Part shown: positions 1 through 64,000 of the stretch, piece by piece
Layout: each line of letters begins with the position of its first letter
Numbering within the stretch: position 1 is the stretch's first letter
Source of the DNA: Limnohabitans sp. Jir61
GTDB taxonomy: Bacteria > Pseudomonadota > Gammaproteobacteria > Burkholderiales > Burkholderiaceae_C
Reading direction: 5' to 3'
Length of the DNA stretch: 64,000 nucleotides
Assembly (NCBI RefSeq): GCF_003063545.1
Contig: NZ_NESD01000003.1
Location: 62,001 to 126,000, forward strand
Position numbers and translations under genes: made by a program
The notes under the pieces: model-generated
Databases searched by the model: none
Told to the model about the DNA's origin: nothing
What the model saw: the letters and a program-made list of their open reading frames with translations, nothing else

Positions 1-274
1 CACGCTGCAAAAGCTTTTCTAACTTGCGTAAATCTGTCATGTCCTCTGCAGGTAAATTCATACCCACGCTGCTCAACATGGCTACGCTGTCTTCTAGGCG
101 GTCGTCTAAATTTTTGGCAAATTCGGTGAGCTGTCGAAATTCGTTTTTCTCAATCCGATGCACGATATCTGATCGCAAGACCTGAAACTGCAAAACCAAC
201 TGGGCAAGCAAAAGCGCCATCCCCAAAGCTATGGCGCTTAGTGTGAGCTGTAGTTTGATACTGAGGTGTTTCAT
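1..274 (-). CDS. membrane sensor protein, N-terminal part (runs off left edge)
   Basis: Ninety-one codons are visible before the window ends. The start ATG (272-274) gives MKHLSIKLQL followed by one hydrophobic segment (about residues 6-30), then a charged region (VLRSDIVHRIEKNEFRQL...) rich in Leu, Glu and Asp that looks like the start of a periplasmic sensory domain. This layout is usual in Cache-type diguanylate cyclases, chemoreceptors and histidine kinases, but the output domain lies outside the window, so the class cannot be decided. The AT-rich stretch 275-411 upstream probably holds its promoter. Confidence 0.6.
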   Translation of the reverse strand, partial: MKHLSIKLQLTLSAIALGMALLLAQLVLQFQVLRSDIVHRIEKNEFRQLTEFAKNLDDRLEDSVAMLSSVGMNLPAEDMTDLRKLEKLLQR

Positions 275-411
275 AGTGCCTGCGCGTTTTCTTGTTGAAA
301 ACAATCGGTGCATTTAATTTAGTAATACTTTACTTTATTATTTACTCTATTTAATTCATTTAATTAGTCTCTAAATGTTCATAAATGAATTGATGACTCA
401 CAGGCAATCGA

Positions 412-719
412 ATGAAAACACCCATCAATTTATTTAACTGATGCCCATGATGGAGACCGCCTAGCAAGCCGCTGCCATTCTGAAAACTTGCCGTTATCCA
501 CAAGTTGATGGTCAAGGTGGCATTCGCGGCATGGCTGGCTCTCGCGCCTAACGCTGGGGCCGCTAACCCAACGACGCCCAAATAGCTAACGCACAAGTGT
601 TTGTGCTGATACAAATGGAAACGCGTGAAGGCATCGCCAATTTAGTCACAATTGCATCCACCTCTGGGGTAGGCGGCGTATTCATCGGCCCTGCAAAGGC
701 GCGTACGAAGCGACGTTGA
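412..719 (+). pseudogene. decayed HpcH/HpaI-family aldolase relic
   Basis: The ATG at 412 opens with MKTPINLFN and then a stop, like the first residues of 2-keto-3-deoxy aldolases of the HpaI class. From 441 a different frame reads LMPMMETA-stop-QAAAILKTCRYPQ, RGMAGSRA-stop-RWGR-stop, and QMETREGIANL...GVFIGPA, ending at TGA 717-719. These pieces match, in order, the family's conserved blocks (MVET..QA..., the CRYPP block, QVETREG, GVFIGPADL). The start and the second block are adjacent here but are normally more than 100 residues apart, so the middle, including the metal and substrate site, is deleted. Three in-frame stops and a lost 3' end make it dead. The minus-strand frame across it is a shadow. 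Confidence 0.8.
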
Positions 720-746
720 ACGCATCAGGCCACCCACGATTCGCGA

Positions 747-1853
747 TCAGTCTTGCGTGAATCCCACGCGATTGGATACAGCACACATCAGCTCGTAACC
801 CACTGTGCCTGCGGCTTGCGCGACTTCATCAATTGGCAGCACCGTGCCGTTGCTGGCCTTGCCCCATAGCGTGACTTCGCTGCCAAAGCCCACCTCATGA
901 CCTGCGGCGGTGCAAGGCGTGAGGTCCACCGCAATCATGTCCATGCTCACGCGACCTAAAGTACGTGTCCGCACACCATCCACCAGCACAGACGTGCCCG
1001 TTGCGCAATGGCGCGGGTAACCGTCTGCATAACCGCAAGCCACGATGCCGATGCGCATGGAGACATTGGCAGTGAACGATGAGCCATAGCCCACGGTATC
1101 ACCCACGTTCAATTCTTGTGTCGCGATGATGCGGCTGCGCAAACTCATAGAGGGCTGCAAATCCCATTGCGCGATGTTGCGCTCAGGGAAATCTGGCGCA
1201 CTGCCGTAAAGCGCAATACCTGGGCGCACCCAATCTGCAGCAACAGTCTCATCACTGGCATGGCGCAACAAGCCTGCACTGTTGCAGGTGCTTCGCTCAC
1301 CTGGCAAATCTGCCGTGGTTTTGTTAAATAAGGCGATTTGCTCTGCAATGCCTTTGGCGCCATCTGCATCACTGAAGTGGGTGACCAATGAAATTTCGTC
1401 CACTTGCGGCAACTGGTTCAAGCGTGTCCAGGCCGAACGAAAGCGTGTGGGCGTGAAACCCAAACGGTTCATTCCGCTGTTCATTTTGAGGAAGATGCGA
1501 TGCGGCACTTGTGTCTTGTGGCGGCTGAGCATGTCAATTTGCTCGTCGCAATGCACCGTGTGCCAAAGGTCCAAGCGTGAACACAGCTCAAGGTCACGCG
1601 CCTCAAACACGCCCTCAAGTAGCAATACTGGCCCGCGCCAACCGAGGCTTCGTATGCGTTGCGCTTCTTCTAAGTCGAGCAGTGCAAAACCATCCGCGCC
1701 ACGCAAACCTTCAAACACACGTTCAACGCCGTGTCCATAGGCGTTGGCTTTGACCACAGCCCAAACACGTGTATCGGGTGCAGCGGCACGCATGCGCGCC
1801 AAGTTGTGACGCAAAGCGTCGGTGTGAACAAAGGCTTGAATCGGACGGGGCAT
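747..1853 (-). CDS. alr: alanine racemase
   Basis: PLP-dependent interconversion of L- and D-alanine for peptidoglycan, cytoplasmic. The 368-residue product has the PLP lysine in [10 protein letters not shown] (K35), a C-terminal VGYGSSF region with the catalytic Tyr, and [10 protein letters not shown] near the end, so the family length and order are intact. I chose the ATG at 1853 ([14 protein letters not shown]), where family similarity begins; an in-frame start at 1955 would add 34 residues unlike the family and overlap the divergent lplT start. lplT begins 100 bp away on the other strand, so the gap 1854-1953 is a shared promoter region. Confidence 0.95.
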
Positions 1854-1953
1854 AGTCAATATTGTGGCACTCGCGTGATATAACCTCGGGTAGACACAGA
1901 AGAAAGAAGAATCAACAGGCCTGCAGCCGTCTGCGTGCCTGCCAAACCTATCC

Positions 1954-3261
1954 ATGAAGCGCGGTTTTTACACCATCATGTCGGCCCAATTTTTCAGTTC
2001 GTTGGCCGACAACGCACTGTTTGTGACAGCCGTTGAATTACTGAAAACAGACGGTGCTCCCGAGTGGCAACGCGCCGCTCTGGTGCCTATGTTTGCCCTT
2101 TTCTACGTCGTTCTTGCGCCATTTGTTGGCGCGTTTGCTGACTCGCGACCAAAGGGCGAAGTCATGCTCATGAGCAACACCATCAAGGTCGTGGGTTGCT
2201 TGATGATGCTGTTTGGTGTGCACCCTTTGCTCGCCTATGCGGTCGTCGGCTTGGGCGCTGCCGCATACTCACCTGCGAAATACGGCATCTTGACCGAGCT
2301 GCTGCCCGCGTCACAGCTGGTCAAAGCCAATGGCTGGATTGAAGGCCTGACCATCACCTCCATCATCTTGGGTGTGTTGTTGGGTGGTCAATTGGTGGGG
2401 CCAAATTTGTCTAGCTTTTTGTTGTCGTTTGACCTGCCCTTTGTTTCTACCGGCGTGGACACATCCGCCGAAGCTGCCATTTGTTTGCTGATTCCTCTTT
2501 ACGCCTTGGCTGCGTGGTTCAACAAACGCATTCCCTACACTGGCGCAGCCTTGATTCCAATGCGTCTTGACCCTGAAAAGAGCATGACGCGCAACCTGCT
2601 TGCGCTGGTGCCCGATTTTTGGCATTGCAACCAACGCCTTTGGCAAGACAAGTTGGGCCAAATTTCATTGGCCACCACCACCTTGTTTTGGGGCGTGAGC
2701 GGAAACCTGCGCTATATCGTGCTCGCTTGGAGCGCGGCCGCTTTGGGCTACACCACCACACAAGCCTCTAGCTTGGTCGGCGTCGTGGCTATTGGCACTG
2801 CTGTGGGTGCGGTGGTCGCCTCCTTGAAGATGAAGCTCGATCATGCCACGCGCCTTATGCCTTTAGGCATTGCTATGGGTTGCTTCGTGGTGGCGATGAA
2901 CTTCATCGACAACCTCTGGGTGGCTGTGCCATTCCTGATTATTTTGGGCGGCTTAGGCGGCTTCTTGGTCGTACCAATGAATGCACTTTTGCAGCACCGT
3001 GGCCACAACCTCATGGGTGCAGGTCGCTCCATTGCCGTGCAAAACCTAAACGAACAGCTGTGCATCTTAGGCCTCGGTTTTTTATACACCTTCAGCACGG
3101 GCATGGGCATGAGTGCCTTTGGTGCGATCACGGCCTTTGGCGCATTGGTCGGTTATGTGATGTGGCTCATCAAACTTTGGCACGAGCACAACCACTTGCA
3201 TCATCGTGAAGAACTTGCACGTTTGATGCACATTGCCCGAAACGACGACTTACACGGTTAA
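1954..3261 (+). CDS. lplT: lysophospholipid transporter LplT (MFS)
   Basis: A 435-residue major facilitator protein with about 12 hydrophobic segments, starting [21 protein letters not shown], the N-terminal signature of LplT. The family flips lysophospholipids across the inner membrane for re-acylation. No acyltransferase (Aas) domain is fused or adjacent here. The gene is divergent from alr and is followed after 4 bp by a DMT transporter, so 1954-4665 looks like one transcript of three genes. The function is inferred from family membership. Confidence 0.9.
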
Positions 3262-3265
3262 GGCC

Positions 3266-4183
3266 ATGAGCCCGCGTCCCGTGCTCGCCGTTTCGGCCTT
3301 GGCACTCAACGCTTTGGTTTGGGGATTATCTTGGTGGCCATTGCGCCAACTGGATGGCCTAGGCCTTCACCCCCTTTGGGCCACCGCCTTTGTGTTCACC
3401 TTTGCCACGCTCGTACTGAGCTTTATCAGCCCATCTGGCTGGCAATATTTCAAACAACACCCTCAGCTTTGGTGGCTCATGGCCGCCTCAGGATTTACCA
3501 ACATCGGTTTTAACTGGGCCGTGACAACGGGTGATGTGGTGCGTGTAGTCTTGCTGTTTTATCTCATGCCCACATGGTCGCTCTTGCTGGCTTGGTGGTT
3601 GCTGGGGGAAAGACCGACGCGCGGTGCCTTAGCACGCTTAGGGTTGGCATTGCTGGGCGTCATTCTGGTTTTGAAAACACCAGAGTCATCGTGGCCACTT
3701 CCGCAAGATTTGCCCGATGTACTGGCACTCCTAGCCGGCTTTTGTTTTGCATTGACCAACATTTGGCTGCTGCGTTTGCAGCACGCACCTGAGTCAGCAC
3801 GCATGGTCGCCATGTTTGGTGGCGGCGCATTCATGGCCGTTACTTGTGCAGCATTAGCGACCTGCACTGGCATCATTCCGGCAATAGTTGCAATCACGGT
3901 TGACGGTGCCAACGCCTCTCAGCTGTTGGCATGGTTGCCGTGGGTGCTGGGTCTAAGTGCTGCATTTTTGATCTCAAACTTTGCCCTGCAATATGGCGCC
4001 GCACGTTTGAGCGCACACGCCACCGCGATGGTGATGATGTCGGAGGTGGTGTTTGCCAGCGTGTCCTCCGTGGCATTAGGGGCATCCACGTTGTCATGGC
4101 GTATTGGCCTGGGTGGGGGCATGATTGTGTTGGCCGCACTTTTAGCCTCACAAGCGCAGACAACGAAAGACACCACACCATGA
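3266..4183 (+). CDS. DMT-superfamily (EamA) permease
   Basis: A 305-residue protein of about ten transmembrane segments in two EamA repeats, with the usual motifs at the end of the first half (LLFYLMPTWSLLLAWWLLGERP, repeat-type PxW...LGE) and HATAMVMMSEVVFA in the second. EamA proteins export amino acids or other metabolites; the substrate cannot be read from sequence. I prefer the ATG at 3266 (MSPRPVLAV), just after the lplT stop; an in-frame start at 3233 would overlap lplT by 29 bp. The stop overlaps the next start in an ATGA. Confidence 0.88.
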   Translation: MSPRPVLAVSALALNALVWGLSWWPLRQLDGLGLHPLWATAFVFTFATLVLSFISPSGWQYFKQHPQLWWLMAASGFTNIGFNWAVTTGDVVRVVLLFYLMPTWSLLLAWWLLGERPTRGALARLGLALLGVILVLKTPESSWPLPQDLPDVLALLAGFCFALTNIWLLRLQHAPESARMVAMFGGGAFMAVTCAALATCTGIIPAIVAITVDGANASQLLAWLPWVLGLSAAFLISNFALQYGAARLSAHATAMVMMSEVVFASVSSVALGASTLSWRIGLGGGMIVLAALLASQAQTTKDTTP

Positions 4184-4665
4184 CCACACTCAACGACTTC
4201 ACAGCCAAACGCATTGACGGCACCCCCATCTCATTCGCCGACCTCCAAGGCAAGGCGCTGCTGATCGTGAACACCGCCAGTGCGTGCGGATTCACACCGC
4301 AGTTTGAAGGATTAGAAACACTACACAAAACCTACGCCGACAAAGGCTTAGCCGTCATCGGTTTTCCGTGTAACCAGTTTGGCGCGCAAGACTCAGGAAC
4401 CAACGAAGAGATTGGCGCGTTTTGCCAACGCAACTACGGCGTAAGCTTTGCGATGATGGAAAAAGTAGATGTGAATGGCGACGCTGCGCACCCAATCTTC
4501 AAGTGGCTCAAAGCAGAGGAGCCAGGCCTGTTAGGCAGCGAAGCCATCAAATGGAATTTCACCAAATTCTTAGTGGGCAAAGACGGACACGTGCTCAAGC
4601 GTTATGCGTCGATGGATGCGCCAGCGAAATTGGCGAAAGACATTGAGGCCGCCCTCGCCGCCTAA
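4180..4665 (+). CDS. glutathione peroxidase (Cys type)
   Basis: 161 residues with the thioredoxin fold of glutathione peroxidases. The peroxidatic Cys is in NTASACGFTPQ, with GFPCNQFGAQ and KWNFTKFLVGKDG (the catalytic Gln and Trp-Asn motifs) following in order. It reduces hydroperoxides with thioredoxin or glutathione, like BtuE/Gpx. The ATG overlaps the stop of the DMT permease (ATGA), which fixes the start; a longer in-frame start at 3931 lies inside the upstream gene and is rejected. It is the last gene of the lplT transcript. Confidence 0.93.
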   Translation: MTTLNDFTAKRIDGTPISFADLQGKALLIVNTASACGFTPQFEGLETLHKTYADKGLAVIGFPCNQFGAQDSGTNEEIGAFCQRNYGVSFAMMEKVDVNGDAAHPIFKWLKAEEPGLLGSEAIKWNFTKFLVGKDGHVLKRYASMDAPAKLAKDIEAALAA

Positions 4666-4706
4666 TCCGTAAAGTAGGCCAAACTAGGTTTGCTTGCTTC
4701 GTGGGT

Positions 4707-5951
4707 TTAGTTCAACGCGGCGTCCAGCACTTCCACCCAATGCTTCACCGGCACATCCGTGCCACTTTGCAAATGGGTGATGCAACCCACGTTGGCACTC
4801 AGGATGGCTTTGGGTTTGAGCGCATCCAAGTTGCCCAGCTTGCGGTCACGCAGGGTGTAGCTGATGTCTGGATTGAGCACGCTGTACGTACCGGCAGAGC
4901 CGCAACACAGGTGTGATTCGTTGTTGGCAACCTGAATCGAGAAGCCCAAAGCCGCCATGTGTTGCTCAACACCACCTTTGAGCTTTTGGCCGTGTTGCAA
5001 GGTGCAAGGTGGGTGATAGGCCTGAGCGCCTGCTGCTGCAACCGCCGCTGCATTGAGTTTGGGTTTAAGCACGGGCACCAAGTCTGGCAGCAACTCGCTC
5101 AAGTCTTGAGTCAGGTCGCTGATGCGTTTGGCTTTTGCTGCGTAAGCAGCATCGTGTTGCAGCACATGGCCGTAGTCTTTCACCATCACGCCACAGCCTG
5201 AGGCGTTCATCACAATCGCTTCCACACCTTGCTCGACAAACGGCCACCAGGCGTCGATGTTGGCGCGAATTTGCACCATGCTGCCGTCTTGGTCGTTCAA
5301 GTGGAATTTCACCGCGCCACAGCACCCCGCCTTCGGCGCGACGATGGTTTGAATACCTGCCGCGTCCAGCACGCGCGCGGTGGCGGTGTTGATGTTGGGC
5401 AACATCGCGGGCTGCACACAGCCTGCAAGCATGAGCACTTTGCGAGCGTGTTGCGCCTTGGGCCACACCACGCCGTTGCGCTCTGCCGTTTGTGGCGCGG
5501 GCACTTTGGCCTTGAGGTGCGCGGGCAAGATGCCTCGCACAGCTTGGCCCAGCTTCATAGCGGGCGCAAACGCAGCAGAGGTCAAGCCTTCTTTCAAAGC
5601 CCAACGCATCAGGCGCTCACCCAAGGGGCGCTGAACTTGCGCGTCCACCACTTTGCGGCCTACGTCCACCAAGTGGCCGTATTGCACGCCACTGGGGCAA
5701 GTGCTTTCGCAGTTGCGGCACGTGAGGCAGCGGTCTAAATGCTGCTGCGTAGCGCGAGTAGGCGTTGCACCTTCAAACACTTGTTTCATTAAATAGATAC
5801 GCCCGCGAGGTCCGTCTAGCTCGTCGCCCAACAGTTGATAGGTAGGGCACGTTGCTGTACAAAAACCGCAGTGCACGCACTTGCGCAAGATGGCTTCGGC
5901 TTGTTCGCCTTCAGGCGTGCCGAGGTATTGGGGGGCCAGGTTGGTTTGCAT
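4707..5951 (-). CDS. glcF: glycolate oxidase iron-sulfur subunit GlcF
   Basis: 414 residues. Two 4Fe-4S ferredoxin motifs lie near the N-terminus (CVHCGFCTATCP and CLTCRNCESTCP), followed by two CCG-type domains (AGCCGAVKFH and HLCCGSAGTYS), the normal GlcF order. It passes electrons from the flavin subunits of glycolate dehydrogenase to the quinone pool. It starts 15 bp after glcE, so the two form an operon. No glcD lies next to them; the flavoprotein at 48.5 kb is closer to D-lactate dehydrogenases. Confidence 0.93.
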   Translation of the reverse strand: MQTNLAPQYLGTPEGEQAEAILRKCVHCGFCTATCPTYQLLGDELDGPRGRIYLMKQVFEGATPTRATQQHLDRCLTCRNCESTCPSGVQYGHLVDVGRKVVDAQVQRPLGERLMRWALKEGLTSAAFAPAMKLGQAVRGILPAHLKAKVPAPQTAERNGVVWPKAQHARKVLMLAGCVQPAMLPNINTATARVLDAAGIQTIVAPKAGCCGAVKFHLNDQDGSMVQIRANIDAWWPFVEQGVEAIVMNASGCGVMVKDYGHVLQHDAAYAAKAKRISDLTQDLSELLPDLVPVLKPKLNAAAVAAAGAQAYHPPCTLQHGQKLKGGVEQHMAALGFSIQVANNESHLCCGSAGTYSVLNPDISYTLRDRKLGNLDALKPKAILSANVGCITHLQSGTDVPVKHWVEVLDAALN

Positions 5952-5966
5952 GTGAGGCTCTCAGTT

Positions 5967-7139
5967 TTAAGCGCGACCGGGGTTGAAGATGCCCGCTGAA
6001 TCAAACTGTTTTTTGAGTTCGTTTTGAATGCGCTGTTGCACGGCGTTGAGAGGCGTGTAAACGCCCGCTTGCTTGTCCACATCGCCCAAAGTTTGTTGAC
6101 TGGCAGCACTGGTGCGAAACAAAGTGGCGTGGCCGCCGACCTTCACTGCGGCTTCGCGTACAAGTGATGCAGCAGAGGCAGGCGCCCATAGCCAGCGTTG
6201 CGCGCCATGCCATTCGACGTATTGCGGACATGCCGCGCCGTTCACGCGCACATCCAACACAGGCGCAGTTTGCGGAACGCTCAATCGCCACAAACAATCT
6301 AGTTCAGTGGGTGCTTGGAAAAACTCCAAGGTTTGTTCGCCACTGGCTTTCCAGTCGTCAGACGCATCGTCTGCACTCATACGCGTCACCTCAGCACCCA
6401 AGGCCTGAACATCGGTAGTCATCTTGACCACGGCTGCGTCCACCGCTGCTACTGCACCTCGCAAGCGTATAAAAAAGAAATCTTGCGCGGGCGTTGCGCT
6501 GGTGTCATGCACCCATGCGCTAGCGTTCAAAGGCAACGGCTGGCCGCCCCATTGGTTAATCAACTTCAATGCTTGCGCTTGCGTCACACCCGCGCACACC
6601 AAGGTGGCTTCGCCTGGGGCGACTGGCAACACTTTTAATGACACTTCGGTGATCAGACCCAACTGGCCCCAGCTACCCGCAAGCAAACGCGACACGTCGT
6701 AGCCCGCCACGTTCTTCATCACTTGGCCACCAAAGGTGAGGTGCTCGCCTTTGCCGTTGATCACGCGAGCGCCCAACACAAAGTCACGCACCGTGCCCAC
6801 GCTGGCTCGCGCAGGACCGCTTAAGCCCGCTGCCACCATGCCACCAATCGTGGCACCTTTGCCAAAGTGTGGCGGCTCAAATGCAAAGCATTGGCCTTTT
6901 TGCGCCAAGGCGGCTTCGACCTCGGCAAGTGGTGTGCCGCATCGCACTGTGATGACCAGCTCACTCGGTTCGTAGCTCAAGATGCCGCTGTAGGGAGTGG
7001 TGTCCAACACCTCGCCTTGCAGCGATTGACCTAAAAAGTCTTTGGTCCCGCCGCCTCGAAAGCGCAAAGGCTGGCCCGTCTTGGAAGCTTGAAGAATGCG
7101 GTCGGTGATGTGTTGCAGGGTGTCTTGCATGGGCATCAT
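5967..7139 (-). CDS. glcE: glycolate oxidase FAD-binding subunit GlcE
   Basis: About 390 residues of the FAD-binding PCMH fold: LRFRGGGTKDFLG near the start, FGKGATIGGMVAAGLSGPAR for FAD binding, and LTFGGQVMKNVAGYDVSRLLAGSWG. The short C-terminal half is typical of GlcE as against GlcD. I chose the ATG at 7139; a GTG at 7160 and an ATG at 7130 are also in frame, none with a strong ribosome site. It is the first gene of glcEF. Confidence 0.9.
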   Translation of the reverse strand: MMPMQDTLQHITDRILQASKTGQPLRFRGGGTKDFLGQSLQGEVLDTTPYSGILSYEPSELVITVRCGTPLAEVEAALAQKGQCFAFEPPHFGKGATIGGMVAAGLSGPARASVGTVRDFVLGARVINGKGEHLTFGGQVMKNVAGYDVSRLLAGSWGQLGLITEVSLKVLPVAPGEATLVCAGVTQAQALKLINQWGGQPLPLNASAWVHDTSATPAQDFFFIRLRGAVAAVDAAVVKMTTDVQALGAEVTRMSADDASDDWKASGEQTLEFFQAPTELDCLWRLSVPQTAPVLDVRVNGAACPQYVEWHGAQRWLWAPASAASLVREAAVKVGGHATLFRTSAASQQTLGDVDKQAGVYTPLNAVQQRIQNELKKQFDSAGIFNPGRA

Positions 7140-7247
7140 GGTAGCCGTTAGGGCTGGCACTGACTTTGAATTTTTTGCACAGCCCCGTCAAAATCGTTTA
7201 CGGATGGCACACAGGAGACAAGTCGTTCACACAAAACGAGTGCCCAT

Positions 7248-7272
7248 AAAAAAGCCCGCCGTGAGGCGGGCT
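7248..7272 (-). terminator. rho-independent terminator of the porin-glnK-amtB operon
   Basis: Stem AGCCCGCC / GGCGGGCT with a four-base loop; on the minus strand it is followed by six T. It lies 35 bp after the amtB stop and before the start of glcE, so it separates the two units. Confidence 0.85.
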
Positions 7273-7306
7273 GTAAAGTCCAAGGAAAACTTGAAGTTCT
7301 TGAAAA

Positions 7307-8704
7307 TTAACGGTGGTAGGCCGTTTCGCCGTGTGAGCTGATGTCGAGGCCTTCGCGCTCTTCTTCTTCCGTCACACGCAGACCCAACACGATGTCAACC
7401 AGTTTGTAGGCAATGAATGAAACCACTGCAGACCAAACGATGGTGGTACCAATCGCAGTTGCTTGGATGATCACTTGATCCACGATGGAGTAGTCAGGGT
7501 TCACAGCGTTGGTCACGTAGTCGAACACGCCTGTACCGCCGAGTGAAGGAGCAGCAAACACGCCAGTCAACAGAGCACCCACGATACCGCAGACACCGTG
7601 CACACCGAACACGTCGAGTGAGTCGTCAGCGCCCAAGAGGCGTTTCAAACCATTCACACCCCACAGGCCCAAGAAGCCGCCAGCCACGCCGATGGCGATG
7701 GCACCCATAGGGCCCACAAAACCGCAAGCTGGGGTGATCGCCACCAATCCAGCCACTGCACCAGAGGCAGCGCCCAACATAGAAGCTTTGCCTTTGGCCA
7801 ATGCTTCACCAGCAATCCAAGCCAGAGTCGCAGCAGCAGTTGCCACCAAAGTGTTCACGAAAGCGAGAGCAGCGACACCGTTGGCTTCGAGGTTAGAGCC
7901 GGCGTTGAAACCGAACCAACCCACCCACAAGAGAGAGGCACCGACCATGGTCAATGTCAAGCTGTGAGGAGCCATCGACTCTTTGCCGTAACCAACGCGC
8001 TTGCCAATCACATAAGCACCAACCAAACCAGCCACCGCTGCGTTGATGTGCACCACAGTACCGCCAGCGAAGTCCAACGCACCCTTAGCCCACAACCAGC
8101 CAGCAGCGGCAGTCACAGTTTCCAAAGAAGCAGCGTCAGTGATCGCATCTGGGCCGTCCCAATACCAAACCATGTGTGCAACAGGCAGGTAGCTGAATGT
8201 GAACCACAACACGCAGAACAACAACACAGCAGAGAACTTGGCGCGCTCAGCGAATGAACCCACGATCAAGGTGCAAGTGATGGCAGCGAAAGTAGCTTGG
8301 AAAGCAGCGAAGGTGAACTCAGGAATCACAACACCCTTGCTAAACGTGGCAGCAATAGAGTCAGGCGTGATGCCTTTGAAGAACAACTTGTCGAAGCCAC
8401 CAAAGAATGGTGAGCCGCCGCTGAATGCCACCGTGTAGCCATAGATGACCCACAACACGTAGATGGCTGAGCTGACCACGAAGACTTGCATCAACACAGA
8501 CAACATGTTCTTGCTGCGAACCAAACCGCCGTAGAACAAAGCCAAACCTGGGATGGTCATCAAGATGACCAACACCGTCGAAATCGTCATAAAGGCTGTA
8601 TCGCCTTTGTTAGGCACAGGCACAACTGCATCGGCTGCCATCGCGACAGCGCCGCAGAGCAATAGGCCCAAGCCTAGAGTGAGAGAACTTAGAAATTTTT
8701 TCAT
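7307..8704 (-). CDS. amtB: ammonium transporter AmtB
   Basis: 465 residues. A cleavable signal sequence (LLLCGAVAMAADA) is followed by 11 transmembrane segments with the family blocks GDTAFMTISTVLVILM, PGLALFYGGL, GTVVHINAAVAGLVGA (a pore His) and DDSLDVFGVHGVCGI (the second pore His). It conducts NH3/NH4+ across the inner membrane and is gated by GlnK. It begins 14 bp after glnK, the usual glnK-amtB arrangement. A terminator hairpin follows. Confidence 0.96.
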   Translation of the reverse strand: MKKFLSSLTLGLGLLLCGAVAMAADAVVPVPNKGDTAFMTISTVLVILMTIPGLALFYGGLVRSKNMLSVLMQVFVVSSAIYVLWVIYGYTVAFSGGSPFFGGFDKLFFKGITPDSIAATFSKGVVIPEFTFAAFQATFAAITCTLIVGSFAERAKFSAVLLFCVLWFTFSYLPVAHMVWYWDGPDAITDAASLETVTAAAGWLWAKGALDFAGGTVVHINAAVAGLVGAYVIGKRVGYGKESMAPHSLTLTMVGASLLWVGWFGFNAGSNLEANGVAALAFVNTLVATAAATLAWIAGEALAKGKASMLGAASGAVAGLVAITPACGFVGPMGAIAIGVAGGFLGLWGVNGLKRLLGADDSLDVFGVHGVCGIVGALLTGVFAAPSLGGTGVFDYVTNAVNPDYSIVDQVIIQATAIGTTIVWSAVVSFIAYKLVDIVLGLRVTEEEEREGLDISSHGETAYHR

Positions 8705-8718
8705 GATGGTCTTCTTTC

Positions 8719-9087
<369 letters not shown>

Positions 9088-9864
9088 TTAGAACGCGTAC
9101 TTGACGCCAACAACCACAGTATTTTTGGCTGTGTTGTAGCCGTTTGTTGTGAGGTTAATGTTGTTTTTGCCGGTTGTAGCAATTGCTGCAACGCTAGCTG
9201 ACAAACCATCGCCGAGATCTTTACCCAATGTCAGCGCGTAATCTGTGTAGCTGTAGCCAGAGTTGTTTGCGACAGTTTGACGACCTGCGTGTGGTGCCAA
9301 GGTATAGCCTTCGCCCAAATCAAAGTTGGCTGTCAAATCAAAATAGCCGCTGTGCTTAGAACCACCATTTGCGTGCTGGCCAAAGATATCCGACAGTGTG
9401 TAAGAGTATTTAGCGGTCAACACACCATAGGTAGCAGCGCCATAAACTTCATCAGTGTTTGCATTTGAATAGTCTGCACCGATCTTGTTGTATGTGTTGC
9501 CAACATATTGGTAACGCAGGTAACCAACGTCATAAGCCAAGCCAGCGGCTTCAAATTTGTAGCCACCGTACAAATCGAGTTCAACTGGGCCTTTTGCATC
9601 GATACTGTTTGCAGTGCCTGTTTCTTTAATCCACTTGATGGTCGAACCCCAAGCGCCAGCATAGAAGCCATTGGCATTTGCGTAGTCAACGCCGCCTTGC
9701 AAAGCTGCGTCGCCCTTAGTTTGAGCGAGACCGCGGTAACGGTATTGGCTCACAACACCAACGTTGTAAGTGACTTCTGGCGTTTCAGCAGCAGGCGCTG
9801 TTTGCGCAAAAGCGGCAGAAGATGTGGCCAAGAGAGCCAGCAAAAGTTTGGACTTGAGGTTCAT
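9088..9864 (-). CDS. TorF-family outer-membrane porin
   Basis: 258 residues with an AlaXAla-type signal peptide (ATSSAAFAQ) and the family opening VTYNVGVVSQYRYRGLAQ, then alternating amphipathic strands ending in Phe (VVVGVKYAF), the outer-membrane beta-barrel signature. The start ATG at 9862-9864 follows a GGAGAA ribosome site; an upstream in-frame extension to 9960 would run through the promoter. First gene of a nitrogen-control operon, it probably lets small nitrogen compounds through the outer membrane before AmtB. That role is inferred from context. Confidence 0.88.
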   Translation of the reverse strand: MNLKSKLLLALLATSSAAFAQTAPAAETPEVTYNVGVVSQYRYRGLAQTKGDAALQGGVDYANANGFYAGAWGSTIKWIKETGTANSIDAKGPVELDLYGGYKFEAAGLAYDVGYLRYQYVGNTYNKIGADYSNANTDEVYGAATYGVLTAKYSYTLSDIFGQHANGGSKHSGYFDLTANFDLGEGYTLAPHAGRQTVANNSGYSYTDYALTLGKDLGDGLSASVAAIATTGKNNINLTTNGYNTAKNTVVVGVKYAF

Positions 9865-9904
9865 AGTTTTCTCCGTTGAAAAATAAAGAGGGATACACCT
9901 ACTT

Positions 9905-9920
9905 AGCAGGGTCCGTGCCA
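9905..9920 (-). promoter_or_regulatory. sigma-54 promoter of porin-glnK-amtB
   Basis: On the minus strand TGGCACG-N4-CTGCT matches the -24/-12 consensus TGGCACG-N4-TTGCW at all but one key base. Initiation would fall about 12 bases on, roughly 30 bp before the porin start. Confidence 0.8.
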
Positions 9921-10002
9921 GCGTTGAAATCCACAAAAGTGCCATCTTCACTAGAACCAAGACCCAAAGTGATGCAGTAGTCTGACTACTCAGCTATTTT
10001 CG

Positions 10003-10019
10003 TGCACATTTCTGGTGCA
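10003..10019. promoter_or_regulatory. NtrC-type enhancer site
   Basis: The 17-bp sequence TGCACCAGAAATGTGCA (minus-strand reading) agrees with the NtrC consensus TGCACC-N5-GGTGCA at 11 of 12 positions. It lies about 85 bp upstream of the sigma-54 promoter, a normal enhancer distance, and 56 bp before comM on the other strand. Confidence 0.72.
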
Positions 10020-10074
10020 TTACTTTGTCTTACAAGCACCGCCTTGGGGATAAAGCCTCAAAAAGAGAACTTTC

Positions 10075-11646
10075 ATGACGCTTTCATTAATCCACAGCCG
10101 CGCGCTTTTAGGGTTAGCTGCACCAGCAGTAACTGTTGAGGTGCACTTAGCCAATGGTCTGCCTAGTTTCACCTTGGTTGGCTTGGCAGATACCGAGGTG
10201 AAAGAAGCCCGTGAACGCGTGCGCTGCGCCATCCAAAACGCGGGGCTCGACTTCCCTACCAATAAAAGGATCACCGTCAACTTGGCCCCCGCGGACCTGC
10301 CCAAAGACTCAGGCCGGTTTGATTTACCCATTGCCTTGGGTATCTTGGCGGCGAACGGCCAACTTGATGAATCCGCTTTGGCACTGCATGAGTTTGCAGG
10401 TGAGCTGTCGCTGTCGGGCGAGTTGCGTCCGGTGCGTGGTGCGCTGGCCATGGGGCTGGCTTTGCGCGGTGCAGGTGTGCGCACACGTTTGGTGTTGCCG
10501 CCGATTAGCGCAGAAGAAGCTGCCTTGGTACCAACAGCAGAGGTGTATCGCGCCCAGCACTTGAGTGATGTAGTGGCGCACTTTGCCAAACCAGAGGTGA
10601 AAGGCTTGGTGGCCAAACGCGAAGAAGGCACCACGCAACACTTGCACACCACCGACGGTTGGTGCCGCATTGAAGCATCAACCTTGCCCGCAACAAGTAC
10701 TAAGCACGGTCCTGATTTGGCCGATGTCAAATGCCAGGCCGGTCCACGTCGCGCCCTAGAGATTGCAGCAGCGGGTGGGCACTCTCTTCTATTAGTAGGT
10801 CCACCAGGCACTGGCAAGTCCATGTTGGCCCAACGCTTCGCGGCTTTGCTGCCCGACATGACATTGGATGAAGCGTTAGAGAGTGCGGCGATTGCCAGCC
10901 TCGCAGGCCGGTTTGAGTTGAACCAATGGATGCAGCGGGCTACGCGAAGCCCACACCACACTGCCACCTCTGTCGCCTTAGTTGGTGGCGGCACACCGCC
11001 GCGTCCAGGTGAAATATCGCTGGCACACAACGGTGTGCTGTTCTTAGATGAATTGGCAGAAGTCAAGCGCAGCGCCTTGGAAGCTTTGCGTGAACCTTTA
11101 GAGAATGGCCACATCACCATCTCACGCGCGGCCACGCAGGCCAAGTTTCCGGCGCGCTTTCAACTGATCGCAGCCATGAACCCTTGCCCCTGTGGCTATT
11201 TAGGCTCATCCATCAAAGCCTGTCGGTGCACGCCTGATCAAGTGGCACGCTACCAAGGCAAGCTCAGCGGTCCCTTGCTAGACCGAATTGATTTGCAAGT
11301 GGAAGTGCCCACGTTGGCAGCGGATGTGTTGATGCAAAGCGTGCCCGGTGAATCCACCTCTACGGTGCGCACACGCTGTTTGGCCGCACACGCCAAAGCA
11401 CTGGCACGACAAGGCGCACCCAACCAAGGCTTGCAAGGTCAAGCACTAGAAGCGCACATGCACCTCGATGCCGCAGCAGCTACGTTTCTACAAAACGCGG
11501 CGACCAAATTAGGTTGGTCTAGCCGCAGTACACACCGTGCGTTGCGGGTGGCTCGCACCATCGCAGACCTGGCTGACAGCGCCACTGTGCAAGTGGCACA
11601 CGTGGCCGAAGCGCTGCAATACCGACGCGTGCTGGTCAATCACTGA
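10075..11646 (+). CDS. comM: YifB/ComM-family Mg-chelatase-like AAA+ ATPase
   Basis: 523 residues. Order: an N-terminal LonC-like ChlI domain (VEVHLANGLPSFTLVGL, NLAPADLPKDSGRFDL), a Mg-chelatase AAA+ core with Walker A LLVGPPGTGKSM near residue 240, Walker B GVLFLDEL and sensor AAMNPCPCGY, and a C-terminal helical domain ending HVAEALQYR. ComM is a hexameric helicase that extends heteroduplexes during natural transformation. The last 7 bp overlap tail-to-tail with the DUF2063 gene on the other strand. Confidence 0.93.
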   Translation: MTLSLIHSRALLGLAAPAVTVEVHLANGLPSFTLVGLADTEVKEARERVRCAIQNAGLDFPTNKRITVNLAPADLPKDSGRFDLPIALGILAANGQLDESALALHEFAGELSLSGELRPVRGALAMGLALRGAGVRTRLVLPPISAEEAALVPTAEVYRAQHLSDVVAHFAKPEVKGLVAKREEGTTQHLHTTDGWCRIEASTLPATSTKHGPDLADVKCQAGPRRALEIAAAGGHSLLLVGPPGTGKSMLAQRFAALLPDMTLDEALESAAIASLAGRFELNQWMQRATRSPHHTATSVALVGGGTPPRPGEISLAHNGVLFLDELAEVKRSALEALREPLENGHITISRAATQAKFPARFQLIAAMNPCPCGYLGSSIKACRCTPDQVARYQGKLSGPLLDRIDLQVEVPTLAADVLMQSVPGESTSTVRTRCLAAHAKALARQGAPNQGLQGQALEAHMHLDAAAATFLQNAATKLGWSSRSTHRALRVARTIADLADSATVQVAHVAEALQYRRVLVNH

Positions 11647-12380
11647 AGGCGTGTGCCCAACACCACGCCTTCGCGTTGCAGCTGAGCCATCACCTGTGCG
11701 CCTTCGCGCACAAAGACTTCGGGTTCGGGGTGTGACAGCCACATGGCCAAGACCATGAACGCTTGCTCACCCGTTTGGCCTTCGCGGAGCAGGTCAATCA
11801 ACTGGCCACGAAACACGCTGCTTTCCAGCACATGCAGTTCGTCTTGCGGATCACGTAGCATCGTGACATACGTGCTTTGCATGTCGTCGGGCTTGTGATC
11901 GGTGTCGATGCCGTGCACGGGCCACTCGTAGGCAGCCTCCACATGTGTCGGGTTCAACACCACCGCGTGGTGCATGGTGTCACCGGATGCATCGAATGTG
12001 GGCCATACCACCGGCGTGGTGCTGACCGCACTTTGCAGCCATTCGAAATGGGCCAAATCTTGTAACCAAGCGGGCAAGTGATGCATCTCTGCGCTGGCGC
12101 ACACATGCGTTACAAACGCACGCTGAACCGCAGTGGCCCATGGCTCATGGCACGGCGCGTCTTTGAGAAACAAGCGCACGGTCAGGCCCCATATGTCGTC
12201 GCCCAGCAAAGCATGAGTGACGGGAAACGCGGGTGCCAAGATGTCGCACAAGTGGTCGACCATCTCTTGCGAACAAGCGCTGGCATCGGTCGCGTTCACG
12301 CCGTCAGGCAAAGGTACGCTCAAAGGGTCACGCAAGTGGCGAGCGAGTGCAAATTGGGTTTGGCGGAAATCGTTCAGCAT
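11640..12380 (-). CDS. second HvfC/DUF2063-type protein (divergent copy)
   Basis: 246 residues. Similar along its length to the HvfC-type protein ending at 13851: both have ARHLRDP near the start, a ...LLGD..W... block, LP.WL.DLAH.EW, VVLNP and a C-terminal HPxPE....L..LGT tail. This copy has lost many residues that the other keeps, for example the RMAVYNEMLFNN helix reads ASACSQEMVDHL. DUF2063 proteins are partner and recognition subunits of DUF692 enzymes that modify cysteines in copper-binding RiPPs. It overlaps the paired DUF692-like gene by 7 bp and is the last gene of the cluster. Confidence 0.75.
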   Translation of the reverse strand: MLNDFRQTQFALARHLRDPLSVPLPDGVNATDASACSQEMVDHLCDILAPAFPVTHALLGDDIWGLTVRLFLKDAPCHEPWATAVQRAFVTHVCASAEMHHLPAWLQDLAHFEWLQSAVSTTPVVWPTFDASGDTMHHAVVLNPTHVEAAYEWPVHGIDTDHKPDDMQSTYVTMLRDPQDELHVLESSVFRGQLIDLLREGQTGEQAFMVLAMWLSHPEPEVFVREGAQVMAQLQREGVVLGTRLQ

Positions 12381-13099
12381 GTCAGTGCCTCCACATTCAG
12401 TTGTTTCACATCGTCTACGCAGCGCGCCACACGGCGGTGCGTGCGCGCCAACACTTCGCCCAACAAAGGGTACTCATGGCCCACGCGCACGTAGTCGATG
12501 CTGGCCAATGGCAGCGCTTGCAAAAATGCGTGGGGATCAAACCCAAAACGTAAACCATTGGCGGCCAGCGCATGCAAATCCAAATGCATGCTGCAACCAG
12601 ATTTATCGACCACAGCGCTGATGAACTGCGCCTCATTCATTTCTATTTGTGGCGGGGCCATGCGGTGAGCCACGTTGCGAATGCCAATGCGCAAACCCAA
12701 AGCGTCTTGCACCTGTGCAATGCGGTCCACCGTCCAAGCCACCGCTGCGCGTGTGCTGGGAATGGGCAAGTTGATGAACAGGGGCGCATCGTCGGCACTC
12801 CAAGCCAGGGCTTCTGAAAACACTTGAACGTCGTGCTCGGCAATGAAGGCTCGCAAATCGCGCAACACTTCTTTGTCAAGCTGACTGGGCCCACCGAGAG
12901 ACAAGCTCTGGCTCAGGCACACACTGGGGTAATGCTGGGTGAGTTGTTTCAAATCAGCCCCCACGCTACCACCCAGACCTATCCAGTCGGGCGGGGTGAG
13001 TTCTAAAAACTGCAAGTTATTGGGCGCCCCGTTTTTCAACGGCGCTAACAACGCGGGGCGCAAAGCCAAGCCCGCGCCTTGAAGGATGTGATGTTTCAT
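12374..13099 (-). CDS. DUF692 (HvfB/MbnB-like) protein lacking metal ligands
   Basis: 241 residues that align without gaps to the HvfB-type protein at 14501-15346 over about the first 180 residues (GAGL..R, LGG, SLSLGGP, LPIP, RIGI.N, FGFD). Nearly every expected iron ligand is replaced: H62 is Leu, H97 Ala, E141 Arg, N166 His, H185 Arg, and the C-terminal D-T-H and LERD parts are missing. Only N142, H162 and D164 persist. The reading frame is intact, so it looks like a retained pseudoenzyme rather than junk. It overlaps its DUF2063 partner. The 149-bp gap upstream holds no gene, only the imperfect palindrome ATTACGGCCCGTAAC (13201-13215). Confidence 0.78.
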   Translation of the reverse strand: MKHHILQGAGLALRPALLAPLKNGAPNNLQFLELTPPDWIGLGGSVGADLKQLTQHYPSVCLSQSLSLGGPSQLDKEVLRDLRAFIAEHDVQVFSEALAWSADDAPLFINLPIPSTRAAVAWTVDRIAQVQDALGLRIGIRNVAHRMAPPQIEMNEAQFISAVVDKSGCSMHLDLHALAANGLRFGFDPHAFLQALPLASIDYVRVGHEYPLLGEVLARTHRRVARCVDDVKQLNVEALTC

Positions 13100-13248
13100 A
13101 GATGCCTGTTTAAGAATCGGCCAACCCTTGGCCTCAGCGTCTACTTCGTCACACCCACCCAGAACCTGAGCAAACGAATATGCAAATATTTATCTTTGTA
13201 ATTACGGCCCGTAACTCTCTAAAAAAACGCGGGTAAAACTCTAAAAAC

Positions 13249-13764
13249 TCAGCCCATTTGACGGCGCAGCATATGGTCCAGCGACAAACGCCCTGGCCCC
13301 ATCCACAGCAGGGTCCACAACATGCCCATCAGCACCACGGGGTACTTGAAATTACCAAAGCCTTTGTCGGTAAACACATAGCCTTGTGCCAACTCGCCCC
13401 ATGTGCGCCAAGCCTCTGGCCAATGCACGCTGGCAATGGCCACCACACTCAGCACCAGCAAAGACACAGAGAAAAAGCGCGTGCCAAGCCCGACGACCAA
13501 AGCGATGCCACCAACCAATTCAAACCAAGTGGCCATTTGCCAACTGATGTTTGGGGGCACGAGGTTAAAGGGAAATGGAAACTGATCTTGTATGTCTGCA
13601 AACCAGTTTTCGCCGTTGAATTTTTCTAAACCGGATTCAAAGAAGTCCCAGCCCAAAATCAAGCGCAGGCTGAGTAGGCCTACCCATAAGCCCAAAGCGT
13701 CGAACGTTCCTAGGTATTGGTTGAGGCGTGTTTTCATACACACGTGATGGATGTTGTGGCTCAT
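13249..13764 (-). CDS. DoxX-family membrane protein of the Hvf/bufferin cluster
   Basis: 171 residues with four hydrophobic segments and the DoxX opening LSLRLILGWDFFESGLEKFNG, then LVGGIALVVGLGTRF and a C-terminal helix. DoxX-like proteins (HvfX, GigT) recur in operons with DUF692 and DUF2063 genes; their biochemical role is not settled. The ATG at 13764 overlaps in an ATGA the stop that would end the uninterrupted upstream hvfC frame, so translational coupling was probably the ancestral state. Confidence 0.8.
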   Translation of the reverse strand: MSHNIHHVCMKTRLNQYLGTFDALGLWVGLLSLRLILGWDFFESGLEKFNGENWFADIQDQFPFPFNLVPPNISWQMATWFELVGGIALVVGLGTRFFSVSLLVLSVVAIASVHWPEAWRTWGELAQGYVFTDKGFGNFKYPVVLMGMLWTLLWMGPGRLSLDHMLRRQMG

Positions 13765-13853
13765 GGCTGTGTTCCCAAAATAATGTCTTGTTCTTGTAGT
13801 TGCTTGAGCAAAGTGGCACCAAATGCCACCAGCAGCTCGGGCTTCGGGTGTTA
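13761..13853 (-). other. in-frame 3' continuation of hvfC behind a UAA codon
   Basis: After the stop at 13851-13853 the same frame stays open for 29 codons: HPKPELLVAFGATLLKQLQ followed by EQDIILGTQP, then TGA. This matches the C-terminus of the second DUF2063 protein (HPEPE...LQREGVVLGTRLQ). The TAA is therefore a nonsense change in an otherwise conserved tail, or a sequence error. Confidence 0.75.
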
Positions 13854-14501
13854 CATTTGTTCGGCGATGAGCTGCATCACTTGTGTGCCGGTCATGGGCT
13901 GCGCGTCTAGCAACGCCAGCACATGTGCGGCAGCGGCATTCACTTCGGTGAATTGCACCGCATCGTCTGCATCGCGGTACACCACCAAATGTGTATCAAC
14001 CGGTTTGCGTGGTTTGTGTTTCTCACCAATGCGATGTACGGCCCAGTCGTAGTGCAAGTCCATGCGTGCGGGATTGAGCACCACGATTTCTGCCATCAGG
14101 TCGCCTTGTGCGTTGGCTGCTGGGCGCGTCACGTCCATCACATCTACCGCCAGCTCAGCCCATTCGTAATGCGCCAGGTCAGGTAGCCAACGTGGCAAAG
14201 GTTGCTTGGGTTGGCCCTCTTGCAAATAGCGCACAAACTCGCGTGGAATGTCTCGAAACCATGGTGTGTGCAAAGGCCAATCACGGTAAAAAGTACGGCA
14301 CAAACGTCGCCATGCGGTGTCACCCAGCAACTTGCGGCTCAGCGGCATGCAGGTGTCGATGAAGCCGCACACGTTGTTGAACAGCATCTCGTTGTACACC
14401 GCCATGCGCCGTGCGGGCACGCCTGCGGGACGCATGGTGTGATGCGGGTCGCGCAAGTGGCGCGCCATGTCTTGCTGGAAACTTCTGCGCAAAGTCGTCA
14501 T
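13851..14501 (-). CDS. hvfC: HvfC/DUF2063-type RiPP maturation partner (C-terminus cut by an in-frame stop)
   Basis: 216 residues as written. The DUF2063 N-terminal domain (ARHLRDP, RRMAVYNEMLFNNV, KLLGDTAW, RWLPDLAHYEW) is followed by a second domain with VVLNPARMDLHYDW. Family proteins bring the precursor peptide to the DUF692 enzyme. The ATG at 14501 overlaps the hvfB stop (TGATG), fixing the start; a start at 14522 would intrude into hvfB. The stop at 13851 removes about 29 C-terminal residues still encoded downstream in the same frame. Whether the short form works is unknown. Confidence 0.82.
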   Translation of the reverse strand: MTTLRRSFQQDMARHLRDPHHTMRPAGVPARRMAVYNEMLFNNVCGFIDTCMPLSRKLLGDTAWRRLCRTFYRDWPLHTPWFRDIPREFVRYLQEGQPKQPLPRWLPDLAHYEWAELAVDVMDVTRPAANAQGDLMAEIVVLNPARMDLHYDWAVHRIGEKHKPRKPVDTHLVVYRDADDAVQFTEVNAAAAHVLALLDAQPMTGTQVMQLIAEQM

Positions 14502-15346
14502 CACGCCACCTTCTTCATGCATGGCGCTTGCGCCTGCAAGTGTGCAATTTGCATGACTTCGGCCGTCAGTTCGCTCAAGCTGGGCAAATTGAAATCACGT
14601 TCTAAGCAGGTGGGCACATCGCCGCCCATGCGCTCGTACGCCGCCAGCAACAAATGCCACACGGGGTCAACCACCTCTGCGCCATGTGTGTCGATCAGCA
14701 GGCCATCAGGCTCTACATAGTGGCCGGCCACATGCACATAGCACGTGCGCTCAAGCGGCAAGGTATTGAGATAGTCCAGGGCGTCAAAGCCAAAGTTTTG
14801 GCTGTTGACGTAAATATTGTTCACATCCAAATGCAGCAGGCAATCTGCCTCTTTCACCACTGCCGCCACAAATTCGGCTTCGCTCATTTCCGCGCCGGGT
14901 GGGGCAATGTAGGTGGATGCGTTTTCAATGCCTATGCGCATTTCCAAAATGTCTTGCGCTTGCTTGATGCGCTTGGCTGTCCACATCACCGCATCTTGTG
15001 TGCATGGGATAGGCAGCAAGTCGTACAGGTGCGATTCATCAGAACACCATGACAAATGCTCGGTGAAGAGCTGCATGCCATGAGCCTTCATGAAGGCTTT
15101 GGTTTTGTGCAGCAGTTGTGTGTCCAACGGCGCAGGCCCACCCAAAGAGAGGGACAAGCCGTGGCACACAAACGGGTAACGCTCGGTGAAGTGACGCAAA
15201 TCTTTGGCCGATCGGCCTCCCAAGCCAGCCCAGTTTTCGGGCGCAACTTCAAAGAAGTCGATGGCCGATGGCACGCTCTGCTTGAGCGGCTGAATCAACT
15301 CGCGTCTGAAACCTAGGCCAGCACCAGAAGGCATTCGATGAGACAT
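14501..15346 (-). CDS. hvfB: DUF692 (HvfB/MbnB-like) multinuclear iron oxidase
   Basis: 281 residues with a TIM-barrel DUF692 pattern and every expected metal ligand: H62 (CHGLSLSLGG), H97 (FTEHLSW), E141-N142 (IGIENAS), D164 and N166 (LHLDVNNIYVN), H185 and H189 (HVAGHY), D199-H201 (DTHG) and E229 (LERD). Relatives oxidise cysteines in precursor peptides to oxazolone/thioamide or thiooxazole groups that bind copper. It lies 27 bp after hvfA and overlaps hvfC by 1 bp, so precursor and modifying enzymes are made together. Confidence 0.9.
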   Translation of the reverse strand: MSHRMPSGAGLGFRRELIQPLKQSVPSAIDFFEVAPENWAGLGGRSAKDLRHFTERYPFVCHGLSLSLGGPAPLDTQLLHKTKAFMKAHGMQLFTEHLSWCSDESHLYDLLPIPCTQDAVMWTAKRIKQAQDILEMRIGIENASTYIAPPGAEMSEAEFVAAVVKEADCLLHLDVNNIYVNSQNFGFDALDYLNTLPLERTCYVHVAGHYVEPDGLLIDTHGAEVVDPVWHLLLAAYERMGGDVPTCLERDFNLPSLSELTAEVMQIAHLQAQAPCMKKVA

Positions 15347-15373
15347 GGCGTCACTCCATACGAAAGATGTTGA

Positions 15374-15619
15374 TTACTTCTTAGCGCCGCAAGAAGCATC
15401 TTTCTTTTTATCGCCGCCGCATGAAGCTTCTTTTTTCTTGTCAGCGCCGCACTTGGCTTCGCCGCATTTGCCGTCTTTTTGCTTCATGTCGGCTTGAGCC
15501 AATTGGTAGCCACTGTCGAGCTTGCTGGTCTCAAATGGGTTGGCTGCGATAGCGGGGCTGATGGAGGCAAGAGCAAATGCAGAGCCCAAAGCCAAAGAGA
15601 GAAGTTGTTGCTTTTTCAT
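15374..15619 (-). CDS. hvfA: HvfA/BufA2-type copper RiPP precursor
   Basis: 81 residues: a Sec signal peptide (about 1-25, ending SPAIAA), a linker (NPFETSKLDSGYQLAQADM) and a Lys-rich core with four Cys-Gly motifs (GKCGEAKCGADKKK, EASCGGD, DASCGAK). These resemble the EGKCG repeats of Haemophilus HvfA and the Cys sites of bufferins. The exported, modified peptide is expected to bind copper in the periplasm; this is inference from the family and from the hvfBC neighbours. It is the first gene of the operon, behind an ECF-type promoter. Confidence 0.88.
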   Translation of the reverse strand: MKKQQLLSLALGSAFALASISPAIAANPFETSKLDSGYQLAQADMKQKDGKCGEAKCGADKKKEASCGGDKKKDASCGAKK

Positions 15620-15674
15620 GATGAAAGTCCTTTGAAGGGTGAGTTGATAATCGTGACCAGCGGTCTAGGATTAA

Positions 15675-15701
15675 TTCGCCGCCGCCTTCAAATTGGTTAC
15701 A
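15675..15701 (-). promoter_or_regulatory. ECF-sigma promoter of the hvfA operon
   Basis: Minus-strand TGTAAC (15696-15701), 17 bases, CGAA (15675-15678). It is the same motif and spacing as the divergent promoter at 15724-15750. The predicted start leaves a leader of roughly 50 nt before hvfA. As I recall, GTAACC-N16-CGAA is reported for the Caulobacter SigF/NrsF system, and this copy fits that form exactly. Confidence 0.75.
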
Positions 15702-15723
15702 AACATTTAAATAAATTTTTCTT

Positions 15724-15750
15724 TGTAACTTTTCATCGCCCTGCGACGAA
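15724..15750 (+). promoter_or_regulatory. ECF-sigma autoregulatory promoter
   Basis: TGTAAC (15724-15729), 17 bases, CGAA (15747-15750), identical in key bases and spacing to the hvfA promoter. Initiation six or seven bases downstream would fall at the GTG start codon at 15756, so the sigma mRNA may be leaderless. Confidence 0.72.
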
Positions 15751-15755
15751 CTCAT

Positions 15756-16316
15756 GTGACCGTGGATTTACAAACCTTAGAAACCTCACTGCACGCCACA
15801 TGGATGCAAGCGTTAGCAGGCCACGCGCCTAGCTATGCAAAAGCGCTGTCAGCCATCAGCGGGCACTTGCGCGCTTTCTTGAAACGCCGTTTGTATTCAC
15901 GCCCACAAGACGTGGAGGACCTCGTGCAAGAGACCTTGTTGGCTATTCATCAAAAGCGTCACACCTACCAAAGCGATCAACCGCTGACGGCGTGGGTGTA
16001 TGCGATTGCGCGCTACAAGTTGATTGACCACTTGCGCGCTCATTCGCGCCGTGAAAGCAAGCACGACGACATCGACGATTGGGCAGAACAGTTGTGGGCT
16101 AACGATGACGCACAAGCAAGCGATGCGCAGCGCGATGTGCACCAGCTGTTGTCTGAACTGCCCGACAAACAACGCCTGCCTATCGAGCACACCAAGCTGC
16201 AAGGCTTGTCGATTGCTGAGTCTGCTCAACTCACGGGACAGAGCGAAGCCGCTGTCAAAGTCAACATCCACCGCGGGCTCAAAGCCTTGGCCCAAAAGTT
16301 TGGAGTCACACCATGA
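15756..16316 (+). CDS. ECF-type RNA polymerase sigma factor (SigF-like)
   Basis: 186 residues with sigma-70 region 2 (DVEDLVQETLLAIHQKRHTY, PLTAWVYAIARYKLIDHLR) and region 4 (LLSELPDKQRLPIEHTKLQGLSIAESA, then a helix-turn-helix ending VKVNIHRGLK). It starts with GTG at 15756, as no in-frame ATG fits (the ATG at 15754 runs straight into a stop). It overlaps the NrsF-type anti-sigma gene by an ATGA and is divergent from the hvf operon, which it most likely controls, together with itself. Confidence 0.88.
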   Translation: MTVDLQTLETSLHATWMQALAGHAPSYAKALSAISGHLRAFLKRRLYSRPQDVEDLVQETLLAIHQKRHTYQSDQPLTAWVYAIARYKLIDHLRAHSRRESKHDDIDDWAEQLWANDDAQASDAQRDVHQLLSELPDKQRLPIEHTKLQGLSIAESAQLTGQSEAAVKVNIHRGLKALAQKFGVTP

Positions 16317-16954
16317 AAACCAACGATCTCATTGCCATGCTCGCGACTGAAGCTAGCGCCACACCAACTGCCTCGCCCTTGCGCCGCTGCGCACAAGCCA
16401 CTGCTGCTGGCGCAGCCATTAGCTTGGCACTGGTGCTGACACTGTGGGGCTTGAACCCCGAGCTGAATGCCCTCGCCCACACGCAAGCGTTTTGGGTGAA
16501 GGTGGTGTGGCTGGTGCTCACCTGCACATTCGCCGCGCCTGTGGTGATGCACTTAGCTCGACCAGGCGTTGCCGCTGGCCGAGGCGTGTGGGGCATCGCT
16601 GCCGCGCTTGCGGGCATGGCCCTGCTGGCCTTGATGCAAGTCGCAACTGTGGACGCGGACACGGGTATGCAGCTGATGCTTGGCCATTCGTGGCAAGAGT
16701 GCAGCGCCAGCATTGCGGCGCTGTCTGTGCCGTTGTTGGCGGCTTTGCTCTGGATGCTGCGCGACATGGCACCCACACGCCCCGCACTGGCGGGTGCAAG
16801 CGCGGGCTTGATGGCGGGCACTTTGGCGAGTTTGGTTTATTCACTGCACTGCACCGAAACAGCCTATGCGTTTGTGGCGGTTTGGTATGTGGCAGGCATC
16901 GCCGTGATGGCTGGTATTGGCGCTTTGATGGGCTTACGCTTATTGCGTTGGTAA
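16313..16954 (+). CDS. nrsF: NrsF-type (DUF1109) membrane anti-sigma factor
   Basis: 213 residues with six hydrophobic helices after a short cytoplasmic N-terminus (MKTNDLIAMLATEA), the DUF1109 layout. Conserved cysteines lie at the helix edges (LRRCAQA, WQECSASIAAL, SLHCTETAY). NrsF holds its sigma factor inactive at the membrane and releases it under metal stress, probably through those cysteines. It is translationally coupled to the sigma gene. A bidirectional terminator follows. Confidence 0.87.
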   Translation: MKTNDLIAMLATEASATPTASPLRRCAQATAAGAAISLALVLTLWGLNPELNALAHTQAFWVKVVWLVLTCTFAAPVVMHLARPGVAAGRGVWGIAAALAGMALLALMQVATVDADTGMQLMLGHSWQECSASIAALSVPLLAALLWMLRDMAPTRPALAGASAGLMAGTLASLVYSLHCTETAYAFVAVWYVAGIAVMAGIGALMGLRLLRW

Positions 16955-16980
16955 AGCGCTCACCGCTCACAAACAAAAAA

Positions 16981-17005
16981 GGCTCCGTATCAACGGAGCC
17001 TTTTT
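16981..17005. terminator. bidirectional terminator between nrsF and metH
   Basis: Stem GGCTCCG / CGGAGCC with a six-base loop; T-runs on both sides (TTTTT on plus, TTTTTTG on minus). It serves nrsF on the plus strand and the metH large part on the minus strand. Confidence 0.88.
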
Positions 17006-17009
17006 GCTT

Positions 17010-19757
<2,748 letters not shown>

Positions 19758-19764
19758 GGGGGTA

Positions 19765-19876
19765 CTCACCTGGGGGCTATCAATACAGGTGAGCGTCGTT
19801 GCAAAAGATTCGGCCCCAAGCCTGACTTCACGCGCGAGTCCTTAAAGGACGGGTGAAGCTGCAACGCTCCTTGGGG
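19765..19876 (-). promoter_or_regulatory. S-adenosylhomocysteine (SAH) riboswitch with expression platform
   Basis: Reading the minus strand: CCCCAAGGAGCGTTGCA, a variable hairpin arm, CAGGCTTGGGG, then GCAACGACGCTCAC. This is the SAH aptamer pattern (GGAGCGYUGC... CAGGCU... GCUC), with CCCCAAG pairing to CTTGGGG and GCGTTGC to GCAACGACGC. The next bases form an 8-bp hairpin CTCACCTG (19786-19793) / CAGGTGAG (19765-19772) that hides the metH ribosome site AGGTGAG. Binding of SAH would occupy the GCTCAC strand in the aptamer and free the ribosome site, an ON switch. The switching model is inference. Confidence 0.82.
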
Positions 19877-19936
19877 AAGCCATTATTTTAACCGCTGCGT
19901 TTTCCGAGCTTGGGTTCATCACCGAAAATACAAACC

Positions 19937-20395
19937 ATGCGAAAAAATCTACTGGCTATTTCAATTTTTTGTTTTGCGGCAGGCGCTCAAGCCGGCATCT
20001 GCACCCGCGAATACGCCCCGGTCTGCGGCCAACTGCCGCAACAGACCCAAACGTTTTCAAACCGCTGCATGATGAAAGATGCAGGAGCTGCTTGGCTGTC
20101 TGATGGTGAATGCCCTTCAAGCCGAGTCAACGCAAAAGCCAAGGACATCACACTCACCGTCGCGGGTCACGATGAGGCGTGCGTTGCTGCTGCGCCTATG
20201 CGCTGCTTGCAAGTGAAAGAGAAAAAAGGACAGAAGTGGCTTAACTTTTACAGCCCAATTGAGGGCTTCACCTTTACGCCGGGGGTCGAGTTCGTGTTGT
20301 TGGTGCGTTCCACACCTATTACGAATCCCCCCATGGATTCATCCGACACGCGGTATGAACTGGTGCGAGTTTTGTCGCGCAAACCTGCTCAGTGA
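19937..20395 (+). CDS. secreted Kazal-domain protein with DUF4377-like C-terminus
   Basis: 152 residues. Signal peptide MRKNLLAISIFCFAAGAQA, then a Kazal serine-protease-inhibitor domain (CTREYAPVCGQL...QTFSNRCMMKDAG....DGEC, about 22-60), then a region CLQVKEKKGQKWLNFYSPIEGF typical of DUF4377 lipoprotein-like domains. There is no lipobox. The ATG at 19937 is chosen because the signal peptide starts there. It lies between the metH halves on the opposite strand. The role is unknown; protease inhibition in the periplasm is possible. Confidence 0.75.
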   Translation: MRKNLLAISIFCFAAGAQAGICTREYAPVCGQLPQQTQTFSNRCMMKDAGAAWLSDGECPSSRVNAKAKDITLTVAGHDEACVAAAPMRCLQVKEKKGQKWLNFYSPIEGFTFTPGVEFVLLVRSTPITNPPMDSSDTRYELVRVLSRKPAQ

Positions 20396-20634
20396 GTTTT
20401 GAACTTACCGTGCGCGCGATACCCGTTTTTAAAATCATCCCACTCTAAAACGGGTGCATGAGCGCTTAAAAATTCACGCAAGAGCTGGCTGGATTGACGT
20501 TTGGTCAATTCCAATTTTTCTGAAATCAAGGAACGGTTCACATGGCCGTGTTCTTTGTAAATGGCCATAACGGCGTCTACTCGGCTTTTCAGATGGCGGC
20601 CAGCGGGGGTTTCGATAAAAGCTTGATTTGGCAT
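20389..20634 (-). CDS. small winged-helix-like DNA-binding protein
   Basis: 81 residues. A helix-turn-helix pattern is visible in the middle (AVMAIYKEHGHVNRSLISEKL followed by ELTKRQSSQLLREFL), with basic residues and a short C-terminal wing (LEWDDFKNGYRAHGKF). No family recognised with certainty. Its last 7 bp overlap the Kazal gene tail-to-tail, and its start codon touches an inverted repeat that could be its own operator. Confidence 0.55.
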   Translation of the reverse strand: MPNQAFIETPAGRHLKSRVDAVMAIYKEHGHVNRSLISEKLELTKRQSSQLLREFLSAHAPVLEWDDFKNGYRAHGKFKTH

Positions 20635-20661
20635 AACGTAACAAATTTCTTAATTACGTTA
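20634..20661. promoter_or_regulatory. inverted repeat, candidate operator of the small HTH gene
   Basis: TAACGTAA and TTACGTTA, separated by 12 AT-rich bases, directly upstream of the start codon at 20632-20634. The position suggests autorepression. A weaker AT-only hairpin (20717-20745) lies between it and the amidase stop. Confidence 0.5.
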
Positions 20662-20756
20662 ATTTTGATGATTCGAACATGCCTTGTAAATCCTCCGATT
20701 GGCGTATGCGGGCATCTTTTAACTCACATTTTTTGTAAGTTAAAAACAAACTCTCC

Positions 20757-22058
20757 TCACTTCTGCAACATGTCCAAACTGGCATGCAAAGCATGCGCGG
20801 CCGTCAAAGTAAACCCATCTGCCCCTACCGGACCCACCACCTGCAAGCCCACAGGCATGCCATTCGGCGCAAAGCCAGCAGGAATGTTGACGGTGGGCGT
20901 GTGTAACACCGTCCAAATGCGGCAAAACACAGGGTCGCCCGTGTTGTCTAGTCCTAACGGCGCAGCACCAGGCGCACTGGGCGCAAGCAGTACGTCGACG
21001 TCTTGAAACACCTCGGCCAACTGCGCACGGCATCGCGCCACCATCGCTTGGGCTTGGTCGTATTGCTCAATCGTCACAGCCAAACCTGCCTGCGCGATGC
21101 CCTGCAAGCGGGGGCTGAGTTGCGCCCAATGGTTCAAACGCTCGTATGCAAAACACTGCGCTTGCTCCGCCAATTGAATGAAGGTTTGCGCTTGCGCCAA
21201 CTGTTGGTAATCCACGGGCAACTGCACGTCTCGCAGCACCATGCCTGCATTGGCCCGAATGGCATGAGCCGCGTTTTGCATAGCGGCATGCGTTTCGGGC
21301 AATGCCTGCGCCCACTCGTAGGTGTGGCACATGCCCACATGCAAAGGGCGAGACACATGGTCAGCCAAGGGGCACACCAGCCATGACGTGCGGCCACTTA
21401 ATGCGGCCGCAAACAAAGCCGCATCGGGCACATTGCGGGCAATGGTGCCCACGGTGTCCAAGGTGTCAGACAAAGGCTTGACGCCCGCGCGGTTGATACC
21501 GCCAAAGCTTGGTTTGAAGCCCACCACACCACAATAAGCCGCAGGGCGCATGAGCGAGCCTGCGGTTTGCGTGCCCAGCGCCAGCGGCACCATGCCGTCG
21601 GCCACCGCAGCGGCCGAGCCTGAGGACGAACCACCTGGCGTGTACGCTAGGTTGTGTGGGTTACGCGTTTGGTTGGGCTGAAACGTGGCGAATTCGGTGG
21701 TCACGGTTTTGCCCAACACCACAGCGCCTGCCTCTCGCGCAAAGGCCACGCAGGTGGCGTCATTCGCGGGTTGATGGCCGGCGTAAATGGGCGAGCCATA
21801 AGCCGTAGGCATGTCGGCGGTGGCAATGAGGTCTTTCACGGCGATGGGCAAGCCATGCAGCAAGCCTTGATGCGCGCCTTGGTCCAAAGCTTTGGCCCTG
21901 GCTAGGGCAGCCTCACGCGCCACATGGGTCCAAGCTTGCACTTGCGTCTCGCGGGCGTCGATGCGTTCTAGGCAATCGCGGACCAAATCTTCGGCACGCA
22001 AACTGCGTTGGGCCAGTTGGTGGGCGGCCTCGCAGGCGCTCAAGGGAAGCTTTGACAT
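20757..22058 (-). CDS. amidase-signature family amidase
   Basis: 433 residues with the catalytic triad of the family: the Lys in PIAVKDLI, the cis-Ser in the LGTQTAGS block, and the nucleophile region GGSSSGSAAAV. The family includes GatA, AtzF and general carboxamide hydrolases. The absence of gatB/gatC neighbours and the divergent C-terminus point to a catabolic amidase, substrate unknown. It stands between the two metH genes on the same strand. Confidence 0.85.
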   Translation of the reverse strand: MSKLPLSACEAAHQLAQRSLRAEDLVRDCLERIDARETQVQAWTHVAREAALARAKALDQGAHQGLLHGLPIAVKDLIATADMPTAYGSPIYAGHQPANDATCVAFAREAGAVVLGKTVTTEFATFQPNQTRNPHNLAYTPGGSSSGSAAAVADGMVPLALGTQTAGSLMRPAAYCGVVGFKPSFGGINRAGVKPLSDTLDTVGTIARNVPDAALFAAALSGRTSWLVCPLADHVSRPLHVGMCHTYEWAQALPETHAAMQNAAHAIRANAGMVLRDVQLPVDYQQLAQAQTFIQLAEQAQCFAYERLNHWAQLSPRLQGIAQAGLAVTIEQYDQAQAMVARCRAQLAEVFQDVDVLLAPSAPGAAPLGLDNTGDPVFCRIWTVLHTPTVNIPAGFAPNGMPVGLQVVGPVGADGFTLTAAHALHASLDMLQK

Positions 22059-22132
22059 GGGGTGAGTCTCCGGTTCAACGCAAACAAAACCCCATTCTGT
22101 TACGGCTGGCGTTCAGCCGCAGTCACGTGCGT

Positions 22133-23176
22133 TTACGCCGCTTCGCGGTAAAAAGGCCCCGCGCTCAGCGCACGCGCTTTTTGATCTGCCACCGCGTTGC
22201 CAATGGCCGCGATGTGCTCGGGCGTGGTGCCGCAACAGCCACCTACGATGTTGACCAAACCTTCGGCTGCAAACTCGTGGAGCAAGCGGCTGGTCACATC
22301 TGGCGTTTCGTCAAAGCCGGTGTCGCTCATGGGGTTCGGCAAGCCAGCGTTGGGGTAGCAGCTGATGAAGGTGTCGCCCGCGACCTTGTTGAGTTCTTGG
22401 ATGTAAGGGCGCATCAGCGTCGCACCCAAGGCGCAGTTCAGACCAATGGCCAGCGGCTGCGAGTGGCGCACACTGTGCCAGAACGCAGTCACGGTTTGGC
22501 CGCTCAAGATGCGGCCCGAAGCGTCAGTCACCGTGCCGCTGATGATGATGGGCAGGCGCTCGCCCGAGGCTTCAAAGAATTCTTCAATCGCAAACAACGC
22601 GGCTTTGGCGTTGAGGGTGTCAAAGATTGTTTCGACCAACAACACGTCTGATCCGCCTTCAACCAACGCTTTCACTTGGTCGTAATAAGCGGCACGCAGT
22701 TCTTCGAAGTTCACATTGCGTGCGCCCGCGTCGTTCACATCGGGGCTGATGCTGGCGGTTTTGGGTGTGGGGCCTACTGCGCCCGCCACAAATCGGGGTT
22801 TGTCGGGCGTGCTGTATTTGTCGCAGGCTTCGCGGGCGATGCGGGCTGAGGCCAAGTTCATCTCGTAGGCCAAGTCGGCCATGTCGTAATCGGCCTGCGC
22901 GATGGTGGTCGCGCCAAAGGTGTTGGTCTCGATCAAGTCAGCGCCAGCGGCCAAGTAACGCTCGTGGATGTCGCGAATCACGTCGGGGCGTGTGAGGCTG
23001 AGCAACTCGTTGTTGCCTTTCACATCTTTATGAAAGTCTTTGAAGCGCTCGCCACGATATTGCTCTTCGTTCAGCTTGAAGCGCTGAATCATGGTGCCCA
23101 TCGCGCCATCAAGGATGGCGATGCGTTTGGCCAAGATGGCGGGTAATTCTTTTGCGCGTGTGTAGGCTTGAGTCAT
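22133..23176 (-). CDS. methionine synthase, homocysteine S-methyltransferase part
   Basis: 347 residues equivalent to the first module of Met[15 protein letters not shown] at the start, [24 protein letters not shown], and the zinc site [14 protein letters not shown], so all three Zn cysteines are present. It supplies zinc-activated homocysteine to the cobalamin module encoded at 17010-19757. The ATG at 23176 is chosen; an in-frame extension to 23281 lies inside the divergent recQ. The gap to recQ is 34 bp, and no riboswitch was seen here. Confidence 0.92.
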
Positions 23177-23210
23177 CCCTCTATTGTAAGAAGGGCGACA
23201 ATACCGCCCC

Positions 23211-25148
23211 ATGCCGCACGTTTTGCCCCACGCCTCCAACACCACAGACACACCCGTGGCCGATGCGAATCCGCAAAACATCTTGCGCGAAGTCTTTGGC
23301 TACAACGCCTTTCGCGGCCCACAAGAAGCCATCGTCAACCACGTGTGCAACGGCGGCGATGCGCTGGTGCTCATGCCCACGGGCGGCGGCAAATCGCTCT
23401 GCTACCAAATTCCGGCCATTGCCCGCCAACGGGCTGGGCGCGGCATCACCATCGTGGTGTCGCCGCTCATTGCGCTCATGCACGACCAAGTGGGTGCGCT
23501 GCACGAGGCGGGTGTTGAGGCTGCGTTTTTAAACTCCAGCCTGAGTGGCGAAGAAGCCAATGCGGTGGAGCAACGCCTGCGCCGTGGCGATATCACCCTG
23601 CTGTACGCCGCGCCCGAGCGCATCACCACTCCGCGCTTTTTGGCGCAGCTGGACATGCTGCATGAGCAAGGCCAGCTCAGCCTGTTTGCCATTGACGAAG
23701 CGCATTGCGTGAGCCAATGGGGCCACGACTTCCGCCCCGAATACCGCGCTTTGACGGTATTGCACGAGCGCTACGCGGGCGTGCCGCGCATGGCGCTGAC
23801 TGCCACTGCCGATGCGCTGACACGTGCCGACATCGTGGAGCGCTTGCAGCTCGAAGACGCGCAACAGTTCGTCAGCAGCTTTGACCGCCCGAACATCCGC
23901 TACACCATCGTCGAGAAAAAAGACGCCTCGCTGCAACTGCTGCGCTTCATCCAGCGCGAGCACACAGGCCCAGACTGGCAAGACAGCGGCATCGTCTATT
24001 GCCAATCTCGCAAGCGCGTGGAAGAGGTGGCCAAGAACTTGTGCGACGCCGGCATTGCTGCACTGCCGTATCACGCGGGCTTAGACAGCGCCATTCGTCA
24101 AAAGCACCAGAACCGTTTTTTGCGTGAAGAGGGTTTGGTGATGGTTGCAACCATCGCATTTGGCATGGGCATCGACAAACCCGATGTGCGCTTTGTGGCG
24201 CACTTGGACATGCCCAAAAACATCGAAGGCTATTACCAAGAAACCGGCCGTGGCGGCCGCGACGCCCAAGCCGCGCACGCGTGGATGGCCTATGGCCTGA
24301 ACGACGTGGTGAACCAGCGCCGCATGATTGACGAAAGCCCAGCAGGCGAAGAGTTCAAACAAGTCATGCGCGGCAAGCTCGATGCACTGTTGGCTTTGGC
24401 CGAGGCGACCGATTGCCGACGGGTGCGGTTGCTGGGGTATTTCGACGAGACCTACAAATCTGCCGAAGACGGGCAGGTAAGACTCACTTGTGGCAACTGC
24501 GACAACTGTTTGAACCCACCCGAAATTTGGGACGGCACAGAAGCCGCCCGCATGCTGCTGTCCACCATCTACCGCGTGAAGCAGCAAAGCGGCATGTCGT
24601 TTGGCGCGGGCCACATGATGGACATCTTGCGGGGCAAGACCACCGAAAAGGTGAGCCAATACGGCCACGACAAGCTCAGCACCTTTGGTATTGGCGCGCA
24701 CTTCACCGAGGTGCAACTGCGCGGCGTGTTGCGCCAGCTCATCGCGCTGGGCGCGTTGGGCGTGGACGCCCAAGCCTTCAACACCTTGTATTTGACCGAG
24801 GCCTCACGTGCAGTGCTCAAAGGCGAAGTCACGGTGCGTCTGCGCGCCTCGGTTTCCACACCTGCCGACCGAAAAGGCAAACGTTTGGCCAGCGGCGCCG
24901 CCAAACCTGCGCCCATAGCGCTGGACGACGCAGGCCAACAACGCTACGACGCACTCAAAGCTTGGCGTGCCGAAGTGGCGCGTTCGCACAACTTGCCCGC
25001 TTACGTCATCTTCCATGACGCCACGTTGGCCGCCATTGCGCAGGCCGAGCCGCAAGACCTCGAAGCCCTGCAAGGCATCGCGGGCATTGGCGCTAAAAAG
25101 CTCGAAGCCTATGGCGGCGAGGTGCTTCGCGTTGTAACTTCTGCCTAG
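23211..25148 (+). CDS. recQ: ATP-dependent DNA helicase RecQ
   Basis: 645 residues. SF2 helicase motifs in order: FRGPQEAIV, Walker [54 protein letters not shown], and [24 protein letters not shown]. Then come a four-Cys zinc site ([10 protein letters not shown]...CGNCDNC), a winged helix, and a C-terminal HRDC domain ending in [13 protein letters not shown]. The full RecQ architecture is present. It unwinds recombination and replication intermediates. Confidence 0.95.
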
Positions 25149-25290
25149 GCCTTACCCTAGAAATTACATAAATCAGCCTCAAAAGTAATACTTTTCGGGG
25201 TTTTCATGTAACTCATAGGGGTTTTGCAAGCTTCAGGAAGGGCAGAGTTTCATAAAATAGCCATCCCGCTGGTGTAGGTCAGTGGCAATG

Positions 25291-25340
25291 AATTGAGGTC
25301 AGAGCCTCGCGCTTTAGTTAGCTGGGCTCTGACCTCAATT
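25291..25340. repeat. 16-bp perfect palindrome (REP-like or terminator/attenuator)
   Basis: AATTGAGGTCAGAGCC (25291-25306) and its exact reverse complement (25325-25340) enclose an 18-base loop, and a short T-run follows. It ends 20 bp before pckG and begins 142 bp after recQ. A second small palindrome, AAAAGTAATACTTTT, lies at 25181-25195. The first could be the recQ terminator, a pckG attenuator or a dispersed REP-type element. Confidence 0.6.
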
Positions 25341-25360
25341 TTTTGACTTAGGAGCTTTTT

Positions 25361-27208
25361 ATGAACATCAACGCCCCCGCGTATGTGAAGAACACCAAGC
25401 TGGTTGCTTGGGTTGCCGAAATGGCCGCCTTGTGCAAGCCAGACACCGTCTACTGGTGTGACGGCAGCCAGGAAGAGTACGACCGCTTGTGCGCCGAATT
25501 GGTCGCCGCCGGTACCTTCAAGAAGCTCAACCCCGCCAAGCGCGCCAACTCTTTCCTCGCCATCACCGACCCATCTGACGTGGCTCGCGTAGAAGACAGC
25601 ACCTACATCTGCTCAGCGAAAAAAGAAAACGCCGGCCCCACCAACAACTGGATGGAACCCGCCCAGATGCGCGCCACGTTGAACCCTCTGTTCGACGGCT
25701 GCATGAAGGGCCGCACCATGTACGTGATTCCATTCAGCATGGGCCCTTTGGGTTCACACATTGCCCACGTTGGCATTGAGCTGTCTGACAGCGCCTACGT
25801 GGTGGTGAACCAAAAACTCATGACCCGCATGGGCAAAGCCGTTTACGAAGTGATCGGCACTGACGGCCCCTTCGTGCCTTGCGTGCACACCGTGGGCGCG
25901 CCTTTGGCTGCTGGCGAAAAAGACAAAACCACCTGGCCTTGCAACCCCAAAACCAAGTACATCGTGCACTACCCAGAGACCCGCGAAATCTGGTCTTACG
26001 GTTCGGGCTACGGCGGCAACGCTTTGTTGGGCAAGAAGTGCTTTGCTTTGCGCATCGCATCCAACATGGGCCGCGACCAAGGTTGGTTGGCTGAGCACAT
26101 GCTCATCTTGGGCGTGACCAGCCCTGAGGGCAAAAAGTACCACGTGGCAGCTGCGTTCCCTAGCGCTTGCGGCAAAACCAACTTCTCTATGTTGGTGCCA
26201 CCTGCAGCCTTCAACGGCTGGAAAGTCACCACCATCGGTGACGACATTGCTTGGATCAAGCCACACGCCGACGGCAAGATGTACGCCATCAACCCAGAAG
26301 CTGGCTACTTTGGCGTCGCCCCCGGCACCAACATGAAAACCAACCCCAACTGCATGTTGAGCCTGCACAAAGACGTGATCTTCACGAACGTCGCTTTGAC
26401 CGACGACGGCGACGTGTGGTGGGAAGGTATGGAAAAAGACACAGGCAAGCTGCCCGACCACTTGATCGACTGGCAAGGCAACGACTGGACACCTACCATT
26501 GCTAAAGAAAAAGGCACCAAGGCGGCTCACCCCAACGCCCGCTTCACCGTGGCTGCCACCAACAACCCAGCACTCGACCCACAGTGGGACGACGCCAATG
26601 GCGTAGCCATCGACGCCATGATGTTTGGTGGCCGCCGCTCCACCACCGTACCACTCGTCACCGAAGCACGCAACTGGACCGAAGGCGTGTACATGGCTGC
26701 AACCATGGGCTCTGAAACCACCGCTGCCGCCTTTGGCGCACAAGGCGTGGTGCGCCGTGACCCGTTCGCCATGTTGCCTTTCTGCGGCTACAACATGAGC
26801 GACTACTTCCAACACTGGTTGGACATCGGCGCTAAACAAGCCGCTGCTGGCTACAAGCTGCCCGCGTTGTACTGCGTCAACTGGTTCCGCAAAGACGAGT
26901 CTGGCTCGTTCGTGTGGCCAGGCTACGGCGACAACATGCGCGTGTTGAAGTGGATCATCGACCGCTTGGAAGGCAAAGCCCAAGGCCACGACACCATGTT
27001 TGGTGTGGCCCCGAACTACAGCGAAATCAACTGGTCTGGCATCGAGTTCAGCGCCGACGACTTCGCCAAAGTGACCAGCATCGACAAAGCCGCTTGGGCC
27101 GAAGAGTTCAAATTGCACGAAGAGCACTTCAGCAAGCTGGCCCACAACCTGCCTAAGGCCATGAGCGATACGCTCAAAGCTTTGGAAGCACGTTTGGAAA
27201 CTGCTTAA
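25361..27208 (+). CDS. pckG: phosphoenolpyruvate carboxykinase (GTP)
   Basis: 615 residues, the normal length of GTP-dependent PEPCK. Seen in order: the substrate loop [28 protein letters not shown], the kinase-1 P-loop [10 protein letters not shown] with the reactive Cys, the kinase-2 metal site GDDIAWI, and [10 protein letters not shown]. It converts oxaloacetate and GTP to PEP and CO2 in gluconeogenesis. A ribosome site AGGAGC precedes the ATG. A strong terminator follows. Long open frames on the opposite strand are shadows of its high GC at third positions. Confidence 0.96.
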
Positions 27209-27253
27209 GTTTCAGCACACGCGCTCGTCGCGTGTAACAAGCGTCAAAACAAG

Positions 27254-27287
27254 AGCCCCGTCAGCTGCAAAGCTGGCGGGGCTTTTG
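27254..27287 (+). terminator. rho-independent terminator of pckG
   Basis: A 13-bp stem (AGCCCCGTCAGCT / AGCTGGCGGGGCT, one G-T pair), loop GCAA, then TTTTG. It separates pckG from the convergent HPr-like gene. Confidence 0.88.
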
Positions 27288-27300
27288 TTTGAGGAAGCGC

Positions 27301-27567
27301 TTAGCCTTTTTGAATCACCGCAATCAAAGCATTCACCGCTTGTTGCGCATGTTCGCCATCGGCATGCAGCTCCACCAAATCGTTGTGAGTCGCGCCCAAA
27401 GCCATGACTTGGGCCACCGATTTGGCATTGACGGTTCTGCCATGACACATGACGGTGATATCGCCATCAAACTGCGCGGCGGCCATTGCAAACTCCGCGG
27501 CCACCCGAGGGTCAAGGCCCGCTTTGCCTGTGAGTTTGAGCGTGACAGGTAATGTGTGTTCGATCAT
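27301..27567 (-). CDS. HPr-like protein without the catalytic histidine
   Basis: 88 residues with the HPr fold: [22 protein letters not shown] and a C-terminal helix [12 protein letters not shown]. In HPr the loop reads GLHARPA with the phosphorylated His; here it reads GLDPRVA, so D19 replaces His and the Pro is lost. The regulatory-Ser region (NAKS, S50) is kept. It therefore cannot pass phosphate the usual way and resembles, in logic, Bacillus Crh. It overlaps the kup stop by an ATGA, which ties it to potassium uptake. The function is inference. Confidence 0.82.
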
Positions 27568-29465
27568 ATTTGCACCCGTGTTCCAAGTTCTACAACTGAG
27601 TTATCTGGCAGGTTGAAAAACTCAACCACGCCACCTGAATTGCGCGTCATGGCAGAGAACAGTTTTTCTCGCCACTGCGCCATGCCGCCGCCCGGTGTCG
27701 AGATCACCGTTTCGCGGCTTAAGAAATACGAGGTTTCAAAGACGGGAATCTCCAACCCCAGAGGCTCGCAATGCTTCAAAGCCTTTGGCACATCAGGCGT
27801 GTTCATGAAACCAAACTTCACCCACACTTGCCAGAAGTGTTCACTCAAGCGCTCCACGCGCACGCGTTGCTTGTCTGACACCCAAGGCACGTTGTCGAAC
27901 TCCACCGTGAGGATGACATTTTTCTCGTGCAGCACTTGGTTGTGCTTCATGTTGTGCAACAAAGCTTGCGGCACGGTCTCAGGATTGGCCACCGCATAAA
28001 TGGCGGTACGTTTGGCCAAGTGGGTGTGGCCCGAATCAATGTGCTGAATGAAGGTATTCAAGTCCAATCCGTCACGACGGATTGTGTCAACCACCAGCTC
28101 ACGGCCGCGTGACCAAGTGGTCATGACCAAGTACAGGGTCAAACCCATGGCGAGTGGCAACCAACCACCATCAAAGAACTTGATGATGCAGCCTGCAAAC
28201 AAGAACGAATCAATGGCGAGAAAGAACAGCGTTGCGCCAATCGCCAAAGGCGTAGGCATCTTCCATGCATCGTGCACCACAAAGAACGTCATGATGGTGG
28301 TGATGACCATGGTCAACGTCACTGCAATGCCATACGCACCGGCCAAGGCAGAAGAGCTTCTAAATGCCAACACCGCCAGCACCACACCCGCTAACAAGAT
28401 CCAGTTCACGCCAGGCATGTAGATTTGACCCACCTCTTGCTCCGAGGTGTACTTGATGTCCATGCGAGGCAAGAAGCCCAACAAAATCGCTTGTTTGGTC
28501 ATCGAGTACGCACCCGAGATCACCGCTTGAGAAGCAATGATGGCTGCCACCGTTGCCAACAACACCGCTGGGATCAACCAGTCTTCGGAGAACATGCGAA
28601 AGAAAGGATTTTCAATCGCGGTGGCGTCGTGCATGAGCAACGCGCCTTGGCCCATGTAGTGCAGCGCCAAGCTCGGCATGACCAAACCCATCCACGCAAT
28701 TTGAATCGGTTTGCGGCCAAAGTGCCCCATGTCGGCATACAAGGCTTCAGCACCCGTGAGCGCCAACACAATCGCACCAACAGCCGCCAACACAAAGGGG
28801 CCACGGTCCATCAAAAAGTTGATGCCGTGCAGTGGATTCAAGGCCGCCAAAATTTCTGGCGTTTGCACAATTTGCTCAATGCCGGTGTAGCCGAGAATGA
28901 GAAACCACACCACGATGATGGGGCCAAAAAACTTGCCTACAAAGTTGGTGCCCCAGCGCTGCATGAAAAACAGCAGCACCAACACCGCCAAGGCAATGGG
29001 CACCACATAAGGCTGCAGCAATGGGGTGGCGATTTCTAAACCTTCCACCGCCCCCAACACCGAGATGGCCGGTGTGATGACACTGTCACCATAAAACAAG
29101 GTGGCGCCAAAAAGCCCCAACAGCAACAAGAAGTGACGCAGCCGTGGCTTGTGCTTGACTGCATTGGCCGCCAAAGCAGTAAGGGCTAAGGCGCCGCCTT
29201 CGCCGCGGTTGTCAGCACGCAAAATCAAGATCACGTATTTGAGCGTGACGATGAGCATCAAGGCCCAAAAAATGGCGGACACGGCACCGATCAAGTTTTC
29301 AGGCGTGAGCGCGACGCCTGTGGCGGGCAAGAACACTTCTTTGACCGTGTACAGCGGGCTGGTGCCAATATCGCCGTACACCACACCAATGGCACCCAAG
29401 GTCAACGCGGCGGTTGACTGGCGCTTGATGTGCGCCGAGGGGTTGTCTGAATCAATGGCTGACAT
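27564..29465 (-). CDS. kup: low-affinity potassium uptake protein Kup
   Basis: 633 residues with about 12 transmembrane helices and a hydrophilic C-terminal domain. Family blocks: [20 protein letters not shown] at the start, [21 protein letters not shown], and [17 protein letters not shown]+/H+ symport across the inner membrane. The upstream two-component pair (KdpE/KdpD type) on the same strand and the coupled HPr-like gene downstream suggest a K+ homeostasis unit. No kdpFABC is in the window. Confidence 0.94.
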
Positions 29466-29550
29466 GAGGACTCCTATCTAAGTGCCTCAAGGTTGCCAGC
29501 ATCGGCATTAGGAAAGCATAAGTGTCCGCCTATGCGCCAATAAATGTGAA

Positions 29551-30249
29551 CTATTCAGCTAAGCGATAGCCAACGCCAGGCTCGGTCAACAGCAAAGCGG
29601 GCTCTGTTGGGTTGGGCTCTAGCTTGGCACGTAGCTGGCCCATGTACAAGCGCAGGTATTGCGTTTGGTCCACATGCTCAGCGCCCCACACATCCACCAG
29701 CAGTTGACGGTGTGTCACCACTTGCCCCGCTTGACGGACCAAGCGCGCCAACAGTTTGAACTCGGTGGGCGTGAGATGCACCGCTTCGCCAGCCTTGAAC
29801 ACGGTGTGTTTGGGAAGGTCAATGTCTAAAGCGCCGCAGTTGTATTGGGTTTGCGGGGCTAAGACCACCGTGCCACGGTGGCGCAACGTGACACGCATGC
29901 GCGCGAGCAATTCACTGATGCTGAAAGGCTTGACCAAATAATCGTCTGCGCCTGCATCGAGCAAAGCCACCTTGTTGGCATCGTCATGTCGCGCCGAAAT
30001 GATCAGAATGGGCAATGCATATTGCGCACGGACACTTCGCAGCAAGTCGCCACCATCGCCATCAGGCAACCCCAAGTCAAGCACCAGTAGATCTAGCGGA
30101 CTGCCTGAGGCCATCGTGTTGCGCAAAACCGCACTGGCATCTGCCGAGCTGCCGCTGGCCACCACCTCATAGCCTTCCACGCTCAATGCGTCGCGTAAAG
30201 TTTGACGTAAATCACGGTCGTCTTCGACCAACAATACTTTGAGGGCCAT
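29551..30249 (-). CDS. kdpE: OmpR-family response regulator, KdpE type
   Basis: 232 residues. Receiver domain: VLLVEDDRDLRQTLR, the phospho-acceptor Asp in LLVLDLGLPDGDGG, the switch Thr/Ser in PILIISAR, and the Lys in DDYLVKPF. A winged-helix output domain follows (LTPTEFKLLARLV...VVTHRQLLVDVWG, LRLYMGQLRAKLE). The ATG at 30249 is chosen; a frame extension to 30342 overlaps the kinase. It follows the sensor kinase by 5 bp. kup, downstream, is its likely target. Confidence 0.87.
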   Translation of the reverse strand: MALKVLLVEDDRDLRQTLRDALSVEGYEVVASGSSADASAVLRNTMASGSPLDLLVLDLGLPDGDGGDLLRSVRAQYALPILIISARHDDANKVALLDAGADDYLVKPFSISELLARMRVTLRHRGTVVLAPQTQYNCGALDIDLPKHTVFKAGEAVHLTPTEFKLLARLVRQAGQVVTHRQLLVDVWGAEHVDQTQYLRLYMGQLRAKLEPNPTEPALLLTEPGVGYRLAE

Positions 30250-30254
30250 GCGCG

Positions 30255-31817
30255 TTACGCCTCCATCACCACATTGGGTTGTTGCAGCACAGGCAGTTGC
30301 AAACACATCACCGCGCCATGAGGCGCACGGTCTTCGACCCAAAGCTTGGCGTCATGCACTTTGGCAATGGCTTTGCACACAGCCAAGCCCACGCCCATGC
30401 CGCGGCGTAATTGAGTGGCCTCTGTCGCATCGGCTTGCGCGGTATCTGCATGGACACGCTCGAAAGCTTGAAACACTTTGCCTTTCCAAGCATCGGCAAT
30501 GCCTGTGCCTTGGTCCATCACGCGCACCTCGAGTGCACTGGGTTTGGGTTGCACTTGGATGTCGATGGGTGTGTCGTCATGGCTGTACTTGATGGCGTTT
30601 TCAATCAAGTTGTCAAAAAGTTGAACCAACAAAATCGCATCGCAATAGATAAGCGGCAAGCCATCAGGCACTACCACCACGATGTCACGCTGGGGATGGC
30701 GCTGACGCGATTTGGCCAACACCGATCCCAAAATTTCTTGCAACGACTCCCAATCCTTTTTGATTTGCAACGGTGCAGCGTCTAAGCGCGCCAGCTGCAA
30801 GGTGTTGGTGGTCATGCGGTTAAGGTGCTGCGCTTCGTCAATCACTGTCTGCGCTAATGCGGCTACTTTATCGGTGCTCAAGCGCGCCGCTTGGTCGTGA
30901 ATCGCCGAGGCTGCGCCCATCAAGTTGGCCAGCGGCGTGCGGTAGTCGTGCGAGATAGAGGTGAGCAAGGTGTTGCGCAGGCTTTGGCTTTGTGCATCGT
31001 CTTTGGCTTGTTGGGCTAGGCGCAGTGTTTGTGCGCGTTCGATATCCAAACCCAATAAATCGCCGGCTTGCTGCAGCATCTCTCGTTGAAGCGCAGTCAG
31101 CCCTTTTGCGCCATTCGCATGCAAAGCCGCTGCGCCATAGGCGCGAGAACGGCCACGTAAAGGCAAAAACACGGTGGTTTGATTTTCATGACGACCTGTG
31201 CCTGGCCCCATCGCTGCAAAGTTTTGTGCACAGGCCAGCAAACCTTGCAGGTCTTGGCCTTTGGCTTGGCCAATCAATTGACTTTGGCCCACCCCCTCGT
31301 CTGATGCGCCGTCTTGGAGCAACAACACCGACACCTCGCATGCCGCCTCTTGCGCCATCAACGTTTGCAGGCGCTGGCCTTGCAGCTGCATGTCGCGTGT
31401 CTCGCGGAACTGATCGCTCAGCTCGCGCAACAGTTCAGACGCTTGGGCATGTTGGCTTTCTAGCTCGGCCGCTGCGCGTAGACGCGCCATTAAATAGCTC
31501 ACCACCACACTCACACCCATCATGGTGACCAACAGCAACAAATCTTGATGCACATGCACGTTGAAGGTGTAACGCGGCTCGATGAAGAACCAATTGAACA
31601 TGAGCACAAAAACAGCGCTCGCACCTATCGATGCAAGAGCTGACAACCACACCCCTGAAATGGCACTAGCCAACACCAACAACAAGGCCAAGTTACCCAA
31701 GTTGAGCACCCCATCCAAGCCCCAAAGCAAGCCCCACGCGCATAGCCAAATCACCACGGCAGGCCAGCGGGCTTCAAACTTAGGGGCAGATAAACGGCGC
31801 GATAACGGCATGGCCAA
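30255..31817 (-). CDS. short KdpD-type sensor histidine kinase
   Basis: 520 residues. Four closely spaced transmembrane helices (DUF4118, about 20-115) are followed by a GAF-like region, then HisKA (SISHDYRTPLANLMGA with the phospho-His) and an HATPase domain (N box LIENAIKYS, G boxes DQGTGIAD and GMGVGLAVCKAI). Compared with E. coli KdpD (near 890 residues), the whole N-terminal KdpD and universal-stress region is absent, that is, the cytoplasmic part which in KdpD senses K+ and binds regulators. Confidence 0.85.
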   Translation of the reverse strand: MAMPLSRRLSAPKFEARWPAVVIWLCAWGLLWGLDGVLNLGNLALLLVLASAISGVWLSALASIGASAVFVLMFNWFFIEPRYTFNVHVHQDLLLLVTMMGVSVVVSYLMARLRAAAELESQHAQASELLRELSDQFRETRDMQLQGQRLQTLMAQEAACEVSVLLLQDGASDEGVGQSQLIGQAKGQDLQGLLACAQNFAAMGPGTGRHENQTTVFLPLRGRSRAYGAAALHANGAKGLTALQREMLQQAGDLLGLDIERAQTLRLAQQAKDDAQSQSLRNTLLTSISHDYRTPLANLMGAASAIHDQAARLSTDKVAALAQTVIDEAQHLNRMTTNTLQLARLDAAPLQIKKDWESLQEILGSVLAKSRQRHPQRDIVVVVPDGLPLIYCDAILLVQLFDNLIENAIKYSHDDTPIDIQVQPKPSALEVRVMDQGTGIADAWKGKVFQAFERVHADTAQADATEATQLRRGMGVGLAVCKAIAKVHDAKLWVEDRAPHGAVMCLQLPVLQQPNVVMEA

Positions 31818-31951
31818 AGGCTAGCACAGGTCTTTCTGTGGACTTTCGAAAACGTATGCAACTGTGTTTCGGGTTTGCAAGACAATTGAAGCTTCACAAT
31901 TTTTAGGTGCTTGCCGCACGTGGCCAGCATTTGCTCTCAAAGGCTTCTTTC

Positions 31952-33157
31952 GTGAACACCACACTTGCATCCGCCCTGCGCACCGTAGCCCTCGCATTCA
32001 GCGTGGCAGCTCTACCAGCCTTCGCCCAAAACCTTATCAAGATTGGCGAGATCAACAGCTACAAGGCCCAGCCCGCTTTCCTCGACCCCTACAAAAAAGG
32101 CATGGAGTTGGCCGTGGAAGAAATCAACGCCGCAGGTGGCGTGAACGGCAAACAGCTTCAGCTCATCACCCGTGACGACAACGCCTCGCCCGGCGACGCC
32201 GTGCGTGCCGCCGAAGAGCTGCTAAGCCGCGAAAAGGTAGATGTGCTGTCTGGTGCTTTCCTCTCGCACATTGGTTTGGCGCTGGGCGACTTTGCAAAAC
32301 AACGCAAAGTGTTCTTCCTCGCTGGCGAGCCGCTGACCGACAAAATGGTTTGGCAAAACGGCAACCGCTATACCTACCGCCTGCGCGCCAGCACCTACAT
32401 GCAAGTGGCGATGCTCGTGCCCGAAGCCGCCAAACTCAAGAAAAAACGCTGGGCCGTGGTGTACCCCAACTACGAATACGGCCAGTCAGCTGCAGCCACG
32501 TTCAAACAATTACTGAAGGCTGCACAACCCGATGTGGAGTTTGTGGCCGAGCAAGCGCCCACGCTGGGCAAGATCGACGCAGGCTCTGTGACGCAAGCCA
32601 TTGCCGATGCCAAGCCCGATGCCATCTTCAACGTGTTGTTTGCCACAGACCTCGCCAAGTTTGTGCGCGAAGGCAACACACGCGGTGTGTTCCAAGGCCG
32701 CGAGGTGGTGAGCCTCTTGACCGGCGAGCCCGAATATTTGGAGCCGCTCAAAGACGAAACCCCCAACGGTTGGATCGTCACGGGCTACCCTTGGTACGGC
32801 GTGCAAACACCTGAGCACAAAGCCTTCTACTTGGCCTACCACCGCAAATACAACGACCACCCCCGCTTGGGCTCGGTCGTGGGCTACAGCATGATTCACG
32901 CTTTGGCTGCAGGCATCACCAAGGCCAAGAGCACTGAGACAGAAAAGCTGGTCACTGCCTTTAGCGGTTTGAAATTCAGCACGCCTTATGGTCCCGTGGT
33001 GTTCCGCAAGCAAGACAACCAGTCCACCTTGGGCGCGTTCTTGGGTCGTACAAAAAATGAAGGCGGCAAGGGCGTGTTGGTAGACTACCGCTACATCGAC
33101 GGAGCCAGCGTGCAACCCAGCGATGACGTTGTGAAAAAACTCAGACCGAGCAACTAA
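31952..33157 (+). CDS. ABC transporter substrate-binding protein (branched-chain amino acid type)
   Basis: About 401 residues. Signal peptide ending ALPAFAQ, then the type I periplasmic-binding fold of the LivJ/amide family: IKIGEINSYKAQPAFLDPYKKGMELAVEEINAAGGVNG, LITRDDNASPGDAVRAAEEL. The GTG at 31952 has an AAAGG ribosome site and gives a regular signal peptide; a GTG at 31907 would add 15 residues. The ligand cannot be read; amino acids, amides and urea are all known for this family. It heads a livHM-G-F operon. Confidence 0.87.
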   Translation: MNTTLASALRTVALAFSVAALPAFAQNLIKIGEINSYKAQPAFLDPYKKGMELAVEEINAAGGVNGKQLQLITRDDNASPGDAVRAAEELLSREKVDVLSGAFLSHIGLALGDFAKQRKVFFLAGEPLTDKMVWQNGNRYTYRLRASTYMQVAMLVPEAAKLKKKRWAVVYPNYEYGQSAAATFKQLLKAAQPDVEFVAEQAPTLGKIDAGSVTQAIADAKPDAIFNVLFATDLAKFVREGNTRGVFQGREVVSLLTGEPEYLEPLKDETPNGWIVTGYPWYGVQTPEHKAFYLAYHRKYNDHPRLGSVVGYSMIHALAAGITKAKSTETEKLVTAFSGLKFSTPYGPVVFRKQDNQSTLGAFLGRTKNEGGKGVLVDYRYIDGASVQPSDDVVKKLRPSN

Positions 33158-33179
33158 ACGCCACTCGAACCCAAACACA

Positions 33180-33203
33180 ACGCCCGCCTCTTGCGGGCGT
33201 TTT
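33180..33203 (+). terminator. intra-operon terminator/attenuator
   Basis: Stem ACGCCCGC / GCGGGCGT, loop CTCTT, then TTTAATTT. It sits between the binding-protein gene and the permease gene, so it would give more binding protein than membrane components. Confidence 0.8.
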
Positions 33204-33225
33204 AATTTCAAAGCCACACACCTTG

Positions 33226-35175
33226 ATGGACGCCGCCAGCCTCTTCGTACAAGCCCTCAACGGGCTGGCTGCTGCATCGTCTTTGTTCTTGGTGGCTGCA
33301 GGTTTGTCGCTCATCTTTGGCGTGACGCGCATCGTCAACTTTGCGCATGGCTCGTTCTTCATGCTGGGTGTGTATGTGGCGTACTCGCTTGTGTTGCATG
33401 CTGCGCCGGCTGTGTCCGCCGCTTTGAGTGTGGTGCTAGGTGACGCTGCTGGTCAAACCACTGCCTACTTCTTGTTGTTACTTTGCGCCGCACTCGTCAC
33501 GGGTTTGTTGGGTGCGTTGGTGGAAGTGCTGTTGCTGCGCCGCATTTACAAAGCGCCTGAGTTGTTTCAGTTGCTTGCTACCTTTGCCTTGGTGCTCGTC
33601 ATTCAAGACGGCACGTTGTGGCTTTGGGGCGCTGAAGATTTGCTGGGACCGCGCGCACCGGGGCTGAGCGGTGCTGTGGATATCTTGGGCCGTCGCTTTC
33701 CGACCTATGACTTGTTTCTGATCGCCATTGGCCCACTGGTGTTGGCGGTGTTGTGGTGGTGCTTGCAGCGCACGCGCTTTGGCGTGTTGGTGCGCGCCGC
33801 CACGCAAGACCGCGAGATGTTAGGCGCTTTGGGATTGAACCCGCGCCACTTGTTTACCGCAGTGTTTGCGCTGGGCTGCGCTTTGGCAGGCTTGGGTGGT
33901 GCGCTGCAACTGCCCCGCGAGCCCCCGCACTTGGGGCTGGACATGGCCACCATTGGTGATGCGTTTGTGGTGGTCGTGGTGGGCGGCATGGGTTCTATCC
34001 CCGGCGCGTTTGTGGCGGCCTTGTTGATTGCCGAAATCAAAGCGCTGTGCATCGCTGTGGGCACGGTAAACATTTTGGGCGTGTCGTTTGCTTTTTCTAA
34101 ACTCACGCTCGTGGTCGAATTTTTGGTGATGGCTGTGGTGTTGATGGTCCGTCCTTGGGGTTTGCTGGGCAAGCCACAAAGTGCGCCGCGCATCAGCACC
34201 GAGCAAGAAGCACCGTTTACTTTAGGCAGCGTTCACTCGCAATGGGTATGGCTGTGCGTCGGTGCTGCATTGTTGGCACTGCCGTTGTTCACCACGGACT
34301 CGCCCTACACACTGGTGTTGGGTATTGACCTTCTTATTGCTGCCTTGTTCGCGGCTAGTCTTCACTTCATCACGGGGCCAGCAGGCATGCATTCATTTGG
34401 CCACGCGGCTTACTTTGGTGTGGGTGCGTATGCCGCCGCGCTGCTGGTGTTGCGGGCGGGTGTGTCTAGCGAAGCAGCCTTGTTGTTGGCCCCCCTCGTC
34501 AGTGCGTTGGTGGCTGCACCCATTGCGTGGTTTGCGGTGCGCTTATCGGGCGTGTACTTGGCCATGCTGACTTTGGCGTTTGCACAAATTGTGTGGTCCA
34601 TTTGTTTTCAGTGGGACGACTTCACGGGTGGCAGCAACGGCATCACGGGTGCGTGGCCTAGCGATTGGTTGCAAAGCAAAGCTGCTTACTACTGGCTCAC
34701 GCTTGGCTTAGTTGCTGCAAGCGTGTACGCACTGCGCCGCGTGTTGATGTCGCCGCTTGGCTACGCATTGCGTGCCAGCCGCGACTCGGTGGGCCGCGCA
34801 GAAGCGATGGGCCTGAACGTGGCGCATGTGCAATGGTTGGGCTTTGTGGTGGCCGCTGGCTTTGCGGGTTTGGCGGGCGCGTTGTTTGCATTTTCTAAAG
34901 GCAGCATCTCGCCTGATGTGTTGGGCGTGAGCAAGTCGGTCGATGGTTTGGTCATGGTCATGCTAGGCGGCGTGCACACGCTCGTCGGCCCACTCGTAGG
35001 CGCGGTGACGTTTACGGCGCTGCAAGACAGCTTGGCCCGCAGCACCGACTACTGGCGTGCCGTGTTGGGTGGCAGCATGTTGCTGCTGGTGCTGGTATTT
35101 CCGCAGGGCATTGCAGGGTCGGTGCAAGCGCTGTGGCTGCGTGTGCGCTCATCCAAAGTGCGAGGTGATGCATGA
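33226..35175 (+). CDS. fused LivH-LivM ABC permease
   Basis: 649 residues in two halves. The first (1-300) is LivH-like: AGLSLIFGVTRIVNFAHGSFFMLGVY, and MATIGDAFVVVVVGGMGSIPGAFVAALL. The second (about 340-640) is LivM-like: ITGPAGMHSFGHAAYFGVGAY, and a late VDGLVMVMLGGVHTLVGPLVGA. Normally these are two proteins forming a heterodimer; here one chain carries both. The ATG at 33226 follows a TTG at 33223. It overlaps livG by 4 bp. Confidence 0.9.
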   Translation: MDAASLFVQALNGLAAASSLFLVAAGLSLIFGVTRIVNFAHGSFFMLGVYVAYSLVLHAAPAVSAALSVVLGDAAGQTTAYFLLLLCAALVTGLLGALVEVLLLRRIYKAPELFQLLATFALVLVIQDGTLWLWGAEDLLGPRAPGLSGAVDILGRRFPTYDLFLIAIGPLVLAVLWWCLQRTRFGVLVRAATQDREMLGALGLNPRHLFTAVFALGCALAGLGGALQLPREPPHLGLDMATIGDAFVVVVVGGMGSIPGAFVAALLIAEIKALCIAVGTVNILGVSFAFSKLTLVVEFLVMAVVLMVRPWGLLGKPQSAPRISTEQEAPFTLGSVHSQWVWLCVGAALLALPLFTTDSPYTLVLGIDLLIAALFAASLHFITGPAGMHSFGHAAYFGVGAYAAALLVLRAGVSSEAALLLAPLVSALVAAPIAWFAVRLSGVYLAMLTLAFAQIVWSICFQWDDFTGGSNGITGAWPSDWLQSKAAYYWLTLGLVAASVYALRRVLMSPLGYALRASRDSVGRAEAMGLNVAHVQWLGFVVAAGFAGLAGALFAFSKGSISPDVLGVSKSVDGLVMVMLGGVHTLVGPLVGAVTFTALQDSLARSTDYWRAVLGGSMLLLVLVFPQGIAGSVQALWLRVRSSKVRGDA

Positions 35176-35966
35176 GCACGCACCACAAAACCACGCTTCT
35201 GAGCGTTCAACATTTGCACAAAGCCTTCGGCGGCAACCAAGCCGTGAACGATGTGTCGTTCAATTTGCAAGCGGGCGAACTGCTGGCCCTGATCGGCCCT
35301 AACGGCGCAGGCAAATCCACCACTTTCAATTTGGTCAACGGCCAACTCTCGCCTGACAGCGGCAGCATCACCTTGGATGGTGTGTCGCTTCTTGGTCGCA
35401 AGCCAAACGAGCTGTGGCGCATGGGCGTGAGCCGCACCTTTCAAATTGCACAAACTTTTGGCTCGCTCACCGTGGCTGAGAACGTGCAAATGGCATTGCT
35501 GTCAGCTGATGGCAAATCCCTCGCGCCTTGGCAACGCGCCACCCACTACCGCCGTGCAGATGCGCTGCAACTGCTTGAGCAAGTGCAGCTGGACACTCAA
35601 GCCAACCGCCCTTGCAGCGCACTCGCCTACGGCGATGTGAAGCGCCTTGAGCTAGCGATGGCACTGGCCAACGAACCGCGCTTGCTGCTGATGGACGAAC
35701 CCACCGCAGGCATGGCCCCCGACGAACGACACGCACTGATGGCACTCACACGTAGCTTAGTCAACCAACGCGGCGTGGCCGTGCTGTTTACCGAGCACAG
35801 CATGGACGTGGTGTTTGAACACGCCGATCGCGTGCTGGTGATGGCGCGTGGCGCACTCTTCGCGCAAGGCACGCCTGCGCAAGTGCAGGCAGATCCACAG
35901 GTGCAGGCGGTGTACTTTGGCAGCGGCAAAACCTTTGGTGCTTCAACAACAGAGGCTCAGGCATGA
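35172..35966 (+). CDS. livG: ABC transporter ATP-binding protein LivG type
   Basis: 264 residues. Walker A GPNGAGKSTT, Q-loop region GVSRTFQIAQTFGSLTV, a modified signature (SALAYGDVKRLELAMAL instead of LSYGQQR), Walker B LLLMDEPTAGMAPDE, and H-loop LFTEHSMD. It energises the fused permease. The reading frame begins within the permease stop (ATGA) and ends in an ATGA with livF, so all four components are translationally coupled. Confidence 0.92.
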   Translation: MSTHHKTTLLSVQHLHKAFGGNQAVNDVSFNLQAGELLALIGPNGAGKSTTFNLVNGQLSPDSGSITLDGVSLLGRKPNELWRMGVSRTFQIAQTFGSLTVAENVQMALLSADGKSLAPWQRATHYRRADALQLLEQVQLDTQANRPCSALAYGDVKRLELAMALANEPRLLLMDEPTAGMAPDERHALMALTRSLVNQRGVAVLFTEHSMDVVFEHADRVLVMARGALFAQGTPAQVQADPQVQAVYFGSGKTFGASTTEAQA

Positions 35967-36643
35967 CACAAGCACCCACCCCCTCGTTGCTGAACGTCCG
36001 AGGTTTAAATGCTTGGTACGGCGCAGCGCAAGTGCTGTTCAACGCACAGCTGCATGTGCAGCGCGGCGAAGTGGTAGCACTCATTGGGCGCAACGGCGCG
36101 GGCAAATCGAGCACGCTCAAAGCCATCATGGGCCTCATGCCCCGACGCACTGGCAGCGTGGTGTTTGCGAGCCATGACATCTCCAACGCCGAACCCTACC
36201 AAGCCGCACGCTTCGGCTTGGGCTATGTGCCCGAAGACCGCCGCATCTTCACCGACCTGACCGTACTGGAAAACTTGCAACTCGGTGTGCAAGCTGCGCG
36301 TCGTTTTGCAGACGACACGGTTGCCCCGCAATGGTCACTCGAACAAATCTTTGCTTTGTTCCCCAACCTCGCCGACATGCAGCAACGCCCTGCCAGCCAC
36401 ATGAGCGGGGGCGAGCAACAAATGCTCACCGTGGCGCGCACCCTCATGGGCAACCCGCTGATGGTGCTGCTCGACGAACCGTCAGAAGGCGTGGCCCCCG
36501 TCATCGTCGAGCAAATGGGTGAAATGATTTTGGCGCTCAAGCGCCAAGGTGTGAGCGTGTTGCTGTCTGAGCAAAACACGCACTTTGCACAGTGGGTGAG
36601 TGACCGCAGTTACACGCTAGACCGTGGCGTGCTATCTGCCTAA
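35963..36643 (+). CDS. livF: ABC transporter ATP-binding protein LivF type
   Basis: 226 residues. Walker A GRNGAGKSST, LGYVPEDRRIFTDLTVLENL (LivF-specific), signature MSGGEQQML, Walker B MVLLDEPSEGVAPV, and H-loop LLSEQNTHF. Last gene of the operon; its stop lies 3 bp from the convergent phoD stop. Confidence 0.92.
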   Translation: MTQAPTPSLLNVRGLNAWYGAAQVLFNAQLHVQRGEVVALIGRNGAGKSSTLKAIMGLMPRRTGSVVFASHDISNAEPYQAARFGLGYVPEDRRIFTDLTVLENLQLGVQAARRFADDTVAPQWSLEQIFALFPNLADMQQRPASHMSGGEQQMLTVARTLMGNPLMVLLDEPSEGVAPVIVEQMGEMILALKRQGVSVLLSEQNTHFAQWVSDRSYTLDRGVLSA

Positions 36644-36646
36644 GCG

Positions 36647-38203
36647 TTAAACCGCTTGCGGACCTGGTTTGCCGCTCTTCACCACATAACTCGCCTGCGT
36701 TTTCAGCCCAGCTTCACTTCCCGCAGGAAACTTGGTAGCTCTGAAATCACAACGCGCTTCTTTAGACGTGACGGTGATCAAGCCGTAGCCGCGCTCGTCT
36801 GAGCGGTAGTGCAACAAGTCGGAATTGCTTTCACGAATCAGCGCTGCAGGCTTGTCGCCCAAACCGCGTGAGGTGATGGAGGTGGTCACAAACTCGCTGG
36901 CCACGATGGGGGACTGTGGGTTATTGGGCTCAAGACGCAAGTTGGCGGCCACGTTGCAGTGCACATCGCCGCCTAAGGTAACAACGTTGCTCAACTTGGC
37001 ATCCACCACGGTTTGCAACAGGCGCTTGCGTGCTTCGGGGTAACCATCCCAGGCATCGTTCCAGTAGCTACGGCCCACGGGCGCGGGGATACTGGTGGAG
37101 CTGATTTGTGTGGCTTGGGCCACTAGCTTCCATTGGCGTTTGGATTGGCTCAAGCTGTCCGTGATCCAGCGCTCTTGTTCATTGCCCAGCATCGTGCGTG
37201 TGGAGTCACTCAGCTCATCACACTGCACCACCATTCGGCCACCGCCACGCACTGGGTCGCGGCAAGCTTGGGCGCTGCGGTATTGGCGGCAATCGAGGGT
37301 CCATACATCGGCCAACTTTCCCCAGCTCAGTTGTTCATACAAACGCATGTTGGCGGGGTTGTCTTTGTCGGGCCCCAACAGCACGGGCTGGTGCTCAAAG
37401 TAAGCTTGATACGCCGCTGCGCGACGCAGTAGCATTTGCTGTGGATCGGTGTATTGGCGGTCTTGGTCGTTGGCGTAGTCGTTCACCACTTCGTGGTCGT
37501 CCCACATCAGCACCCAAGGGTGGGCGGCATGAGCCGCTTGCAACATGGGGTCGCGTTTGTATTGCTCGTAGCGCTCACGGTATTGCGCCAGTGTTTTGGG
37601 TTCTTCGCCGCTGTGTTTGCGAATGGCGTATTGCGGATTGCTGCTTTCATAGATGTAGTCACCCATGAACAGGACGAAGTCGAGCTTTTGTTTGGCAATC
37701 TCTGCGTGCGCAATGTATTGCCCTTGCTCATAGTGCTGGCATGACGACAGTGCGATTCTCAGCTCACGCACATCAGCATTCAATGCCGGCGCTGTGCGCG
37801 TATGGCCGACGGGGCTATAGGCATCGCCTTGTCGAAAACGATACCAATAGTCTGTACTGGGTTTTAAATGCTGCACATGCAAATGCACGCTGTGGGCGCG
37901 ATAGGCATCTGTGAACACCTCTGCTTTTTGCACACGGCGCTTGAGATTGGCATCGGCAAATACCTCCACATCGACACGCAATGCTTCGGTCTCTACGGCC
38001 CGATCTTCTTGGCTGAAAAGCAAGCGCGTCCACAGCACAATTGAATCCGCACGAGGACGACCACTTGCGATACCCAATGCAAAAGGATTGGCGCGCCATG
38101 CGTGCAATTTGGACTCTGTTGCTGCTACGTCCTTCATCCATGGTGAGAGCGCTAAGGCCATAGCACTGCCTTGAAGCAGCTGGTGAAAATCGCGACGTTT
38201 CAT
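36647..38203 (-). CDS. phoD: PhoD-type alkaline phosphatase
   Basis: 518 residues. A twin-arginine signal (MKRRDFHQLLQGSAMALA) is followed by a PhoD N-terminal domain (FALGIASGRPRADSIVLWTRL) and the metallophosphatase core: LRIALSSCQ, FVLFMGDYIYE, WDDHEVVNDYAND, RQYRSAQACRDP and TLGGDVHCNVAANL. It hydrolyses phosphodiesters and monoesters with Ca/Fe in the periplasm after folded export by Tat. It overlaps the upstream aldehyde dehydrogenase by 4 bp. The ATG at 38203 is chosen as the Tat signal starts there. Confidence 0.92.
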   Translation of the reverse strand: MKRRDFHQLLQGSAMALALSPWMKDVAATESKLHAWRANPFALGIASGRPRADSIVLWTRLLFSQEDRAVETEALRVDVEVFADANLKRRVQKAEVFTDAYRAHSVHLHVQHLKPSTDYWYRFRQGDAYSPVGHTRTAPALNADVRELRIALSSCQHYEQGQYIAHAEIAKQKLDFVLFMGDYIYESSNPQYAIRKHSGEEPKTLAQYRERYEQYKRDPMLQAAHAAHPWVLMWDDHEVVNDYANDQDRQYTDPQQMLLRRAAAYQAYFEHQPVLLGPDKDNPANMRLYEQLSWGKLADVWTLDCRQYRSAQACRDPVRGGGRMVVQCDELSDSTRTMLGNEQERWITDSLSQSKRQWKLVAQATQISSTSIPAPVGRSYWNDAWDGYPEARKRLLQTVVDAKLSNVVTLGGDVHCNVAANLRLEPNNPQSPIVASEFVTTSITSRGLGDKPAALIRESNSDLLHYRSDERGYGLITVTSKEARCDFRATKFPAGSEAGLKTQASYVVKSGKPGPQAV

Positions 38204-39612
38204 TTGAGTAAGTAGCCTAGATATTTGGTTGCAAGCTTGCCATACGGTGGCCACATGAAGCGCATGCCACTGATGCGCGCTTGGTAAAAGATCGGACGCA
38301 TTTTTGAAAAAGTAACAAAGCCATCGTAGCCATGGTAATGACCCATGCCACTTTCGCCCAGACCTCCAAATGGCAAACTGTGCTGCGCGGTATGAAATAG
38401 TGAATCGTTAATCGCTACACCACCAGAGCGTGTACGACGAACCAAATCATCCACCACGCGATCGTCATGACTGAACGCATAAAACGCCAGTGGTGTCGGC
38501 GTGCTGTTGATCCCTTGCACAACTTCATCCAACGTGGCATATCCAATCACTGGCAAGATAGGGCCAAATATTTCTCGCACTTGAAGAGCACAACCTAGTG
38601 GCATGTTTAGCACCAAATGCGGTGCGATCTTGCGCGTTTCTTCATCCCACGGTTTTCCATCCAACAAGGGGACGAGCGTTGCACCTCGCGCTTTTGCTTC
38701 TTGTAGTCCGTCGATCAACCGTTGGAACGATCGGGCATCAATGATGCTGGAGTAATCCAAACTCTCTAATGACGTGTAACGTCTTTGAACAATTTCTTTG
38801 GCTATCTCAACAAATTCACCGATGTGATGCCTAGGCAAGTAAAGGTGATCTACGTTGGTACAAATTTGTCCTGCGTTAAAGCATTTGACAAACAAAATTC
38901 GTTCAGCCGCTTGGCGTAATGAGAAATCTTCACACACCACAGCTGGCGACTTTCCACCTAACTCCAATGTCACCGGGCATAAATTTTGTGCGGCCGCTGC
39001 CATCACCGCTCGCCCTGTTTGTGATGAACCCGTGAAAACCAGATGATCAAATTTAAGCTGTGAAAAAACCTCGCCTACACCGCCTGTTTCTTCAATAAAT
39101 ATCAGCTTGTCTTTTGAAAAATACTGGGGTGACTTTTCGATCAACAGCTTTGTCAAATGACGTGAGTTCTCTGACATCTTGACCATTGCGCAATTGCCAG
39201 CTGCAAATGCGTCAATCAACACCATGAAACTCAAGTTAACTGGAAAATTCCACGGAACGATGATGCCGATCACGCCTAACGGCTGAGGGAAAACACGATT
39301 TTTTGCACCAAAAAAATTCAACCAGTCTACGCCGCGTCTTTGAGGACGCATCCAATTAGCGAGATGTTTGAGCGCGTGCTTAACGCCTTGAATCACCGGC
39401 GCAACATCAGCAAACATGGTTTCATGGCGTGAACGATGCCCGTAATCTGCATGAATAGCATCAGCTATAGCTTCTGCGTTGTCTCGCACAAAGGCTTTCA
39501 ACTGAAACAAGTCTTGGCGACGCTCAGCCAGACTGGGGTACGGATGCAACATATGTGCATCACGTTGATTCTGCAAGACTTGCTCTAAATGTGCGGGATC
39601 TTGTTGCGTCAT
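38200..39612 (-). CDS. coniferyl-aldehyde-dehydrogenase-type ALDH
   Basis: 470 residues, shorter than classical 500-residue ALDHs and of the coniferyl/fatty aldehyde (Class 3) type. Rossmann site VIVPWNFPVNLSFM, FTGSSQTGRAVM, catalytic Glu in LELGGKSPAVV, catalytic Cys in FNAGQICTNVDH, and a hydrophobic C-terminal tail. It oxidises aromatic or long-chain aldehydes with NAD(P)+. Upstream of and coupled to phoD by an ATGA. The base composition is slightly more AT-rich than at the left. Confidence 0.87.
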   Translation of the reverse strand: MTQQDPAHLEQVLQNQRDAHMLHPYPSLAERRQDLFQLKAFVRDNAEAIADAIHADYGHRSRHETMFADVAPVIQGVKHALKHLANWMRPQRRGVDWLNFFGAKNRVFPQPLGVIGIIVPWNFPVNLSFMVLIDAFAAGNCAMVKMSENSRHLTKLLIEKSPQYFSKDKLIFIEETGGVGEVFSQLKFDHLVFTGSSQTGRAVMAAAAQNLCPVTLELGGKSPAVVCEDFSLRQAAERILFVKCFNAGQICTNVDHLYLPRHHIGEFVEIAKEIVQRRYTSLESLDYSSIIDARSFQRLIDGLQEAKARGATLVPLLDGKPWDEETRKIAPHLVLNMPLGCALQVREIFGPILPVIGYATLDEVVQGINSTPTPLAFYAFSHDDRVVDDLVRRTRSGGVAINDSLFHTAQHSLPFGGLGESGMGHYHGYDGFVTFSKMRPIFYQARISGMRFMWPPYGKLATKYLGYLLK

Positions 39613-39662
39613 AAGAAGCGATATTTAGGTGGCGTAGGTTTTTGTCTGACGCCAATCCTAAA

Positions 39663-40949
39663 TCAACGCTCTCGCAATGCTTGCGATACGTTTTGCAGTG
39701 GGCGGAAGAGGTATTCCAGCACTGTTTTTTGACCCGTGCGAATCTCAACAGTTGCGGTCATGCCTGGCGTAGGTTCGATCTTCAAGCCTTTACGCACAAG
39801 GTTAGGATCTTTGATGCGTACCAAAATTCGATAAAAGCCCTCTTCCATATCGGCTGGCGTTGCGCCTGGCTTGCGTTGTTGACGCTCGTCTTTCAATGTG
39901 TCGGGGCTTAAGTGCTCGAGCTCGCCATCTAAGCCACCATACTTGTTGAAGTCATAGGAAGTCAACTTGACAACGGCTTTTTGTCCGACTTTCAAAAAAG
40001 CAACTTCAGATGGTTTGACATAGGCTTCCACCAGCATTTCATCTTCCGTTGGCACGATCTCAAGAATCGGCTGGCCAGCCTGAATCACACCACCTACCGT
40101 GGTTACTTGCACATTCTTCACAACACCCTTCATGGGCGATTTGATGGTGGTGTGCAAATAGGCATCTTCACGGGCTGAAGCACTCTCTTTTGTTTGTGAC
40201 AACTCAGAAGAGACGCGCGTTAATTCAGTGTTGGCGTCTGTGATGTAGCGGTTCTTACGCTCGGCTCGCTGGCCCATGAGGTCGGCTTGCTGACGCTTTA
40301 AACGTAGCAGTTCGACTTCAGACATCACGCCACCTTTCACCAATGGTGCGGTAAGTGTGATTTCACGGGTGATGGCAGCCAAAGATGCGTCGACTGCCTC
40401 GAGTGACTCCATCAACGCTTTTTTACGCGCCTTGTAGGCTTGTGTTTCTTGTTTGATGAGTTGCGTTTCATCTTTCAACTCTGGCGGGAATTTCAATGCA
40501 GAGTCACTTGACTCAGCTCGCAAACGCGCGGCAATGGCTAACAACGACAAATACTTTTCATTTGCTTCGCGATAGCCCGCACCTGAGCGCGCGTCATCCA
40601 TTTGCAACAGTATTTGTTCTTTTTCAACCACGTCACCTTCTCGCACCAGCATTTCGCGCAAGATGCCTGAATCTAAACTTTGAATCACTTGCTCACGACT
40701 CGAAGGGATGATTTTTCCTTGGCCTCGCGTGATTTCATCTAGGCTAAAAAAGCCAGCCCAAATCAAACCCAACAACAACGTAGCTGCGGTGACCCATACC
40801 AACATTCGACTTGCATCACGCTCATCATCTTCGACCGTACGCACGCCAAAACCGGCTACTTTTTTATCGTCTTGCCACAGCTCTTGAAGTTTGTGCCATA
40901 CGGACTGAACCTTTGTCCAATAGGCCATTAGTTTTTCTTTCATGCTCAT
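39663..40949 (-). CDS. type I secretion membrane-fusion protein (HlyD family)
   Basis: 428 residues. One N-terminal transmembrane helix (MLVWVTAATLLLGLIWAGFF, about 50-69), then RGQGKIIPSSREQVIQSLDSG, a long coiled coil, a second lipoyl half (SPMKGVVKNVQVTTVGGVIQAGQPILEIVP) and the family end. It bridges an ABC exporter to an outer-membrane channel. The start ATG overlaps the ABC gene remnant in an ATGA, as in an intact secretion operon. Its ABC partner is truncated, so the system is probably dead unless another exporter is used. Confidence 0.9.
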   Translation of the reverse strand: MSMKEKLMAYWTKVQSVWHKLQELWQDDKKVAGFGVRTVEDDERDASRMLVWVTAATLLLGLIWAGFFSLDEITRGQGKIIPSSREQVIQSLDSGILREMLVREGDVVEKEQILLQMDDARSGAGYREANEKYLSLLAIAARLRAESSDSALKFPPELKDETQLIKQETQAYKARKKALMESLEAVDASLAAITREITLTAPLVKGGVMSEVELLRLKRQQADLMGQRAERKNRYITDANTELTRVSSELSQTKESASAREDAYLHTTIKSPMKGVVKNVQVTTVGGVIQAGQPILEIVPTEDEMLVEAYVKPSEVAFLKVGQKAVVKLTSYDFNKYGGLDGELEHLSPDTLKDERQQRKPGATPADMEEGFYRILVRIKDPNLVRKGLKIEPTPGMTATVEIRTGQKTVLEYLFRPLQNVSQALRER

Positions 40950-41174
40950 GCTCCGCCTGTCTTCACGTCAATGCCGCGCGATAGCTTTTCAATCATTTCT
41001 TGTTTTGGGCCAGCCATCACACATTGGCCAGCCTCGATAACGGCGACCACATCTGCCCATTCCAATAACTGAGGGCGATGCGTTGACATCAACAATGATC
41101 GTCCTTTCAACCACTCTTTAAGTACCGCAATCACATGCGCCTCAGTGTTGCCATCCATGTTGGCGGTAGGTTCG
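40946..41174 (-). pseudogene. truncated type I secretion ABC exporter (C-terminal fragment)
   Basis: Homology to ABC exporters starts at EPTANMDGNTEAHVI (after Walker B) and includes the H-loop (LLMSTHRPQLLEWAD) and the tail VAVIEAGQCVMAGPKQEMIEKL. The membrane domain, Walker A, signature and Walker B Asp are missing. Upstream of about 41174 the sequence is that of the 152-bp inverted repeat of the integrase module. The gene was broken within its Walker B codons. Confidence 0.85.
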
Positions 41175-41296
41175 ACAGTGGGTTCATGGGAAATCATCAA
41201 GGCCAAATAGAAATCCCAGCGTTACTTTCGCTCTGCACATCAAAGTCTTTAAACGTCAGTGAATCCATCATTTGCAAGATTCTTGGCGTCTACGCG
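41145..41296. repeat. 152-bp inverted repeat, left arm (integrase module)
   Basis: The reverse complement is found at 42484-42635 with a single mismatch (A at 41211-41213 region against G). The outer 30 bp are exporter-gene sequence; the inner part corresponds to the 3' end of the integrase gene on the other arm. Confidence 0.92.
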
Positions 41297-41319
41297 TGGT
41301 AACTTTTTTGTATCTCAAA

Positions 41320-42531
41320 ATGAAAAAATCTACACATTGGCGAACTCTCAACAATCTATCGAAACCTGCAAGATATTCCATTCCAGAAATGCGTGGTTTG
41401 CATCTATGGGTGCGCTCGGACCTAAAAAAATATTGGATATTTAGGTTCACTTTTGAAGGTCGACGTCATGACATGAGTCTTGGTAGTTTTCCCGCGGTTG
41501 GACTCTCCGCCGCCAAAAAGAAATCGTTGAAATTTCGTGGGCAACTCTTCAATGATGAGAACCCTTCATTACTTAGACAAATCGAGAAAAAGGAAAAGAC
41601 TTCTTCAAAGAAAAAAATAACTTTCAAAGCTTTTTCAGCCGACTACATACATCGAATGGCGCCCAAGTGGAGTTCTTCAAAATATGAACATAACTGGCTA
41701 ATGACCATTGAACAATTCGCAAACCCTGTAATTGGCATGTTAGAAATGGAGGCGATTACCACAAATCACATAATTCAGATCTTGACTCCAATGTGGAATA
41801 CCAAGTTTGTTACCGCCACTAGACTGCGAGGACGAATCGAAAAAATTATTTCTGCATCCATAACTACTGGCTACAGATCGTCACCCAATCCTGCAACATG
41901 GAAAAACCACCTTGAAAACTTACTGCCCAACATAAAAAAACCGGCAACTCATCACAATGCACTTCCATATGACAAGATTCCTGATTTTTTCTTCTACCTT
42001 TCACAGATTAATACCTTGCCCTCTCTAGCTCTTCAGTTTGCTGTTTTGAACTGTTGCAGGGCTGGCGAGGTAATTCAAGCAAAAACGTCACAAATCGAGC
42101 GTGATATTTGGACTATTCCTGCCGAAAAAATGAAAGCACGAGTTGAACATCAAATTCCACTAGCCAATAAGTCGCTATTACTTATTGAAAAGGCATCATT
42201 GTTGACATCAGGAGGGCCCTTTTTGTTCTGCTTGGAAGGTCACCGTTTTCACTCGCTTTATATGATAAGACTTGTGCAACAGTTTCAACCTTCTATGACT
42301 ACACATGGTTTCAGGAGCAGCTTTAGAGACTGGGTTTCTGAAGAGACAAACCACAGTCCTGAAGTAGCTGAAATGGCACTGGCACATGCAATTAAGAATA
42401 AAGTTGAAGCCGCTTACCGCAGAGGCAAGTTACTGGAAAAACGCAAGCTTCTAATGAACGACTGGGCTAAGTACTGCTTTTCTCGCGTAGACGCCAAGAA
42501 TCTTGCAAATGATGGATTCACTGACGTTTAA
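41320..42531 (+). CDS. tyrosine recombinase / integrase
   Basis: 403 residues with an N-terminal DUF4102-like arm-binding domain (GLHLWVRSDLKKYWIFRF, MSLGSFPAVGLSAAKKK) as in P4-type integrases, and the catalytic set R247 (CCRAGEV), H329-x-x-R332 (THGFRSSFRDW), H356 (ALAHAI) and Y366 (AAYRRG). All are intact, so it may be active. I chose the ATG at 41320; a TTG at 41272 lies in the repeat. The last 16 codons lie in the right repeat arm. AT-rich compared with the flanks. Confidence 0.9.
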   Translation: MKKSTHWRTLNNLSKPARYSIPEMRGLHLWVRSDLKKYWIFRFTFEGRRHDMSLGSFPAVGLSAAKKKSLKFRGQLFNDENPSLLRQIEKKEKTSSKKKITFKAFSADYIHRMAPKWSSSKYEHNWLMTIEQFANPVIGMLEMEAITTNHIIQILTPMWNTKFVTATRLRGRIEKIISASITTGYRSSPNPATWKNHLENLLPNIKKPATHHNALPYDKIPDFFFYLSQINTLPSLALQFAVLNCCRAGEVIQAKTSQIERDIWTIPAEKMKARVEHQIPLANKSLLLIEKASLLTSGGPFLFCLEGHRFHSLYMIRLVQQFQPSMTTHGFRSSFRDWVSEETNHSPEVAEMALAHAIKNKVEAAYRRGKLLEKRKLLMNDWAKYCFSRVDAKNLANDGFTDV

Positions 42532-42635
42532 AGACTTTGATGTGCAGAGCGAAAGTAACGCTGGGATCTCTATTTGGCCTTGATGATTTCCCATGAACCC
42601 ACTGTCGAACCTACCGCCAACATGGATGGCAACAC
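42484..42635. repeat. 152-bp inverted repeat, right arm (integrase module)
   Basis: Mirror of 41145-41296. It contains the integrase C-terminal codons and, at its outer end (about 42608-42635), the exporter fragment EPTANMDGN in the opposite orientation to the remnant at 40946-41174. The exporter gene does not continue beyond it. Confidence 0.92.
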
Positions 42636-42710
42636 CTGGATCCACTCACATTACTTGTCTCGCAACCTTTACTTTACCTCATTGGTTACCACTTCCAACC
42701 ACCACTCACA

Positions 42711-43124
42711 GTGGGCGCATCTGCTAACTTCCTTGAATGTGGCTGCATAGGCAAAGAAATTTAGAACAGTTACCACAAGTGTTACCACGATGTTCGCCTA
42801 GGTCGCTTCTCTTTATGAGATTACCAACGCACCCCTAACGACACCTCAGAATCATCTTTACTGATAGTTGATGGGGGGGATACCTGTACAGATTGCTTTT
42901 GGTGATGAGTACCTGCCTAGATACACAAAAAGGAGCTACAGAGATCTGCTGACACTAGTAATGCTTACCTACTTACCACTACCAGTTGTTACTTCTTATC
43001 AATCCTTGTCTTAACTCCGTCTTTGACATGCTTCATCCATTGAACATACATCTGCTCTCTTAACCAGTCTTCATGATCAACTGTTGTAATGAACGAATCG
43101 TGTACAGGAAGGACAGGGATATCA
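42711..43124. repeat. terminal inverted repeat, left (414 bp)
   Basis: Reverse complement of 47229-47642, no mismatch found by eye, including a run of seven G. It includes the last 43 codons and stop of the polymerase-like gene and about 278 bp of non-coding DNA. The motif GTTACCAC occurs twice 12 bp apart (42769-42788) and once more outside at 42685-42692. Confidence 0.93.
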
Positions 43125-44176
43125 GCCATAACACCTTCGTACATGATGTCCAAAGCTATCTGACCTTCAAGGCTTTGCAGCATAGCCCCCATATCTTTGA
43201 ACAAGGCTCCTTTTATTGAAGGAAAAGCAGTAAGCGTAGCCTCCTTGAGTGCATTGAACCGCTCTCGATTTACACGTCTACGTTTCAAAGCATTGAAAGC
43301 CGTGTCTTCATTGTCTGCCCCTAACGATGCAGTCATGAACTCTTTGACCTTCTCCCTTGTTGTTGATGCAAGTAAGGCGATGTCCGTGTAGGGGTCATTT
43401 GGTAGAGGATCAACATGGCCAGCAAGTAGCATCATCAGATGGTTGGATTTGTAATCAAGCTCTACCGTTGGTTGCCTATTGATTGTTAGCTCTGCCCTAA
43501 TGTTCCTAGGCATGTTCTGGAAGCGAGAAAAGACTCGACCGCCACGAACTGGACCTCCAGAGTAGACAAGTTTCATAGGGCCCTTCTGAGGCCATTTAAA
43601 GCCCTCTAAAAAGGTGTTTATGGCTCTCAGGCGAACAAGGTCATGGTGATTATCAGGAAGCTCCTCTGGGCCGTATAAAAAGCCTTTTAAAACGATGACC
43701 TCTGTATCGTCGACAGCTTGCAAATGATCACCGATTAATGGCGCTTCTACAGCCTCTGATAGCTTCTCAGTTCCATAGATACGGGTTATCCGACCGAAGC
43801 CCCCAACATGGTTGTAAAACCCCTTAAAAACGGTGATGTAGCCATCTGCATTTAAGCGCTCGATAGCTGCTTTGGTAAACTTATAAGTAAGGCCTAGGCT
43901 ATGCCAGTAATTTCCCTTGTCATATGCCCTGTTAGCTAGAGAAATGCCGGTATACGTGCCTCTAATGCTGTTGTAAATAACATTCAGCAAGATGACCCTG
44001 TAGCAGTCCCTAAACTTGTGTCGTTGGTCTTTTGTTAGCTTTTTCGGATGGCTGACTACCAAAGATGAAAGTAGACTTTTAAGGGCTATTTCTTGCTCGC
44101 CAACCACCTCTAAGCGCATAGGCTCAAGTGGCATGGAGTACTCAAGATCTTCAGGTTGCGCAACAAAGAAATTCAT
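42989..44176 (-). CDS. superfamily-A polymerase-like protein (TV-Pol type)
   Basis: 395 residues. The N-terminal third contains a winged-helix-like region (KFTKAAIERLNADGYITV). The C-terminal half has the palm of family A DNA polymerases and T7-type RNA polymerases: motif A VELDYKSNHLMMLLAGH (D241), an O-helix-like TREKVKEFMTASLG (R274, K278), and motif C PVLPVHDSFI (H359-D360-S361). No exonuclease domain is present and the protein is far shorter than Pol I, as described for the transposon/virus polymerase family (Iyer and Aravind). It probably primes or copies the element. Activity is inferred from the motifs only. Confidence 0.72.
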   Translation of the reverse strand: MNFFVAQPEDLEYSMPLEPMRLEVVGEQEIALKSLLSSLVVSHPKKLTKDQRHKFRDCYRVILLNVIYNSIRGTYTGISLANRAYDKGNYWHSLGLTYKFTKAAIERLNADGYITVFKGFYNHVGGFGRITRIYGTEKLSEAVEAPLIGDHLQAVDDTEVIVLKGFLYGPEELPDNHHDLVRLRAINTFLEGFKWPQKGPMKLVYSGGPVRGGRVFSRFQNMPRNIRAELTINRQPTVELDYKSNHLMMLLAGHVDPLPNDPYTDIALLASTTREKVKEFMTASLGADNEDTAFNALKRRRVNRERFNALKEATLTAFPSIKGALFKDMGAMLQSLEGQIALDIMYEGVMADIPVLPVHDSFITTVDHEDWLREQMYVQWMKHVKDGVKTRIDKK

Positions 44177-44194
44177 AGAAATGCACCATATAAA

Positions 44195-44208
44195 GTGAAT
44201 TAATTCAC
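44195..44208. promoter_or_regulatory. 14-bp palindrome upstream of the polymerase-like gene
   Basis: GTGAATTAATTCAC is a perfect palindrome beginning 18 bp before the start codon of the minus-strand polymerase-like gene; a likely operator. Confidence 0.5.
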
Positions 44209-44245
44209 ATCTTAGGTGGTCCCACTTCGCCTCTTACTTCTTATG

Positions 44246-44259
44246 TTTTGTATACAAAA
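44246..44259. promoter_or_regulatory. 14-bp palindrome TTTTGTATACAAAA
   Basis: A perfect palindrome in the 250-bp divergent intergenic region, resembling GntR-type operators. No regulator gene is in the element, so a host factor or one of the unknown proteins might bind. Confidence 0.5.
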
Positions 44260-44426
44260 TTAGCATTTAAACAGTCTGCGAGTGCTAAGTCACTGCGGCT
44301 CTATTAATAATAATTTTTAACTCATTCTTTCAATGTAAGACCTGATTAGCCAGAATTCAGCTCGATTCAGAGAAGAAAAGTAAGAAGCTATTAAAGGAAC
44401 AACAGCCCTAAGTCGATTCTGTAGGT

Positions 44427-44783
44427 ATGAACGCCGAACAATTTATCGAATCTGCTAACGATTTTGCAAAAGCTAGTGCAAAAACTTCTAGCGTTGAAAT
44501 CCAACAAGCCTTTGAGGACAACTTAGATTGCCTTGCTCGTCCCGGGAAGCAAGTTGTCGTAATACGCAAACCTTGGCCAATAGGCCGCTGGGGCACAGTC
44601 ATTGCATTTCGAGAATTCAGTCCCTGCTATTTCCGCGTAGAAGTTGAAATAGAGGGAAAGCACTTGCAAATTCCAGCCCACTCATTAGCTCGTTGGGTCG
44701 GAGGTCCAGACTGCGAGAAGGCCGAACTTCAGTACATCTATCTGTTAATGAAAATTAATGGTTTAACTATAGCATCTGGATAA
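44427..44783 (+). CDS. unknown protein in the TIR element
   Basis: 118 residues. The N-terminal half is helical and acidic (MNAEQFIESANDFAKASAKTS). The second half has a beta-rich, small-barrel-like pattern around KQVVVIRKPWPIGRWGTVIAFREF and YFRVEVEIEGKHLQIPAHSLARWV, perhaps an SH3-like fold. No family recognised. Divergent from the polymerase-like gene across the region holding two palindromes. It has the AT-rich codon use of the element. Confidence 0.5.
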   Translation: MNAEQFIESANDFAKASAKTSSVEIQQAFEDNLDCLARPGKQVVVIRKPWPIGRWGTVIAFREFSPCYFRVEVEIEGKHLQIPAHSLARWVGGPDCEKAELQYIYLLMKINGLTIASG

Positions 44784-44929
44784 TATCTAAGTATCCAAAA
44801 TTTTAGTATCGCATCACCGTAAATTGAGCCATATATATTTTTTGATTAGGCACGACACAAACATACGCTCCGTGGTGTACGCCAAGTGGCTAATTGCCGC
44901 ACCAAGGTCCATAACTTTACAATTTTGAA

Positions 44930-45301
44930 ATGCTATTTAACAGTGAACATAAACAGGAAAGATTGACGTTTATCAGCATGCTGGACACTCCGGAACGCCA
45001 GCAATTGGCGAACACCTTACTGGATCACCAGCTACCCAGACTCGCTGCAGATTTAGAAAACGAGCTACATAAACAAGACGCTCGAGTAGTGTTTGAGTCA
45101 GTGTTTCATCGCAAGTCTCCACGCATTAAGGTTATTGTTAAGCTGAAAAAACAAGAACACAAAATAATTATTCATCTTGATAGCAAAAAATCCCTGTGCA
45201 AAGTTGGTAGCGAGAGCGGACTAGGAGGTTCTCCTGCCGACAGTGCTGAGAGTGTTTGCCGCGTTGCAAAAAATATGATGTTACGAGTGCGTAGTATTTG
45301 A
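44930..45301 (+). CDS. unknown small protein in the TIR element
   Basis: 123 residues, mixed charge, helical start (ERQQLANTLLDHQLPRLAADLENELH), then a beta-rich middle (ARVVFESVFHRKSPRIKVIVKLKKQEHKIIIHLD) and a Gly/Ser-rich end. No family recognised. It is convergent with the repeat-protein gene, 61 bp apart. The intergenic region 44784-44929 shows no feature I can name. Confidence 0.5.
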   Translation: MLFNSEHKQERLTFISMLDTPERQQLANTLLDHQLPRLAADLENELHKQDARVVFESVFHRKSPRIKVIVKLKKQEHKIIIHLDSKKSLCKVGSESGLGGSPADSAESVCRVAKNMMLRVRSI

Positions 45302-45362
45302 TTCAACTTGTCGACTAAATGAAGCAAGAACTTGCGCAACATCCACAGGAAACTTTTAACAC

Positions 45363-46853
45363 CTATTTTCTTTTCTCAAGACGATCGAGTTTGGTATTTA
45401 ACGAATCAACGTCATGCTTGATACCGGCTAGGCGGCCGTGAAATTCCTCTACAAACTTATCGTGCCTAAGTTTTGCTGCTTGTTGAACAGTCAACGGGAG
45501 GGCCTTAGGTGTTGGTTTGACACTTAAATTGACAGCTTGCTTCTTAACTTTTCCAGTTGATGATGGCTGCTGTGAAACAACGTTGCTATGGGAAACTGAG
45601 TCACCAAAGTCAACTTGTCCTCTTTCAATATTGTCCGAAGGTAAAACCACAAAGCGGTCTTCGAGATTTTCTTTTTCAGTTGGCTGTCGATTCACTCCCG
45701 CAGGTCCATCTTCAGGAGCGCCTTGCATGTTCAATGAGGGAACACTGCTATCTATGGGCTGACGATTGGTATCTAACGAGTTTTCACCAACGCCTTGATT
45801 GTCGTCTTTATAAACAAGCTTGGCTGTCTTAGCATCATTTGAAGCTGAGTCACCATTCAACAAAGGTTGGTGATTGTCATCATTCGCCTCTGAGGGAAGG
45901 CCTTGACCGTTTCGATCCGCTTTATCTTTTGGTACCGATTGGTTATTCGGCTCTGTAAGAGATTGTTCAATGGGTTGCTGATTTGCGGCATAGCGATCCA
46001 CCGGGATCCCCTGAACGTTAGCTGCTAGGCCTTTGCCGTTAGCAATGTCTTGCGTGTTTCCAGCGATGTTCCCTTGGCCAACGTCTTGATTGTTTGGCGC
46101 AATGCTGGCAATCCCAACATCTTGTTTGTTACTAGCGATATTGCCTTTGTCAACGCCTTGAACGTTGGGCGCGATTTTGTCGGTAGTGAAAGCTTGATTG
46201 TTCTTGGCGACTGCGTCATTGGGTATACCTTGAACGTTATCTTGAATTGATTTGCCATTGGCAAGGTCTTGCATATTTGCAGCCATATTGCCATTGCCGA
46301 CATTCTGCAAATTGGCTGCAATGTTGCCACTTCCAACATTCTGGTTATTAGCTGAGATTGCATCAGTACCAATGCCCTGAAGATTAGTTGCAATGCCTTT
46401 GCCTTGGTGAATATTTTGTAGATTGGCAGGAATGTTGTCAGTTTCAACAGATTGCATATTGGAAGCAATGCTGTCGGTATTGACGCCTTGAATGTTGGCT
46501 TTGTTTGCTGCATCGGCATCAATTGCTTGCCGATTTTCATTGGCGCCTTTGTCTGCCGCAAGCTTTTGTTTATTCGACTCTAGTGCGCCTGAATCTACGC
46601 TTTGAATGTTTGGGGCAGATGAGCCACCGGCAGCAATGTTCTCCACGTGTTGATCAACTGCCGCAGCTAATGCTTGCTTTGCTTGAATTAGTGCCGCTTT
46701 TTTCTTTTCAAGTGCAATTTTTTTTGCATCTGGATCATCTGCATCAGAGCGAACAATGTTCTTAGGAGTTTTGGCATTGCCCGTATGTTCGGACACGCTA
46801 ATGCTGTGGGAAGAGCCACTACGTACGATGCCAGAAAAATTCTCATCAACCAT
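45363..46853 (-). CDS. dodecapeptide-repeat protein with terminal coiled coils
   Basis: 496 residues. After an N-terminal part with a Lys/Ala coiled coil (about 42-72) come about 24 tandem units (residues 82-399) of 12, sometimes 13, residues with consensus N-x-Q-x-[VI]-x-x-x-x-I-A-x (for example NLQNVGNGNMAA, NNQDVGQGNIAG). The 13-residue units carry an extra residue in xGK-type turns. A charged linker and a C-terminal coiled coil (LRHDKFVEEFHGRLAGIKHD) follow. There is no signal peptide or membrane segment. The regular Asn/Gln ladder suggests a beta-solenoid or fibre. Family unknown. Confidence 0.72.
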   Translation of the reverse strand: MVDENFSGIVRSGSSHSISVSEHTGNAKTPKNIVRSDADDPDAKKIALEKKKAALIQAKQALAAAVDQHVENIAAGGSSAPNIQSVDSGALESNKQKLAADKGANENRQAIDADAANKANIQGVNTDSIASNMQSVETDNIPANLQNIHQGKGIATNLQGIGTDAISANNQNVGSGNIAANLQNVGNGNMAANMQDLANGKSIQDNVQGIPNDAVAKNNQAFTTDKIAPNVQGVDKGNIASNKQDVGIASIAPNNQDVGQGNIAGNTQDIANGKGLAANVQGIPVDRYAANQQPIEQSLTEPNNQSVPKDKADRNGQGLPSEANDDNHQPLLNGDSASNDAKTAKLVYKDDNQGVGENSLDTNRQPIDSSVPSLNMQGAPEDGPAGVNRQPTEKENLEDRFVVLPSDNIERGQVDFGDSVSHSNVVSQQPSSTGKVKKQAVNLSVKPTPKALPLTVQQAAKLRHDKFVEEFHGRLAGIKHDVDSLNTKLDRLEKRK

Positions 46854-46984
46854 ACATTTATTTTATCTAGCATCAGTCATAGCAGCCAGCAGCCTTTTAA
46901 GATCATGGACCTTAACTTGAGTAAATAACATTGAGGCTAGACTTACTAGCAAAAATCAATCTCTCAATGAAATGGAGAAAATAA

Positions 46985-47203
46985 ATGATAGGTGTTCACG
47001 TTGATGCAGTACTAGAAAATTCAAACGCTTTTTTAAGTGGGTTTCGTTTTGGTGATGTGATCTTAGAGGTCGCAAATGTGCAAGTAAAAAATCCCACACA
47101 CATGTTCGATGAAATATCTAAACATGAAGCTAATGGACAGGTAGAGATAAAGTTTTTACGGGGTCAAGAAGTTCTCTTTTGTAAGCTTTCCCTTGCGCAT
47201 TGA
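46985..47203 (+). CDS. free-standing PDZ-domain microprotein
   Basis: 72 residues with a PDZ C-terminal core: GVHVDAVLENSNAFLSGFRFGDVILEVANVQV followed by KNPTHMFDEISKH and a last strand VEIKFLRGQEVLFCKLSL, as in HtrA/DegP PDZ domains (SGF..GDVILEVN). No protease domain, signal peptide or membrane helix. A GGAG ribosome site precedes the ATG. Divergent from the repeat-protein gene over 131 bp. It may bind C-terminal peptides of element or host proteins. Confidence 0.72.
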   Translation: MIGVHVDAVLENSNAFLSGFRFGDVILEVANVQVKNPTHMFDEISKHEANGQVEIKFLRGQEVLFCKLSLAH

Positions 47204-47228
47204 CTCAATAATTACATCTAATCATTTT

Positions 47229-47364
47229 TGATATCCCTGTCCTTCCTGTACACGATTCGTTCATTACAACAGTTGATCATGAAGACTGGTTAAGAGAGCA
47301 GATGTATGTTCAATGGATGAAGCATGTCAAAGACGGAGTTAAGACAAGGATTGATAAGAAGTAA
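47229..47364 (+). pseudogene. 3' fragment of the polymerase-like gene in the right TIR
   Basis: Encodes the last 44 residues (from DIPVLPVHDSF, motif C) of the polymerase-like protein with its stop, identical to the left copy because it lies in the repeat. No start codon or upstream domain. Confidence 0.85.
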
Positions 47365-47642
47365 CAACTGGTAGTGGTAAGTAGGTAAGCATTACTAGTG
47401 TCAGCAGATCTCTGTAGCTCCTTTTTGTGTATCTAGGCAGGTACTCATCACCAAAAGCAATCTGTACAGGTATCCCCCCCATCAACTATCAGTAAAGATG
47501 ATTCTGAGGTGTCGTTAGGGGTGCGTTGGTAATCTCATAAAGAGAAGCGACCTAGGCGAACATCGTGGTAACACTTGTGGTAACTGTTCTAAATTTCTTT
47601 GCCTATGCAGCCACATTCAAGGAAGTTAGCAGATGCGCCCAC
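47229..47642. repeat. terminal inverted repeat, right (414 bp)
   Basis: Mirror of 42711-43124. Beyond it, 47643-47825 holds no gene I can support before the adenosyltransferase stop. Confidence 0.93.
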
Positions 47643-47825
47643 CACAAACGCAAAAACCGGAAGAAACATTAAATCCGCTGATCTAATTGGCAAATTTGAC
47701 AAAAATGATTGTCTCGGGTTTTCCCTGTTTGGTGAATACGCTAATTGGCGTATACGCGTTGTTTTTCAACGGTTTTTCAATGTTTTTGAGTGCGACTTGT
47801 TTGGCGTGTGAGCGAGAGGTATTTT

Positions 47826-48389
47826 TTATGCGTCGCTGCGTTTCATGCGTTCGCTCTTCCAGTACACGTCGTCGCCGCCGTTCATGCGGTTGAGAACACG
47901 GGCGAGGACAAACATGAGGTCGCTCAGGCGGTTGAGGTATTGGCGGGGTGCGTCGCCAATGGCTTCTTCGTTGCCCAAGGCGACCACGGCGCGTTCGGCA
48001 CGACGTGCCACGGTGCGGCAGATGTGTGCATGTGCAGCGCCGCGCGTGCCTGCGGGCAAGATGAATTCTTCAAGCTTGGGGAGCTTGGCGTTGTAGGTTT
48101 CTAGCGCAGTGTCTAGGGCTTGCACGGCTTCTTGTTTGAGCAGTTCAAAGCCGGGGATGGAGAGTTCGCCACCGAGGTTGAAGAGTTGGTGTTGGATTTC
48201 AACCAAGATGTCGCACACGTCTTGGGGCATGTCTTCGCAAAGTAAGACGCCGATGTTGGAGTTGAGTTCATCTACCTCGCCCATGGCGTGAACGCGCAAG
48301 CTATTTTTAGACACCCGTTGGTTGTTGCCCAAACCGGTGGTGCCAGCGTCGCCGGTGCGTGTGGCGATTTGTGAAAGTCGGTTGCCCAT
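47826..48389 (-). CDS. cob(I)yrinic acid a,c-diamide adenosyltransferase (PduO type)
   Basis: About 187 residues of the PduO/MMAB family: IATRTGDAGTTGLGNNQRVSK (ATP-binding loop), VDELNSNIGVLL, an LPAGTRGAAHAHICRTVARRAER block and a C-terminal LSDLMFVLARVLNR. It adenosylates corrinoids to make coenzyme B12, which fits a cell that uses cobalamin-dependent MetH. The ATG at 48389 after GAGGCAAC is preferred to one at 48407. Confidence 0.92.
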   Translation of the reverse strand: MGNRLSQIATRTGDAGTTGLGNNQRVSKNSLRVHAMGEVDELNSNIGVLLCEDMPQDVCDILVEIQHQLFNLGGELSIPGFELLKQEAVQALDTALETYNAKLPKLEEFILPAGTRGAAHAHICRTVARRAERAVVALGNEEAIGDAPRQYLNRLSDLMFVLARVLNRMNGGDDVYWKSERMKRSDA

Positions 48390-48496
48390 GTGCCGTTGCC
48401 TCGTCAATGTGGTTGGGGCCTATTTTGCCTGTCGCGCAGGGGCTTTTGGCTGACGGGGACATGTTCTTAGAATGACTGATCGCTTTGGAGACACGC

Positions 48497-49924
48497 ATGA
48501 ACGCCCCCACCCACCCCCAACATCTGACACCCGCTGTGACCCAACGCGAGGTGCCCGCCGAAATGATTGCTGCGTTGCAGGCGCGGTTTGGGGCGAATTG
48601 CTCGACGGCCTTGGTCATTCGTGAGCAGCACGGGCGTGATGAGTCGCCGTTTGTGCATGTGCCGCCACCGGCGGCGGTGGTGTTTGCCGAGTGCACGCAG
48701 GATGTGGCGGATGCGGTGAAGTTGGCGGCGCAGTACAAGGTGCCGGTGATTCCGTTTGGTGTGGGCTCGTCGCTTGAGGGCCATTTGTTGGCAGTGCAAG
48801 GCGGCATCAGTGTGGATGTGAGCCGCATGAACAAGGTGCTGAGCATCAACGCCGAAGATTTGACGGTGACGGTGCAGCCAGGTGTGACGCGCAAGCAGTT
48901 GAACGAAGAGATCAAGAGTACGGGTTTGTTTTTTCCGATCGACCCCGGTGCCGATGCGTCGCTTGGCGGCATGTGCGCCACACGCGCAAGCGGGACCAAC
49001 GCGGTGCGTTACGGCACGATGCGTGAGAACGTGTTGACGTTGGAAGTGGTAACCGCGAGTGGCGAGGTGATTCGCACGGGTACACGCGCAAAGAAGTCGG
49101 CGGCGGGTTATGACTTAACGCGTTTGTTTGTGGGCAGCGAGGGCACGCTGGGTGTGATGACAGAGATTACGCTACGCATTTACCCCTTGCCCGAGGCGGT
49201 GTCTGCCGCCATTTGCTCGTTCCCCAGCATTGAAGCTGCGGTGCACACCACTATTGCCACCATTCAAATGGGCGTACCGATTGCGCGTGTGGAGTTGATT
49301 GACGGCAACACCATTCGCATTGTGAACAACTACGCCAAATTGGGACTGGCCGAGACGCCCATGCTGTTGATGGAGTTTCACGGATCACCCGCAGGTGTGA
49401 AGGAACAGGCGGAAACGGTGCAAGAGATTGCAGCTGAATATGGGGGTCAATCGTTTGAATGGGCCACCACACCCGAAGAGCGCACGCGACTTTGGACAGC
49501 ACGACACAACGCTTACTTTGCTGCTATTCAAAGCAAACCCGGATGTCGTGCGATCAGCACTGACACGTGTGTGCCAATCAGCAAGCTGGCCGATTGTTTA
49601 TTGGATTCAATCGTGGAAGCGGATGCCACTGGCATTCCCTATTTCTTGGTCGGCCATGTGGGTGATGGCAACTTCCACTTCGGCTATTTGATTGATCCCA
49701 ACAACGCGCATGAATGCGCAACCGCTGAAGACTTGAATCACAAACTGGTGACACGTGCTTTGAAGCTAGGCGGCACGTGCACGGGCGAACACGGGATTGG
49801 TTTGCACAAGATGGATTTCTTACGAACCGAAACGGGCGAAGGCGCGGTGGACATGATGCGCACGATCAAGCGGGCACTCGACCCGCACAACATCATGAAC
49901 CCAGGGAAGATCTTTTCGCTATAA
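48497..49924 (+). CDS. D-lactate dehydrogenase (cytochrome type, FAD)
   Basis: 475 residues. The FAD PCMH domain (IPFGVGSSLEGHLLAVQGGI, DPGADASLGGMCATRASGTNAVRYGTM, KKSAAGYDLTRLFVGSEGTLG) is followed by a FAD-oxidase C domain with the metal/substrate site GHVGDGNFHFGY and GEHGIGLHKM. The sequence resembles eukaryotic LDHD/Dld more than GlcD. The ATG at 48497 follows GGAG; an in-frame TTG at 48485 is less likely. The last 32 bp overlap the convergent kinase gene. Confidence 0.87.
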   Translation: MNAPTHPQHLTPAVTQREVPAEMIAALQARFGANCSTALVIREQHGRDESPFVHVPPPAAVVFAECTQDVADAVKLAAQYKVPVIPFGVGSSLEGHLLAVQGGISVDVSRMNKVLSINAEDLTVTVQPGVTRKQLNEEIKSTGLFFPIDPGADASLGGMCATRASGTNAVRYGTMRENVLTLEVVTASGEVIRTGTRAKKSAAGYDLTRLFVGSEGTLGVMTEITLRIYPLPEAVSAAICSFPSIEAAVHTTIATIQMGVPIARVELIDGNTIRIVNNYAKLGLAETPMLLMEFHGSPAGVKEQAETVQEIAAEYGGQSFEWATTPEERTRLWTARHNAYFAAIQSKPGCRAISTDTCVPISKLADCLLDSIVEADATGIPYFLVGHVGDGNFHFGYLIDPNNAHECATAEDLNHKLVTRALKLGGTCTGEHGIGLHKMDFLRTETGEGAVDMMRTIKRALDPHNIMNPGKIFSL

Positions 49925-51656
49925 GCATTGCTTCGACTTGTGCGCACACCTTCGCTGCATCAAACGGCTTAAGCACAACCGCATTCACTCCAGCAGCAGA
50001 AAAGCGCTCTAGGTCATGCGGATTGACATTGGCTGTCAATCCTAGAACAGGGGTGTCACGCATAGGTAAATCAAAAGTCTGGCGCAAGGCGGTTGTGGCT
50101 TCAATGCCATCCATTTCGGGCATCACCATGTCCATCAAAACCACATCAAAACTATGAGCACGCAAAGCCTCTAAAGCTTTGATGCCATTGTCTGCCTCGA
50201 CTAGTTCGCAATTCTTCCAATGATTTTTCAGAATTTGACGGACTAACAAGCGATTGATTGGATGATCATCAACCACCAAAAATCGCTGCGCAGCGTTGGT
50301 CTCGGCTAAAGGGATTTCTGGTTTCTTGATGTCTTCTTTAGGCGCATCAACTTCAACCAGTGGCAAGGTAAACCAAAACGTGGACCCTTGTCCGGACTTG
50401 CTTTCAAAGCCAATATGTCCGCCCATCAACTCAACCAAGCGTTGTGTGATTGATAAGCCCAACCCGTTACCGCCATAACGTGATTGAATTTCTTCATCTG
50501 CCTGTACAAAGCGCTGGAAGATTTTTGGCTGCTGAGCTTCTGGTATGCCAATGCCGCTGTCTTTGACGGAGAAGTGCACACACAACGGTTGCCTTCGGAC
50601 GCGCAAGGTGACATTTCCCTGGTGGGTGAACTTGATGGCATTGCCTAATAAATTAACCAAGATCTGCATCAGCCTGTGTCGATCTGCACGCACCCAATGA
50701 GGCACGTTGTCATCGATCGTACAGGTGTACTGCAAATGCATGCTTTCTACGCGCTGTGCAAAAAGATCAAATGCTGTACTGACTGTTTCACGCAAAGCGA
50801 ATGTTTCGGCTTGCACATTGATTTTGCCCGCTTGCAACTGTGAATAGTCAAGAACGTCGTTAATCACGGTCAGCAAGTGATCGGCTGACTGCCGCGTGTG
50901 GTTCAAAATTTTGCTAGCTTGAGGATTGTTGGCCACTCGCTCTAGAAGCATATTGTTAAAACCAAGAATAGCGTTCATAGGCGTACGTAACTCATGGCTA
51001 ACTGTCGCGATAAAAAGCTCGCGCAGTGCCGCCGTACGCAATAACTCTTGTCGTTTTTCTTCGAGCTCAACATTACGCTGCAAACTTGCGTTGTAGGCGT
51101 TACGAAACAAACTGTCATATAAAAACGGAACCGTGATCACAATCAAAGTCACAACCGTATAACTTGCAAATGAGGACATCACCTGTGCCGTGCCTAAGGT
51201 TGGATTTTCCGGAAGCAATCCATGCCATGTCAGATATGCCATTCCCATTTCTACGACAACCACAACCATCAACCAAAGAAGGCCTGCTAAGCGACTGATG
51301 GCGTAAAAGGGAATTAAGGGAATCGCCGTCATCCACGCCATACGCGGCGAAAAAATACCCCCGGACATCCAAGCGGCATAAGACACCTGCATCAGCCCTG
51401 CCAACAAGCCGATATTCACGGATGTCCGAAATGGCAAACCCCATATGAATAAAAGCTGAAGAATTACCAATACAAAAGCGAACGCGAGAGGAACTGGAAC
51501 GCCGTTGGGGTAAGGGGTAATGATCGCCAAGATGACCATAACAACGATCAACAACCAAACCACTGCAAACAAATATGGAAGTCGCCCCTCTCTGAAACGC
51601 TTCGGTAACCGCGGAATTGCCCATGCCGCAAAATCATCAAACATGTATTGACTCAT
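49893..51656 (-). CDS. hybrid histidine kinase with receiver domain (second of a pair)
   Basis: 587 residues. Five or six N-terminal transmembrane helices (about 25-195), HisKA (TVSHELRTPMNAILGF), HATPase (LVNLLGNAIKFT, DSGIGIP, NGLGLSI), and a C-terminal receiver with FLVVDDHPINRLL, the acceptor Asp in DVVLMDMVMPEMDG, and VLKPF. There is no sensor domain beyond the membrane part. It overlaps the upstream paralogue by 4 bp and the dld 3' end by 32 bp. Confidence 0.9.
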   Translation of the reverse strand: MSQYMFDDFAAWAIPRLPKRFREGRLPYLFAVVWLLIVVMVILAIITPYPNGVPVPLAFAFVLVILQLLFIWGLPFRTSVNIGLLAGLMQVSYAAWMSGGIFSPRMAWMTAIPLIPFYAISRLAGLLWLMVVVVVEMGMAYLTWHGLLPENPTLGTAQVMSSFASYTVVTLIVITVPFLYDSLFRNAYNASLQRNVELEEKRQELLRTAALRELFIATVSHELRTPMNAILGFNNMLLERVANNPQASKILNHTRQSADHLLTVINDVLDYSQLQAGKINVQAETFALRETVSTAFDLFAQRVESMHLQYTCTIDDNVPHWVRADRHRLMQILVNLLGNAIKFTHQGNVTLRVRRQPLCVHFSVKDSGIGIPEAQQPKIFQRFVQADEEIQSRYGGNGLGLSITQRLVELMGGHIGFESKSGQGSTFWFTLPLVEVDAPKEDIKKPEIPLAETNAAQRFLVVDDHPINRLLVRQILKNHWKNCELVEADNGIKALEALRAHSFDVVLMDMVMPEMDGIEATTALRQTFDLPMRDTPVLGLTANVNPHDLERFSAAGVNAVVLKPFDAAKVCAQVEAMLIAKRSSLGS

Positions 51657-53407
51657 GCTTGACTCCGCATCGCATGTGAAGAGAGCGCATTTGAAATCTT
51701 GGCCATCAATTGTTGTTCATCCAGTGGCTTGTTGACCACATCATTCATACCTGATGCCAAGCAGCGATCATGATCTACCGGATTGGCGCTTGCTGTGAGC
51801 GCAAGAACGGGAATGTCACAAATCGGCGCAGGAAAGGTGGTCCGTAATGCTTGCGTCACTTGCATGCCGTCCATCTCCGGCATGATCATGTCCATGAGTG
51901 CCAAGTCGAATATCTGAGCATTTAATTTTTCTAAAGCATCTGCCCCACTGCTGGCCTCGACAATGTTTGCCTTCGGAAAACATTTTTTGAGCATCATCCG
52001 CGCAACCAATAAGTTGACTGCGTTATCGTCTACCAATAAAACCTGTATCGGCTTATCTGCCAATATGCGCATCATCTCTGCTGCAGCTCGCGCTTCTTTC
52101 ATCGCAACACTTCGCAATGGCAGCTGAAACCAAAACCGCGAGCCCTTACCCTGAACGCTACTCACCCCAATCGTGCCGCCCTGCAAACTCACTAACCGCT
52201 CACAGATCGACAGGCCTAGTCCCGTCCCGCCATATTGGCGATTCGTTTGTACATCTGCATGCTCAAAACCGTTAAAAATTTGTTTGTGACGATCTGCTGC
52301 AATCCCTATGCCCGTATCCTGCACTTCAAACAAGACGCCGCCGCCAACGGGTTGTGCTCGAACATCGATATGCCCGGTCGCCGTAAATTTCAATGCGTTG
52401 TCTAGCAAATTCCTAAGCACTTGCAAGAGACGCTGCCTATCCCCCTTGACCCACATGTGGTGTACGGCCGCGGCTTCTAGATGAATCGTCAATCCTTTGA
52501 TCTGCGCTTTTGATTCATAGTCAGATAGCAATTTAGCCAAGGTTTCGCGTAACGCAAACTCGTCTTCATGCAGCGAAAGTCGTCCCGCCTGCAATTGAGA
52601 AAAATCCAAAATATCATTGACAACTTGAAGCAACTGTTCTGTCGACCGTCGGATGTGATCGACCACCTTTGCGTCTTCTGCATTCGCAGATAACTCAGTT
52701 CGCAAAATACCATTGAGCCCAAGAATTGCATTCATCGGCGTGCGCAATTCGTGACCCACTGCCGCGATGAACTCGTCTTTATGGGCTTGTGCACGTAACA
52801 GTGCTTGATGGGTTTGCTCCAACTCAGCATTACTTTGGTCCATCTCTGCAACTTGTATGCGGTGCATTCGCTCAGTCACAAACACCACGTACATTGCCAA
52901 ACCACTGACAAATAATTTATTGGCAACGGTCCACGCCATGACCTCATTAGCCATGTTGATGTCACTATTGACCAACCCATATTTGCTGATGATCAACAAA
53001 ATCATGTTGGTTGAAAAAGCAACGATGACCCAGCTCAACGCGGCCATGCGGCTTAAAAGCAACACTGCAGGTAATGTGGCGGCAGTGATCCAAACCAAAA
53101 CTGGCGAATTAATTCCACCTGTCATTGATGCCAAATAAGCGACATAAGTTATGGACCACAGCAACGTCGCGTGCGCAATGAGCAGATAAGGAACGCGCAG
53201 CAATAAAAGTAGTAGCAACGACCAGAATCCAGCTGTTCCTATGAGATTAGAAGTATGGTCGTAGTCTGGATGGTTAATAAAATAAAAAGGCAACGAACAA
53301 GCACCTACCAGCAGCAAAATGTATTTCAACAAACTGCGACGACGATCGTCGTGAGAGCCTTTAAAAATGCTCTCTGGTAATACGATCTTTTGTAGCCATT
53401 GCAACAT
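51653..53407 (-). CDS. hybrid histidine kinase with receiver domain (first of a pair)
   Basis: 584 residues, same plan as its neighbour: membrane region (about 25-190), HisKA (AVGHELRTPMNAILGLNG), HATPase (VLRNLLDNALKFT, DTGIGIA, TGLGLSICERL), and receiver (VLLVDDNAVNLL, DLALMDMIMPEMDG, NKPLD). The two look like an old tandem duplication. It starts 5 bp after parB, so the pair is probably read from the parAB transcript. Confidence 0.9.
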   Translation of the reverse strand: MLQWLQKIVLPESIFKGSHDDRRRSLLKYILLLVGACSLPFYFINHPDYDHTSNLIGTAGFWSLLLLLLLRVPYLLIAHATLLWSITYVAYLASMTGGINSPVLVWITAATLPAVLLLSRMAALSWVIVAFSTNMILLIISKYGLVNSDINMANEVMAWTVANKLFVSGLAMYVVFVTERMHRIQVAEMDQSNAELEQTHQALLRAQAHKDEFIAAVGHELRTPMNAILGLNGILRTELSANAEDAKVVDHIRRSTEQLLQVVNDILDFSQLQAGRLSLHEDEFALRETLAKLLSDYESKAQIKGLTIHLEAAAVHHMWVKGDRQRLLQVLRNLLDNALKFTATGHIDVRAQPVGGGVLFEVQDTGIGIAADRHKQIFNGFEHADVQTNRQYGGTGLGLSICERLVSLQGGTIGVSSVQGKGSRFWFQLPLRSVAMKEARAAAEMMRILADKPIQVLLVDDNAVNLLVARMMLKKCFPKANIVEASSGADALEKLNAQIFDLALMDMIMPEMDGMQVTQALRTTFPAPICDIPVLALTASANPVDHDRCLASGMNDVVNKPLDEQQLMAKISNALSSHAMRSQA

Positions 53408-53412
53408 CGTCT

Positions 53413-54333
53413 TTACGACTTTCGCAACTTGTCGATCAGCCCATTCAACTCATCCAATGAGCCAAACTGAATCGACAGCTCTCCCAACTCTTCCACTCGG
53501 CCATGGCGCTTGACGCGCTTCTTCACACGCACTTCAACTTGTGCGGTCAGCAAATCTGACAGCTCTTCTTCAATGCGTTTGATATCGCGCGACTTTTCAC
53601 TTTTAGGTTTTTGAGGCACGAGATTAAATTCAGCGCTTAGTTTTTTCACCAAACTCTCAGCTTCCCGTACCGACATTTTTTTGGCGCTGATTTGGTTCGC
53701 TGCGGTAATTTGTGTGGCGCGGTCTAAAGCCAACAGCGCACGGGCATGTCCCATGTCGATGTCCCCCGCCATGAGCATGGATTGCACAGGCTCCGCTAAG
53801 TTGAGCAAGCGCAGCAAGTTGCTGGCAGCACTGCGGGAACGGCCAACGGCTTGTGCGGCCAACTCATGCGTGAGACCAAACTCCTTGATGAGACGCTGCA
53901 GACCTTGGGCTTCTTCAAGCGGGTTGAGGTCTTCGCGCTGAATGTTTTCAATCAGCGCCATGGCGGCGGCGGCCTCGTTGGGCACGTTGCGCACGAGTAC
54001 GGGTACGGTGTCGAGACCTGCTAATTTGGCAGCGCGACTGCGACGTTCACCTGCAATGATTTCATACTTGCCAGCATTGGGGCCGTCGTGCAATTGACGC
54101 ACAAGGATGGGCTGCATGATCCCTTGTGCCTTGATGCTTTCGGCCAATTCATACAACGCCCCCTCGTCCATGCGTGTACGCGGCTGATACATGCCGGCCA
54201 CCATTTGACTCAGCGGCAAAGTGCTTGGCAAGCCTTCTGCTGCCGCCGCTTGTGCGGCGACACTGTCATCAACTTTAGGACCGAGTAAAGCTTCGAGTCC
54301 ACGGCCTAGGCCTTTTGTTTTTTTAGTGACCAT
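53413..54333 (-). CDS. parB: chromosome partitioning protein ParB
   Basis: 306 residues. N-terminal GLGRGLEALLG, ParB/Srx CTPase core (IKAQGIMQPILVR, YEIIAGERRSRAAKLAG, ENIQREDLNPLEEA), helix-turn-helix (LTHELAAQAVGRSRSAASNLLRLL) and a C-terminal dimer domain (GSLDELNGLIDKL). It loads at parS and slides as a CTP clamp. Three parS sites are found 2-4 kb away. It overlaps the preceding hydrolase gene by 11 bp. Confidence 0.95.
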   Translation of the reverse strand: MVTKKTKGLGRGLEALLGPKVDDSVAAQAAAAEGLPSTLPLSQMVAGMYQPRTRMDEGALYELAESIKAQGIMQPILVRQLHDGPNAGKYEIIAGERRSRAAKLAGLDTVPVLVRNVPNEAAAAMALIENIQREDLNPLEEAQGLQRLIKEFGLTHELAAQAVGRSRSAASNLLRLLNLAEPVQSMLMAGDIDMGHARALLALDRATQITAANQISAKKMSVREAESLVKKLSAEFNLVPQKPKSEKSRDIKRIEEELSDLLTAQVEVRVKKRVKRHGRVEELGELSIQFGSLDELNGLIDKLRKS

Positions 54334-54883
54334 AAGGTACTTCTTCTTTCAGTAAATCTTGTAAGAGGGCAAATCCTTCAGGCCAATCGCCCAAGCGCGA
54401 ATCAGTGTTGATGTGTCCACTCATGCCACAGTCAACCAAGCGCGAGCCCCACGCATGCGCCAAACCACTGGCACGCAATAGGCTGCAATAAGCATCGTTT
54501 CGACTCGCGGCGACGATGCTGGGAAACGGCAATCGCTCCCGCACGATAGGGCTCCAGCTGTGCAGCATATGTTGCATTTCTGGGCGCTCAACATCTGCAG
54601 GCGCAACCAACAATGCGCCTTTGACTTTGTCTGCGTTCATCGAATGCGTAGCCCAAGCAGAGACGAGAACACAACCCAAACTGTGCGCCACCAAAACTGC
54701 ATTGGGATTGGCCAGCACAGCTTCTTCGAGCCGAATCATCCAGTCGCCACGCAACGGGAAATCCCAGTTGTGTTGTTCTATGCGCAAATAGCCATACCGC
54801 TCCTGCCACAGGCTTTGCCAGTGGTCGGGGCCGCTGTTATGCCAACCGGGGAGAATTAAAACGGAGTTGATCACGTCGTGCAC
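54323..54883 (-). CDS. RBBP9/YdeN-type alpha/beta hydrolase
   Basis: 186 residues: ILPGWHNSGPDHWQSLW at the start, the nucleophile Ser in VLVAHSLGCVL, the acid in the VAASRNDAYCS region and the His in GMSGHINTDS. Serine hydrolases of this family have no settled substrate. Its place between parA and parB, with an 11-bp overlap with parB, is unusual. Confidence 0.88.
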   Translation of the reverse strand: MHDVINSVLILPGWHNSGPDHWQSLWQERYGYLRIEQHNWDFPLRGDWMIRLEEAVLANPNAVLVAHSLGCVLVSAWATHSMNADKVKGALLVAPADVERPEMQHMLHSWSPIVRERLPFPSIVAASRNDAYCSLLRASGLAHAWGSRLVDCGMSGHINTDSRLGDWPEGFALLQDLLKEEVPYGH

Positions 54884-54918
54884 GTCAGAGTAAAAAGCAT
54901 GACTTATTTCTAATTAGC

Positions 54919-55716
54919 TTAGATCATCTTCACGCGCTCGACCATTTCTTGCGCAAAGTCCACAAACGCGTGGCTGCCTTTGGCGGACGGATCAAACACC
55001 ACGCCTGGCAAGCCGTAGCTAGGCGCTTCGGCTAGGCGCACGTTACGTGGGATCACGGCGCTGAACACTTTGTCACCAAAGTGGTCACGCAATTGGTCGC
55101 TCACTTGTTGCTGCAACGTAATGCGAGGGTCAAACATGACGCGCAACAAGCCAATAATTTTGAGTTCTCGGTTTAGGTTTGCATGCACTTGTTTGATGGT
55201 GTTAACCAAGTCGGTCAACCCTTCGAGTGCAAAGTATTCGCACTGCATGGGCACGATCACACCATGCGCTGCACACAACCCGTTAAGCGTGAGCATCGAC
55301 AAGGAGGGGGGGCAATCAATAAGCACAAAGTCGTACTCAGCATCCACCACGGCCAAGGCTTGCTTGAGGCGGTTTTCTCGGCGCTCTAAGGACACCAGCT
55401 CCACCTCGGCACCGGCCAAGTCGCGATTAGCGCCCAAGACGTCGTAGGTCGGAATTTTGCTGCGCACACCATCGGTGCCCCAGTTGCTGCGAATGCGGGC
55501 TTCCGCAATGGTGGCCTCTTCCAATAGCACGTCGTAAACCGATAACTCCATCTCGCGCTTGTCGACGCCCGAACTCATGGTGGCATTGCCTTGTGGGTCT
55601 AAGTCAATCATCAACACGCGCTGACCCACAAATGCCAAACCAGCGGCCAAGTTGACGGTGGTGGTGGTTTTGCCAACGCCACCTTTTTGGTTAGCAACGC
55701 AAAAAATTTTGGCCAT
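54919..55716 (-). CDS. parA: chromosome partitioning ATPase ParA
   Basis: 265 residues. Deviant Walker A (CVANQKGGVGKTTTTVNL), DLDPQGNATMSSG, DFVLIDCPPSLSMLT and a C-terminal FDPSAKGSHAFVDFA; a full Soj/ParA. With ParB it segregates the chromosome origin region. It follows the LysE gene by about 27 bp and starts the parA-hydrolase-parB-kinase-kinase run. Confidence 0.95.
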   Translation of the reverse strand: MAKIFCVANQKGGVGKTTTTVNLAAGLAFVGQRVLMIDLDPQGNATMSSGVDKREMELSVYDVLLEEATIAEARIRSNWGTDGVRSKIPTYDVLGANRDLAGAEVELVSLERRENRLKQALAVVDAEYDFVLIDCPPSLSMLTLNGLCAAHGVIVPMQCEYFALEGLTDLVNTIKQVHANLNRELKIIGLLRVMFDPRITLQQQVSDQLRDHFGDKVFSAVIPRNVRLAEAPSYGLPGVVFDPSAKGSHAFVDFAQEMVERVKMI

Positions 55717-55743
55717 ACAGAACTTTCGAAAGAGACGTAAAAA

Positions 55744-56358
55744 TTATTTAAACAAGGCCAACTTGAGGCCAAAACAAATGAGCAACGTACCCGCAGTTTT
55801 GTTAAGCATCACGCCCACCAAGGGATTGGCTCGTACACGTTCAGCCAAATGATGCGCCAAAAACACAACCACCAAACCATATGCGAATGTGAGCGCCGCG
55901 ATGGTGGCAGCCATCACTGCAAAAGTAAGTAGCCCTAAGTGAATCGCAGGATCGACAAACAAAGGAAAGAACGCCATGTAAAACACAATAGCCTTTGGGT
56001 TAAGAACCGTGATGAAAAGGGCTTGGCGGAAATAGTGATCAGGCTTCATGTTCAGCACCGGCGCATCACCAGGTTTGGCATTGAAAAGCGAATAGCCCAA
56101 ACCAATCAAATACGCCGCACCCGCCCATTGAATGGAGCTGTACAAGGTGGGGTAATTGATAAGCAGCGCAGACAAACCTGCCACAGCCAACCACAACAAC
56201 ACCTGATCGCCGGTAATCACACCCAGCGTTGCGGCCAAGCCCGAACGCACACCGCCCTTGCCTGTTGCCGTGAGCAAAGCCAAATTACCGGGGCCGGGAA
56301 TGGCCAGAAAAACAATGATGGCCACGACGAATGCGCCGTAGTCCGCGATACCGAACAT
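55744..56358 (-). CDS. LysE/RhtB-family exporter
   Basis: 204 residues with six hydrophobic segments and the family start FLAIPGPGNLALLTATGKGGVRSGLAATLGVITGD, then FNAKPGD and VLNPKAIVFYMAFFPLFV. It exports amino acids or derivatives; the substrate is not readable. Between rsmG and parA on the same strand. Confidence 0.9.
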   Translation of the reverse strand: MFGIADYGAFVVAIIVFLAIPGPGNLALLTATGKGGVRSGLAATLGVITGDQVLLWLAVAGLSALLINYPTLYSSIQWAGAAYLIGLGYSLFNAKPGDAPVLNMKPDHYFRQALFITVLNPKAIVFYMAFFPLFVDPAIHLGLLTFAVMAATIAALTFAYGLVVVFLAHHLAERVRANPLVGVMLNKTAGTLLICFGLKLALFK

Positions 56359-56388
56359 AGAAATCTCAGATTTATAACTGAGGGAAGT

Positions 56389-57099
56389 TTAACCGCGCAT
56401 CCAGATGATGCAGCGCTCGGCATCCAAGCCGGGCACCTGAAGCTGTTCCACGTGAAACACTTTGACGCTTTCTGGCAACACAGCCAGCTCTTGGTCTGGG
56501 TGTTTGCCCTTCATCGCCATCCACACACCTTGATCTGCCAAGGCAGACTTGGACCAAGTGGTGAAGTCGATCAACGAGGCGAAGGCACGGGAACACACCA
56601 CGTCATAGGGTTGGGTCAAACTCTCAACGCGGGCGTGCAAGCCCTTGAGGTTGGGCAGCCGCAACGTTGCGGCCACCTGTTGGATGAAGGCCGCTTTTTT
56701 AGCCACCGTGTCCACACACGTCACCGAAACGTCGGGGCAAGTGATAGCGATGACGATGCCCGGCAGGCCCGCACCCGCACCGACATCGAGCAAGCTAAAT
56801 TTGGCTTGGGGCAACTTGGCCACGACCTGCCTCTCGCCGCCGTCAGACGCAGCCACCAAACTCGCGCTCGGCAAACTTAGCTTCACCAACTCCCGACGCA
56901 GCGGCGCGATGACCGCCAAGCTGTCCAGCAAATGGTGTGTGAGCATTTCGTTAGCATCACGGACGGCGGTCAGGTTGTAAACCTTGGTCCATTTGCCAAT
57001 CAAATCCATGTAGGCCAACAACTGGGTCTGTTGATCTTCGGCCAGAACCAAGCCCAAACCATCGATGCCTTTTTGCAAAGTAGGCAAAAACGGATGCAT
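56389..57099 (-). CDS. rsmG: 16S rRNA (guanine527-N7)-methyltransferase RsmG
   Basis: 236 residues. KVYNLTAVRDANEMLTHHLLDSLAV at the start, the SAM site LLDVGAGAGLPGIVIAI, and CSRAFASLIDF. About 30 residues longer than E. coli RsmG because of an insertion near residues 70-95 (VAASDGGERQVVAK). The start overlaps the mnmG stop (TGATG), the classical gidAB coupling. A parS site lies in its 3' part. Confidence 0.95.
   Translation of the reverse strand: MHPFLPTLQKGIDGLGLVLAEDQQTQLLAYMDLIGKWTKVYNLTAVRDANEMLTHHLLDSLAVIAPLRRELVKLSLPSASLVAASDGGERQVVAKLPQAKFSLLDVGAGAGLPGIVIAITCPDVSVTCVDTVAKKAAFIQQVAATLRLPNLKGLHARVESLTQPYDVVCSRAFASLIDFTTWSKSALADQGVWMAMKGKHPDQELAVLPESVKVFHVEQLQVPGLDAERCIIWMRG
56444..56459. 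other. parS centromere site (one mismatch)
   Basis: TGTTCCACGTGAAACA against the parS consensus TGTTTCACGTGAAACA: 15 of 16 bases. Inside rsmG. Confidence 0.88.
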
Positions 57100-59138
57100 C
57101 AGATCGCCTCGGTTGAACTGCTGGCCGCTGCCTCTTGGGCAAAGCCTTTGACGCGCGAGCGCTTGAGGTGAATCAGCAACAAAGAGATGGCCGCTGGCGT
57201 GATGCCAGACATGCGCGAGGCCTGACCCAAAGTTTCTGGTCGCTGGCGGCTGAGTCGCTGACGCACCTCAATGGACAGGGCCGAGACTTGGTTGTAGTCC
57301 AAGTCTTCAGGCAACTTTAGGTTTTCATAATGCGCGGCACGCTCTACTTCGTCGCGTTGGCGGTCGATGTAACCCGAGTACTTGGCCGCGATCTCAATCT
57401 GCTCAATGATGGCTCGGGTGGTTTCACGTGAAACATCGTCGCCCGCAAAGCCATCGGCCACCTCTTGGTTTTGATGCTTGGCACCATCCAGAGACATCAA
57501 GCCTTGGTAGCTCACATCGGGTCGGCGGAGCAAATCTGCCAAGTTGTATTCGCGGTCAATGACTTTACCCAAGACGCGCTCAGATTCGGCAGCAGGTAAG
57601 TTGCGGGGGCTGACCCAGATGGATTTGAGCCGCTCTGTTTCACGTGAAACAGCTTCTTGTTTGCGGCTGAAGGCCTCCCATCGCGCATCGTCGACCAGAC
57701 CCATTTGGCGGCCAATTTCTGTCAGACGCACGTCGGCGTTGTCTTCGCGCAGCTGCAAGCGGAACTCGGCTCGACTGGTGAACATGCGATACGGCTCGGT
57801 CACGCCCTTGGTGGTGAGGTCGTCGACCAACACGCCCAAGTAGGCTTGGTCGCGGCCAGGCGTCCATGCGCCGCCAAAGTCATTGGCCGCGCCGGCCAAG
57901 CTGCGGCATTGAAGTGCAGCATTGATACCGGCGAACAAACCTTGAGCCGCCGCTTCTTCATAGCCAGTCGTGCCGTTGATTTGTCCAGCGAAGAACAGGC
58001 CACCGATGGCGCGGGTTTCAAAACTACGTTTGAGCTCACGTGGGTCAAAGTAGTCGTACTCGATGGCGTACCCAGGGCGAATGATGTGAGCGTTTTCCAA
58101 ACCCTTCATAGAGCGAACCAAGTCGTATTGAATGTCAAACGGCAAACTGGTGCTGATGCCATTGGGGTAGTACTCGTGCGTGGTCAGGCCTTCGGGCTCT
58201 AAGAAAATTTGGTGACTGTCTTTGTCGGCGAAGCGGTTGATCTTGTCTTCTACGCTCGGACAGTAGCGTGGACCCACACCTTCGATCTTGCCGGTAAACA
58301 TGGGGCTTCGGTCAAAACCGGAACGGATGATGTCGTGGGTACGTTGGTTGGTATGGGTGATCCAGCAAGGCATGTGTTGCGGATGCATGGACGCACGGCC
58401 CATGAAACTGAACACCGGCACCTCACCCAGCACGCCTGCCGAGCGTGCTCCGTTTTCAGTTTGGTTCGCCACACCGTCACCCGGTTGCTCAGTGCATTGG
58501 CTAAAGTCAATCGTGCGTCCATCGATGCGCGGGGGTGTGCCGGTTTTCAAACGGCCCTGTGGCAACTTGAGTTCTTTGAGTCGGGCCGACAGGCTCAAGG
58601 CAGGTGGGTCGCCCGCACGGCCACCGGCGTAGTTGTTCAAGCCAACGTGAATCTTGCCATCTAAGAACGTGCCGGCCGTCAGCACCACGGTTCGGCTGCG
58701 AAAGCGAATACCCGCTTGAGTGCAAGCACCCACCACACGGTCGCCCTCCACCATCAAGTCATCCACGGCTTGCTGAAACAGCCACAAGTTGGGCTGGTTT
58801 TCGAGCATGCGGCGGATGGCCGCTTTGTACAAAATGCGGTCGGCTTGTGCACGGGTGGCACGCACGGCCGGCCCTTTAGAGCTGTTAAGAATCCGAAACT
58901 GAATGCCTGACTCATCCGTAGCCAAGGCCATCGCCCCGCCCAAAGCGTCTACCTCTTTGACCAAATGGCCTTTGCCAATGCCACCGATGGAAGGGTTGCA
59001 GCTCATCTGGCCCAAGGTTTCGATGTTGTGACTTAAGAGTAAAGTTTTAGCGCCCATGCGTGCCGCGGCCAATGCGGCTTCAGTGCCAGCATGACCACCG
59101 CCAACCACGATGACATCAAACTCTTTGGGGTACAACAT
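57099..59138 (-). CDS. mnmG: tRNA uridine-5-carboxymethylaminomethyl modification enzyme MnmG
   Basis: 679 residues. FAD site [71 protein letters not shown], and [17 protein letters not shown]. The C-terminal helical domain that contacts MnmE and tRNA is present and slightly long. With MnmE it installs cmnm5U34. Two parS sites lie in its coding sequence. 166 bp without a gene separate it from copA. Confidence 0.96.
57420..57435. other. parS centromere site (one mismatch)
   Basis: GGTTTCACGTGAAACA: 15 of 16 consensus bases. Inside mnmG. Confidence 0.88.
57636..57651. other. parS centromere site (perfect)
   Basis: TGTTTCACGTGAAACA, 16 of 16 consensus bases. Inside mnmG, 200 bp from the second site. 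Confidence 0.93.
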
Positions 59139-59304
59139 AAAACCAACCTTTGGGTGTGCCTAAGCACGTAAGAGCAGGGGCTGTCTGCCGCCCTGCTTAG
59201 CAGCGGGCGATTTTACTAGGGTGTCCTGTTCAACACAGAATGTGCGGTTTTTACAAGAAAAAGCAACACGAATGTCGACGAATGCACGTACGTATGTCAG
59301 TAGC

Positions 59305-61614
59305 TCAAGGCATCCAGCGCTTGAGCAACAAGGCGTTGGTCATCACGCTCACAGAACTCAGCGCCATCGCAGCACCAGCGACGACGGGGCTCAAGTAGCC
59401 CATCGCAGCAAGAGGAATACCGGCAGCGTTGTAGGCGAAGGCCCAAAACAAGTTTTGTCGAATCTTGGCCACGGTGAGCGCTGAAATATCCAAAGCCCCC
59501 GCAACCAAAGCCACATCGCCGCGCATCAGTGTGATGCCCGCCGCTTGCATAGCAACATCGGTGCCGCCGCGTTGACCATCGGCGTTGAGGTTGGCCATGG
59601 CCAAGCCCACATCGGCGGCGGCCAAAGCAGGTGCGTCGTTGATGCCGTCACCAACAAAAGCCACCACACGTGGTGCGCCGTGTGGGTTGACTTGCAAGCT
59701 TTTGACCAAAGCCGCTTTGTCACCGGGCATGACTTCAGCATGCACTTCGTCTGCGTGTAACCCTAAGCGCGCGGCCATGGCTTGGGCCGCACCTGCGTTG
59801 TCGCCAGAAATCATGACCAACCGCAGACCACGGGCACGCAGTTTGGCGAGAGCGTCTTGCACACCAGGCTTTGGCTCGTCACCAAAAGCCAACACGGCAA
59901 GCGCAACCACCCCTTGCGGCGTGCGTTCGGCCAGAACCGATACAGTGGCACCCTTCGCTTGCAAAGCCTCCGCATGCGCCTGCCATTCGCCGAAACCCAA
60001 CTGAAGCTTGGTCATCCAACGCAAGCTGCCCAACAGCAACTGGCGGCCTTGGACTAAGCCTTCACTGCCAAAGCCAGGCAAGGCTTTGACGCCTTCTGGC
60101 GGCGCCAAGCTAAGACCCTGTGCTTTGGCCGCCTGCACCACGGCATGGGCCAAAGGATGTTCACTACCGCGTTGCAAGCTGGCCGCCAAAGTGAGCAGCG
60201 ACTGCGCGGAGGAATGCGCAATGGATGGGTCTGTCATTGCGGCCTGACCCAGTGAGAACGGACTCAACGGACGTTGAAGCGTCCCAACGTCATCGACTGC
60301 GAACAACGACAACAAGCGCGGCTGGCCCAAAGTGAGCGTGCCCGTCTTGTCAAAGGCGACCGTGTCCACCATGTGAGCCACCTCAAGTGCTTGCGCATCT
60401 TTGATGAGAATGCCGTGCTTGGCCGCCACACCTGTACCCGCCATGATGGCCGCGGGTGTGGCCAAGCCCAAGGCGCAAGGACACGCAATGACCAAGACAG
60501 CCACGCAATGGATGAGCGACACCTCTAAGCTGTGGCCAGTGAGCCACCAAGCCAACAAGGTTGACAAAGCCAACACCAAGACCACGGGCACAAACACGGC
60601 AGACACTTGATCGACCATGCGTTGAATTGGCGCCTTAGCTGCCTGCGCGTCTTCGACCAAGCGGATGATGTTGGCCAGCACCGTGGCGGTGCCTGTGGCG
60701 CTCACACGGGCCACCACACGGCCCTCACCATTGATGCTGCCACCCGTCACGCGTGAATCCACAGCCTTGTGCACCGGTAAGGGCTCACCCGTGAGCATGG
60801 CTTCGTCTACTTGTGTTTCACCCTCAAGCACCACGCCATCAGCCGCGAAACGTTCGCCAGGCAAGACCACCAAACGGTCGCCCACCAACAACTCTTCTAT
60901 CGGAATTTCCACCTCACCATCCAACGTGATGACGCGCGCACGTGCAGGGCGCAAAGCGTGCAGAGCGCGAATGGCATCGGTGGTTTGTCGCTTGGCGCGG
61001 GCCTCTAGCCACTTGCCCATCAACACCAAGGTAATGACAACCGCCGAGCCTTCAAAATACAAATGCGCCATTGCGCCTGCAGGCGCACTGAGCCACAACC
61101 ACACCGACAAAGCCCAACCAGCGCTGGTGCCCAAAGCGACTAACAGATCCATGTTGCCGCTGCCGGCCAACAAAGCGTGCCACCCTGCTTTGTAAAAACG
61201 TGCACCGAGCACAAACTGCACAGGCGTGGCCAACACAAACTGCCACAACGCGGGCAGCATACAGTGCTGACCCAAGACATCACCCAACATGGGCAAGACC
61301 AAAGGGGCGCTAAGCATGAGGCCCATGGCCACGGGCATGAAGCCTACCCATGCGCCCTCTGGCGCATGTTCTAAATGTTCTGCGGCGAGTGGCTCGTAAC
61401 CTGCGTCACGCACAGCTCGGCGCAAGCGGGCTTGTTGGGTTTGGTCTTCCTCTTCTACTTGCGAAGGGGCCCACGTCACACGCGCGGATTCAGTGGCTAA
61501 ATTCACACTCACCGATTCAACGCCGGGCAGTTTGGCAATCGCGCGTTCCACACGGGCTACGCACGATGCACAGGTCATTCCACCAATACCAATATCGCAG
61601 GACAATTCAGACAT
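59305..61614 (-). CDS. copA: copper-exporting P1B-type ATPase CopA
   Basis: 769 residues. One N-terminal heavy-metal domain (GGMTCASCVARVERAI), eight transmembrane helices, the TGE actuator motif (MLTGEPLPV), the metal site CPC (IACPCALGLATP), the phosphorylation Asp in FDKTGTL, SEHPLAHAVV, GDGINDAPALA and a C-terminal MALSSVSVMTNAL. It exports Cu(I) from the cytoplasm. It starts only 33 bp from the divergent copZ, so the promoters must overlap coding sequence or each other. Confidence 0.95.
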   Translation of the reverse strand: MSELSCDIGIGGMTCASCVARVERAIAKLPGVESVSVNLATESARVTWAPSQVEEEDQTQQARLRRAVRDAGYEPLAAEHLEHAPEGAWVGFMPVAMGLMLSAPLVLPMLGDVLGQHCMLPALWQFVLATPVQFVLGARFYKAGWHALLAGSGNMDLLVALGTSAGWALSVWLWLSAPAGAMAHLYFEGSAVVITLVLMGKWLEARAKRQTTDAIRALHALRPARARVITLDGEVEIPIEELLVGDRLVVLPGERFAADGVVLEGETQVDEAMLTGEPLPVHKAVDSRVTGGSINGEGRVVARVSATGTATVLANIIRLVEDAQAAKAPIQRMVDQVSAVFVPVVLVLALSTLLAWWLTGHSLEVSLIHCVAVLVIACPCALGLATPAAIMAGTGVAAKHGILIKDAQALEVAHMVDTVAFDKTGTLTLGQPRLLSLFAVDDVGTLQRPLSPFSLGQAAMTDPSIAHSSAQSLLTLAASLQRGSEHPLAHAVVQAAKAQGLSLAPPEGVKALPGFGSEGLVQGRQLLLGSLRWMTKLQLGFGEWQAHAEALQAKGATVSVLAERTPQGVVALAVLAFGDEPKPGVQDALAKLRARGLRLVMISGDNAGAAQAMAARLGLHADEVHAEVMPGDKAALVKSLQVNPHGAPRVVAFVGDGINDAPALAAADVGLAMANLNADGQRGGTDVAMQAAGITLMRGDVALVAGALDISALTVAKIRQNLFWAFAYNAAGIPLAAMGYLSPVVAGAAMALSSVSVMTNALLLKRWMP

Positions 61615-61647
61615 ACGTTAAGGTTACCGCTTTATAAGGAGCAAATG

Positions 61648-61842
61648 ATGGATAACACGTTTCAAGTTCAAGGCATGACTTGCGGCCACTGCGAAATGGC
61701 CGTCAAGAAAGCCATTGCACGCTTAGACCCTGAGGCCAAAGTTGAGATTGACCGCAGCGCTGGCAAGGTCGATGTGCACAGCAACAAGGCGCGTGAGGAC
61801 ATTGCGCACGCCATTGCTGACGAAGGTTACCAAGTCGCATGA
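61648..61842 (+). CDS. copZ: copper chaperone CopZ (heavy-metal-associated domain)
   Basis: 64 residues with FQVQGMTCGHCEMAVKKAIARLD; the CxxC binds Cu(I). It hands copper to CopA, encoded divergently. An ATG at 61645 is also in frame; 61648 is better spaced from AAGGAG. It overlaps the pirin gene by an ATGA. Confidence 0.92.
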   Translation: MDNTFQVQGMTCGHCEMAVKKAIARLDPEAKVEIDRSAGKVDVHSNKAREDIAHAIADEGYQVA

Positions 61843-62702
61843 GCAGCATCACACACGCACGCGGTGTCGAGCGCTTGGTCCAAGGTCAAGACACCCAAGA
61901 CGGTGCGGGCGTACGACTGACCCGCGTACTGAGCCATGATTTGCAAGAACGCTTAGACCCGTTTTTGATGCTTGATGCGTTTGGCAGCGACAACCCCGGC
62001 GACTACATTGCAGGCTTCCCCAACCACCCTCACCGAGGCTTTGAGACCGTGACCTACATGATTGCGGGTCGCATGCGCCACAAAGACAGCGGTGGCCATG
62101 AAGGGCTTTTGCAAAACGGCGGTGTGCAATGGATGACTGCAGGACGAGGCCTGACACACAGCGAAATGCCCGAGCAAGAAGAAGGCGTGATGGAAGGCTT
62201 TCAGCTATGGCTGAACTTGCCCGCCAAAAACAAACTGTGCGAGCCTTGGTACCGCGATATTCAAAGTGAAGATATCCCTGAAGTCACCACCGAAGAAGGC
62301 GTGTTGCTGCGTGTAATTGCAGGCAGCTCACACGGCACGAAGGGTGCGGTGCAACGCGAACACACCGAACCTTTGTATTTAGACCTACTCTTTCCTGCGA
62401 CGGACGGTGTTGTGTTTGAGCAGCCATTGCCAACGACACATAACGCGTTTGTGTATGTGTATCGTGGTGGTGTAGATGTGGTGCAAGGAGAAGCAAGCAC
62501 CACTGTGCCTATCAAGCGCATGGCCGTGCTCACCAGCAATGGAGATGGTTTGGTGCTGCGTGCGCAAGCCAACACACGGGCCATCGTCATTGCAGGCAAA
62601 CCATTGAACGAGCCCATTGCACAATACGGCCCCTTCGTGATGAACACACGCGAAGAGCTGGTGCAAGCCGTGGACGACTTTCGTGCAGGCTTGATGGGCT
62701 AA
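61839..62702 (+). CDS. pirin-family protein
   Basis: 287 residues, bicupin. The N-terminal cupin has FPNHPHRGFETVTYMIAGRM and GGVQWMTAGRGLTHSEM with the metal-binding His and Glu residues; the C-terminal cupin is degenerate. Bacterial pirins include quercetin dioxygenases and redox-linked regulators; the role here is unknown. Translationally coupled to copZ, which suggests a link to copper or oxidative stress. Confidence 0.9.
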   Translation: MSSITHARGVERLVQGQDTQDGAGVRLTRVLSHDLQERLDPFLMLDAFGSDNPGDYIAGFPNHPHRGFETVTYMIAGRMRHKDSGGHEGLLQNGGVQWMTAGRGLTHSEMPEQEEGVMEGFQLWLNLPAKNKLCEPWYRDIQSEDIPEVTTEEGVLLRVIAGSSHGTKGAVQREHTEPLYLDLLFPATDGVVFEQPLPTTHNAFVYVYRGGVDVVQGEASTTVPIKRMAVLTSNGDGLVLRAQANTRAIVIAGKPLNEPIAQYGPFVMNTREELVQAVDDFRAGLMG

Positions 62703-62816
62703 GGTCCTGCTACAAAACTTTACGTAACTTGTGCAGCAGCGCACAGACGCGATACACAGGCGGTTCACAGTAGGAACTTGACAGAGGCACCTCGCCACTG
62801 ACTTCAAGGAGCTTAG

Positions 62817-63302
62817 ATGAACCGTTTGATCACCACCCGATTTGCGCTTTCTGTATTGTTGGCTGGTACAGCCCTAACAGCCCTTTTACCCGCACAAGCC
62901 CAACCCATGATGGGCGAGATGGGTATGCAACACGATGAGGGTCGCATGCATGAGCGCATGGTCAAGCATTGGGAAAAACGTCAGGCTGAATTGAAAGCCA
63001 AGTTGCATTTGGCTGGAGCACAAGAGCCTGCATGGATGGCCTTTGTGCAAAGCATGAAAGTGCCAGCCAACCGCCTAGTGCACCCCATAGACCGAGAGGC
63101 CTTGGCCAAACTCAGCACGCCTGAGCGCATGGATAAGATGAATGCACTGCACGAAGTCAACTTGGCAACCATGCAAGCACACGTCAAGCAACGCACAGAA
63201 GCTACGCGAACGTTTTACAACCAACTGAGCGTCGAACAACAAAAAGTGTTTGACGCTGAAACCCTTCCAGAGCATTCACGCTGGAAGAGCAAAGCGAATT
63301 AA
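62817..63302 (+). CDS. Spy/CpxP-like periplasmic protein
   Basis: 161 residues: signal peptide ([16 protein letters not shown]), a Met/His-rich segment ([25 protein letters not shown]) and a helical body with LTxxQ-like repeats ([23 protein letters not shown]). The Spy/CpxP family are helical chaperones and metal-stress sensors; the Met/His cluster could bind copper, in keeping with copAZ nearby. Its stop overlaps the gyrB stop tail-to-tail. Confidence 0.8.
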
Positions 63303-64000
63303 ATATCGATATTGCCAGCGCGCAAGGCGTTGCTTTCGATGAAGTTGCGGCGAGGCTCCACCTCGTCGCCCATCAACATAGTGAACACGCGGTCGGCTTC
63401 GATGGCATCGTCAATTTGCACACGCAACAAACGACGCACAGTGGGGTCCATCGTGGTTTCCCATAGCTGTGCTGGGTTCATCTCGCCCAAGCCTTTGTAG
63501 CGTTGACGAGCGGTGGCGTTTTCAGCTTGGCCAATCAACCACTTCATAGCTTGACGGAAATCGGATACTTTTTCTTCTTTGGCTTTTTCGCCTTCACCGC
63601 GATGCACCTTAGAGCCCTCACCCACCAAATCACGGAAGGTTTGAGCGGCTTCAGCCAATGCTGCGTAATCGGCCCCGTGCACGAAGTCTTGGGTAATCAC
63701 ACTGCTCTTGACGTTGCCATGGTGGCGACGGCTGATACGCAAAATGGGTTTGTCTGTGCGCTCGTCAAACTCGCCAGTGGCTTCTGAACCGCTACCGAGT
63801 TCGCGCAATTTTTCTTGCATCGCCACAGCAGACTTTTCAGCATCAGCCACGGTGTCAAGATTGACGGATACGCCGTCAGCCATGGCACGCAAGGCCTCAG
63901 CATCCATAAAACCGCTCAAGCGAGCAATCACCGCTTCGGCCACTTGGTGTTTGCGGGCCAATTCATTCAACGTATCGCCACTCAAAACTTGAGAATTAGC
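63299..64000 (-). CDS. gyrB: DNA gyrase subunit B, C-terminal part (runs off right edge)
   Basis: 233 codons visible. They cover the end of the proteobacterial GyrB insert ([36 protein letters not shown]) and the final TOPRIM tail [23 protein letters not shown] to [14 protein letters not shown]. The insert and ending distinguish it from ParE. With mnmG, rsmG and parAB it marks an origin-proximal region. Confidence 0.92.

Follow-up and report, generated by a model that had tools for sequence, protein, structure and literature searches.

Does a pair of long, perfect inverted repeats around a polymerase gene mark a transposon that copies itself, or can it belong to a mobile element of another kind? 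The question is raised by a locus of Limnohabitans sp. Jir61 (genome G000, 2.63 Mb in 8 contigs), lying in a 64-kb stretch of contig C3 that we analysed as a whole and call the window. The original prediction described a mobile element with a TV-Pol-like polymerase and an adjacent integrase, bounded by 414-bp repeats at 42711 and 47642, flanked by CACA and reminiscent of Polintons, casposons or pipolins. Our analysis bears out the repeats, which are complementary at all of their 414 positions (arms b and b' in Table 1), the five plausible genes between them, chosen from the ORF list within 42989-47203, and the tyrosine integrase beside them. However, self-blastn of the whole window (E<=1e-5) reveals two inverted-repeat pairs, side by side, and the second, a and a', encloses the integrase. 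The order along the window element is host-a-INT-a'-linker-b-CARGO-b'-host, with an integrase module enclosed by a/a' and a cargo module by b/b'.

Table 1. Features of the element and its left host border (window coordinates)
Feature	Position	Strand	Remarks
ABC remnant ORF	40946..41206	-	C-terminal piece of the host type I secretion ABC gene; host DNA to about 41174
Arm a	41145..41296		left inverted repeat of the integrase module; 151/152 complementary to 42484-42635; portion 41145-41174 is ABC-gene sequence
Single GTGGTAAC site	41296..41303	+	just upstream of the integrase start
Tyrosine integrase	41320..42531	+	403 aa from ATG at 41320; R...HxxR...H...Y residues (by eye)
Arm a'	42484..42635		3'-terminal 48 bp of the integrase ORF and the DNA beyond it
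Linker a'-b	42636..42710		75 bp; TTACCTC/TTACCAC pair at 42674-42692
Arm b	42711..43124		left long TIR; 414/414; TTACCAC-N5-TTACCAC pair at 42770-42788
TV-Pol-like polymerase	42989..44176	-	395 aa; residues 351-395 in arm b; phrog_4756 3.1e-30
Cargo ORF	44427..44783	+	118 aa; no significant family
Cargo ORF	44930..45301	+	123 aa; no family
Cargo ORF	45363..46853	-	496 aa, Asn/Gln-rich, repetitive; no significant family in four libraries
Cargo ORF	46985..47203	+	72 aa; PDZ_2 4.8e-8
Arm b'	47229..47642		right long TIR; TTACCAC pair at 47565-47583
Outermost 14 bp of b'	47629..47642		11/14 as in G104 host sequence (GCAGATGCGCCCAC vs GCAGTTGCGCTTAC)

The limits of homology to host DNA in related genomes define the borders of the element. 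On the left, this homology stops at 41173/41174, inside the ABC gene, in seven of the eight loci compared, and at 41080 in the eighth (G047). On the right, it restarts at 47629 for G104, a genome of the same genus, and at 47647 for G047, and further right matches resume at 47701 for G057 and at 47831 for G049. The element therefore spans about 41175-47642, and both repeat pairs are parts of this one element of about 6.5 kb within the type I secretion ABC gene, which is cut at its Walker-B region (gene and region identified by reading the sequence). Of the two predicted borders, the right one holds, whereas the left one fails and lies at about 41174/41175, beyond the integrase; the 414-bp repeats thus do not bound the element, because the second pair and the integrase lie outside 42711 and inside the element. 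CACA is literally present at both ends, but it is not a target duplication, since the left host homology does not end at 42710; the left CACA (42707-42710) is internal, between a' and b, by which a transposon with a CACA duplication is ruled out.

The empty site is represented by seven relatives, six of which (G057, G049, G123, G122, G113 and G011) carry an ABC ORF of 717-720 aa, and the seventh, G047, is without TolC and most of ABC. The gene order in G057 is adenosyltransferase, OmpA-like 1, OmpA-like 2, TolC-like, ABC (717 aa) and HlyD, with HlyD and adenosyltransferase named by Pfam on the window copies and the other genes of the locus by eye. About 5.3 kb of host DNA found in G057 are absent between the window borders, as estimated from G057 coordinates. 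Simple integration does not explain this loss, which points either to the use of different host sites by the two ends or to a later deletion. The G047 genome contains no integrase of this group at E<=1e-80. Its type I secretion locus (L055) is reduced, with no integrase element there, and is possibly an old excision scar or a product of plain decay.

The same plan is found in G104, where an integrase 65% identical in protein lies at the same codons of the ABC gene, bracketed by a 143-bp inverted repeat (142/143) and followed by a 109-bp linker and a perfect 478-bp pair (478/478) around a different cargo. Because this layout recurs at the same site, inside a contig of 2.62 Mb, an assembly artefact is unlikely, and a chimera was ruled out as an explanation. 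The G104 cargo has a gene of 487 aa that matches phrog_2467 (unknown function, 3.4e-50); its product is helicase-like by weak Pfam matches (E 0.02) and a P-loop alone, and the gene has no relative in the viral contigs. No polymerase like that of the window is found between the G104 TIRs (tblastn of the polymerase against this locus, L054, best E 0.75). OmpA-like 2 is truncated by the right end of the G104 element, so that its right host border differs from that of the window.

Two further copies of the plan run into contig ends. On contig C4 of the window's own genome, a second integrase, 52% identical, is bracketed by a 162/162 repeat and followed by an 87-bp linker, and the final 127 bp of the contig are the inverted first 127 bp of contig C2. 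The latter repeat takes in 14 bp of the 3' end of a tRNA-Ser gene at 114-206 of C2, and over its outer 58 bp it matches, at 90%, the sequence next to tRNA-Ser in G104 and G101. In Limnohabitans radicicola (G209), an integrase 49% identical is bracketed by a 108/108 repeat, with a 79-bp linker, and the end of contig C10 shares 123 inverted bp with the start of contig C1. Both layouts were followed to the contig ends only, and any cargo would lie beyond; a long repeat b/b' that interrupted the assembly would be expected to leave such breaks in inverted sequence, and the overlaps of 127 and 123 bp, which may reflect assembler word size, give a lower bound for b rather than its length. In the seven relatives in which both genes flanking C4/C2 were located (bactofilin-like; tRNA-Ser/lysC-like; named by eye except the tRNA), these are about 7-21 kb apart in five and about 91 and 103 kb apart in two, so this site is a variable region. 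Contig C5 of the same genome (17.5 kb), in which blastn finds no sequence in common with the C4 and C2 stretches and which has no inverted ends, is possibly the cargo of the C4/C2 copy, by elimination only. It carries a second polymerase-like gene (12299-13765 of L103; 488 aa, in which GR, Q, R, D and HD motifs can be read by eye) without a Pfam, PHROGs or phage match, together with a type III-like methyltransferase, a DrmD-like helicase, a resolvase and a trypsin-like protein. The equal ends of contigs C6-C8 proved to be N aligned to N and are meaningless.

The arms are 99-100% identical within each element, and blastn comparisons of different elements yield only short alignments, of 21 bp at most. 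The linkers of the four elements (the window, G104, C4 and G209) are similarly short, at 75, 109, 87 and 79 bp. When the window and G104 linkers were compared with eight same-site loci (blastn, word 7, best two rows per locus), matches were at chance level, with best E of 0.08 and 0.11, a 109-bp match of the G104 linker to L054 being a self-match; the idea that the linker is host DNA was dropped on this result. The region 40900-48000 has no Rfam match at gathering scores. Since the plan recurs with other repeats and other cargo, the architecture goes with the integrase. The proposal that the TIRs go with the polymerase is not supported.

Two explanations other than transposition turn on the repeats themselves. 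Linear plasmids and poxviruses provide an analogy for inverted repeats grown by terminal copying, and the element could accordingly be an integrated linear replicon in which a and b' are the ends and the repeats grew by copying of terminal sequence. In its favour are near-perfect repeats that contain the 3' ends of genes and are not the same from element to element, and two non-contiguous host borders that fit linear DNA inserted by two exchanges; but no terminal protein or telomere resolvase was recognised among the six ORFs scanned (Pfam, PHROGs), and the attachment-like sites described below are internal, so we regard this explanation as improbable. To the same degree improbable is a rearranged remnant, in which repair or replication errors made the inverted duplications and the host deletion in a dead prophage-like element. 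The missing host DNA, the reduced locus in G047 and a left end without a site pair would fit such a history, which is however at odds with intact, bracketed integrase ORFs in four loci and with arms so nearly identical within elements and alike only in short pieces between them.

The polymerase itself agrees with the original prediction. VELDY of the 395-aa protein corresponds to motif A and VHDS to motif C, and R214, Q220, R227, D241, R274, K278, H359 and D360 are invariant in 14 aligned sequences, the window's included. Among them are the TV-Pol residues as listed in the accessible part of Iyer et al. (PMC2579912), namely a beta-hairpin Arg, two catalytic Asp and a fingers RxxxK, found here as R214, D241, D360 and R274xxxK278. 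When the protein is compared by hhalign with E. coli PolA/T7 polymerase, R214, D241 and R274/K278 are paired with similar residues; the alignment stops short of D360 and is statistically weak (Prob 0.5%, E 0.13). Models of the protein have a mean pLDDT of 34 and 51, low for judging a palm-fingers-thumb fold, and Foldseek finds no match to them at E<=0.001, the best being transcription regulators (E 0.14); no Pfam family is matched. The profile phrog_4756 also takes all four relatives tested, from Vibrio phage VnaP, a Paracoccus plasmid, a Thioclava plasmid and G025. Matches to the polymerase occur in 2 of 101 related genomes, the window's own and G025, and no relative is found in viral contigs. 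The gene ends inside arm b, and arm b' therefore carries a copy of its last 45 codons. As for the other cargo, the 496-aa protein is built from short, degenerate repeats in which N-x-Q (NLQ, NMQ, NNQ) is frequent.

TIRs around the gene, expected at other TV-Pol-like genes if the two belonged together, are found in none of 17 other stretches that carry one; these are 3-17 kb long, mostly phages and with at least one probably in twice, so that distant TIRs could be missed. The one inverted pair among them contains an IS-like ORF in duplicate and is found in L185, a stretch of Paracoccus versutus plasmid pBEN. At 4168-7251 of L185, a 619-aa TV-Pol-like frame adjoins a putative tyrosine recombinase (404 aa, by appearance). 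The proposed likeness to Polintons, casposons or pipolins found no hallmark in Pfam or PHROGs at E<=1: among the five cargo ORFs and the integrase there is no match to a Polinton protein-primed PolB, RVE integrase or capsid, nor to casposon Cas1, the window integrase being a tyrosine recombinase, and no family B polymerase, the class of the pipolin piPolB, is matched in the general profile libraries scanned. A self-replicating TIR transposon of the Polinton or casposon type, spanning 42711-47642 and copied by its own polymerase next to an integrase that is a mere neighbour, would account for the long perfect TIRs around the polymerase and for a right border at a TIR end. Yet the left border lies about 1.5 kb further out, the CACA is internal, G104 keeps integrase and TIRs with no such polymerase between them, and the 17 stretches have no TIRs around that gene. 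We consider this explanation highly improbable and largely refuted.

The integrase carries the catalytic R, HxxR, H and Y and, in its longer frame, matches Phage_int_M (1.1e-19), Arm-DNA-bind_3 (1.2e-12) and Phage_integrase (2.2e-6) of Pfam. At all four defining loci, which were chosen for showing the repeats, its 3' end lies in arm a'. Such a bracket (at least 60 nt, >85%) is found only in the window and G209 among the 30 integrase matches listed with sequence, again in G209 only among a set of 45 loci, and in none of 41 relatives in viral contigs, where L119 has a 43-bp pair elsewhere. Among 11 more loci, three of them overlapping the 45, an inverted repeat is seen in G052 only, as 36 bp followed by the contig end. 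There is none around the integrase in G018, G577, G078, L110 (52% identical), L111, L112 and others. Across the loci surveyed, the bracket thus distinguishes a small group of integrases. A hemH-like gene, so named by eye, is found within about 1-8 kb of each of the integrase loci L053, L092 and L110, which may be a hot spot or chance.

Candidate attachment signals are provided by pairs of TTACCAC-like heptamers, defined as two heptamers with at most one mismatch each and starts 11-13 apart. The 64-kb window has three, in the linker, b and b', where ten first-order Markov sequences of the same length give a mean of 0.4; the motif was derived from these same loci, so that the count is descriptive and not an independent test. 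Pairs are also present in b and b' of G104, C4/C2 and G209 and in the G209 linker, and at the same threshold absent from the G104 and C4 linkers and from L110, L111, G052 and G018. G577, which is without repeats, has one pair near the integrase start. The left end of the window element has no arm-site pair, and a GTGGTAA upstream of the integrase start also occurs in L053 and L054. The outer b' end of G104 agrees with G047 host sequence at 9 of 11 bp (GCCACTACCTC), and the outer ends of b', here as in the window, resemble their host targets. The last 30 bp of arm a' are the ABC sequence at 41145-41174, and the internal junction of G104 carries GATGAACCCACAGC, which agrees at 13 of 14 bp with the uninterrupted ABC gene of G057; these ABC-like stretches may be an att core or a trace of chromosomal copying. 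No direct core common to the left and right ends, of the attL/attR direct-repeat kind, was seen by eye.

The TTACCAC pairs are possibly integrase arm sites. Phage attachment sites serve as a model for reading the internal junction and the element end: if the pairs are arm sites, a'-linker-b would look like a complete attP within the element and b'-host like an attachment end. The inverted site pairs on either side of the cargo could also belong to a chromosomal switch, in which the integrase inverts the cargo, and perhaps itself, to change expression and never leaves the chromosome; since the repeat includes the 3' end of the integrase gene, inversion would leave that gene whole whichever way it points. 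We find such a switch unlikely, as the differing cargo and host sites (ABC gene, tRNA-Ser and others) suggest that the unit also moves.

The reading that we favour, and hold to be somewhat probable, is that the element, about 6.5 kb long, is integrative, is mobilised by the tyrosine integrase that it encodes, and has had its attachment region duplicated in inverted orientation. The segments a'-linker-b and (b', a) would then represent the same long inverted repeat twice, the first copy intact and the second divided when the element integrated. In circular form, the integrase and cargo modules would be set apart by a'-linker-b on one side and its inverted counterpart on the other, an inverted repeat of about 640 bp. 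Recombination by the integrase between the internal site and the right end could invert the cargo, repeated exchange or recombination would keep the arms identical, and priming or copying of the free form would fall to the TV-Pol-like protein. We infer the circle, the flipping, the replication, any amplification and the role of the polymerase from the layout. This integrative-element reading draws on the nested repeats in the window and G104, on the bracketed integrases on C4 and in G209 with their contig ends in inverted sequence, on the short linkers, on the TTACCAC pairs and on the likeness of right ends to their targets; against it count the left end without a pair, the lack of a shared core, the missing 5.3 kb, the reduced G047 locus in a genome without such an integrase, the choice of the four loci for their repeats, the absence of repeats from most further integrase relatives, the G104 and C4 linkers without a pair and the pair without repeats in G577. 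A more specific possibility, which we think doubtful though less so than the switch, is a bacterial counterpart of the yeast 2-micron plasmid, whose recombinase is a tyrosine recombinase. By this analogy the element would be circular, with two inverted repeats of about 640 bp, each bearing an attachment site, between its integrase module and its replication/cargo module, and it would be amplified when the integrase inverts it during replication (double rolling circle); the TV-Pol-like or helicase-like protein would be a replication helper and the chromosomal insertion a dormant state.

Compared with known systems, the element is real and recurrent, and it is not the proposed transposon but a new architectural variant of tyrosine-integrase elements. 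A literature search, covering titles and abstract openings with subscription papers mostly outside it, brought up no description that we recognised as this architecture. Conventional tRNA-Ser-core loci (L111; G018/L158) have an integrase of the same family (46% identity for L111, 459 bits for G018), with a tRNA-Ser-like 3' end upstream of it in L111 and L158 (by eye) and no inverted repeats around it. Mobile elements with TV-Pol, as far as the accessible text of PMC2579912 describes them, likewise place such a polymerase beside a phage-type integrase with no nuclease domain matched; in contrast to them, no D5 helicase is found among the window ORFs scanned (Pfam, PHROGs), and the repeats of the Brucella element of that source are direct and about 200 nt in length rather than long and inverted. 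Polinton-like viruses of algae, according to the part of PMC4642659 available, share with the window element TIRs, a tyrosine recombinase and, in some members, TVpol, whereas the latter has a size of about 6.5 kb, a bacterial host, an integrase with its own inverted-repeat pair and no match to their capsid proteins or packaging ATPase (Pfam, PHROGs). Strand-biased circularizing integrative elements are also driven by integrases, but their intA, tfp, intB and srap, as named in the accessible portion of PMC10214605, were not recognised in the window element, judged without profiles. TIRs together with a polymerase do not necessarily imply a self-synthesizing transposon; if our reading is true, bacterial genomes contain a class of integrase elements that can be marked by long, perfect inverted repeats, at which assemblies break and which would be misread as transposon ends or artefacts. 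The 2-micron plasmid, with its head-to-head, FRT-bearing recombination sites inside 599-bp inverted repeats (PMC6594588, in the text accessible), resembles the window element through a tyrosine recombinase and long inverted repeats, which in the window element contain the 3' end of the recombinase gene and candidate recombination sites; the window element differs in being bacterial and chromosomally integrated. If the likeness is true, it would offer a bacterial, testable system for recombinase-driven inversion and amplification, as that source describes for the yeast plasmid.
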